Assembly (NCBI RefSeq): GCF_900113675.1
Contig: NZ_FOQE01000022.1
Span: forward strand, 1-37,990
Reading direction: 5' to 3'
DNA length: 37,990 bases
DNA from: Pisciglobus halotolerans
GTDB taxonomy: Bacteria > Bacillota > Bacilli > Lactobacillales > Carnobacteriaceae
Part shown: positions 1 through 37,990 of the stretch, piece after piece
How positions within the stretch are numbered: the first letter of the stretch is position 1
Layout: every line of letters starts with the position of its first letter
Notes under the pieces: generated by a model
The model's input: only the letters and a program-made list of their open reading frames with translations
Database searches by the model: none
What the model was told of the DNA's origin: nothing
Made by a program: the position numbers and the translations under genes

Positions 1-117
1 AAGCGGGAAGGCCAGCAAGCGGAAGCGCGCAAGGAGCTAGAGAAAAAAATCATAAAAAGTATATTTATCCAGTTGACTTTTTATAGCTGGTCTATCGAAA
101 ATAGCTTACCAATGTAG
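1..117 (+). CDS. possible 3' end of an upstream gene (partial)
   Basis: Frame 1 is open from the window edge to a TAG at 115-117. The first ~17 codons encode a highly charged helical stretch rich in Lys, Glu, Ala and Gln (EARKELEKK). These bases are much GC-richer than what follows, as in a coding tail. The last ~18 residues look less protein-like. Frame 3 is also open, to a TAG at 84-86, so the frame is uncertain. In related Firmicutes a small YtxH-like or HIT-family gene often precedes prsA, but nothing here proves that identity. Confidence 0.3.
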   Translation, partial: KREGQQAEARKELEKKIIKSIFIQLTFYSWSIENSLPM

Positions 118-260
118 ATGGATCATTTTTTCGGTCTGCTTCTGTCTTGCTCTCTTCAAACTACTTCATGATCAATAAAATGAAGAAGATGAATTTTTTG
201 TGTTTTTTCTGAGAAAACCTAGCCATTTATCTAAAATCCATTTTTTTATCATAGTGATTG
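118..260. other. intergenic, weak AT-rich hairpin only
   Basis: This is the leader between the left-edge gene tail and the prsA promoter. The only structure seen is a 6-bp inverted repeat (CTTCAT ... ATGAAG) near 166-187, followed a few bases later by T-runs. It could be a weak terminator for the upstream gene. Nothing else was recognised. Confidence 0.3.
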
Positions 261-269
261 TGTTATATT
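261..269 (+). promoter_or_regulatory. extended -10 promoter for prsA
   Basis: TGTTATATT is an extended -10 (TG, one base, TATATT). The region 17 bp upstream is a T-run, so no good -35 is present, which is normal for extended -10 promoters. It leaves a leader of about 45 nt before the prsA start. This is an inference from the motif. Confidence 0.5.
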
Positions 270-321
270 AGTAAGCGAAACTGCTTCTGAGTAGTGAAAT
301 AAAGGAAATGGATGTGTTAGA

Positions 322-1326
322 ATGAAAAAATGGTTAGTAACAGCAACTGCTGTATTAACGGGATTAGTTATTGCCGGCTGTTCAAACGATACAGTAGCTT
401 CTTCTACAGCTGGAAAAATTTCACAAGAAGAATTATACGATGCCATGAAAGAATCTTATGGAGAACAAACGCTTCAACAACTTTTAATGAAAGATGTATT
501 ATCTGATCAATATGGTGATAAAGTATCTGATAAAGATGTTCAAGCACAATACAATCAAGAAATGGAAACTTATGGCGGAGAAGAACAATTCAATCAAGTT
601 CTTTCCTACTCTGGATACACAAAAGAATCTTACCAAGACTTGATTAAACAAAGCTTATTAATGGAAGCAGCGGTTAAAGCAAATACGGACTTCAAAGATG
701 AAGAAATCAAAAAAGCTTATGAAAGCTATGAACCACCAATGACTGCTTCTCATATTTTAGTAGCAGACGAAAAAACAGCGAAAGAAGTTATTGATCAATT
801 AAATGACGGTGCTGATTTTGCTGATTTAGCCAAAAAATATTCTACGGATACAGGAACTGCTAAAGACGGTGGTCAAGTAACATTCAGCAAAGGCGAAATG
901 GTTCCTGAATTTGAAGAAGCTGCTCTTAAACTAAAAGAAGGCGAATATACAAAAGACCCAGTGAAATCTGATTACGGTTTCCACGTGATCAAGATGGATA
1001 AGAAACCTGAAAAAGAATCACTAGATAAAGAAAAAGACGCCATCAAAGATCAATTGACTAAAGAAAAACTTTCTGATAACGATTATGTAGCAAAAGTTCT
1101 TTCTAAAGTCTTCAAAGATGCAAATATCATCATCAATGATGAAGATTTACAACATGCTATGGATGCTTATCTGCAATCAGATGCTGATTCTTCTAAATCC
1201 ACGGATTCTTCTGAAGTAACAGATTCTTCTGAAGCAACTTCCGATAAAGATTCTTCAAAAGATGAAGCTGATAAATCTGACTCTTCAAAAGATGAAGCTG
1301 ACAAAGATTCAAGTTCTAAAGAATAA
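322..1326 (+). CDS. prsA: PrsA, extracytoplasmic peptidyl-prolyl isomerase lipoprotein
   Basis: This is a foldase for secreted proteins, anchored as a lipoprotein on the outer face of the membrane. The N-terminus has two Lys, a hydrophobic stretch and a lipobox ending VIAGC, with Cys20 as the lipidated residue. A parvulin-type rotamase domain spans about residues 141-226 (start SHILVA, end GFHVIK) and is flanked by the helical chaperone segments usual in PrsA. Residues ~286-334 form a low-complexity Ser/Asp/Lys/Glu tail with a near-duplicated SSKDEADK block that is longer than in many PrsA proteins. The ATG has only a loose Shine-Dalgarno (AGGA at 303-306, or GGA at 310-312). It is the only large gene read rightward here and is followed at once by a strong terminator. 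Family assignment is firm. Confidence 0.95.
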   Translation: MKKWLVTATAVLTGLVIAGCSNDTVASSTAGKISQEELYDAMKESYGEQTLQQLLMKDVLSDQYGDKVSDKDVQAQYNQEMETYGGEEQFNQVLSYSGYTKESYQDLIKQSLLMEAAVKANTDFKDEEIKKAYESYEPPMTASHILVADEKTAKEVIDQLNDGADFADLAKKYSTDTGTAKDGGQVTFSKGEMVPEFEEAALKLKEGEYTKDPVKSDYGFHVIKMDKKPEKESLDKEKDAIKDQLTKEKLSDNDYVAKVLSKVFKDANIIINDEDLQHAMDAYLQSDADSSKSTDSSEVTDSSEATSDKDSSKDEADKSDSSKDEADKDSSSKE

Positions 1327-1330
1327 AACA

Positions 1331-1370
1331 AAAGGAATGCCGCTATTATTGACAGCGGCATTCCTTTTTT
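1331..1370. terminator. bidirectional terminator between prsA and yhaM
   Basis: A 14-bp perfect stem (1331-1344 with 1354-1367) has a 9-nt loop. In the plus direction it ends in TTTTTT, and in the minus direction in TTTTGTTTT. It ends prsA and can also end the yhaO-yhaN-yhaM transcript. A MITE-like element is inserted directly beside its plus-strand T-run. Confidence 0.9.
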
Positions 1371-1375
1371 ATATT
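1368..1375 (+). repeat. left target-site duplication of element copy 1
   Basis: TTTATATT, repeated exactly at 1477-1484 on the other side of the element. It overlaps the T-run of the prsA terminator. Confidence 0.8.
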
Positions 1376-1476
1376 GCTTCTTCATCTTTTAACATTGGTA
1401 AAGAAATGGGATTCTAACGGATTTAGCACGTAAAAGAAATCCTTTTTTACTGACCAACGTTAAATATTGTAGAACC
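1376..1476 (+). mobile_element. MITE-like element, copy 1 (101 bp, internally deleted)
   Basis: The element starts GCTTCTTCATC and ends GTAGAACC. Its ends are imperfect terminal inverted repeats of ~25 bp built on GGTTCT...TTTAACGTTGGT. It is flanked exactly by the 8-bp direct repeat TTTATATT. It matches the two outer parts of the 282-bp copy at 14217-14498 in the same orientation but lacks ~181 bp of the middle. The join falls at an AGAAAT sequence that occurs twice in the long copy (14243-14248 and 14425-14430), so copy 1 looks like a deletion between short direct repeats. There is no coding capacity. The GGTTCT-like ends and 8-bp duplications suit ISL3- or IS6-type transposases, but the family is not proven. 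Confidence 0.8.
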
Positions 1477-1484
1477 TTTATATT
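1477..1484 (+). repeat. right target-site duplication of element copy 1
   Basis: TTTATATT, the exact partner of 1368-1375. Removing the element and one copy restores a terminator T-run followed by the yhaM 3' flank. Confidence 0.8.
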
Positions 1485-1494
1485 TAGATTGGCA

Positions 1495-2487
1495 TCAAAA
1501 AAGTGTATCACTCTCTTCCTCTTTTTCATTGCTCAATCTATTTGTGTTTGGTTTATAAAAAGAACGATTATCCAATCCAAAAATGCGTTCACTGAAAGTG
1601 CCCGGTTCTGTTCGATTCAATGTATTGTTCAACATGTTGATCGTCGCATCCAAATGGTCGATATGATAGAGAATTTCAGCCTCCCTTAGTTTTGGAACTA
1701 CAGGAGAACCAAAATCGAGTTTTCCATGATGAGCCAAGATCATATGTTTCAACAAAGTAACATCTTCGATCTTATCATTGATCTTCAACGCCTGACAAGC
1801 CTTTGTGATTTCTTCATCAACAAGCACAATATGCCCTACTAAGTTTCCTTCTAATGTATATTCGGTTGAAACCGGTCCGGTCAATTCCATGACTTTCCCT
1901 AGATCGTGCAAGATAACGCCTGCATATAATAAAGAATGATCAATTTCTTCGTATTGTGCAGTAATACTTTTCGCTAATCTCAGCATTGACACCGTATGAA
2001 AAGCTAAACCGCCATAAAAAGCATGATGGAATCTTTTAGCAGCTGGTGCTTGGAAATATTCTTTCTGATATTTATTCAATAAGTACCGTACAATACGATT
2101 CCAATTTGCGTTCGTGATTTCAAATACAGTCTCATTGATTTCTTCCATCATATCTTCTTTTTTGATGGGGGCTTTTTCAATAAATTGTTCAGCCTTATCA
2201 GGTTCGCCAGCATTTGTCAGTCGCATATGAAACAATCGAATCTGCGGATTTCCTTGGTACAATTCTCTTTTTCCAGAAACTTTTACGACTGTACCTCCTT
2301 GATATTTTTCAATATCTGCTTCGTTAGCATCCCAGTACTTCCCATCCATTTGTCCGCTTTTATCTTGAAACGTAAAAGCGATAAACTTTTTTCCGTTTTT
2401 CGCTACTCGAACAATAGCGGATTTAATAAGCAAAAATAAATCGAACGTTTCATCAATATTATAATCATAGAGTTTTTTCTCATCCAT
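1495..2487 (-). CDS. yhaM: YhaM, 3'-5' exoribonuclease (OB fold + HD domain)
   Basis: This metal-dependent 3'-5' exonuclease acts on RNA and single-stranded DNA in mRNA turnover. An OB-fold nucleic-acid-binding region occupies about residues 15-95. An HD phosphohydrolase domain follows, with candidate metal ligands His164, His194-Asp195 (motif ILHDLGK), His219, and the HH pair at 253-254 in LAHHGKLDFGSP. The length of 330 aa is close to the ~314 aa usual for the family. The ATG follows a good Shine-Dalgarno (GAGGTGA). It is the last gene of a yhaO-yhaN-yhaM operon, 31 bp after yhaN. Its 3' UTR runs through the MITE-like element before reaching the terminator shared with prsA. Confidence 0.95.
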   Translation of the reverse strand: MDEKKLYDYNIDETFDLFLLIKSAIVRVAKNGKKFIAFTFQDKSGQMDGKYWDANEADIEKYQGGTVVKVSGKRELYQGNPQIRLFHMRLTNAGEPDKAEQFIEKAPIKKEDMMEEINETVFEITNANWNRIVRYLLNKYQKEYFQAPAAKRFHHAFYGGLAFHTVSMLRLAKSITAQYEEIDHSLLYAGVILHDLGKVMELTGPVSTEYTLEGNLVGHIVLVDEEITKACQALKINDKIEDVTLLKHMILAHHGKLDFGSPVVPKLREAEILYHIDHLDATINMLNNTLNRTEPGTFSERIFGLDNRSFYKPNTNRLSNEKEEESDTLF

Positions 2488-2518
2488 CTTCTCTCACCTC
2501 ATCTATCTGCTTTTACCC

Positions 2519-5386
2519 TTAGTATAACATCTCTATCTCATCTTGTTGAACTACTTTCTCTACCGCTTCATCAAAGGTGAAATACAAAACTTGTGTATAA
2601 GCACTCATTTGTTTCATCAGTGACAATACTTCCTTCTTTCTATTAGCATCAAAATTGACAAATCCATCGTCAATGATCAAAGGCAGTTGAACAAGATCTA
2701 AAGTATTTTTGATGAAAGCAAACCGCAGAGCCACATACAGTTGTTCAGCTGTCCCAGTCGAAAGCTCAAAAGTATCAAATAAAACACCATCTTGCCGTTG
2801 CACAACTAACTTGTTTTCACTTAATAATACATTTTGATATTGTTCTCGTGTGAGCAGCGCAAAGAATGCTGCTGTATCTTTTATGGTTTCAGGAAGACGG
2901 TCTTTTTTGGCAAGAGAAAGGGTCCGTTCAATTAAAAAGGAAGCTATTTTGTAACTTGACCATTGATCGACCAATTCCTGCAGTTCACTTTCAAGGTTTG
3001 CAGTTTCTTGAAGAATTTCTGAATAACCGCCACCCTCTTCCAGACGCTGCAGAGAAAGGGTACAATTGATGCGCTCATTCAATTTCTTTTCCTCTGTTTT
3101 TGCTAATTGAGCTATTTCTTTTTCCATGCTGGCCATTTGCTCCGCTACTTCATTTAGGTCAGCAAAGGCATTAAAAGCTTCTTGATTATCAGCAAATTGA
3201 CTTTCCAACAACTGTAAGCGAGCATTTTGATCTGTTAGTTCTTGAAAAAGTCGATATTTTTCTTTAAAAGCTTCTTCATTATTCACTGCAATCGTTTGGA
3301 ATAACTGCCTTTTCTTTTGCTCCAATTCTTTCTGCTGTTTGATCCACTGCTGCATCTTACCATGAATTTCTCTTTCCTGTTGAACGAGTCCTTCTTGTTC
3401 CGTTAAGGCCGTTTTGATTCGTTGCTGCATGTCTTTTATCTTATTCACCACACCGGGCATATAATGCCAATCTAAATAAAGAACATCCTCCAAAAGTTTA
3501 GCTTGTTTTTCCCAAGTGCTTGTTTCTGCTTCCAGTTGTTCAATCCATTGCTCACTTTCTTTTATTTCAGATGCTGTCTTTCTCATTTCTGCATACTGTG
3601 CTTCGTTTTTTCTCAGCTGTTCCATAGATAGTGAATCAGGAATATGATATCGCTCTCGCCATTCTTCTTGTTGCTGATACTTCTCTTTTACTTCATCTTC
3701 GATCAAGTTCTTTTGTTGAAAAAGCTGATCGAGTTCAGCAACAACTTGATCTCCTTCAGCTAAACGTTCTCGCCATTGGCTGCGGTACTCTTTCTGCTGG
3801 ACTACCTTTTCAAAAAGACTGTCCGTATGATCCCATTCTGCAGCTGCTTTTACTTCTTCCTCTGGTACACTTTTTTTGTCAGAAAATGGTTTTACCCAGA
3901 CTTTTCCACTAAAAACGGCTAGTATTAGTCCGATCCCCATCATTACGATTCCGATAGTCTGACCGACTATCCATCCACCAGCTAAAAGTAACAAACTGAC
4001 CATGAGTAAACTGCCTGCATTCCGTTTTGACTGGAACAAGCTTCTTTTTTCTCTAGTCTTAGGTTCCGTTTTTTTGTCTATTTTCTGTTTTTCTAATTCA
4101 TTTTCTTTTTCTTTAAAGGTTTGATTATCCCATAGCTTTTGCTCTAATTTATCTAGTTGTTCTTGAATAAGCTGGTTTTGATAGTCTAAATATTGAATCC
4201 TTTCTTGGACTGTTGCTTTTCTTCTAGAACACTCCTCTTGCTCTTCTGCTAAAGTCTGCAATTGAGAGACGGCTTCATTTGATAATGGATTCGGAAGTGT
4301 TGCGTCTAAAGGCAGTCCCACTTTTATTTTTTGTTGAACAAAGCGACTGTTTTGTTCATCCAGTGTTCTTTTTAGCTGTTCTAATTGGTCATATTTTGGT
4401 TCAACAATATCGATCTCTTGCCAAATCTCTTCAATCTCCTGCTGATGTTCATCAAAAAGTCTTAACTCAGCTGAAGATTGCAGCTGTTCGTTGATCTGCA
4501 GCAATTGTTCCTGTAGCTTATTGATTTGATTTTGTGTTTCATGGATCCGCTCATTTATGGTCTGCAACTGAAATAAACCATCTTTTGGAAGTTCCGTCAA
4601 TTTTTCCTGTTTCAATCTTTCTTCAATCCATTGCTTTTCTTCCAAGTAATGCCAGTTTGCTTTTAGTTCCTGTAAATTCTTTAAGTTTGCTTCTTGTTGC
4701 TGCTTTTTTTCTTTTGTGTGTTGAATCTCATTTTCTAATTGATCCTTGTGCTGTTCAAGCTTAGCATAATCATTGTTTTTTTCTTTAGCCTGCTGTAATT
4801 TTTTCCGCATCGCTTCAACTTGACGAATTTTTTTATTGATCACAGGAATTCTTCCAGTTGGTTTATAGTATTGGCTTGCTTTATTTTCTAATCGATCCGC
4901 AATCTTTAAAAGTTGTTCGTTACCAAGTGTGCCAATACTTAAAAAGTACCGGTTCAGTTTTTTAGGATCCATCTTTTGAATATCTTCAATGCCTTTCAAA
5001 TCAAATGAGAAAAGAGATTGATAGGTTTCCTTATCAATTCCATAGAGAATCCTTTCCAGCCATTCATCTCCTCCGACTGTTCCATTAGCCAATGTGACAG
5101 TTACATCCCCATTTGCTTTGCCTCTTATTCTTTCCACGATGACGTCTCCATAGATCGTATCGCTGAGTTTCAACCTTCCGCCGTATCGAGAGCTGTGTTT
5201 AGGTTCATACCGAGATTCCGAGCTTTGTTTGGTTGGAAAACCAAATAGAATACTATGAATAAAAGACATCAAAGTGGTTTTTCCAGCTTCATTTTTTCCA
5301 TAAAAAACTGCAAATTGAGAAAGTGGTTGAAAAGCAGTATCGATCCACTTGCCATATCCGTAAATTTCAATTGCGGTTATTTTCAT
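2519..5386 (-). CDS. yhaN: YhaN, Rad50/SbcC-like ATPase with membrane helices
   Basis: This is a large ABC/SMC-type ATPase that pairs with the YhaO nuclease and resembles the Rad50-Mre11 arrangement. A Walker A motif (GKNEAGKTT) lies at residues 30-38. Long Glu/Gln/Lys-rich coiled coils fill the middle. Near the C-terminus are a signature-like STGTAEQ and a Walker B (LPLIIDDGFVNFD). Two hydrophobic helices sit between the coiled coils at about residues 459-497, where Rad50 would have its zinc hook; no CxxC hook is seen. I chose the ATG at 5386 (955 aa). It overlaps the yhaO stop as ATGA, which is typical of translational coupling. A start four codons earlier would have its Shine-Dalgarno touching the ATG. 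Confidence 0.9.
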   Translation of the reverse strand: MKITAIEIYGYGKWIDTAFQPLSQFAVFYGKNEAGKTTLMSFIHSILFGFPTKQSSESRYEPKHSSRYGGRLKLSDTIYGDVIVERIRGKANGDVTVTLANGTVGGDEWLERILYGIDKETYQSLFSFDLKGIEDIQKMDPKKLNRYFLSIGTLGNEQLLKIADRLENKASQYYKPTGRIPVINKKIRQVEAMRKKLQQAKEKNNDYAKLEQHKDQLENEIQHTKEKKQQQEANLKNLQELKANWHYLEEKQWIEERLKQEKLTELPKDGLFQLQTINERIHETQNQINKLQEQLLQINEQLQSSAELRLFDEHQQEIEEIWQEIDIVEPKYDQLEQLKRTLDEQNSRFVQQKIKVGLPLDATLPNPLSNEAVSQLQTLAEEQEECSRRKATVQERIQYLDYQNQLIQEQLDKLEQKLWDNQTFKEKENELEKQKIDKKTEPKTREKRSLFQSKRNAGSLLMVSLLLLAGGWIVGQTIGIVMMGIGLILAVFSGKVWVKPFSDKKSVPEEEVKAAAEWDHTDSLFEKVVQQKEYRSQWRERLAEGDQVVAELDQLFQQKNLIEDEVKEKYQQQEEWRERYHIPDSLSMEQLRKNEAQYAEMRKTASEIKESEQWIEQLEAETSTWEKQAKLLEDVLYLDWHYMPGVVNKIKDMQQRIKTALTEQEGLVQQEREIHGKMQQWIKQQKELEQKKRQLFQTIAVNNEEAFKEKYRLFQELTDQNARLQLLESQFADNQEAFNAFADLNEVAEQMASMEKEIAQLAKTEEKKLNERINCTLSLQRLEEGGGYSEILQETANLESELQELVDQWSSYKIASFLIERTLSLAKKDRLPETIKDTAAFFALLTREQYQNVLLSENKLVVQRQDGVLFDTFELSTGTAEQLYVALRFAFIKNTLDLVQLPLIIDDGFVNFDANRKKEVLSLMKQMSAYTQVLYFTFDEAVEKVVQQDEIEMLY

Positions 5387-6621
5387 CCCAAATCCCATCC
5401 TTCATGTCCTAACTGCTGCTTAAGTTCCTTTTCAGCCCTTTGCACAATTTTTTCACGATATTGCTCATCCTTTGTATCAAGGATCTTTCCGATCGGCTGC
5501 TGCTCATAAAAACTTTGTGTGATCTTGTTGAACGTTTCTATCTGCAAAGCTTCAGCAAGTGTCAGCTGCCATTCTTCAGGAAATAACTTCGTGATTGCAG
5601 GCAGGATCGTTTCTTCCTTCCTCTTTGTATCCAGACGCACGATCCAAACAAAAGGAGCTGCTTGCGGAGGTTGTTGAATCCCTTCTAATAAATCACCTGA
5701 TTGAATCTTTTTCAACACACCTTCCATTAGGTCGTCGGTTTGTTCAAAGACAACAGATAACAGCACACTTTTGTTGGTTTCTCTTTGTTCTTCAATGATC
5801 CTTTTGAGTTCTGTGTAAACCTCTTGCAACGTCTGTTTGCCTTTTAACGAACAGTTCTGTTCTCGCCATTCAATCGGAGCAGTTGCATAAAAAACAACGT
5901 CTTGTTTTCCAGCACTCAGTTCAACAAGGTAACAACCTTTTGCTCCATTTTCATTTCGATTTCGCCCTTGAGTATTGCCAGGATAGATGATAAAGGGAGA
6001 CTGTGACAGTATTTGCTTTTTATGAATGTGTCCAAGCGCCCAATAATCATATTGCCGGCTTTTCAATTCTGATAAAGAAAAAGGTGCATATTGGTGATGG
6101 CCTGATCCATTGCCTTCTTGAAAACCGTGTAAAAGCCCGATATGATAATCTGCTTCTTCTGATCTAATAGGGTATTCTTTGATTTTTCTCTCTCTGACCC
6201 AACGTTCTGCGTAACTGAATCCTGTTATAGCTACGTTCTCTTGATGCTTCGTCGTGATTTTTTTTGTTTCAATTTCTGACCCAAAAATATAAACATTTTC
6301 TGGCATATCTAGCTGTAAGCCATTATCGTCAAGAAAATCGTGATTGCCGTGAATCAAAAAAACGGGTATGGCTGCTTCATATAGCCGATTCATTTCTTTT
6401 CGCAAATAAGCTTGTGCTTTTACACTTCGATCTTCCGCGTCATAAATATCTCCTGCTAGACAAACAAAATCAACATTTTGTTCGATTGCCAAATTGACAA
6501 TATTTTTTAAAGACTGAAAGGTTGAATGGTAAATAGACTGCCAAATAAATTCAGGTAAAGCTTTCAACCCTTTAAAGGGGCTGTCAAGGTGCAGATCAGC
6601 TGCATGAATAAATCGAATCAC
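5383..6621 (-). CDS. yhaO: YhaO, Mre11/SbcD-like DNA exonuclease
   Basis: This calcineurin-like metallophosphoesterase is a DNA repair nuclease subunit. Motifs appear in family order: DLHLDSP at the N-terminus (Asp9, His11), GDIYD (57-61), GNHD (92-95), LLHG (His165) and GHIH (197-200), giving a full two-metal site. The C-terminal ~170 residues would be the capping and partner-binding part. It is the first gene of the yhaO-N-M operon and overlaps yhaN by 4 bp. The Shine-Dalgarno is GAGGGGA, eight bases before the ATG. No clean promoter is visible upstream; a weak candidate (TTGGCC, 18 bp, TATTCT) lies near 6701-6730 on the minus strand. Confidence 0.93.
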   Translation of the reverse strand: MIRFIHAADLHLDSPFKGLKALPEFIWQSIYHSTFQSLKNIVNLAIEQNVDFVCLAGDIYDAEDRSVKAQAYLRKEMNRLYEAAIPVFLIHGNHDFLDDNGLQLDMPENVYIFGSEIETKKITTKHQENVAITGFSYAERWVRERKIKEYPIRSEEADYHIGLLHGFQEGNGSGHHQYAPFSLSELKSRQYDYWALGHIHKKQILSQSPFIIYPGNTQGRNRNENGAKGCYLVELSAGKQDVVFYATAPIEWREQNCSLKGKQTLQEVYTELKRIIEEQRETNKSVLLSVVFEQTDDLMEGVLKKIQSGDLLEGIQQPPQAAPFVWIVRLDTKRKEETILPAITKLFPEEWQLTLAEALQIETFNKITQSFYEQQPIGKILDTKDEQYREKIVQRAEKELKQQLGHEGWDLG

Positions 6622-6770
6622 AAATTTCCCCTCATTTCTCTAGGTAGTTTACGGTAGCGCCCATAAATTTTTCATTTGTTTTTCGGTCATTTGCTTCTTA
6701 AAGAATAATTTTCTCTCCATTGATCGGCCAAACGACCCAACTTATGGGCACATATGTTCTTATTATTCTG

Positions 6771-6806
6771 AAAAAAGAGCTCACTATCGTTATCTCATAG
6801 TGAGCT
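6771..6806 (-). terminator. intrinsic terminator of the YlbF-family gene
   Basis: A 10-bp perfect stem (6778-6787 with 6797-6806) is followed on the minus strand by CTTTTTT. It separates the PBP/YlbF genes from yhaO. Confidence 0.85.
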
Positions 6807-6832
6807 ATCTTTTATTCTATATTAAACAAAGA

Positions 6833-7177
6833 TCAGTTTTGGTATAAATCTTGAACAGGTTTCATAATAATACGATTGAGATCGTTGATCATCGTACTGA
6901 TTTGTTGTTCTGCATTCATTAAGTTCAAAACTTTTTCATTTTCAGAAGCTTTAACAGAAGTTGCTTGAGCATCTTGAATATCTTCTTCTGTGATCTCTTC
7001 TCCAGCTTGTTGTTTTTGCTGTAGTTTCATTTGTACTTCTTGAACGGATTGGAACAAAGAGCTTGCTTCTGTATCTTCTTTTAAAGCTGTGAATGCATTT
7101 TCTAAGGCAACGTAAGCTTCAGATTCTCTTAAGTCTTTTTCTAATTGATTAGCTGTATCATAGATATTATTACTCAT
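6833..7177 (-). CDS. YlbF/YmcA-family small helical protein (YheA-like)
   Basis: The ~114-aa protein is all-helical with no cysteines, of the YlbF/YmcA (PF06133-type) family. Relatives in Bacillus act as adaptors of RNase Y or in competence and sporulation control; the role of this member is not established. The opening SNNIYDTANQLEKDLRESEAY and a Gln-rich central helix are typical. The nearest Shine-Dalgarno (AGGAG) lies 13 nt before the ATG at 7177. A GTG four codons earlier sits almost on top of that AGGAG, so the ATG is preferred but the choice is not certain. An extended -10 and a terminator of its own suggest a separate transcript. Confidence 0.8.
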   Translation of the reverse strand: MSNNIYDTANQLEKDLRESEAYVALENAFTALKEDTEASSLFQSVQEVQMKLQQKQQAGEEITEEDIQDAQATSVKASENEKVLNLMNAEQQISTMINDLNRIIMKPVQDLYQN

Positions 7178-7213
7178 CGATTGATTCACTCTCCTATGTT
7201 TTCTTTCTTTTTC

Positions 7214-7222
7214 ACTATAACA
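7214..7222 (-). promoter_or_regulatory. extended -10 promoter for the YlbF-family gene
   Basis: The minus strand reads TGTTATAGT, an extended -10, about 20 bp upstream of the AGGAG. No clear -35 is seen. This is an inference from the motif. Confidence 0.4.
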
Positions 7223-7276
7223 CTTATCGTATAGTTATGCCATTTTCCAGTATAAATTCACATAAAATACTCATTC

Positions 7277-9409
7277 TTATTGTCCATTTAACCATCTATC
7301 CAGCAGATTGGTTGTTTTGTCTTTCAACGTGTCTGCACCATCAGAAAATTTTCCGCCCCAATAGTCGATCGTATCTTTTACCGATTCTTTCCAATCAGAT
7401 GATGGCTTATCTTTTTCTACCAAGGCTTCAGCACTTTCTGTATTAAAAGCAGTCAGCGGTGTTTCTGGAAGGATCCCTTCCATTTCGGCTTTAAAGACTT
7501 TACCAACACCTCTTGATGTGCTTGATGTCATGTAGTGCCCATTTTCCTTTTCTGTATGGTCAAATCCCATCCAAGTAGCCAGCACGATATCTGGAGTATA
7601 ACCAATTGTCCACTGATCTTTGGTTCCGCCATTAGCTGTTTCAAATGTCAGTTGCGTGCTGCCTGTTTTACCAGCAATCGTGTATCCTGACGGGTTGTTC
7701 TTTTTACCTGTTCCATTTGTAAATACACCCATCATTAGACTTGTCATATCTTTCGCGATTTTTTCAGAGATCACTCGATTCTGCTTAGGTTCAGTGTTGT
7801 CTACAATAACTGCACCAGTAGGGTCAACAATTTTTGTAATAAAATAACCTTCGCTGCGAACGCCGGCGTTTGCAAAAGCCGTATAGGCGCTAGCCATCTG
7901 CAAGGGTGATACGCCATTGCTCATTCCACCCAAGGCCATAGACGATAGATTTTTATCTGCTTCAGAAAGAGGAATCCCAAAATCTTGAAGTGTTTTTTGG
8001 CTTATGCTCAAACCAATCTCGTTGAGCAGCCAAACCGCTGGTACATTCAAGCTATTTGCTAAAGCTTCGTATAACGGTACTTCACCTAAATATTGATCGT
8101 TCCAGTTTGTCGGGTGAAACTTATCTTTTCCAAAAGTAGCTCCTTCTTTGTCTTCAAGCATGGCATCAAAGGTATACCCTTTTTTGAGGGCCGGCGTATA
8201 AACGCCTAATGGTTTGATAGTTGAGCCTGGCTGCAATTTTGCTTGTGTTGCACGGTTGTATCCTCTAAATTCGTGATCACCGCGTCCGCCGATCACAGCC
8301 ATGACTCCTCCAGTTTTAGCATCTAGTAAAACAGAAGCACTTTGAACCAACGTCCCATCATTGGCATCATCAAAGAGTGAGCCTTTTTGATAAACTTTAT
8401 CCATTGCTATCTGAGCATCTTGGTCTAATGATGTATAGATTTTGTAGCCGCTGTTCAAAATATCTTCTTCTGTGAACCCATATTGATTGATTGCTTCACG
8501 AATAATGGAATCAAAATAATAAGGGTAGTTATAGCCGCTCTCTTTTTGATAATGGTCTTTCAGTGTAAGAGAGGTATTTTTTATAGCAGTTACTTCTTCT
8601 TGTGTAAGAACTTTATTGTCCATCATCAAACTCAATACCACATTTCTGCGGGAAAGAGCTTTATCCATATGATCAAGTGGATTATAAGAAGAAGGAGCCT
8701 TTAACATGCCTGCCAATGTCGCTGCTTCAGATACATTGATTTTAGAAGCTGACTTTCCAAAGTACTTTTGAGCTGCATCTTCGGCACCCCAAACGCCATT
8801 TCCAAAGTAAGACTGATTTAAGTACATTTCCAAAATTTCGTCTTTAGAATATTCTTTTTCAATTTCAATTGATAAAAACAATTCCTTAAATTTACGGGAC
8901 ATCGTCTGATCCAATGATAAAAAAGCATTTTTAGCCAATTGTTGTGTGATCGTACTGCCTCCGCCAACAATATGTCCACCATGGACCACATATCCTACTG
9001 CCGCTCGGACGATCCCGATTGGATCAAATCCCTTATGTTTTTCAAAACGTTGGTCTTCTGTTGAAATAACCGCTTTTTCTAAGTCGTCTGAAATATCATC
9101 AAGAGATACAAAGGTTCCTTTTTGTGCATACAATTTACCTGCTTCTTCTCCAGAACGATCATAAATCGTGGTCGATTGTTCAAGAGATGCTTGCATATTT
9201 TCTACGTTTGTTCGTTTAGCAAAAATATAAAGCGATAAACAACTGATGATTGAAATCATGAGCAAACCAATAATGATGATCTTGTTCACATGATATTTAC
9301 GCCAAAACCTTTTGATTTTATTCTTCATGCTCAGCCAATATGGCATTAACCATTGCCACAATCGATGAAAAAAATCTTTCACTGCTTTTATTATTTTTTC
9401 CTGATTCAT
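7277..9409 (-). CDS. pbpZ: class A penicillin-binding protein (PBP2A type, GT51 + transpeptidase)
   Basis: This bifunctional peptidoglycan synthase has a cytoplasmic basic N-terminus and one membrane helix at about 44-64. Its glycosyltransferase-51 domain carries EDQRF (118-122) and GGSTITQQ (150-157). The penicillin-binding transpeptidase domain carries STIK (396-399, active serine), SLN (453-455) and KTGS (581-584). All catalytic motifs are intact. At 710 aa it fits the enterococcal PBP2A protein whose gene is called pbpZ; I give that symbol from gene neighbourhood memory (near prsA), so it is less certain than the enzyme class. The Shine-Dalgarno AAGGATGG precedes the ATG at normal spacing. 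Confidence 0.92.
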   Translation of the reverse strand: MNQEKIIKAVKDFFHRLWQWLMPYWLSMKNKIKRFWRKYHVNKIIIIGLLMISIISCLSLYIFAKRTNVENMQASLEQSTTIYDRSGEEAGKLYAQKGTFVSLDDISDDLEKAVISTEDQRFEKHKGFDPIGIVRAAVGYVVHGGHIVGGGSTITQQLAKNAFLSLDQTMSRKFKELFLSIEIEKEYSKDEILEMYLNQSYFGNGVWGAEDAAQKYFGKSASKINVSEAATLAGMLKAPSSYNPLDHMDKALSRRNVVLSLMMDNKVLTQEEVTAIKNTSLTLKDHYQKESGYNYPYYFDSIIREAINQYGFTEEDILNSGYKIYTSLDQDAQIAMDKVYQKGSLFDDANDGTLVQSASVLLDAKTGGVMAVIGGRGDHEFRGYNRATQAKLQPGSTIKPLGVYTPALKKGYTFDAMLEDKEGATFGKDKFHPTNWNDQYLGEVPLYEALANSLNVPAVWLLNEIGLSISQKTLQDFGIPLSEADKNLSSMALGGMSNGVSPLQMASAYTAFANAGVRSEGYFITKIVDPTGAVIVDNTEPKQNRVISEKIAKDMTSLMMGVFTNGTGKKNNPSGYTIAGKTGSTQLTFETANGGTKDQWTIGYTPDIVLATWMGFDHTEKENGHYMTSSTSRGVGKVFKAEMEGILPETPLTAFNTESAEALVEKDKPSSDWKESVKDTIDYWGGKFSDGADTLKDKTTNLLDRWLNGQ

Positions 9410-9480
9410 TTTTTCATTCCATCCTTAATATCACTCAACTCTTTTAATTTTTCCATTTTAACCAGTTTACCAAAATTAAG

Positions 9481-9510
9481 AAAAAAAAACATCCTACCTA
9501 AGCAGGATGT
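9481..9510 (-). terminator. intrinsic terminator downstream of nrnA
   Basis: A 7-bp stem ACATCCT/AGGATGT (9489-9495 with 9504-9510) with an 8-nt loop is followed on the minus strand by a run of eight to nine T. It ends the ytoI-nrnA transcript before the PBP gene. Confidence 0.85.
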
Positions 9511-9574
9511 CATCGCTTTACTGTTTAAGAAAGATTAAATTTAACATGAATACTGACAAAAAGTTGGATGTGTT

Positions 9575-10555
9575 CTATTTTTCTGTCTCCATGAGCTGTT
9601 GCCACTCTTCAGCAGCTGTTTCAAATTGAGTTAAGATTTGTTGAACTTCTTCTAAATCTTTGGCATTAGCTCCGCTGGCTAGTGGATGTCCACCGCCGTT
9701 ATGTTGCTTGGCTATTTCATTGATAATAGGTCCTTTTGATCTCAATCGACAACGATAGTAGCCTTCTGGTTGTTCTACGAAAACACCCCAAACGAGTACC
9801 TCTTCAATCGTTCCAGGGAGCGGTACGATACTAGCGGTTTCTGTGTCTGCTACATTGAAAGTATTCATCAGTTCTTTTGTTAAAACAATTGAACCCACAC
9901 CGGTCGAACTGATTTGGACATGCTGTAAAACATATCCAGACAACTTAGCAACTTTCAAACTCTTCGTGTCTAATTGGCGATTGATTTCATCTGGCACAAA
10001 ACCATATTCCATTAATGCAGCAGCGGTACGCATGGTATGAGGTGTTGTGGAAGCATAAAGAAAACGACCTGTATCTCCAACGATTCCTGCATATAGAAGT
10101 CGAGCGGCTTCATCTGACATTTTCATCGCTTCTCGCAAAGAAAAACAAAAATCTGCTATGATCTCACTGCAGCTGCTTGCATCAATATTCACATACCATT
10201 GGTCTCCGTAAACATCATCGTTAGGGTGATGATCGATTTTAATCAGTTTATCGCCCATTTCATATCGCTTATCACTGATACGCGGTATATTTGCCGTATC
10301 GGTCACGATCACCAATGCTCCGTTGTAATCTTCGTCTTTGACTTCATCCATTTGAGCCAGAAAAGACAAATCAGCTACTGGTCCGCCTGCCTTTAAAATG
10401 CGTTTCTCTGGGAAACTATGCTTTAAAATTTCAGCAAGTCCAGCTTGAGATCCAATCGCATCTGGATCCGGGCGCATATGACGGTGAATAATAATGGTTT
10501 GATATCGTTTGATGGTTTCTAATATTTCTGCAAAGGTTGCTTGGTTTTCTTGCAT
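9575..10555 (-). CDS. nrnA: NrnA/YtqI, DHH-family nanoRNase and pAp phosphatase
   Basis: The family degrades oligoribonucleotides of a few bases and hydrolyses 3'-phosphoadenosine 5'-phosphate. The DHH domain shows HRHMRPDPDAIGS (24-36), the Asp86 motif VTDTAN, and IDHHP with DHH at 108-110. The C-terminal DHHA1 domain has GGGHPLASGA near residue 290. The length of 326 aa is typical. It lies 37 bp downstream of ytoI with AGGAG before its ATG, so the two are probably co-transcribed, an arrangement common in Firmicutes. A terminator follows. Confidence 0.93.
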   Translation of the reverse strand: MQENQATFAEILETIKRYQTIIIHRHMRPDPDAIGSQAGLAEILKHSFPEKRILKAGGPVADLSFLAQMDEVKDEDYNGALVIVTDTANIPRISDKRYEMGDKLIKIDHHPNDDVYGDQWYVNIDASSCSEIIADFCFSLREAMKMSDEAARLLYAGIVGDTGRFLYASTTPHTMRTAAALMEYGFVPDEINRQLDTKSLKVAKLSGYVLQHVQISSTGVGSIVLTKELMNTFNVADTETASIVPLPGTIEEVLVWGVFVEQPEGYYRCRLRSKGPIINEIAKQHNGGGHPLASGANAKDLEEVQQILTQFETAAEEWQQLMETEK

Positions 10556-10592
10556 GTTCTTGCTCCTTTTTTAGTTTCTAAAAAAACTATTT

Positions 10593-11939
10593 TTACGACC
10601 GCTGCATCAATTGAGAAATAACGATTGCTTTTGCAACAAGGATATTCTCACGGTACACTTCGATGTCAAACTTAGCCGTTCTTCTGCCCATTTCAAAAAT
10701 CTTAGGACGGATTTCCAAGATACTTTCGATTTGGATCACTTTAATAGAATGGACGTTGATTTGTTCAATCACTGCATTCTTTTTTTGCTCGCATAATAAT
10801 GTCCTTTTTGCTGTGCTGGCAATCATTTCACTGAGTATGCCAAGCGAGAGTGTCCCCATAGTATCAGTCATTTGTGGTGTCACCTTAAACGAATAGCTTG
10901 GCAGTGAAAGTTCATTTTCTAAAATATCTGGAGAAGCAGCGGTCATTTCATTTCTTTCTAAGGCTTCTGCAATCTGGTCTTCAAAGGTTGCACTCATTTG
11001 TAATTGACGCTGCATCGTTTGCATAGCTTTCATCACGTCTTGGCGCGAGATGATCCCCATAAGTGTCAAATCATCTTTAACAACTGGCATGACTTCCAGA
11101 CCATCCCAAATCATCAAATGACCCACGCTCGCTACGCTCATGTGTGTTTTAACGATCGTCGGATTTTTTGTCATTACCCGATTCAACTTTATATTATCTG
11201 CCTTGCCGATCACATCTTTTGCTGTCACGATCCCCATTAAGCGCATATTTTTGTTGACGATCGGAAAACGGGAGTGATGGCTTTTTTCGTTTAATGCACG
11301 ATAATCATAGATCGTATCTTCCATCATCAAATATTTTGTTTGAGACAGTGGAATATAAATATCTCCTGCCAGCATAATGTCTTTTTTGATCAGTTGATCT
11401 GTCAAGGCTCGATTGATCATCGTTGCAACAGTAAAAGAATCATAACTGGTGGCCAAAATAGGTAAAGAAAAAGTATTCGAAAGCTTGACGATCGCGTCAG
11501 AAGTCTTAAATCCGCCCGTAATCAAAACAGCTGCACCATTTTGTAAAGCCAGTTTTTGTGCATTTTCACGATTTCCTACGATCATTAGCGATCCAGGGGT
11601 AATATATCGAGTCATCGCTTCTTCTTCCATTGCGCCAATGATAAATTTGTTTAGATCCTTGTCTAAACCTTCATTACCGCCTAGGACCTCGCCGTCAATA
11701 ATATTCACGACTTCTCTAAAGGTCAAACTCTCAATACTTTCTTTCATTTTCCTTTCGATCCGAATCGTTCCTACACGTTGAATCGTTGAAACGAGGCCGG
11801 TATTTTCAGCGTCTTTAATCGCTCGATAAGCCGTTCCCTCACTGACTTTCAGGTTTTTAGCAATTGAACGAACGGATATCTTTTCTCCCACTGGTAAGGA
11901 TTCAATATAAGCCAGTATTTGATTATGTTTAGTGGTCAT
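10593..11939 (-). CDS. ytoI: YtoI-like regulator (HTH, DRTGG, two CBS, hotdog domain)
   Basis: A GntR/DeoR-like helix-turn-helix occupies residues ~1-60 (SVRSIAKNLKVSEGTAYRAI). A DRTGG-type domain at ~65-180, two CBS motifs at ~190-310 (repeats of MGIVTAKDV and MGIISRQDV) and a thioesterase-like hotdog fold at ~330-445 follow. CBS pairs usually sense adenine nucleotides, so a ligand-responsive regulator is inferred; the target is unknown. The 448-aa length matches the Bacillus YtoI architecture. Shine-Dalgarno AGGAGT precedes the ATG. It sits upstream of nrnA, and the conserved pairing hints at a link to nucleotide turnover. Confidence 0.85.
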   Translation of the reverse strand: MTTKHNQILAYIESLPVGEKISVRSIAKNLKVSEGTAYRAIKDAENTGLVSTIQRVGTIRIERKMKESIESLTFREVVNIIDGEVLGGNEGLDKDLNKFIIGAMEEEAMTRYITPGSLMIVGNRENAQKLALQNGAAVLITGGFKTSDAIVKLSNTFSLPILATSYDSFTVATMINRALTDQLIKKDIMLAGDIYIPLSQTKYLMMEDTIYDYRALNEKSHHSRFPIVNKNMRLMGIVTAKDVIGKADNIKLNRVMTKNPTIVKTHMSVASVGHLMIWDGLEVMPVVKDDLTLMGIISRQDVMKAMQTMQRQLQMSATFEDQIAEALERNEMTAASPDILENELSLPSYSFKVTPQMTDTMGTLSLGILSEMIASTAKRTLLCEQKKNAVIEQINVHSIKVIQIESILEIRPKIFEMGRRTAKFDIEVYRENILVAKAIVISQLMQRS

Positions 11940-12060
11940 GTAAAACTCCTAAATTCTTTTTATAAACAACATCGTCTGCTTGCTAAGCGATAAAGTCATC
12001 AATTTAAAATTAATAAAAGACTGATGAGCTATCCAATGTTTTTTTTAGATTCTATATCTA

Positions 12061-12750
12061 TTAGATCAGAGATACATCCATCTCTTCGCCGATTTCCAAA
12101 ACTTTTCCTTGTTCATGAGGCAATCCAGCACAAAAAGCATCTCCGTCTTGTTCAATGAGGGGAAACGTATTGTAATGAATCGGAACAACTCTCTTGGCTT
12201 TCAAGTAACTCGCTGCAATTGTTGCATCTTCTGGTCCCATCGTATAATTATCGCCAATCGGCAGAAAAGCAACATCAATCGGCTGATAAGCACCAATTAA
12301 TTTCATATCTGAAAAGAGAGCTGTGTCCCCCGCGTGGTAGATCGTCTGTCCATCAACACTGAAGATAATGCCGGCAGCTAATCCCAACGTAAATGGTTTG
12401 CCATCTATTTCATAGGAAGAACCGTGAATAGCAGGCGTCATCTTGATTTCTCCAAAATCAAACTGATGCTTGCCGCCCATCTGCATGCCATGTGTTTGCA
12501 AGCCTTTACTACTGAAAAACTCAGCAATCTCGACATTTGAAACGATCAATGCTCCAGTTCTTTTCGCAATAGGCTCTGTATCACCGATATGATCGTTATG
12601 TGCATGTGTTAAAATGATCGCATCTGCTTCAACAGTTTTAGGGTCTAAATCACTTTTGTCATTTCCCGTAATAAAAGGATCGATTAGAATTTGTTTTCCT
12701 GCATCTGTTACGATTTTTATACAAGATTGCCCGTGCCATGAACATTTCAT
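12061..12750 (-). CDS. ytkL: YtkL-like metal-dependent hydrolase (metallo-beta-lactamase fold, UPF0173)
   Basis: This is a small hydrolase of the metallo-beta-lactamase superfamily whose natural substrate is not known. The zinc motif THAHNDH sits at residues 48-54 (His49, His51, Asp53, His54). Downstream metal ligands lie in IHGSS, YHAGDTALF and HYNTFP. I moved the start to the ATG at 12750 because AAGGGGAG lies inside the six codons that a start at 12768 would add. A good promoter (TTGCAA, 17 bp, TATAAT) lies upstream, so it is likely its own transcription unit. Confidence 0.9.
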   Translation of the reverse strand: MKCSWHGQSCIKIVTDAGKQILIDPFITGNDKSDLDPKTVEADAIILTHAHNDHIGDTEPIAKRTGALIVSNVEIAEFFSSKGLQTHGMQMGGKHQFDFGEIKMTPAIHGSSYEIDGKPFTLGLAAGIIFSVDGQTIYHAGDTALFSDMKLIGAYQPIDVAFLPIGDNYTMGPEDATIAASYLKAKRVVPIHYNTFPLIEQDGDAFCAGLPHEQGKVLEIGEEMDVSLI

Positions 12751-12846
12751 GTTTCTTCTCCCCTTCATTTTTTAATCAAATGTTCCATCATTAGCCATGC
12801 TGATTTGAACATTGAGGTCTATTCCGTTTTCTTTACAACTGCTTTC

Positions 12847-12875
12847 ATTATAACGTTCTCATTTTAAGATTGCAA
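12847..12875 (-). promoter_or_regulatory. sigma-A promoter of the YtkL-like gene
   Basis: On the minus strand: -35 TTGCAA (12870-12875), 17-bp spacer, -10 TATAAT (12847-12852). This is one of the best housekeeping promoters in the window. Confidence 0.75.
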
Positions 12876-12959
12876 TGAATGGCCTTGTCTCATGCACGTC
12901 TATGAAAGGTTTCGTTCACCAAATCAATCGATTCGTTTGAACGCATCTTCTTCGTTTTT

Positions 12960-14117
12960 TTAATCATTTTCAGTCTCAATTTCTTTGTTACTGGCTTCAG
13001 CTTCCCATAAAGGTAAAACGATATTTTCAAATGTGAGGGGATCTAGTCCTGTCACTGTAACCCCTAATAAGCGAACACCTTTTTCAATCATTCCAATTTC
13101 ATACCATAAGTTTTGCGCTTGAAAAAACAGCTCCTCTTTATCTCGAACATAGTGCGGTAATGTCATCCTTTTAGTGACTGTTTCAAAATCAGCATAACGG
13201 ATTTTAATGACTACCGTTTTTCCATGCTTCTGATTTTTTGAAAGAGAAGATTGTACTTTAACGGTCAACTTCCTTAACTCTGCAATGACTTCCGGTTCTG
13301 TTCGTAAGATTTGATGATACGTGTCTTCCTTTCCAATCGATTTTCGTTCTCTAAAAGGTTGCACAGGAGCATTATCGATTCCTCTGACTTTACGATAGAG
13401 CGAATAGCCCATTTTTCCAAAATGATGAATCAACTCTAATTCAGAACGTTGATACAGGTCTTCACCAGTAAAAATATTTAATTCATGCATTTTCTCAAGT
13501 GATTTCTTTCCAACGCCATAGAACTTTTCAATTGGGAGTTCTCTTAAAAATTGTAGGGCATCTTCTGGAGGGATAACCGTCAATCCAGCAGGTTTATGGA
13601 AATCGGAAGCTAGTTTCGCAATGAACTTGTTGTAAGAAACGCCTGCTGATGAGGTTAAATGGACTTTTTCCCATATTTCTCTTTGAATACGCTGAGCAAT
13701 CAGTGTTGCACTTTTCAGTCCCATTTTGTTACTGGTTACATCTAAGTAGGCTTCATCTAAAGAAAGTGGTTCAATCATATCAGTATACCGTCTAAATACT
13801 TCTCGAACTTGCGCAGAGATAGCTCGGTATAAATCAAAGTGGCCTGGAATGAACTGACCATGTGGACAAAGCTCGAAAGCTCTTTGTGCGCTCATAGCAG
13901 AATGCACACCATACTTTCGCGCTTCATAATTTGCAGTAGCCACTACACCTTTTCCGCCTGTTTCTTTTGGGTGACGTGCAATGATCACTGGTTTCCCTTT
14001 CAAATTTGGATTTTCTCGCTCTTCTACTGAGGCAAAGAAAGCATCCATATCGACGTGAATGATTTTCCTTGAAGTGTCTCTTTTTGGTTCATCAAAATGC
14101 AGCAGTCCAATATCCAT
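12960..14117 (-). CDS. dinB: DNA polymerase IV (Y-family, DinB)
   Basis: This error-prone translesion polymerase has catalytic carboxylates Asp23 in HVDMDAFF and Asp121-Glu122 in LSLDEAYLDV. The SSAGVSYNKFIAKLASDFHKP block and a helix-hairpin-helix region (YGVGKKSLEKM) follow. The little-finger domain covers about residues 240-360. Near the C-terminus ENIVLPLW resembles the pentapeptide that binds the beta clamp. The length of 385 aa is normal for Gram-positive Pol IV. The start has GGGAGG nine bases ahead. I saw no convincing LexA box upstream, unlike recA. Confidence 0.94.
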   Translation of the reverse strand: MDIGLLHFDEPKRDTSRKIIHVDMDAFFASVEERENPNLKGKPVIIARHPKETGGKGVVATANYEARKYGVHSAMSAQRAFELCPHGQFIPGHFDLYRAISAQVREVFRRYTDMIEPLSLDEAYLDVTSNKMGLKSATLIAQRIQREIWEKVHLTSSAGVSYNKFIAKLASDFHKPAGLTVIPPEDALQFLRELPIEKFYGVGKKSLEKMHELNIFTGEDLYQRSELELIHHFGKMGYSLYRKVRGIDNAPVQPFRERKSIGKEDTYHQILRTEPEVIAELRKLTVKVQSSLSKNQKHGKTVVIKIRYADFETVTKRMTLPHYVRDKEELFFQAQNLWYEIGMIEKGVRLLGVTVTGLDPLTFENIVLPLWEAEASNKEIETEND

Positions 14118-14171
14118 CTTTCTCCGCCTCCCTTCATGTATATTTTAAAAGATTCCTTTTTGTTCCGCAAC

Positions 14172-14209
14172 AAAAGAGAGGAACTAGGGCATCTTCTCCT
14201 AGTTCCTCT
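14172..14209 (-). terminator. intrinsic terminator between comN and dinB
   Basis: A 12-bp stem (AGAGGAACTAGG at 14177-14188 with CCTAGTTCCTCT at 14198-14209) is followed on the minus strand by TTTTGTTG. It would end the comN transcript after it has passed through element copy 2. In the plus direction the tail is only TTTATAGT, which is also the target duplication of that element. Confidence 0.75.
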
Positions 14210-14216
14210 TTATAGT
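14209..14216 (+). repeat. left target-site duplication of element copy 2
   Basis: TTTATAGT, repeated exactly at 14499-14506. It starts at the last base of the terminator stem. Confidence 0.8.
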
Positions 14217-14498
14217 GGGTCTTCCTCTTTTAACGTTGGTAAAGAAATTTCCTACGGTCGATGGGCTACTGATGGAAAGCCATGAGAACACATTGAGCCG
14301 AAAATCGCGTCTCAATGCTTGCAAGCTTCAAACTTAGTGTAACGGCTAAAGCCTAACACTAAGTGATTCACATTGCATCTTTTTTCATGGCTATCAGTAG
14401 CCCTATGCGCCTCCTGAAATTTCTAGAAATAGGATTCTAACGAGCTTAGCATTAAAAAAATTGATTTTTTACAGACCAACGTTAAATATTGTAGAACC
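14217..14498 (+). mobile_element. MITE-like element, copy 2 (282 bp, long form)
   Basis: The ends are GGGTCTTCCTC and GTAGAACC, forming ~25-bp imperfect terminal inverted repeats that share TTTAACGTTGGT. The whole element is a nested palindrome. The outer arms pair, then GGGCTACTGAT/AGCCATGA (14263-14285, with a 4-base bulge) pairs with 14385-14403. CTTAGTGT (14333-14340) pairs with ACACTAAG (14356-14363), and a GGCT/AGCC hairpin (14344-14353) sits at the tip. The exact 8-bp duplication TTTATAGT flanks it. There is no coding frame, so it must have been moved by a transposase from elsewhere. The outer ~50 bp at each side match copy 1 at 1376-1476. Confidence 0.85.
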
Positions 14499-14506
14499 TT
14501 TATAGT
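14499..14506 (+). repeat. right target-site duplication of element copy 2
   Basis: TTTATAGT, the exact partner of 14209-14216. Confidence 0.8.
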
Positions 14507-14512
14507 AGTGTC

Positions 14513-14644
14513 CTATTTTGTATGTTTGTCTCTTAACCAGTCGTATATGGCTTTAGTCGTAAAAGTTTTCATTTGATTTAGTAAAAAAGTTGTCTTGTAA
14601 AAGATATCTCGGGTGCATTCAGTTAAACTTTGTTGAAAACACCG
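14513..14644 (-). other. in-frame open extension downstream of comN
   Basis: After the comN TAA (14645-14647) the same frame stays open for 43 more codons to a TAG at 14513-14515. The last part would read MKTFTTKAIYDWLRDKHTK if begun at the ATG at 14572. That ATG lacks a Shine-Dalgarno. It may be a decayed C-terminal extension of comN, a readthrough product or chance. I do not claim it is translated. Confidence 0.25.
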
Positions 14645-14923
14645 TTAAAACAAATCGTTCAAGTTCATTTCATCAAGAGAGCGGACCTGATACACTTGAG
14701 CTTCTAAAGAAGCAAAGTCAAGATAATGATTGGGCATAAGGTTTAAAATATCGTTGATCTGTTGATAATAATGTACGGGTATTTCTTTTTTCCATCGAAA
14801 TGTTTTTAAATACCGCCATATATCTTCTGTTGTTATTTGAGGATACCCAAGATGATGAAATTCTTTTACTTTTAAGTCTATCCATGGTTTCAGTGAGTCA
14901 AAGTAAAGTTCCAGTTCTTCCAT
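14645..14923 (-). CDS. comN: ComN-like post-transcriptional regulator (YrzD family)
   Basis: This small 92-aa protein of the ComN/YrzD family acts in Bacillus subtilis on comE mRNA and is linked to cell poles via DivIVA. The family pattern is seen in the first half: a W-I-D-L-K-V-K-E-F helix, then HLGYPQITTEDIW and YLKTFRWKKEIP. In Bacillus comN also lies near tgt, yajC and secDF, which supports the call; secDF is absent here. The Shine-Dalgarno is loose (AAGGAG at -12, GGTGA directly before the ATG). The reading frame continues open past the stop. Its 3' UTR is interrupted by element copy 2. Confidence 0.75.
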   Translation of the reverse strand: MEELELYFDSLKPWIDLKVKEFHHLGYPQITTEDIWRYLKTFRWKKEIPVHYYQQINDILNLMPNHYLDFASLEAQVYQVRSLDEMNLNDLF

Positions 14924-15157
14924 TCACCTTCACACTCCTTTTCTTCTCCTGATCAAGATAAAAATATGATGACAGATAACAGTTGAAAAAGCAGTCTTTT
15001 GTTAGCTAATTCGTATTTTAACAGCTCCTATAATAATCAATTCAGACACTCGTCTTGCACTTTTGGATAGTCTGATTTTTACAAAGAAGCTGTTTCCCTT
15101 TGGCTTATCTATTCAATCAATCAGAACGGTTCTCTTCCATTTTATCCTTAAAGACAC
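14924..15157. other. comN leader region
   Basis: No gene was recognised. The region holds an extended -10 motif for comN (TGTTAAAAT on the minus strand at 15015-15023) with no clear -35. The leader to the comN start would then be ~85 nt. Confidence 0.4.
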
Positions 15158-15183
15158 AAAAAAGAAAGGCATAAGAGCCTTTC
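15158..15183 (-). terminator. intrinsic terminator after yajC
   Basis: A 7-bp stem GAAAGGC/GCCTTTC (15164-15170 with 15177-15183) with a 6-nt loop is followed on the minus strand by TTTTTTG. About 100 nt of untranslated 3' RNA lies between the yajC stop and this hairpin. Confidence 0.8.
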
Positions 15184-15281
15184 CTTAGAATTCTTTAAAA
15201 TCCATTTTTTATTCTGATTTGTCTTACATGCTCATACATGATGTCATCATTTCAGATTTGATGCGAAAAGTCGTTTATTTC

Positions 15282-15593
15282 TTACTTCTCTACATCTGCT
15301 GAATTTACGTTTGAAGCGGCAGTTGTTGTATCAGCCGTTTTAACGCGAGAAATCGCTCGTCTTTCAAATGTTAAATAAATTCCTTCACAATCCAAAACGA
15401 TTGTTTTTTCTGCTTCTCTGACTTCATCGACGATTCCATGCAAGCCGCCAATTGTAACTACAGCATCACCTTTTTTCAATGAATCAAGCATACTTTGTGT
15501 TTTTTGAGCTGCTTTCTTTTGCGGACGAATCATCATAAAGTACATCAATAGCATAATGACCGCAAAAGGAAGAATACTAAAAATAAATTCCAA
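15282..15593 (-). CDS. yajC: YajC, Sec translocon accessory membrane protein
   Basis: This single-pass membrane protein is associated with the Sec translocase. Residues ~3-22 form the helix (FIFSILPFAVIMLLMYFMMI), followed at once by the family mark RPQKKAAQK. A cytoplasmic beta-rich domain follows (MLDSLKKGDAVVTIGGLHGIV). I chose a TTG start at 15593 (103 aa) because AAGGAG lies exactly 8 nt before it and the protein then begins just ahead of the membrane helix, as in homologues. Longer starts would add a 20-residue charged lead with no ribosome site. It lies 87 bp downstream of tgt in the same transcript and ends at a terminator. Confidence 0.9.
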   Translation of the reverse strand: MEFIFSILPFAVIMLLMYFMMIRPQKKAAQKTQSMLDSLKKGDAVVTIGGLHGIVDEVREAEKTIVLDCEGIYLTFERRAISRVKTADTTTAASNVNSADVEK

Positions 15594-15680
15594 GTTGTTC
15601 ACTCCTTGTTGTTTAAGTAAGATAGTCACATCTTTTCTTATTAACTGTACCAAAAAAAGCCCTTTAATACTACCTATTTT

Positions 15681-16859
<1,179 letters not shown>

Positions 16860-16863
16860 CTAT

Positions 16864-17490
16864 TTAAAATACTTTTAGCATAAAAGCAATAATATCATCT
16901 AAATTCACTGTTTTTACTGCTTCTTCTTCCATATATTCTTCTCGAACTTGATCAATCAGTAAATTCAAGATGGTATTCGTAAAAATATAAGCAAGTGTAT
17001 CATACTCATCATCAGCTAAACCTTTTTGATTTGTCACTTCACTCAATTTTTTACTGAGCGAACTTCTGATATATTCTTGTTTATAATTAGAGATCGACTT
17101 CATTTTTTCATTGCCGACTTCCTTTACAGAACCGATAATGATCGGACGATGTCGCGTATAGATATTTGCAATAAAATATCCCGCTTTCCGTAAAAGATCT
17201 TCAGGATCTCTAAAGGTTTGTCCAAAAAACTCGTCCACTTCTTTTGTGATTTGGTGTGTATGTTGCTTATATGCTGTATCAATCAGCAGTTGTTTAGAAT
17301 GAAAGTTTTTAAAGATCGTTGTTTCATTCACTTCTGCCATTTCCGCTATTTTTTTGGTTGTCGTACTTTTATACCCTACATGCGAGATCAAATCCAAAGC
17401 GGCATCAACGATTCGCTGTTGTGTTTTTGTAAGGTGTGTTGAATCGATAGACTGTTTCTCTGTCAATTTTATACCCTCCAATTCTGTCAT
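16864..17490 (-). CDS. TetR/AcrR-family transcriptional regulator
   Basis: The N-terminal DNA-binding domain of the 208-aa protein is clear: TQQRIVDAALDLI, then GYKSTTTKKIAEMAEVNETTIFKNFHSK with the helix-turn-helix at about 42-64. The C-terminal ligand/dimer part cannot be assigned to a sub-family. The ATG at 17490 is chosen for AGGAG just ahead; a 21-codon longer start has none. It ends 37 bp before tgt and may be co-transcribed with it. Two direct repeats with core TACCACAAA (17525-17532 and 17565-17572) flank the start region and could be operator sites; this is a guess. The target is unknown. Confidence 0.88.
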   Translation of the reverse strand: MTELEGIKLTEKQSIDSTHLTKTQQRIVDAALDLISHVGYKSTTTKKIAEMAEVNETTIFKNFHSKQLLIDTAYKQHTHQITKEVDEFFGQTFRDPEDLLRKAGYFIANIYTRHRPIIIGSVKEVGNEKMKSISNYKQEYIRSSLSKKLSEVTNQKGLADDEYDTLAYIFTNTILNLLIDQVREEYMEEEAVKTVNLDDIIAFMLKVF

Positions 17491-17559
17491 ACTGCTCCTG
17501 TCCTTTCCTTGTGTCAAAAACTCTACCACAAAGACCGCGCATCGCTGACTCAATGAAGA

Positions 17560-17568
17560 ATTTTACCA
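17560..17568 (-). promoter_or_regulatory. extended -10 promoter for tetR(-tgt-yajC)
   Basis: The minus strand reads TGGTAAAAT, an extended -10, about 55 bp upstream of the tetR AGGAG. The -35 is poor. One arm of the TACCACAAA direct repeat overlaps this -10, which would suit autoregulation. Confidence 0.45.
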
Positions 17569-17597
17569 CAAATAAAAAAGAAACAAAAGCCAAAATT

Positions 17598-18027
17598 AAC
17601 AACTAATAGAATGTGGAGAAAGCCTGGGAGAGTCACAGCAAAAACAGGAAGTTGTTGAAGAGAGCAGAGAAGCGCGCATCAAAACAACTTATCTTTTTTG
17701 CAAAGACTCTGGCTTTCGCAACTCAACTAATAGGATGTGGAGCGAAGCCGATAGAGGCGACAGGAAAATGAAAAAGTGCGACACAGAGCATCCCGCGCAT
17801 GTGAGCATCTTTTGAATTTTACCCGAGACTCTGCCTCGCGCAACTCAACTAAAAAGAAAGGATGTGGAGAAAGCCTGGGAGAGTCACAGCAAAAACAGGA
17901 AGTTGTTGAAGAGAGCAGCGAAGCGCGCATCAAAACAACTTATCTTTTTTGCAAAGACTCTGGCTTTCGCAACTCAACTAATAGGATGTGGAGCGAGGCC
18001 GATAGAGACGACAGGAGAATGAAAAAC
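17598..18027 (+). repeat. tandem array of ~125-bp structured repeats (A-B-A'-B')
   Basis: Units start ATGTGGAG and end CAACTCAACTAA. Unit A is 17611-17734 (124 bp), B 17735-17861 (127 bp), A' 17862-17985 (124 bp), and B' begins at 17986 and loses similarity near 18025. A and A' differ at one base of 124; A and B share only the ends and scattered blocks. A truncated unit end (AACTAATAGA) precedes the first unit. Within unit A, GAAAGCC...AGAGTC pairs with GACTCTGGCTTTC, and an inner AAGTTGTT pairs with AACAACTT before a TCTTTTTT run. In B the outer arms change partly together (GCGA-GC with GCCTCGC). The array is GC-richer than its flanks. No unit encodes a convincing protein. Function is unknown. 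Confidence 0.85.
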
Positions 18028-18103
18028 AAAATAGAACACCAAGTCGCCATAAGTGCGAAAGTTTTTCAACAATGAATAAATGCGATTATTTCATCTATAA
18101 CTA

Positions 18104-18132
18104 TTGCAAACGCTTTCTTTATGTGGTAATAT
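18104..18132 (+). promoter_or_regulatory. strong rightward promoter
   Basis: -35 TTGCAA (18104-18109), 17-bp spacer, -10 TAATAT (18127-18132) with an extended TG two bases before the -10. It faces away from tetR and towards the 3' end of queA, where no annotated gene lies. Transcription would start near 18140. Confidence 0.7.
18105..18118 (+). promoter_or_regulatory. cre-like catabolite-responsive site on the -35
   Basis: TGCAAACGCTTTCT matches the CcpA-site consensus TGWAARCGYTWNCW at 13 of 14 positions, with one mismatch at position 3. It overlaps the -35 of the promoter at 18104-18132. A site in this position normally gives repression when preferred sugars are present. This is an inference from motif and position. 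Confidence 0.6.
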
Positions 18133-18271
18133 AAAGATGGATAGAGAGAGGGTTCATGAAAGGTAGAATAAATATAGGAGATGAGACAACAAGATCATTC
18201 TTTTTGTGCAGTTGCTTTACTGTCTCAATCAAGGCGAAACAAAAAAATAAAGTGAGATTTTTTTGAAAATG

Positions 18272-18300
18272 TTGACGACAGACAAGAAGTAAGTTATTAA
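18272..18300 (+). promoter_or_regulatory. possible internal rightward promoter
   Basis: TTGACG (18272-18277), 17 bp, TATTAA (18295-18300). It would give a ~100-nt transcript ending at the same terminator. Weaker than the cre-linked promoter upstream. Confidence 0.35.
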
Positions 18301-18370
18301 AATGTACCAGATCCAAAGATATTAGCTCAGTTAAACGTTTTAAATATTCTATCTTTCTAGTCTCTCTAAT

Positions 18371-18407
18371 AAAAAGAAGCTGGTTTTAAGCCAGCTTCTT
18401 TTTTTGT
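18371..18407. terminator. bidirectional terminator between queA and the small transcript
   Basis: A 10-bp stem AAGAAGCTGG/CCAGCTTCTT (18374-18383 with 18391-18400) has T-runs on both strands. It ends queA from the right and the proposed small RNA from the left. Confidence 0.9.
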
Positions 18408-18427
18408 TGAGTTTTGATAAAGTTGTT

Positions 18428-19459
18428 TTATTTAACGAACATTGCATCGCCAAAGCTGAAGAACCGATATCTTTCTTCTACTGCATGTTGATAAGCAGAC
18501 AAAACGTGTTCTCTTCCAGCAAAAGCACTGACTAGCATAACAAGAGTCGATTTAGGCAGATGGAAATTGGTTGAAAAAGCATCCACTACTTTAAATTCAT
18601 ATCCAGGTGCAATAAAGATATCTGTCCAGCCGCTGTCGGCTTTGATTTCTCCATTAAATTTCGTACCGATCGTTTCGAGTGTACGAATGGAAGTTGTTCC
18701 AACCGCTACGATCCGTCCTCCTGATTGGCGAACTTGGTTGAGTGTAGCTGCTGCTTCTTCAGTCAATCGATAAAACTCTGCGTGCATTTTGTGGTTCTCT
18801 ATATTATCAACGCTAACTGGTCTGAAAGTCCCTAACCCGACATGCAAAGTTAAAAAGACCAAATGAATTCCTTTTTCTTCAATTTTCTCCAACAATTCCT
18901 TTGTAAAGTGGAGTCCTGCTGTTGGTGCAGCAGCTGACCCATTTTCCTTTGCATAGACCGTCTGATAGCGTTCTTGGTCTTCTAGTTTTTCTTTGATATA
19001 AGGTGGTAGCGGCATTTCTCCCAATGATTCCAACACTTCTAAAAAGATGCCTTCATAGGAGAATTCAATGATTCGTCCGCCATGGTCTAGTTCTTCTTTA
19101 ACTTCAGCTTTTAAACGGCCATCTCCAAATTCGATCATTGTGCCAACTTTTGCTCTTTTTGCTGGTTTGACCAAAGTTTCCCATTGATCTTCTTGAGTGT
19201 TCTTTAACAGCAACACTTCCAAATGAGCACCTGTTTCTGGCTTTGTACCATAAAGACGTGCTGGTAATACACGAGTATCATTCATGACAAGCGCATCCCC
19301 TTGGTTTAACTCATCAATGATCTCTGTAAAATGTTTGTCTTCTACTTTGCCTGTTTGACTGTCTAAGATCATTAGTCTTGAACTTGAACGATCTTTCAAA
19401 GGGGTTTGTGCGATGAGTTCTTCTGGTAAATCAAAATCAAAATCTTCTGTGGTTAACAT
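18428..19459 (-). CDS. queA: S-adenosylmethionine:tRNA ribosyltransferase-isomerase (QueA)
   Basis: QueA transfers and isomerises the ribosyl part of SAM onto preQ1-34 in tRNA to make epoxyqueuosine, the step after Tgt. Family motifs are present from the start ([23 protein letters not shown]). They continue with [37 protein letters not shown], and near the end [18 protein letters not shown]. The length is 343 aa, as usual. AGGAG lies 7 nt before the ATG, and the gene begins 15 bp after the ruvB stop, so it is in the ruvAB operon. A strong terminator follows, which uncouples it from tgt. Confidence 0.96.
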
Positions 19460-19474
19460 GTTTGTGCTCCTAAC

Positions 19475-20491
19475 TTATTGTTCATTTGTCATTTCAGGGT
19501 ATCCTAAATGCTGATAGGCTAAGGAAGTTGCAATTCTGCCTCGTGGCGTTCTTTGCAGAAAGCCTGATTGCAATAGGTAAGGTTCGACCATATCTTCAAT
19601 CGTCTCGATTTCTTCGCCTACATTCGCTGCAATGGTCGATAAGCCGACTGGTCCGCCATTGTAACCTGTGATCAAGAGCTTTAATAACCTTTGATCCACC
19701 GTATCCAATCCTTTTTTATCTACTTTCAGCATCTTTAAAGCAGCATCTGCCGCTTCACGCGTGACCACTCCATTTGCCTGTACTTGTGCATAATCGCGTA
19801 CCCGTTTCAACAGACGGTTAGCGATCCGTGGAGTCCCCCGAGAACGTTTGGCTATTTCTAAAGCCCCATCTTCATGGATCTTCGTGTCAAAGATATCGGC
19901 AGAACGCGTCACGATTTCTTTTAAATCCTTTATTTCATAGTATTCCATGTGAGAAACGATGCCAAAGCGATCACGCAAAGGAGCTGATAGTTGTCCGGCT
20001 CTTGTCGTAGCGCCTATTAAGGTGAAAGGAGGCAATGGAAAATGGACAGGATGTGTGGAAGGTCCTTGTCCGACAATGATATCCACGTAAAAATCTTCCA
20101 TGGCGGAATAAAGCATTTCTTCCACCATTCGCGGCAAGCGATGAATCTCATCAATAAATAAAATATCGCCTGCTTCCAAATCATTTAGTAAAGCGACTAG
20201 ATCCCCTGGTTTTTCGATAGCCGGTCCGCTGGTTGTTCGAATGTCTACTGCCATTTCATTGGCGACAACCATGGCCATCGTTGTTTTCCCCAATCCAGGC
20301 GGGCCATATAATAACACATGATCCAGCGCTTCTTGTCTGCCTTTAGCCGCTTCAATATAGATCGACAATTCTTTTTTTACACTTGTTTGACCGATATATT
20401 GGCTCAAATACTGAGGACGCAAATTTTTCTCAATGATTTCTTCTTCTAAGCTCTCACTACTGCCTGACACTACACGAGAATCAAATGTCAT
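19475..20491 (-). CDS. ruvB: Holliday junction branch-migration ATPase RuvB
   Basis: This AAA+ motor works with RuvA to drive branch migration. Walker [10 protein letters not shown] is at 63-71, Walker B DEIH at 114-117, sensor TTRAG follows, and the arginine-finger region reads LRDRFG. A winged-helix C-terminus ends with [10 protein letters not shown] start at the ATG at 20491 (338 aa) since GGTGA lies 6 nt upstream. The longer frame starts at tandem GTG codons preceded only by AGAGAG. It lies 21 bp after ruvA and directly before queA. Confidence 0.96.
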
Positions 20492-20512
20492 TTTATTCAC
20501 CACTTTTCTCTC

Positions 20513-21118
20513 TTATTTTTTCATTAGCCATTTTAAAGCTTCTCTTAAATAAGCATCTGTTGATTCTTTTGGATTTTTCTTTAATTCTTTTTCCACTTGT
20601 TTAACTTCTCTTGCACCATAACCTAAAGCTTCCAACGCTTCTATGGCTTCTTTGATATGGGTATCAGATGACAACTGACTTTCTTCTCTGCCATAGGATC
20701 CCATTTCTTCAATACCTAAATCGCCCAGTTTCCCTTTTAGGTCCAATACGATTTGCCCAGCCGTTTTTTTACCGACTCCAGGGAACTTTGTCAAAAACGC
20801 CGTATCTTCATTTTCAATAGCCTGTATCAATCCAGTATGGTCTTCATTAGCTAAAATCGCTAGACCGCTTTTAGGACCAATTCCAGACACGCTCAATAAT
20901 TTTAAATATAACTGTTTCTCATCAAAATCTTTAAAGCCATATAATGTAATGGCATCTTCCCGAACAGCTTGATGTACATATACTTTTGCTTCCTGATTTA
21001 GTTTGCTTGAATACCGAAAAGGATTAGCAGAATAAATCAAATAGCCGACCCCGTTTGTTTCCAATACTAAGTAGGCCGGACAGACATATGTAACTTTTCC
21101 GATGATATATTCAAACAT
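20513..21118 (-). CDS. ruvA: Holliday junction-binding protein RuvA
   Basis: RuvA binds four-way junctions as a tetramer and loads RuvB. The N-terminal OB fold begins FEYIIGKVTYVCP. Two helix-hairpin-helix motifs follow (LSVSGIGPKSGLAIL and FPGVGKKTAGQIVLDL), then a flexible linker and a C-terminal three-helix domain (AIEALEALGYGAREV) that contacts RuvB. The ATG at 21118 (201 aa) follows AGGAG by 7 nt; the 14-codon longer GTG start has no ribosome site. The leader carries an extended -10, a LexA-like box and two overlapping hairpins. Confidence 0.95.
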   Translation of the reverse strand: MFEYIIGKVTYVCPAYLVLETNGVGYLIYSANPFRYSSKLNQEAKVYVHQAVREDAITLYGFKDFDEKQLYLKLLSVSGIGPKSGLAILANEDHTGLIQAIENEDTAFLTKFPGVGKKTAGQIVLDLKGKLGDLGIEEMGSYGREESQLSSDTHIKEAIEALEALGYGAREVKQVEKELKKNPKESTDAYLREALKWLMKK

Positions 21119-21156
21119 CTGTTGTCTCCTCGTTTCATTAGTTGGCTGGCCAACCA

Positions 21157-21170
21157 GCACATTCGTTCCC
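21157..21170. promoter_or_regulatory. degenerate LexA-like box upstream of ruvA
   Basis: On the minus strand GGAACGAATGTGCT resembles the Gram-positive box CGAACNNNNGTTCG with GAAC in one half and GTGC in the other. It sits just downstream of the -10 at 21176-21181, where a repressor would block the promoter. ruvAB is an SOS operon in many bacteria, but this box is imperfect. Confidence 0.35.
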
Positions 21171-21175
21171 TTCGT

Positions 21176-21184
21176 ATTTTAACA
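21176..21184 (-). promoter_or_regulatory. extended -10 promoter for ruvA-ruvB-queA
   Basis: The minus strand reads TGTTAAAAT. No good -35 is present. It lies between the msrB terminator and the ruvA start, so the ruvAB-queA unit is probably separate from mutSL and msrB. Confidence 0.5.
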
Positions 21185-21323
21185 CAAAATAGAAGTCTTG
21201 TGGAGATAACGCTGTAAGAAGATGAATCACAGCAAAGTAAAACGAGCTTTCTATCCTATTTCGATCCCCTTTTTATTGAAAATGACGTCACTTTTTTTAC
21301 ATTCTAATTTTTTTCTAAAGATA

Positions 21324-21357
21324 AAAAAATGACGTTAGCAATTTTCATCACTAACGC
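21324..21357 (-). terminator. intrinsic terminator after msrB
   Basis: Stem CGTTAG/CTAACG (within 21332-21357) is followed on the minus strand by ATTTTTTT. It lies ~75 nt after the msrB stop. Confidence 0.75.
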
Positions 21358-21430
21358 CACCCTTATTCTAAGCTTTTACATGTTTCTTTTAAAGCTGATG
21401 GTTCATTTTTTCAAACGAATCATCCCTTTT

Positions 21431-21871
21431 TTATGAAGCAAATAATTTGCGGTATTCACCATATCCTTCTTCTTCCAGTTTGTCTATTGGAACAAATCGA
21501 AGAGCTGCTGAATTGATGCAGTAGCGCAATCCGCCCTCTTTAAAAGGTCCATCATTAAAGACATGCCCTAAATGAGAATCTGCATCCTTGCTTCTCACTT
21601 CTGTTCGGCGCATACCAAAACGCGTGTCTGTTCGTTCATTGATTTCTTGATTTTCAATTGGTTTCGTAAAAGATGGCCAGCCGCAACCTGCATCATACTT
21701 GTCTAAAGAGGAAAATAAAGGTTCTCCGCTTACCACATCGACATAAATTCCATCTTCATAAAAATCGTCATATTTACCTGAAAAAGGACGTTCTGTTCCT
21801 TCGTTTTGAGTGACATCATATTGTTCTGGGGTTAGTCTTTGCTTTAGTTCTTCTTTATCATACTTTGCCAT
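21431..21871 (-). CDS. msrB: peptide-methionine (R)-S-oxide reductase MsrB
   Basis: MsrB repairs the R-form of methionine sulfoxide in proteins. The catalytic Cys118 is in [12 protein letters not shown]; Cys63 in AGCGWPSF and the His/Asp-containing [11 protein letters not shown] form the usual active site. The paired CxxC zinc motifs of some MsrB proteins are missing, as expected for the zinc-free form. The ATG at 21871 (146 aa) lies 8 nt after AGGAG; a GTG three codons earlier falls inside that ribosome site. It has its own promoter between mutL and itself and its own terminator. Confidence 0.94.
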
Positions 21872-21913
21872 GTTGTTCACTCCTATTCAAAATTGATTCG
21901 TCTACTGATATTG

Positions 21914-21942
21914 ATTTTACGCTAATTCTGAATAAACTTCAA
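21914..21942 (-). promoter_or_regulatory. promoter of msrB
   Basis: On the minus strand: -35 TTGAAG (21937-21942), 17-bp spacer, -10 TAAAAT (21914-21919). Confidence 0.6.
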
Positions 21943-21989
21943 AAAAGCTGTTTCCTCTTTTGCCGTCGATTCGTCTCCACTTTCAATAT

Positions 21990-23993
21990 TCAATGAGGGT
22001 CTTGGATACGTTTAAACATCCTCTCCATATCTTTGTTGCTGAAGTGAATAATCACAGGGCGACCATGCGGACAGTTATAGGGATTCTCCGTTTGTGCTAA
22101 ATCATGGATAAGGGCACGCGCTTCTTGATCATTTAAATAATGATTGGCTTTAATAGATCCTTTACAACTCATCATAATAGCCGTTGCTTCTCGAAACTTG
22201 GCCACACTGATCGATCCATTGATCAGCAGCATATCGATCATTTCACGTACGACTTTTTCTTCATCGCCATGATCGATCCAAACTGGATGGAAGCGTAGCA
22301 GAAAACTGTTTTGTCCGAATGCTTCCAGGTAGATTCCTACTTCTTCAAGGGCTTGCTGGTTTTCTTTGATTTTCAATGCATCATTGCTTGGATAGTCTAA
22401 CATGATCGGAACAAGTAATTCTTGCATGTCTTGGCTGACTTCTCCTATTTTTTTGCGGAAATATTCATATTTGATGCGTTCTTGCGCTGCATGCTGGTCT
22501 AAAATATAAAGGCCTGCTTCATTTTGCGCAAACAAATATGTTCCATGCATTTGTCCTATATAGGCTAAGGAAGGAATATGCGGTTGGTCAACAATTTTCT
22601 TTTCTTTGTCTTCTTCTTGGAGCATTTTTTCTGCCAGTTTAACAAAAGAGCCTTGATGATTGTCTAACAATTCACTGCGTTTTTTTGTTTTTTCTGCTGT
22701 TTCTGATTCGGTTGAAGTTTTTGCCGATTCGTCGTTAAAGGCAGTTGGTGCTATTGTGGACGCTGTTTCTTCTTGTCCTTTAATGAAAAAACGCCCTTCT
22801 TTGTTATTGTAGCGTGCGTCTGTCCGTTGTCTTACGAAAGAAGATCTAGATGGTGTTGGCCGATCATTAAAAAGAGAAAAACTCTCCTCATCGTGTTGTT
22901 TAGGTTCGATTTTATTTTCCAATTCCATTTGCATTTGTTCTGCTTTTTTTTCTTTTCTATCCGATCGGTTTTTAAAAGAAAAATGTTCTAACGCATCTGG
23001 AATCAGTTGTTCTTTACCTAAAGCTTCTTTGACAGCTGATGAGATCAATCCCATCAGTTCTTTTTCCTTGCTGATACGAACTTCCTGTTTTGTAGGATGA
23101 ACATTGACATCGACGAGCAAAGGATCCATCTCGATTTCTAATGCAACGATAGGAAAGCGTCCGACCATCAATTTCGAACCATAGCCCTGGATAACAGCTT
23201 TACTTAAGGCATAGTTTTTAATATAACGGCCATTGACGATCAAAGACATATAGTTGCGGCTGGCACGTGTCAGCTCCGGCAATGAAATATAGCCGGTCAC
23301 TTTAAAGTCGAGATCTTCATTTGCAACGGGGCGCATTTTTTTTGCAGTCTGTACACCATAAATACCTGCCAGCGCTTGTCTTAAATCACCATTTCCAGTC
23401 GTTCGTAAAAGCTGGTGATCATCATGGACTAAACGAAAAGCGACATTTGGATGACTAAGCGCCAAGCGGTTTACGATATCACTAACATTTGCCAATTCTG
23501 TTTGAAGAGACTTCACATATTTCAGACGTGCTGGGGTATTAAAGAAAAGATTTTCAACTGTGATCGTTGTTCCTTTTCTTGATCCACTAGCCTTTTCTTC
23601 TTCCACTTTTCCGCCTTTTAAATACAAAAACATACCCGATGACAACCCATCAGAAGTTTCGATCCAGATTTCCGAAACCGATGCAATACTTGGCAAAGCT
23701 TCACCTCGAAAACCAAGCGAGCGAATTCTGAAAAGATCATCACGCGAATAGATTTTACTGGTTGCATGGCGTTTAAAAGCATTTTTCACTTCATCGGAGG
23801 CAATGCCATCTCCATTGTCAATCACTTGAATTTTTTTCAATCCAGCTTCTTCGATCAAAACCTCAATGTGTGTACTATTTGCATCGATTGCATTTTCCAC
23901 CAATTCTTTTACAACTGAAGCAGGACGTTCAATGACTTCTCCAGCTGCGATTTGATTCGTCAATGTTTCTGAAAGTTCTTTTATTCTTGTCAT
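21990..23993 (-). CDS. mutL: DNA mismatch repair endonuclease MutL
   Basis: MutL couples mismatch recognition by MutS to strand incision. The GHKL ATPase domain shows [10 protein letters not shown] (Glu31, Asn35), DNGDGI, GFRGEAL and the [13 protein letters not shown] block. A variable charged linker (about 335-470) follows. The C-terminal endonuclease domain carries [12 protein letters not shown] at ~499-510, matching the DQHA(X)2E(X)4E metal motif of nicking MutL proteins; CPHGRP near the end completes it. The 667-aa length is normal for Firmicutes. AAGGAG precedes the ATG, and mutS ends 19 bp upstream, so mutSL is an operon. Confidence 0.97.
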
Positions 23994-24012
23994 TGTGTCC
24001 GCTCCTTCTTCG

Positions 24013-26616
24013 TTACTGTTGTCTTACTATTTGTTGCAGCTGATTCAATTTATTCAATGCTTCAAGCGGCGTCAAGTTTAGAATGTTCAATTCATTGAGT
24101 TCTTTAATGATCTGCTCATTCTTTTCATCGCCAAAAGCAAACAAGGTCAGCTGTTCCTCAGTTTTGACTTGCTCCTCTTCCACTTCTGTTTGTTCAGCTT
24201 CTATATACGACTCACTTTTGTCAGCAGGCATCTCTTTGCCTTCTAATATTTCTAAGATATCGGCTGCTCTTGTGAGCAAAGACCGAGGTAATCCAGCTAA
24301 TTGAGCAACTTGAATCCCATAACTCTTATCAGATGGCCCAGCAAGCATCTTATGCAAAAAGACCAGCTCTCCGTTTTCTTCCACCGCTCCTACATGAATA
24401 TTTTTTAAACGCGGCAGTCTTTCCTCTAAGGCCGTTAACTCATGATAATGCGTGGAGAAGAGTGTTTTTGCATGAACTTCTTGATGGATATATTCTATGA
24501 TCGCTTCTGCCAAAGCCATTCCATCATAAGTTGCTGTTCCTCTTCCGATTTCATCAAATAAAATCAAACTATTAGGCGTTGCATAAGTCAAAGCTTGATT
24601 CGCTTCCATCATCTCGACCATGAACGTGCTTTGTCCAGAGATCAAATCATCTGCCGCACCGATTCTAGTAAAAATCCGATCAAAGATTGGCAATTCAGCT
24701 TTATCAGCCGGTACAAAGCAACCCATCTGCGCCATGATCACCGTTAAAGCCAATTGACGCATATAAGTGCTTTTCCCGGACATGTTAGGTCCAGTGATCA
24801 ACAACATATCCGTTGCTTGGTCCATCTCTACACTATTGGGAACGTAGGCTTGTTTACCTAGAACTTTTTCAACTACTGGATGGCGTCCTTCTGTCAACAA
24901 AATAGGCTGGCTGCCCTGTTTCATTTCAGGGCGCACATAATGATATTTTTCACTGATACTAGCAAAACTTTGCAGGACATCGACTTCAGCTACAGTTTTC
25001 GCCAGTTGTTGTACACGTTCAATGTAGGATTTTACATCTTCTCGAACTTGAGTAAACAGTTCATACTCAAGGGCCAGCGATTTTTCTTCAGCTTCTAAAA
25101 TAATCGCTTCTTTTTCTTTTAATTCAGGCGTTATAAAACGTTCTGCATTTGCCAGTGTTTGTTTACGTTCATATCGTTCTTCTGGCAGGTGCTGTAAGTT
25201 GGCTCTTGATACTTCAATATAGTAGCCAAAAACTTTGTTATATCCGATTTTCAAATTTTTGATACCTGTACGTTCTTTTTCCTGAGCTTCCATATTTGCG
25301 ATCCACTGTTTACCGTTCCTCATGGCATCTCGATACGTATCCAACGTACGGTCAAAGCCATCTTTGATCACTCCGCCATCTTTTATGGAGATCGGTGCAT
25401 CTTCATGAATCGCTTGTTCGATCAGTTCTACAACATCTGTTACAGGATCTAGACGTTCTAATAAATGAGACCATTCAGTTTTTTCGTTCATCAGTTCAAT
25501 CACTTGAATCAGCAGCGGAATTTGCATCAATGAAGTTTTTAACTGAATAAGATCTCGTCCATTAACATTTCCAAAAGCGACTCTTCCTGCTAGGCGCTCT
25601 AGATCGTACACTTTCGTCAGTACATCATTTAAATCCGTACGTTCAAAAAAATGATCGATGAGATTTTCGACAATTTCTTGTCGTTGCTCGATTTTTTCTT
25701 TTTGGATCAGTGGACGATCGATCCATTGCTTCAATAAACGACCACCCATAGCAGTTTTGGTCTCATCTATCAGCCAAAGAAGTGTTCCTTTCTTTTGACC
25801 GCCACGAATAGATGCCGTCAATTCTAAATTTTGTTTAGAATAGTGATCCATTTTCAAAAAATGTGAAGGTACATAGACTTCAGCTTGCTGCAAGTGTCCC
25901 AAGCTTCTTTTTTGGGTAACAGATAGATAAGAGAGAAGTAAGTGCAGAACGTTTTTCATCTCTGGATCAGCAACATTTATCGTTAAATCTTCTTCCTTTT
26001 CAACGATTTCTTTTTGGATAGAAACCAAAATCCCTAGTGACGTCCTCAGTTTTTCTTGAATCTCTAAACCAGCCGCTGCTTGAAAGACAATTTCTTTGGT
26101 CTTCAAACTCATCAGCTCACTGAATAATTCTTCTTGCGTGGAGAGCTGCGTTACTTTCAATTCGCCGGTACTAAGATCTGCATATGCAAGATTGAAGGTA
26201 TTCCGTTCTCCTTCAACTAAGGCGGTCAAGTAGTTATTTGTCTTACCATCTTGATTTTTTAAATCCATTGCAGTTCCAGGTGTTATTAACTGGATGACTT
26301 CCCGTTTGACCATTCCCTTCGTTGCTTTAGGATCTTCCATTTGTTCACAAATAGCAACTTTGTAACCTTGCTCGATCAAAGTATCGATATACCCCTTAGC
26401 AGAATGATAAGGAACGCCGCACATTGGGATTGGATCGTCAGCATTTCGGTTACGACTTGTTAAGGTCAATTCTAGTATTTGTGCACCTTTAATAGCATCT
26501 TCATAAAACATTTCGTAAAAATCACCTAAGCGATAAAACAAAAATGCATCCGGATATTGTTTCTTGATACTTTGATACTGCTCCATCATCGGTGTCTGTT
26601 TTGTCTTTTGCGGCAT
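24013..26616 (-). CDS. mutS: DNA mismatch recognition protein MutS
   Basis: MutS binds base mismatches and small loops. The mismatch-wedge motif is Phe33-Tyr-Glu35 in GDFYEMF. The C-terminal ATPase has Walker [10 protein letters not shown] near 607-615 and Walker [13 protein letters not shown]. Near the C-terminus QLTLF (about 819-823) is a beta-clamp binding motif typical of Gram-positive MutS. The length is 867 aa. GAGGAG lies 7 nt before the ATG. It is the first gene of mutSL and is separated from ymdB by a terminator. Confidence 0.97.
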
Positions 26617-26673
26617 GATTTTACTCCTCTTCTTTCATTACAACAGGTTTTTGGGAAATTTTTTATTCGTTGT

Positions 26674-26723
26674 CAAAAGAACAGGCAGTGGACCCTGAGT
26701 ATCAATGGGATCTTCCGCCTGTT
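26674..26723 (-). terminator. intrinsic terminator after ymdB
   Basis: Outer stem AACAGGC/GCCTGTT (26680-26686 with 26717-26723) plus a partly paired inner part, followed on the minus strand by CTTTTG. It isolates mutSL from ymdB. Confidence 0.7.
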
Positions 26724-26741
26724 TTTCCAGCATCATTTGTT

Positions 26742-27548
26742 TTAATAATCTAAGCCAAAAGGACGATCTTCATTGATCATAAATGGTTCGATTTTTTTGG
26801 CTCTTCCTGTCACATCATCTAATTCAATAAAGCAAGCTGACAACAGCTGCCGCCCTTCTTTAGGTACTTCAAAGCGTGTTGGCAATTGCGTTAGAAATTT
26901 TCTTAATACTTGTTCTCGTTTCATCCCAAGTATGGCATCATAAGGACCTGTCATTCCGACATCGGTCAAATAAGCTGTTCCTTGCGGTAAAATGCGGGCA
27001 TCATTCGTTTGTACGTGGGTGTGTGTACCTACAACAGCAGATACTCTTCCATCTAAATACCAGCCCATTGCTTGTTTTTCACTCGTTGTTTCAGCATGAA
27101 AATCAACAAAAATATGTGACGTTCTTTTTTCAGCTTCTGCTATTAGGAGATCGGCTTTTTTGAAAGGATCATCCACATCTGACATAAAGGTTCTGCCGTG
27201 AAGGTTGATGACGGCCAATTCATGTTGATTGATCTTTATGTATGCTATTCCTTTTCCTGGTGTCGTTTCTTCTGGAAAGTTTGCAGGGCGTATCAATTTA
27301 TTGGCGCCATCGATAAATTCAAAGATATCTTTATTGTCCCATGTATGGTTCCCCATTGTAACGATATCTACACCATCTTGCAAAAAGTTTTTATAGATTT
27401 TTTCGGTGATCCCTCTGCCAGCTGCTGCATTTTCTCCATTTAAAATCGAGATTTGCGGTTTAAATTGTTTTTTTATTTTTGGCAAATACTCGTGTACCAT
27501 TTCTCTGCCCAACGATCCAACTACATCTCCAATAAATATTAATCTCAT
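26742..27548 (-). CDS. ymdB: YmdB, calcineurin-like 2',3'-cyclic nucleotide phosphodiesterase
   Basis: This is a metallophosphoesterase of the YmdB family; the Bacillus protein hydrolyses 2',3'-cAMP and affects biofilm and motility choices. Motifs: FIGDVVG at the N-terminus, NGENAAAGRG, GNHTWDN, DFHAE and GTHTHVQTND, giving a complete two-metal site. It is 268 aa, close to family length. GAGG precedes the ATG. It lies downstream of rny, as in Bacillus, but here a very long hairpin and its own -10 lie between them, so co-transcription is doubtful. Confidence 0.93.
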   Translation of the reverse strand: MRLIFIGDVVGSLGREMVHEYLPKIKKQFKPQISILNGENAAAGRGITEKIYKNFLQDGVDIVTMGNHTWDNKDIFEFIDGANKLIRPANFPEETTPGKGIAYIKINQHELAVINLHGRTFMSDVDDPFKKADLLIAEAEKRTSHIFVDFHAETTSEKQAMGWYLDGRVSAVVGTHTHVQTNDARILPQGTAYLTDVGMTGPYDAILGMKREQVLRKFLTQLPTRFEVPKEGRQLLSACFIELDDVTGRAKKIEPFMINEDRPFGLDY

Positions 27549-27633
27549 GTAAGTCCTCTTCTCTGATTGTTACGCTCGGTTTCTTTAGCGGTTTTCTAGT
27601 AGAACAGTATAAACGAAACCTTTTCTCCTTTAC

Positions 27634-27642
27634 ATTTTAACA
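27634..27642 (-). promoter_or_regulatory. extended -10 promoter for ymdB
   Basis: The minus strand reads TGTTAAAAT, with a poor -35 (TTTATT) 17 bp upstream. It lies after the rny terminator. Confidence 0.4.
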
Positions 27643-27681
27643 ATAATCACCTCGAAAATAAAGCTGAGATATCGATCTCTT

Positions 27682-27736
27682 CAAGTAAATAAAGAAGAGC
27701 TCAGGACATGATCCTGAACTCTTCTTTATTTACTTG
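27682..27736. terminator. very long hairpin terminator after rny
   Basis: Two 25-nt arms (27682-27706 and 27712-27736) pair with a single mismatch around a 5-nt loop. The GC-rich part is TCAGGA/TCCTGA near the tip; the T-rich tails are inside the stem on both strands. It is the longest perfect-type stem in the window. Confidence 0.8.
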
Positions 27737-27787
27737 CGAATCGTTTTCTTCTTTTGTATAAACACATGTGGAGCTTATTCAAACCTT

Positions 27788-29347
27788 TTATTTCGCGTAC
27801 TCGATTGCTCTCGTTTCTCTGATGACAGTGACTTTAATATGTCCTGGATAATCCAATTCTTCTTCAATTTGATTACGGATATCTCTAGCTAGTTTAATCG
27901 CTGCTAGATCATCAACATTTTCAGGTTTTACCATAATCCGCACTTCACGTCCTGCTTGAATAGCATAACTTTGTTCAACACCATCAAATCCACGACAAAT
28001 GTCTTCAAGTTTTTCTAAACGATGGATGTAATTTTCCAAAGATTCGCTTCTAGCACCTGGTCTAGCAGCTGACAATGCATCTGCAGCAGCTACTAAAACG
28101 GAAATAACAGAGTTCGCTTCGACATCTCCATGGTGAGAGGCAATTGCATTCACAACGGTATCATTCTCTTTGTATTTTCTTGCAATTTCAGCACCGATTT
28201 CCACGTGTGAACCTTCAATATCATGATCCAATGCTTTTCCAATATCATGAAGCAATCCTGCTCGCTTAGCCAACGTTACATCTTCACCTAGTTCAGCAGC
28301 CATAATTCCTGCTAATTTCGCTACTTCAATCGAATGGATCAATACGTTTTGTCCGTAACTTGTTCTAAAATGCATACGACCGATGATTTTGATCAAGTCT
28401 GGATGTAAAGAATGGATGCCCACTTCAAATGTTGCTTTTTCTCCAATATCACGAATACGTTCATCCATTTCTTTCCGTGATTTCTCAACCATTTCTTCAA
28501 TACGTGCCGGATGGATCCTTCCATCTTGAATCAATTTTTCTAAAGCCATTTTAGCTATTTCGCGACGAATCGGATCAAAACCGCTAAGAACGACAGCTTC
28601 TGGCGTATCGTCAATAATCAAGTCCATACCTGTTAAAGATTCAAGCGTCCGGATATTTCTGCCTTCTCTTCCGATGATGCGTCCTTTCATGTCGTCATTT
28701 GGTAAATTGACCACAGAAACAGTTGTTTCAGCAACTTGATCTGCTGCACTTCTTTGAATCGCTGTAACGATTAAATTTTTTGCTCTTCGCTCAGCTTCTT
28801 CTTTTGCTTGATCTTCAGCTTGCTTGATCATTACAGCTGTTTCATTTGAAAGTTCTTCTTCTGTCTCTTCGCGGATCACTTGACGAGCTTCTTCTCTTGA
28901 TAAAGCTGCGATTCGTTCAAGTGCTGCTTGTTGTTCATCAATCAAAGTATGAGCTTTCTTCTCTAATTCGTTAATTTGTTGTTGTCTTGAACTTAATTGA
29001 TCTTCTTTTGCCTCAATTCCCTGTTCGCGTTTTTCTAAGTTATTACTTTTACGATCCAGGTTGTCTTCGCGCTGAGCTACTCTATTTTCTTGTCTTGAGA
29101 CTTCTGCGCGTCTGTCTTTTAGCTCATTCTCAATTTCAGTTCGATATTTATGGCTTTCATCCTTTGCTTCCAACATCGCTTCCTTTTTCATGGTTTCTGC
29201 TTCTTTTTTTGCATTCTCCAAAATTCCAGCTGCAGTGTTTCGAGCACCATCCAATTCTTTTTCATGAGTTGATTTGCGGATGATGTACCCAATCATTAGA
29301 CCGACAACTAAAGTAACGATAGCGAAGGCTAATTCTCCAATACCCAA
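27788..29347 (-). CDS. rny: ribonuclease Y
   Basis: RNase Y is the main membrane-bound endoribonuclease starting mRNA decay in Firmicutes. An N-terminal membrane helix (~4-24) leads into a long charged coiled coil (~25-200). A KH RNA-binding domain follows ([17 protein letters not shown]), then an HD domain with [21 protein letters not shown] and ASHHGD. The length of 519 aa is standard. The start codon is TTG at 29347, supported by a perfect GGAGGTG with 7-nt spacing from GGAGG; no ATG near the N-terminus is as well placed. A consensus-like promoter and a ~130-nt leader with two hairpins lie upstream. Confidence 0.96.
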
Positions 29348-29402
29348 TTTAACACCTCCGTATCACTGATTTAATTTAAATATTTATTTATTCAGTCACT
29401 TG

Positions 29403-29419
29403 GCAAACCCTTTCTTTTT
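29403..29419 (-). other. leader hairpin 2 of rny
   Basis: Near this position TTGGCAAA pairs with TTTGCCAA around a 9-nt loop (the whole hairpin covers roughly 29400-29425). No T-run follows in the direction of transcription, so it is a stable leader structure and not a terminator. Confidence 0.5.
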
Positions 29420-29440
29420 GCCAAAAAACATCGAATTTTA

Positions 29441-29478
29441 ATTACTGGCTCTTTCTATAAATAGAAAAGAACCAATAG
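29441..29478 (-). other. leader hairpin 1 of rny
   Basis: Just downstream of the predicted transcription start, an imperfect stem pairs TTGGTTCTTTTCTAT with ATAGAAAGAGCCAG, close to the 5' end of the rny mRNA. It could stabilise the transcript or be a processing site; this is speculative. Confidence 0.5.
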
Positions 29479-29482
29479 TTTA

Positions 29483-29511
29483 ATTTTAATTGTCCTGCCA
29501 GCTCATGTCAA
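29483..29511 (-). promoter_or_regulatory. sigma-A promoter of rny
   Basis: On the minus strand: -35 TTGACA (29506-29511, perfect), 17-bp spacer, -10 TAAAAT (29483-29488). It is the strongest promoter by consensus in the window. Confidence 0.8.
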
Positions 29512-29691
29512 CATTAACTGTAAACTAAGTTACTTTCTATGCGTAATAATGCAGAACAGTTGTACAGAATCTATACCTTGCCTTTCTTTTTTATCTGCTA
29601 GTCGTGAAACACCAAAATCTTTGGCATAAAAACGCCCTTTCGTTTCTCTAACTGCTACTCTAATTTCCTTTATAGATAAAGAAAAATATAC

Positions 29692-29737
29692 AAAAAAGCG
29701 CTGCAATGAGAGAGGCTCTCTTATTGCAGCGCTTTTT
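29692..29737. terminator. bidirectional terminator after recA
   Basis: A ~21-bp stem with one or two mismatches (29693-29713 with 29717-29737) is built around GCGCTGCAAT/ATTGCAGCGC, with T/A runs on both sides. Confidence 0.9.
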
Positions 29738-29770
29738 AACAGACAAAAGAAATATAATGTTGTTTTCTTA

Positions 29771-30832
29771 CTATTCGTCTAACAAATCAATTTCTTCTGC
29801 TGCTGCCGCGTCGGCACCTTTTGTTTCATCTTCTGGCAGGTCTTCACCTATTCCATAAGCTGCACGAACTTTCCCTTCGATTTCTGCTCTAAGTTCTGGA
29901 TGATCTAGGAAATAATTTTTGGCATTTTCTCTTCCTTGGCCAATACGTTCTTCTCCATAAGAATACCATGCACCAGCTTTGTCAATGATATCTTTTTCAG
30001 CACCCATATCCACTAACTCACCAACTTGCGAGATCCCTTTTCCGTACATAATGTCAACTTCTGCTACTCTGAAAGGAGGTGCGACTTTATTTTTAACAAC
30101 TTTGATACGCGTCCGGTTCCCCAGCACTTCAGTACCTTGTTTGATCTGTTCTGCTCGACGTACTTCTAATCGAACAGTACTGTAGAATTTTAAGGCTCTT
30201 CCTCCTGGTGTTGTTTCAGGATTACCAAACATGACGCCGACTTTTTCACGAATTTGGTTGATAAAGAGAACGATCGTCTTGGTTTTATTGATCGAACCTG
30301 ATAGTTTTCTTAAAGCTTGTGACATCAGACGAGCTTGCAGTCCCACATGGGCATCTCCCATTTCGCCTTCAATTTCAGCACGCGGAACCAAAGCTGCTAC
30401 AGAGTCAACGATGACGATATCTACTGCACCACTGGAAACTAAAGCATCTGCAATTTCTAGACCTTGTTCGCCTGTGTCCGGTTGAGAAAGCAATAATTCG
30501 TCGATATTTACACCTAAAGCTGTGGCATATTTAGGATCCAACGCATTTTCAGCATCGATAAAAGCTGCCACTCCGCCTTGTTTTTGCACTTCTGCTACGG
30601 CATGCAACGCAACGGTTGTTTTACCAGAGCTTTCAGGCCCATAGACTTCAATGATTCGTCCGCGGGGAAAACCGCCTACGCCTAAAGCCACATCTAAAGC
30701 TAAAGAACCACTAGGAATAGTAGAAATTTTAGTGTCTACTTTTTCCCCCATTTTCATTACAGATCCTTTACCAAAGTTCTTTTCGATTTTTTTTAGTGCC
30801 AGATCCAAAGCTTTTTTGCGATCATCTGCCAT
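29771..30832 (-). CDS. recA: recombinase RecA
   Basis: RecA forms filaments on single-stranded DNA, performs strand exchange and triggers LexA self-cleavage. Walker [10 protein letters not shown] is at 65-73 and Walker B-type [10 protein letters not shown] follows. The L2 loop reads [23 protein letters not shown], and the C-terminal domain ends in an acidic tail (EEIDLLDE). The length of 353 aa is normal. AGGAGG precedes the ATG by 8 nt. It has its own promoter with a LexA-like box, separate from cinA 190 bp upstream. Confidence 0.98.
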
Positions 30833-30903
30833 TCTTGTTTCCTCCTAAAGTCACATTTTCAGTTTGTTTAATTTTTTATAGTTATGATTTGCTTGCAAGA
30901 GTA

Positions 30904-30932
30904 ATCATACCTGTTTTTGCTTTAAAAAGCAA
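30904..30932 (-). promoter_or_regulatory. recA promoter
   Basis: On the minus strand: -35 TTGCTT (30927-30932), 17-bp spacer, -10 TATGAT (30904-30909). The leader is about 65 nt. Confidence 0.75.
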
Positions 30933-30940
30933 GAAAAAAG

Positions 30941-30954
30941 GGAACAAACTTTCG
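30941..30954. promoter_or_regulatory. LexA (SOS) box upstream of recA
   Basis: CGAAAGTTTGTTCC on the minus strand matches the Gram-positive LexA consensus CGAACRNRYGTTYG at 11 of 14 positions. It lies 8 bp upstream of the -35. recA is LexA-controlled in nearly all relatives. Confidence 0.6.
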
Positions 30955-31021
30955 GTTTCATCTTAAAATTTTACATCTTTTTGACAAGTTGGATAAGGGG
31001 AAAAACAGTAGAAATGCAACT

Positions 31022-32296
31022 TTATTTTTCACTTGTCACTTTATTTGAAAGGGGCAAATCCAGCAACACACGCCTAATCAGGTCTAAACCAGATAAAACG
31101 GCTCTTTTGCGGTTATTATTGCGGTCTTTAGCAAAGCGATAATGCTTGGCAAAGCTTGGTTTTCCTTTCATAGAAAAGCCAATCCATACTGAGCCGGGCA
31201 GCTCTCCTTCTAGAGAAGAAGGTCCTGCTGCGCCAGTAAAAGAAATACCAATCGTCGCCTGAAACAAATCTCTAGCTTTCTCTGCCATTTCGATTGCGCA
31301 ATCTGCACTCACAACACCATAGCGTTCAATCGTATCGGATGAAACGCCTAAAACGTCTTCTTTTATTGTATGACTATAAGTGACGATACCGCCTGCAAAA
31401 CATTCACTTACACCGCTTACAGAAGCCAACTCACTTTGGAAAGCTCCTCCTGTTAGACTTTCAGCAGCTGTTATTTGAAGTCTTTTTTCAATCAGTAGCT
31501 GTTTGACTTCATTTGCAAGACGATTGTTTTCACCATAACCATATAAAAATTCTCCCACTCTAAATTGAATCTCTTTTTCAAGTGAATCAATCAATGCTTG
31601 GCAGCTTTTCTCTGTTGTTCCTTTGGCTGTTAGGCGAACCGTTACTTCATGATCTCCGGCATAAGTTGCAATCGTAGGATTGGTTTGTTGTTCGATTAAA
31701 TCATTTAATTTACTTGCCAGTGTTGATTCTCCAATACCAAAAAAACGCAAAACACGAGAAACCATGACGCTCTCTTCTGTAGATTCAGCTAGTAGCAGAG
31801 GTTTCACTTCATTCTCAAACATCGGTTTCAATTCACTAGGCGGACCAGGCAGCAAGATATAAAGATGCCCTTCTTTTTCTAAATAAGTTCCAGCGGCTAA
31901 ACCTGTTGTATTTTTTAACACCGTCGAATCTTTTAAAACTTGAGCCTGTTTCCAGTTATTTTCTGTCATTTTGCGATCCAAATTCCGATAAAAACGGATC
32001 ACTTTTTCTGCTGCTCCATCATCTGTTACTAAGGGAACGTTGAGGTAAGCTGATAAGGTTTCTTTCGTCAAATCATCTTTTGTTGGCCCAAGTCCGCCTA
32101 TAAAGATATGGATATCACTTCTCCTTTCAGAATGTCTCATCACTTCTTCCAATCGCTTTTGATTGTCCCCAACAACGGTTTGGTAATAGCAATCGATCCC
32201 CATCTCAGCTAATTCTCTAGATAAGTACGCCGCATTCGTATTTAAAATTTGTCCTAATAATAATTCTGTTCCAACCGCAATAATTTCAGCATTCAT
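31022..32296 (-). CDS. cinA: CinA (competence/damage-inducible; NMN deamidase-type C-terminus)
   Basis: A two-domain protein. The N-terminal MoaB/Mog-like domain (about 1-170) begins AEIIAVGTELLLGQ and contains FIGGLGPTKDDLTKE. The C-terminal PncC-like domain (about 255-415) carries AAESLTGG, GGIVTYS and SFTGAAGP and in relatives deamidates nicotinamide mononucleotide. At 424 aa it is full length. AGGGG precedes the ATG by 9 nt. In streptococci cinA and recA form one competence operon; here a terminator-less 190-bp gap with a recA promoter separates them, so partial readthrough is possible. Confidence 0.95.
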   Translation of the reverse strand: MNAEIIAVGTELLLGQILNTNAAYLSRELAEMGIDCYYQTVVGDNQKRLEEVMRHSERRSDIHIFIGGLGPTKDDLTKETLSAYLNVPLVTDDGAAEKVIRFYRNLDRKMTENNWKQAQVLKDSTVLKNTTGLAAGTYLEKEGHLYILLPGPPSELKPMFENEVKPLLLAESTEESVMVSRVLRFFGIGESTLASKLNDLIEQQTNPTIATYAGDHEVTVRLTAKGTTEKSCQALIDSLEKEIQFRVGEFLYGYGENNRLANEVKQLLIEKRLQITAAESLTGGAFQSELASVSGVSECFAGGIVTYSHTIKEDVLGVSSDTIERYGVVSADCAIEMAEKARDLFQATIGISFTGAAGPSSLEGELPGSVWIGFSMKGKPSFAKHYRFAKDRNNNRKRAVLSGLDLIRRVLLDLPLSNKVTSEK

Positions 32297-32345
32297 GGTT
32301 TAAACCCCTATTCTTAATATACGCCATATATTCAAATTCCATTTC

Positions 32346-32354
32346 ATTTTATCA
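32346..32354 (-). promoter_or_regulatory. extended -10 promoter for cinA
   Basis: The minus strand reads TGATAAAAT directly downstream of the pgsA terminator. The -35 is poor. Confidence 0.4.
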
Positions 32355-32365
32355 TAAACTTTAAA

Positions 32366-32424
32366 TAAAAAAGCCGAGAAAGCGTTAGGATCTGCTCCTA
32401 CTATATCTATATCCAACGCTTTTC
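32366..32424 (-). terminator. probable terminator after pgsA
   Basis: Stem AAAGCGTT/AACGCTTT (32379-32386 with 32415-32422) extended by GGAT/ATCC, then on the minus strand a short GC stretch and TTTTTTATTT. It lies ~150 nt after the pgsA stop; the rest of that gap shows nothing clear. Confidence 0.6.
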
Positions 32425-32573
32425 AAGTTTCAGCGTCTTCTATAGAAGGAACAGAGCACTATAGCTCACTCTCAGCTTTTTAGTTTTCTCTTTTTATCAA
32501 AAACCATATAAAAAAAATTCTTCGATATTCTTTGCGTCCCATTCTTAAAATGAAGCGACTCGTTTTTTTCTTG

Positions 32574-33155
32574 TTACATCGATCCCTTAAAAATATCTGC
32601 ATTTTTCACAAAGTAATCTGCACCTGAGTAAATGGTAAAGAACAAACAGATATATAACATGATTTCACCAATTGAAAAGCCTAACCCGCCAAAAGGAAAA
32701 TCGTTTAATAAAAGAAATAAAATGGCAAACATCTGGGTATTGGTTTTGATTTTTCCAGGCCAAGCTGCTGCTAAAACTGTTCCGCCTTGTTCAACTAACA
32801 ATAAACGCAACCCCGTTACCGCCAATTCGCGTGCAATAATAATGGCAACGACCCAACCAGGAGCTAATCCTTCTCCCACTAATAAAATAAAAGCAGTAGC
32901 GACTAACAACTTGTCTGCCAAAGGATCAGCAAATTTCCCAAAATTAGTCACTAAACCTTGTGCACGTGCAATATATCCGTCAAGCCAATCTGTAAAGCTG
33001 GCAACTGCAAAAATAATGGCAGCAGTCAGCTTCGTGATGTCTATAGAAGAACCTAAGACAGATATCGTCCCCCAATCAAATGGAACGACCATGATGATCA
33101 TAAATACAGGAATCAGAAAAATCCTCAATACAGTTAGCTTATTTGGTAAATTCAT
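32574..33155 (-). CDS. pgsA: CDP-diacylglycerol-glycerol-3-phosphate 3-phosphatidyltransferase (PgsA)
   Basis: PgsA makes phosphatidylglycerol phosphate, the committed step to phosphatidylglycerol and cardiolipin. It is a multi-pass membrane enzyme. The CDP-alcohol phosphotransferase signature runs from Asp56 (DWLDGYIARAQG) to Asp77 and Asp81 (GKFADPLADK), with all four Asp present. The start at 33155 (193 aa) is preceded by GAGGT at 7-8 nt and begins MNLPNKLTVLRI as in homologues; a longer start adds 11 charged residues containing that ribosome site. It lies ~80 bp after rodZ, probably the same transcript. Confidence 0.95.
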   Translation of the reverse strand: MNLPNKLTVLRIFLIPVFMIIMVVPFDWGTISVLGSSIDITKLTAAIIFAVASFTDWLDGYIARAQGLVTNFGKFADPLADKLLVATAFILLVGEGLAPGWVVAIIIARELAVTGLRLLLVEQGGTVLAAAWPGKIKTNTQMFAILFLLLNDFPFGGLGFSIGEIMLYICLFFTIYSGADYFVKNADIFKGSM

Positions 33156-33238
33156 CTCGTATACCTCTTCCTCTTTATTCAAACTCAAAAATAAGAAGAC
33201 CCATGGCGATGACCAAAGGACTTCCTGTCGCAGTTCGC

Positions 33239-34102
33239 TTACTCTGCTGGTTCAAACTGAAATTTTATTTCTTGACGTACTTTATCACTTGCTTCAGGAG
33301 CATAATCAACTTGTTGTCCGTTCAACTGGACTTTCGTTGCTGGAGCATTGCCAATAACGGCAGACACGGATTTAGCCTCCTTCGGAACAGCCGCCTCTAA
33401 CTGATCTCCATTGCTTAAGAGTCCTTGTTCTAGTGTCTTGCCATCTGCTTCGATACTGACCCAAGAGTCGCCTCCTTCAGCTGACAATACAACTGTTGCA
33501 CCTTCCGCTTGACCGGTAACCGTATAAACAGTAGTTGCTCCAGTAGAAGAAGAAACTTCAATTTTTTGTTTTGTTGCGTCATTTTTATTTTTATCAGATG
33601 CTGTCGGTTCAGCGGTTGCACTTGACGTAGCACCATTCGCGCTAGAAATCGTCATACTTTCGGAAGTAGAAGAAATCATTTCTGCTCCATTTTTGCTCGC
33701 TGTCTTATTGACTGCAACATAGATGGATACGCCAATAGCGATCACGAGCAGAGAGATGAGGATCGTCGGCAAATAATCTTGAACCGTTTCTGAAACTTGG
33801 TTGTGTGGTCTACTTCCAGTTCTTGTTTGACTTGAACTGACTTGCTCTGCGTATTCCTCGTCATGAGTATGCGGAACAGTATCATTATACTCTTCCAGCA
33901 ATTGATCTCCATTCAATCCAACTGTATCAGCATATTGTTTAATAAAAGCTCTCGCATAAAACTTTCCAGGCATCACATCAAAATTGCCTTCTTCGATCGC
34001 AATCAAATATCGTTTTTGGATTTTAGTTTTTTGTTGTAAATCATCCAGTGTAAAGCCCTTTGCTTTCCGAGCTTCTTTCAATCTTTCTCCAACTTGGTTC
34101 AT
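33239..34102 (-). CDS. rodZ: RodZ-like HTH membrane protein (YmfM)
   Basis: A cell-shape/elongasome protein that in other bacteria links MreB to the wall synthesis complex. A Cro-like helix-turn-helix fills residues ~5-70 (LKEARKAKGFTLDDLQQKT). A single membrane helix lies at ~111-131 (LPTILISLLVIAIGVSIYV). After a Ser/Thr-rich linker comes an extracellular beta-rich domain (DUF4115-like, GGDSWVSIEADG, LSNGDQLE). AGGTGA precedes the ATG at 7 nt. Order ymfI-rodZ-pgsA-cinA-recA matches Bacillus. Confidence 0.92.
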   Translation of the reverse strand: MNQVGERLKEARKAKGFTLDDLQQKTKIQKRYLIAIEEGNFDVMPGKFYARAFIKQYADTVGLNGDQLLEEYNDTVPHTHDEEYAEQVSSSQTRTGSRPHNQVSETVQDYLPTILISLLVIAIGVSIYVAVNKTASKNGAEMISSTSESMTISSANGATSSATAEPTASDKNKNDATKQKIEVSSSTGATTVYTVTGQAEGATVVLSAEGGDSWVSIEADGKTLEQGLLSNGDQLEAAVPKEAKSVSAVIGNAPATKVQLNGQQVDYAPEASDKVRQEIKFQFEPAE

Positions 34103-34155
34103 GGGCGGCTCACCTGCCTGTTCTAAATATTTAGGGAGTTTTCACACACATCAAG

Positions 34156-34164
34156 AGTATAACA
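34156..34164 (-). promoter_or_regulatory. extended -10 promoter for rodZ-pgsA
   Basis: The minus strand reads TGTTATACT between ymfI and rodZ. The -35 is poor. It would allow rodZ-pgsA to be expressed apart from ymfF-H-I. Confidence 0.45.
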
Positions 34165-34222
34165 TACACGTATAAATAGAAACATAAATTTTTTCCTAAA
34201 ATCCAGCTGTTTCCGTACACTA

Positions 34223-34948
34223 TTATCTTAGCCATCCTCCACTAACAACGATTGATTGCCCGGTCAAATAGGCGCTTCTCTCATCCAACAGCTGCTTGAC
34301 CCAAAAACTGATTTCTGATGTTTTACCCATTCTTCCCATTGGAATCTCGTCTTTCAACACTTGGATATCATCTTTAGAAAAACTCTGATTCATTTTTGTC
34401 TCGATCGCTCCTGGCGAAATGGCATTGACCGTGATGCCTAAACTAGCCACTTCTTTGCTGTAAGCTTTAACAAAAGCCAGCTGAGCCCCTTTAGTTGTGC
34501 TGTATAGCACTTCCATGGCACTACCCATTTCTCCATAGACAGAGCTGATAAATACAATCCGTCCATGTTTAGAAAGCGCTAGTTTTGTCTGCAATTGCTG
34601 TACGAGTAAAATCGGTGTGCGAACATGAACAGCCCACATATTGTCCATATCCTTGGGATCAGCATCCGTCAATAAATTAAACGTCGTAAAGCCGCTGGCA
34701 AAAACAATGGCATCTACTTGAAAAAGATTATTTAAGAAATCAGGAAGTTCCTCTACATTCGCCATATCCATATGCAGCTTGAAAAAATCTTGCTTCGGAT
34801 ATTGTTTCGCATACTGCTCGATCTGCTCATTAATACTCATTTCGTCAGAACGATAATGTAAATAGAGCGACCAACCATCATCAGCCAGTTCATGGGCAAT
34901 TTCTTTTCCTATTGCGCCGCTAGCTCCCATGATCAAAGCAAATTTCAT
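34223..34948 (-). CDS. ymfI: YmfI, SDR-family EF-P 5-aminopentanone reductase
   Basis: A short-chain dehydrogenase/reductase. In Bacillus, YmfI reduces the 5-aminopentanone group on Lys32 of elongation factor P to the mature 5-aminopentanol; that specific role is transferred by homology and neighbourhood. GASGAIG (8-14) is the cofactor motif. The catalytic set is Ser135/136, Tyr149 and Lys153 (YSTTK). The end SGGWLR is typical. The start ATG overlaps the ymfH stop by 4 bp. Gene order ymfF-ymfH-ymfI is the conserved Firmicutes cluster. Confidence 0.93.
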   Translation of the reverse strand: MKFALIMGASGAIGKEIAHELADDGWSLYLHYRSDEMSINEQIEQYAKQYPKQDFFKLHMDMANVEELPDFLNNLFQVDAIVFASGFTTFNLLTDADPKDMDNMWAVHVRTPILLVQQLQTKLALSKHGRIVFISSVYGEMGSAMEVLYSTTKGAQLAFVKAYSKEVASLGITVNAISPGAIETKMNQSFSKDDIQVLKDEIPMGRMGKTSEISFWVKQLLDERSAYLTGQSIVVSGGWLR

Positions 34949-36246
34949 TCCTTTTTCTCTCCTTTAGACAAAATATGAAAGGCACTTAAACGCTCTTCAT
35001 GCATAAATTGATCAGCCATATAAAGAATATCTTCTAAGGTGATGGCTTCAATGATAGGGACCAAATCAAAGAGTGTGGCCTCTCCATAAGTTTGTTGACT
35101 GTACTGGTTTGCAATAAATTCAAGAGAATTTAAAGACTGTAGATGCTGACCGATCATTCTCTTTTTAATCAACATCAGATTTTTTTCTGTCAGCTCTGGA
35201 CTATCTTTAGCTGACAACAATATTGCTTTGATCGTTTCGCTAAACCGCTCAGGGTCTTTTGTATCGCTGCTGACGGCAACAAAGTTAAAAGAGCGTTCCA
35301 ATTCGTAGTCATAAGAAAAACTGTCATCAAGAATTCCTTGATCATATAAGCGCAAATAATTGCTGGAAGTAGGACCAAACAATAGACGTAACAAAATATC
35401 CATTTTTGTTTTGTGGATCATAGCTTCTTTTCCTTGTGGTGCAGGTTCTGCTCCTTTGATTCCCACAATACTTTTCGGACGATTTACCGGCATACTGATT
35501 GCATGAAAAGGACGAATATCTGTTACCGTTTCTTCTGGGAAAAAACGTTCGATAGCTTCAGCTTCTTCAAATGTTTTAGCTGCTTGGTTTTGACGAATGA
35601 AAGTCATCAAATCATCTGGATCCAGTTTTCCGACAACAAACAAATTCATGTTGCTTGGATGATAGAAGGTCTTGTAGCAGGTGTACAGAAGTTCTGGCGT
35701 GATCTCCATAATGCTTTCTACAGTACCTGCAATATCGATATGCAAAGGATGTTTAGGATATAAATTTCCTAATAAACCAAAAAATAAACGCCAGTCTGGT
35801 TCATCGTCATACATTTGGATCTCTTGAGCAATGATCCCTTTTTCTTTATTTACCGTTTCTTCTGTAAAATAAGGTTCTTGAACAAAATCAAGTAAGGTGC
35901 CCAAGTTTTCTTTTACTTGGTTCGTACTAGAAAAAAGATAGCTCGTTTGTGTAAAGCTGGTAAAAGCATTAGCAGCTGCGCCCATACGACCAAACTTTTG
36001 AAAAACATCACCATCCTCTTTTTCAAACATTTTATGCTCTAGAAAATGCGCAATACCATCAGGAACACTAATTTTTTCTGATTTTCCTAATGGTACAAAT
36101 GTATTGTCAATTGATCCATATTTTGTTGTAAACAAGCCATATGTTTTATGAAAACCGTTTTTAGGCAATAGCGTGACTGTTAATCCATTTGGCAAAACTT
36201 CTGTATAAACTGTTTCGTCTAATTGTGCGTATACTATCTTTTCCAT
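34945..36246 (-). CDS. ymfH: YmfH, M16 zinc peptidase (catalytic subunit)
   Basis: An insulinase-type (M16) peptidase. The inverted zinc motif HFLEH is intact at residues 67-71, with Glu142 in IIAQEIQMYDDEP as third ligand. The start at 36246 (433 aa) overlaps the ymfF stop as TAATG with GGAGG 9 nt ahead; a start 34 codons earlier would be inside ymfF with no ribosome site. It forms with YmfF an active/inactive pair like other M16B proteases. Current databases name the pair as associated with EF-P 5-aminopentanol modification; the substrate is not shown by sequence. Confidence 0.93.
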   Translation of the reverse strand: MEKIVYAQLDETVYTEVLPNGLTVTLLPKNGFHKTYGLFTTKYGSIDNTFVPLGKSEKISVPDGIAHFLEHKMFEKEDGDVFQKFGRMGAAANAFTSFTQTSYLFSSTNQVKENLGTLLDFVQEPYFTEETVNKEKGIIAQEIQMYDDEPDWRLFFGLLGNLYPKHPLHIDIAGTVESIMEITPELLYTCYKTFYHPSNMNLFVVGKLDPDDLMTFIRQNQAAKTFEEAEAIERFFPEETVTDIRPFHAISMPVNRPKSIVGIKGAEPAPQGKEAMIHKTKMDILLRLLFGPTSSNYLRLYDQGILDDSFSYDYELERSFNFVAVSSDTKDPERFSETIKAILLSAKDSPELTEKNLMLIKKRMIGQHLQSLNSLEFIANQYSQQTYGEATLFDLVPIIEAITLEDILYMADQFMHEERLSAFHILSKGEKKE

Positions 36247-37508
36247 TATTTTACGCCTCCTGATAGGAAGAAAATCCCTTTTAATTTGACTTTTTTCGCA
36301 ACTTCTATCACTTGTTCGCGCGTAACCATTTCGATCCCTTCGATCCATTCTTGCAAACTGACCGTTTTGCCTAAAGCCAATTGGTTGGCATAAATGCGTT
36401 CGATCACACTGCCGGGATTATCTTCCGACTGGATCAGCTGATTTTTCAACATGTTTTTAGTTTGAAGAAAAGCTGTCTCAGTAAAATCACCAGCTTGCAT
36501 ATCGTAAAGTTGTTCTGCAACGATTGCTTTTACTTTCTCAGACTCTTTGCCATCGATACCTGTTTGTACAACCATCACTCCACGGAAGGTATCCAAGGAA
36601 CTTGCAGCATAATAAGCAAGACTTTCCTTTTCACGTACATTCATAAACAACTTTGAATGCGGAAAACCGCCAAATAGCCCATTAAAGACTTGTCCGGCAT
36701 AATAATCTTCTCCATGATAAAAAACAGAAGTAGTATAACCTAAATTTAACTTAGCTTGCGTAACTTCTTGCTCTTCTGTTTTTTCTCTTAATTCACTTGT
36801 AGATGTTGTTTGATAAAAAGGAGAGCGTGGTGCGATTTGTCGTGCATTGAACGAGAAGTTTTTAAAATAAGCTACTATTTCATCTTGTTCAACATCCCCC
36901 ATCACATAAATGTCTACCTCATCATCTTGAATCATAGATTGATAATACTGATAAAGTGAACTTGATGTGATCTTTTCCAAATCTTCTGCCGTTCCGATAC
37001 TTGGAACTTTTTGGCTGCTGTCCTCAAATAACAATGCTTGCAAGGCTAAACTAGCGTAGGTTTGTTTGTCATCATAAAGTCCATCATAATCATCTCTCAG
37101 TTTTTCTTTTTCACGTTTGAACGTGGTTTGATCAAAGTGCTGTTCTTCAACATTCGGATGAAAAAGGACTTCTTCTAAAAACTGAACGGCTTTTTCTGTA
37201 ATGCCGTTCCCCATCGTTAAGTATTTTTCGTTTACGATATTTAAACTGACCGTTAAAATATGTTGATTGCCTTTTCTGCTGACGGCAGTTCCAAAACTCG
37301 CACCAAATAATTCAGACAACTCTGAACGAAAAGCCGTTTGTGTTGGATAGCGCTTGCTGCTGATTTCTAACAAATTAGCAATCATTGTTCGTTGAGTAAT
37401 CGTTTCTTTTTTTAATGGCGCTTTAAATTTAAGCGTGATTTGAATCGTTTTATATTTATTAGTGGGCAGCAGATGCAACTGGACACCTTCTGTAAGTTGA
37501 ATAGACAT
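36246..37508 (-). CDS. ymfF: YmfF, M16-family non-catalytic partner
   Basis: An M16 homologue of 420 aa without the HxxEH zinc motif: the matching place reads NLLEISSKRYPT. It is therefore expected to be the structural or substrate-binding half of a heterodimer with YmfH. The C-terminal half keeps the M16 fold (LNLGYTTSVFYHGEDYYAGQ, SLAYYAASSLDTFRGV). AGGAGG lies 6-7 nt before the ATG. It is the first gene of ymfF-H-I. Confidence 0.92.
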   Translation of the reverse strand: MSIQLTEGVQLHLLPTNKYKTIQITLKFKAPLKKETITQRTMIANLLEISSKRYPTQTAFRSELSELFGASFGTAVSRKGNQHILTVSLNIVNEKYLTMGNGITEKAVQFLEEVLFHPNVEEQHFDQTTFKREKEKLRDDYDGLYDDKQTYASLALQALLFEDSSQKVPSIGTAEDLEKITSSSLYQYYQSMIQDDEVDIYVMGDVEQDEIVAYFKNFSFNARQIAPRSPFYQTTSTSELREKTEEQEVTQAKLNLGYTTSVFYHGEDYYAGQVFNGLFGGFPHSKLFMNVREKESLAYYAASSLDTFRGVMVVQTGIDGKESEKVKAIVAEQLYDMQAGDFTETAFLQTKNMLKNQLIQSEDNPGSVIERIYANQLALGKTVSLQEWIEGIEMVTREQVIEVAKKVKLKGIFFLSGGVK

Positions 37509-37601
37509 ATTTTTTCCTCCTAATGATTAAAAAGGCCGCTGTTTTCTTTTTTTGATCAACGCCCTTTGTCAAGAAACTTTCCTTCTCAATATCTGCTTTC
37601 T

Positions 37602-37630
37602 ATTTTAGTTGAAATAGAAAAAAACAGCAA
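37602..37630 (-). promoter_or_regulatory. promoter of the ymfF-ymfH-ymfI operon
   Basis: On the minus strand: -35 TTGCTG (37625-37630), 17-bp spacer, -10 TAAAAT (37602-37607). The -35 overlaps the base of the adjacent terminator stem, so terminator and promoter share sequence. Confidence 0.55.
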
Positions 37631-37649
37631 GGTACAGTGCTGTACCTTG
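37614..37649 (-). terminator. intrinsic terminator next to the IS end
   Basis: A perfect 10-bp stem CAAGGTACAG/CTGTACCTTG (37628-37637 with 37640-37649) with a 2-nt loop is followed on the minus strand by CTGTTTTTTT. It must have ended the gene to the right before the insertion element arrived. Confidence 0.85.
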
Positions 37650-37676
37650 TAGTGACCCCCAAATATTAGACTTTTT

Positions 37677-37707
37677 TGAAGTGGAGAAATCCACTTCTTT
37701 TTTTCTA
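37677..37707 (+). terminator. terminator inside the IS end
   Basis: Stem GAAGTGG/CCACTTC with a 6-nt loop and CTTTTTTTCT on the plus strand. It faces incoming transcription from the flank into the element, a common way for an IS to limit readthrough expression of transposase. Confidence 0.7.
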
Positions 37708-37733
37708 CTTTTATCCGCAAGAAACTTCTAACC

Positions 37734-37990
37734 CTAAGCGGCGTTCTGAATTTCTTTACGATAGTCGATTGGACTCATCCAATCGAGTTTCCGTTTGATT
37801 CTTCTGTGATTGTAATAGTCGATAAATGTGACGATTGTTCTCTCTAGTTCTTCGTAGCTATGAAAAACTTGTCCATGATATACTTCTTGTTTCAAAAGAC
37901 TAAAGAAATTTTCCATTGGTGAATTGTCCAAACAATTTCCTTTACGAGAGAAACTTTGGAAAATGCTGTGTTTCTTCAATTCTCTTTGAT
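37734..37990 (-). CDS. IS3-family transposase OrfB, C-terminal part (partial)
   Basis: The integrase-core end of an IS150-group transposase: SFSRKGNCLDNSPMENFFS carries the last catalytic Glu of the DDE set (PMENFF), followed by SYEELERTIVTFIDYYNHRR and DWMSPIDYR. The frame is open to the window edge, so the start and the rest of the enzyme are outside. The visible part has no frameshift or stop and could belong to an active element. Confidence 0.9.
   Translation of the reverse strand, partial: QRELKKHSIFQSFSRKGNCLDNSPMENFFSLLKQEVYHGQVFHSYEELERTIVTFIDYYNHRRIKRKLDWMSPIDYRKEIQNAA

Follow-up and report, generated by a model that had tools for sequence, protein, structure and literature searches.

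At one end of the 37,990-nt window (the whole stretch of DNA that was analysed) lie two convergent genes, which we take to be prsA-like and yhaM-like, and the gap between them holds an intrinsic-terminator hairpin and a 101-bp element (Table 1). The element starts with GCTTCTTCATC and finishes with TGTAGAACC, as read directly from window positions 1376–1476, and the 8-mer TTTATATT stands on both sides of it. The hairpin on the prsA side of the gap (−22.6 kcal/mol) has a T-rich tail on the plus strand; a consensus terminator scan called it on the minus strand and not on the plus. The left TTTATATT begins in the T-run after this hairpin and lies within the prsA terminator tail, as a first-pass annotation of the sequence had noted. 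Because yhaM is on the opposite strand and ends at 1495, its transcript crosses the element before reaching the shared terminator; the same annotation had said so, and the location of the element between the yhaM stop codon and the terminator supports it. The host, there thought to be enterococcal, belongs instead to the Carnobacteriaceae near Desemzia, judged by the best YhaM matches, which were Desemzia sp. RIT 804 (80%) and Desemzia incerta (79%), with Carnobacterium next.

Table 1. Features of the prsA–yhaM gap and of the full-length MITE copy, in window coordinates.
Feature	Position	Strand	Basis
prsA-like foldase lipoprotein gene	322..1326	+	ORF; similar proteins at 44.6–59.5% identity in 17 relatives
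Intrinsic-terminator hairpin of the prsA–yhaM gap, usable from either side	1330..1368	.	Plus strand: hairpin and T-rich tail; minus strand: consensus scan
Left 8-bp target duplication TTTATATT, inside the prsA terminator T-run	1368..1375	.	Sequence
101-bp MITE copy, AGAACC end drawn at right	1376..1476	+	82-copy right-end family; BLAST against own genome
Left terminal inverted repeat of the 101-bp copy (GCTTCT; family GGTTCT)	1376..1399	+	Family comparison
Right terminal inverted repeat of the 101-bp copy (GGTTCTACAATATTTAACGTTGGT on the minus strand)	1453..1476	-	Family consensus
Right 8-bp target duplication TTTATATT of the 101-bp copy	1477..1484	.	Sequence
yhaM-like exoribonuclease gene	1495..2487	-	ORF; match in 18/18 family genomes, own included
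Terminator hairpin adjoining the left duplication of the 282-bp copy	14178..14208	+	L131; −17.8 kcal/mol
Left target duplication TTTATAGT of the 282-bp copy	14209..14216	.	Sequence
Full-length 282-bp copy of the same MITE family	14217..14498	+	Sequence comparison
Conserved structured core, absent from the 101-bp copy	14260..14407	+	Covariation; covariance-model match of 166.5 bits (the model was built with this sequence included)
Right target duplication TTTATAGT of the 282-bp copy	14499..14506	.	Sequence

Locally, the 101-bp copy is probably an ordinary, near-neutral insertion, which probably left the prsA terminator whole and added about 109 nt of structured 3′ untranslated sequence to the yhaM mRNA. 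The element might instead owe its retention to a role in RNA, such as that of an added stabilizing 3′ structure on the yhaM mRNA, in keeping with its place ahead of the terminator and with the folding of 1340–1500, which is better than that of shuffled sequences (z = −2.58, 2/200 as good). Part of that fold is the terminator itself, however, paired ends alone make such an element fold, and the MITE is absent at this position in all 17 relatives with the gap (see below), so that we regard retention for such a function as improbable. A promoter role of the element was rejected (one weak match versus 1.6 expected), and the idea that the element itself acts as a terminator was dropped, as the terminator scan listed none within it.

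An 82-Copy MITE Family in the Host Genome

The 2.44-Mb genome, searched as a draft of 88 contigs with a 25-base pattern at up to three mismatches, contains 82 right ends of the element; the reversed pattern, used as a control, found none. The left end is recognizable in all but three of the 82 copies (L107, L125, and L145). Neither the 101-bp copy nor the 282-bp copy in the same window is overlapped by an ORF of at least 80 codons, leaving the MITE without a transposase gene of its own, and the earlier description of a non-autonomous element with imperfect terminal inverted repeats holds for the family: the 24-bp family ends, GGTTCTTCCTCTTTTAACGTTGGT and GGTTCTACAATATTTAACGTTGGT, are inverted repeats that differ at five positions.

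The flanking 8-mers are identical in 51 copies, as at the 101-bp copy, where the exact duplication previously reported at 1368–1375 and 1477–1484 was confirmed; they differ by one mismatch in 13 copies and by two or more in 18. At most one mismatch was thus seen in 64/82 copies, as against ∼3% when flanks from different copies were paired as a control (0.4% identical, 2.8% with one mismatch). Over the 64 copies, 86% of the duplicated bases (442/512) are A or T. The word TTTATATT is common in the window (nine observed, 3.55 expected), and two unrelated occurrences could in principle flank an ordinary spacer by chance. This frequency makes the 8-mer by itself unremarkable; what is remarkable is its exact placement on both sides of a repeat copy, and since that repeat belongs to an 82-copy family, most members of which have matching 8-bp flanks, and the family-wide control speaks against chance, we consider coincidence extremely improbable.

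The copies fall mainly into three size classes, with 8 copies of 95–101 bp, 21 of 134–142 bp, and 45 of 277–288 bp; these ∼100-, ∼137-, and ∼282-bp classes account for 74 of the 82, and the remaining eight have other lengths. We conclude, with a probability of about 0.9, that the 101-bp feature belongs to a high-copy MITE with ISL3-type ends, of which it is a member with an internal deletion.

Short and Long Copies

The motif AGAAAT occurs in the 282-bp copy at 14243 and again at 14425, 182 bp apart, and the 282- and 101-bp copies differ in length by 181 bp. The first-pass annotation had related the two by a deletion between AGAAAT repeats, and the length difference bears out this part of the claim; simple trimming of the copy at 14217–14498 does not hold, since identity in the parts common to both is 85% over 75 bases and 93% over 29. 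Inspected by eye, seven of the eight ∼100-bp copies have the AGAAAT junction, that of L177 being different, and 20 of the 21 ∼137-bp copies lack the central hairpin between CTACTGA and CTCCTGA. The 101-bp form would have arisen by loss of the structured middle between the AGAAAT direct repeats, perhaps through slippage across the long hairpin.

That each short class has one common junction could also mean that the short copies propagate themselves as a distinct subfamily, rather than arising repeatedly by deletion from long copies, and five of the eight ∼100-bp copies show no more than one mismatch between their flanking 8-mers, in agreement with movement of their own. Yet the arms of the short classes do not stand apart: those of the ∼100-bp class have a mean identity of 0.81 to one another and of 0.85 to those of the 282-bp class, and both junctions lie at short direct repeats beside a hairpin, where deletion can recur. 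We therefore put a separate subfamily at a little under even odds and retain internal deletion as the preferred origin of the 101-bp copy. A search for a tight 101-bp subfamily revealed none; identity did not separate the outer arms of the three classes.

The exception among the 21 copies of the ∼137-bp class, L114, has its inner segment inverted between GAAATTTC palindromes.

Insertion Beside Intrinsic Terminators

For each copy the empty site was rebuilt, and a terminator was called where a hairpin of −8 kcal/mol or lower ended between −3 and +5 nt from the start of the duplication and at least five of the next eight bases were T. Counts were made over the 64 copies whose flanking 8-mers differ at one position or not at all, 18 of the 82 being dropped. 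A terminator was found at 31 of these 64 duplicated sites, on one strand in 15 cases and on the other in 16. The number expected was 1.5 from A/T-matched flanking DNA and 4.8 from A/T-matched intergenic DNA, a control whose A/T-richest class comprised 22 sites; against the latter, the binomial P is about 2e-18. The other 33 sites have no terminator by this criterion, and 17/64 overlap an ORF of at least 70 codons, a count in which spurious frames are included as well. Placement next to intrinsic terminators characterizes the family, beyond what base composition and intergenic location account for.

Of 40 regions taken from relatives, 24 yielded an end pair; 16 of the 24 had at most one flank mismatch, and 12 of those 16 were 257–284 bp long; no end pair was found in four D. 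incerta regions or in four from G010 and G015. A looser search, taking the best end pair per region, placed a terminator at 8/17 duplicated sites in relatives, a count that has no separate control. At the resident ISL3-family IS of the host genome, a terminator was present at 2/18 ends, with only one flank judgeable per end.

The element would insert into the T-tract (an A-tract on the other strand) beside the terminator stem, with duplication of 8 bp, and the hairpin and its first Ts would survive and the neighboring genes stay intact. Choice by the transposase, tolerance by the host, or a combination of the two may account for such sites. If survival alone were responsible, the element would enter any A/T-rich DNA, and copies behind terminators would be kept as harmless; 47 of the 64 duplicated sites do lie outside ORFs of at least 70 codons, and at the 31 sites with a terminator the stem end lies at −2 to +5 nt relative to the duplication start, so that the hairpin is spared. 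Against this, the ∼6-fold enrichment persists relative to intergenic sites of equal A/T content (31 versus 4.8 of 64), where gene disruption is not an issue, and survival without targeting seems to us to have a real, if clearly minority, chance of being the whole explanation. Targeting and harmless survival are hard to separate; the intergenic control favors some targeting.

ISL3-Type Ends and the Likely Mover

A match to PF01610, the ISL3-type DDE transposase domain, was found in 11/18 genomes of the family. Of 27 PF01610 loci inspected in Carnobacteriaceae, 15 have an end of the form GG[CT]TCT, 12–13 bases, [AG]TTGG, and 12, including three G010 copies inspected, have no such end by that pattern. 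Both ends were found at only three ISL3 loci (L215, L216, and L226), and the 8-bp flanks are identical at all three. The IS end closest to the MITE, in G014, has 3/24 mismatches to each MITE end. Ends of the MITE layout (at most one mismatch) occur in 6/18 family genomes, with none in the control; the host genome (G000) has 120 and G009 has eight, and G007, G008, G013, and G014 have one each. As the ends resemble those of ISL3-family IS in Carnobacteriaceae, we class the element as an ISL3-type MITE. The two share the GGNTCT....GTTGGT layout and 8-bp A/T-rich duplications, seen at the three IS copies with both ends; the MITE differs in lacking a transposase gene, and none of the intact IS found in the host genome has ends that match those of the MITE.

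The resident ISL3 IS of the host genome is ∼90% identical to one of G008, and its matches lie at contig edges (10 left-end and 8 right-end). Its left end differs from the two MITE ends at 5 and 10 of 24 positions and its right end at 9 and 9. The fifth PF01610 match in this genome is a decayed remnant with stop codons, whose right end is 7/24 off each MITE end. Four short IS matches sharing a 23-base word (C76, C58, C32, and C19) were set aside; C76 and C58 were read and looked unrelated, and all four were dropped on that basis. An intact ISL3 copy with the MITE's own ends was not found in the 88-contig draft. The autonomous IS with the same ends that the earlier annotation looked toward thus has a counterpart at the level of the ISL3 family in Carnobacteriaceae but no intact representative found in the host genome, where the exact parent is missing, unassembled, or extinct. 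Judging from its ends, the MITE is probably moved in trans by an ISL3-family transposase, which, present now or formerly, would recognize the GGNTCT...GTTGGT ends.

Two further observations concern the IS themselves. The ISL3 copy whose end is nearest the MITE (L228, on G014 C30) is interrupted upstream by what looks like, and we presume to be, a group II intron with a reverse transcriptase gene. On G010 C4, 16 whole-domain ISL3-family matches have nearly equal scores, which may point to a recent expansion.

The prsA–yhaM Gap in Relatives

The genes prsA and yhaM are neighbors in convergent orientation in every one of the 17 other genomes of the family that were examined, and none of these 17 gaps contains a MITE match at E 0.001; orthologous gaps free of the element, which the first-pass annotation had hoped to see, are therefore the rule. 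The count leaves out L261 and L262 (G002 and G014 again), L263–L265 (no prsA match), and L266, where prsA and yhaM are on the same strand. None of the 58 relatives compared is of the host's own genus, and the gaps of other genera are too divergent to show a single TTTATATT.

The gap of Desemzia sp. RIT 804 (L243) holds a different, 104-bp ISL3-type element immediately behind a hairpin and T-run, at bases 122–226 of the gap after yhaM. Its ends are 1 and 2 of 24 positions off the MITE ends of that genome, and its flanks, ACTTTTTT and TTTTTTTG, show no clean duplication. Because the ends are of another subfamily, and the terminator that it follows lies toward yhaM, with another hairpin closer to prsA, we take this element to have entered the gap independently. 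That another genus has its own short element following a terminator here accords with the preference seen in the host genome. In D. incerta (G004, L242) and in G016 (L248), the gap carries a different palindromic, ATTCGTGAAGTGGA-like repeat.

A Structured Core in Full-Length Copies

The 282-bp copy folds far better than shuffled sequences (z = −7.1), and its central part is a conserved core also found in other genomes (core loci L131, L289–L328, and L341–L348). The core alignment comprised 27 of 45 extracted segments from the host genome, Desemzia, and Carnobacterium-group genomes, after removal of L292, L299, L300, and L304 (large indels) and of 14 near-duplicates. Across the 27 sequences, 20 of the 45 pairs covary, changing on both sides yet still paired. 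Cells with changes on both sides number 104; shuffling gave a mean of 31, and sliding the structure by 1–3 columns gave no more than 22, both controls being somewhat flattering because the structure was derived from the same sequences, which are related by descent. Many of the unpaired core positions are invariant. No credible Rfam family was found for the core, the matches being far below gathering score only. In three core copies from Desemzia (L292, L299, and L304, in G009 and G004), an extra ∼60–70 nt running AGCTTTGCC...GAGAACAA was seen by eye before the CAAAC motif, which suggests a modular or nested repeat.

A covariance model of 26 sequences, with no more than 15 candidates scored per genome, found the core in 26/198 sampled genomes of the order: 11/18 of the host's own family, 11 of a second family, and four in three others. 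In a class-wide sample it was found in 3/299 genomes, namely the host genome and two others of the same order. By sequence similarity, the 282-bp copy has matches in 13/59 genomes searched, and the query from a second-family copy gave 10 matches in one Aerococcus tenax record, the best at 80.8% over half of the query; on account of these matches, the second core-bearing family appears to be the Aerococcaceae. In several second-family copies the sequence just outside the core is, by eye, unlike ISL3 ends, and a simple end-and-duplication search around these copies found almost nothing.

The 101-bp copy lacks the core, whose presence is thus not required for the identity of that copy. A more speculative reading, which we consider unlikely on present evidence, is that full-length copies carry a new kind of structured nucleic acid. 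This would be a branched, ∼150-nt fold with conservation at unpaired positions, which covariation maintains in both Carnobacteriaceae and Aerococcaceae; it would reside in elements whose ends differ and would work as RNA or as single-stranded DNA, perhaps by recruiting a transposase or host machinery to terminators. The 101-bp copy would then be a derivative that lost the core and kept the ends and the terminator-tail site.

Comparison With Known Elements

The EFAR repeats of Enterococcus faecalis are palindromic, vary in length, and enter stem-loop targets, replacing part of the stem-loop. Set against this general description of EFAR, the present MITE differs in leaving the hairpin intact and duplicating 8 bp.

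According to the parts of the account at hand, the RUP and BOX elements of Streptococcus pneumoniae are likewise short, high-copy, and structured, ending in inverted repeats and flanked by target duplications; BOX has a modular make-up and measures 67–637 bp, and RUP is linked to IS630-Spn1 and BOX to ISSpn2 (PMC3049150). These partners are not ISL3 elements, and in those parts of the account a preference for terminator tails is reported for neither (PMC3049150). The same source describes SPRITE elements as strongly enriched close to the 3′ ends of genes that converge, as prsA and yhaM do at the 101-bp copy; in the description given there, SPRITE is itself terminator-like with only AAAA/TTTT ends, whereas the MITE lies behind terminators and has 24-bp ends (PMC3049150). 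MITEAba12 of Acinetobacter, as excerpted, is ∼113 bp long and of nearly uniform length, with target duplications, as a rule of 9 bp, in 36/90 copies and a proposed parent, ISAba12, acting in trans (PMC6382973). It resembles the present family as a short MITE with a proposed IS parent in trans, and differs in its 9-bp duplications, its ISAba12 parent, its near-uniform length, and, as far as the excerpt goes, the lack of a described structured core (PMC6382973).

Searches of the plasmid collection with the 282-bp copy and of the phage collection with the 101-bp copy gave no match, and a 32-base end query against plasmids returned 52 records, all weak and, by organism tally, none from Carnobacteriaceae. 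No description of this MITE family was found in the titles and abstract openings listed by searches of the open-licence literature. The MITE family is new and ISL3-type, with an unusual preference for terminator tails.

Implications

To our knowledge, few bacterial elements favor intrinsic terminators. A covarying fold carried in the repeats of two families makes the core a candidate for a new class of structured RNA or DNA. If the transposase does read the T-tract or the hairpin, it would be a natural safe-site inserter.
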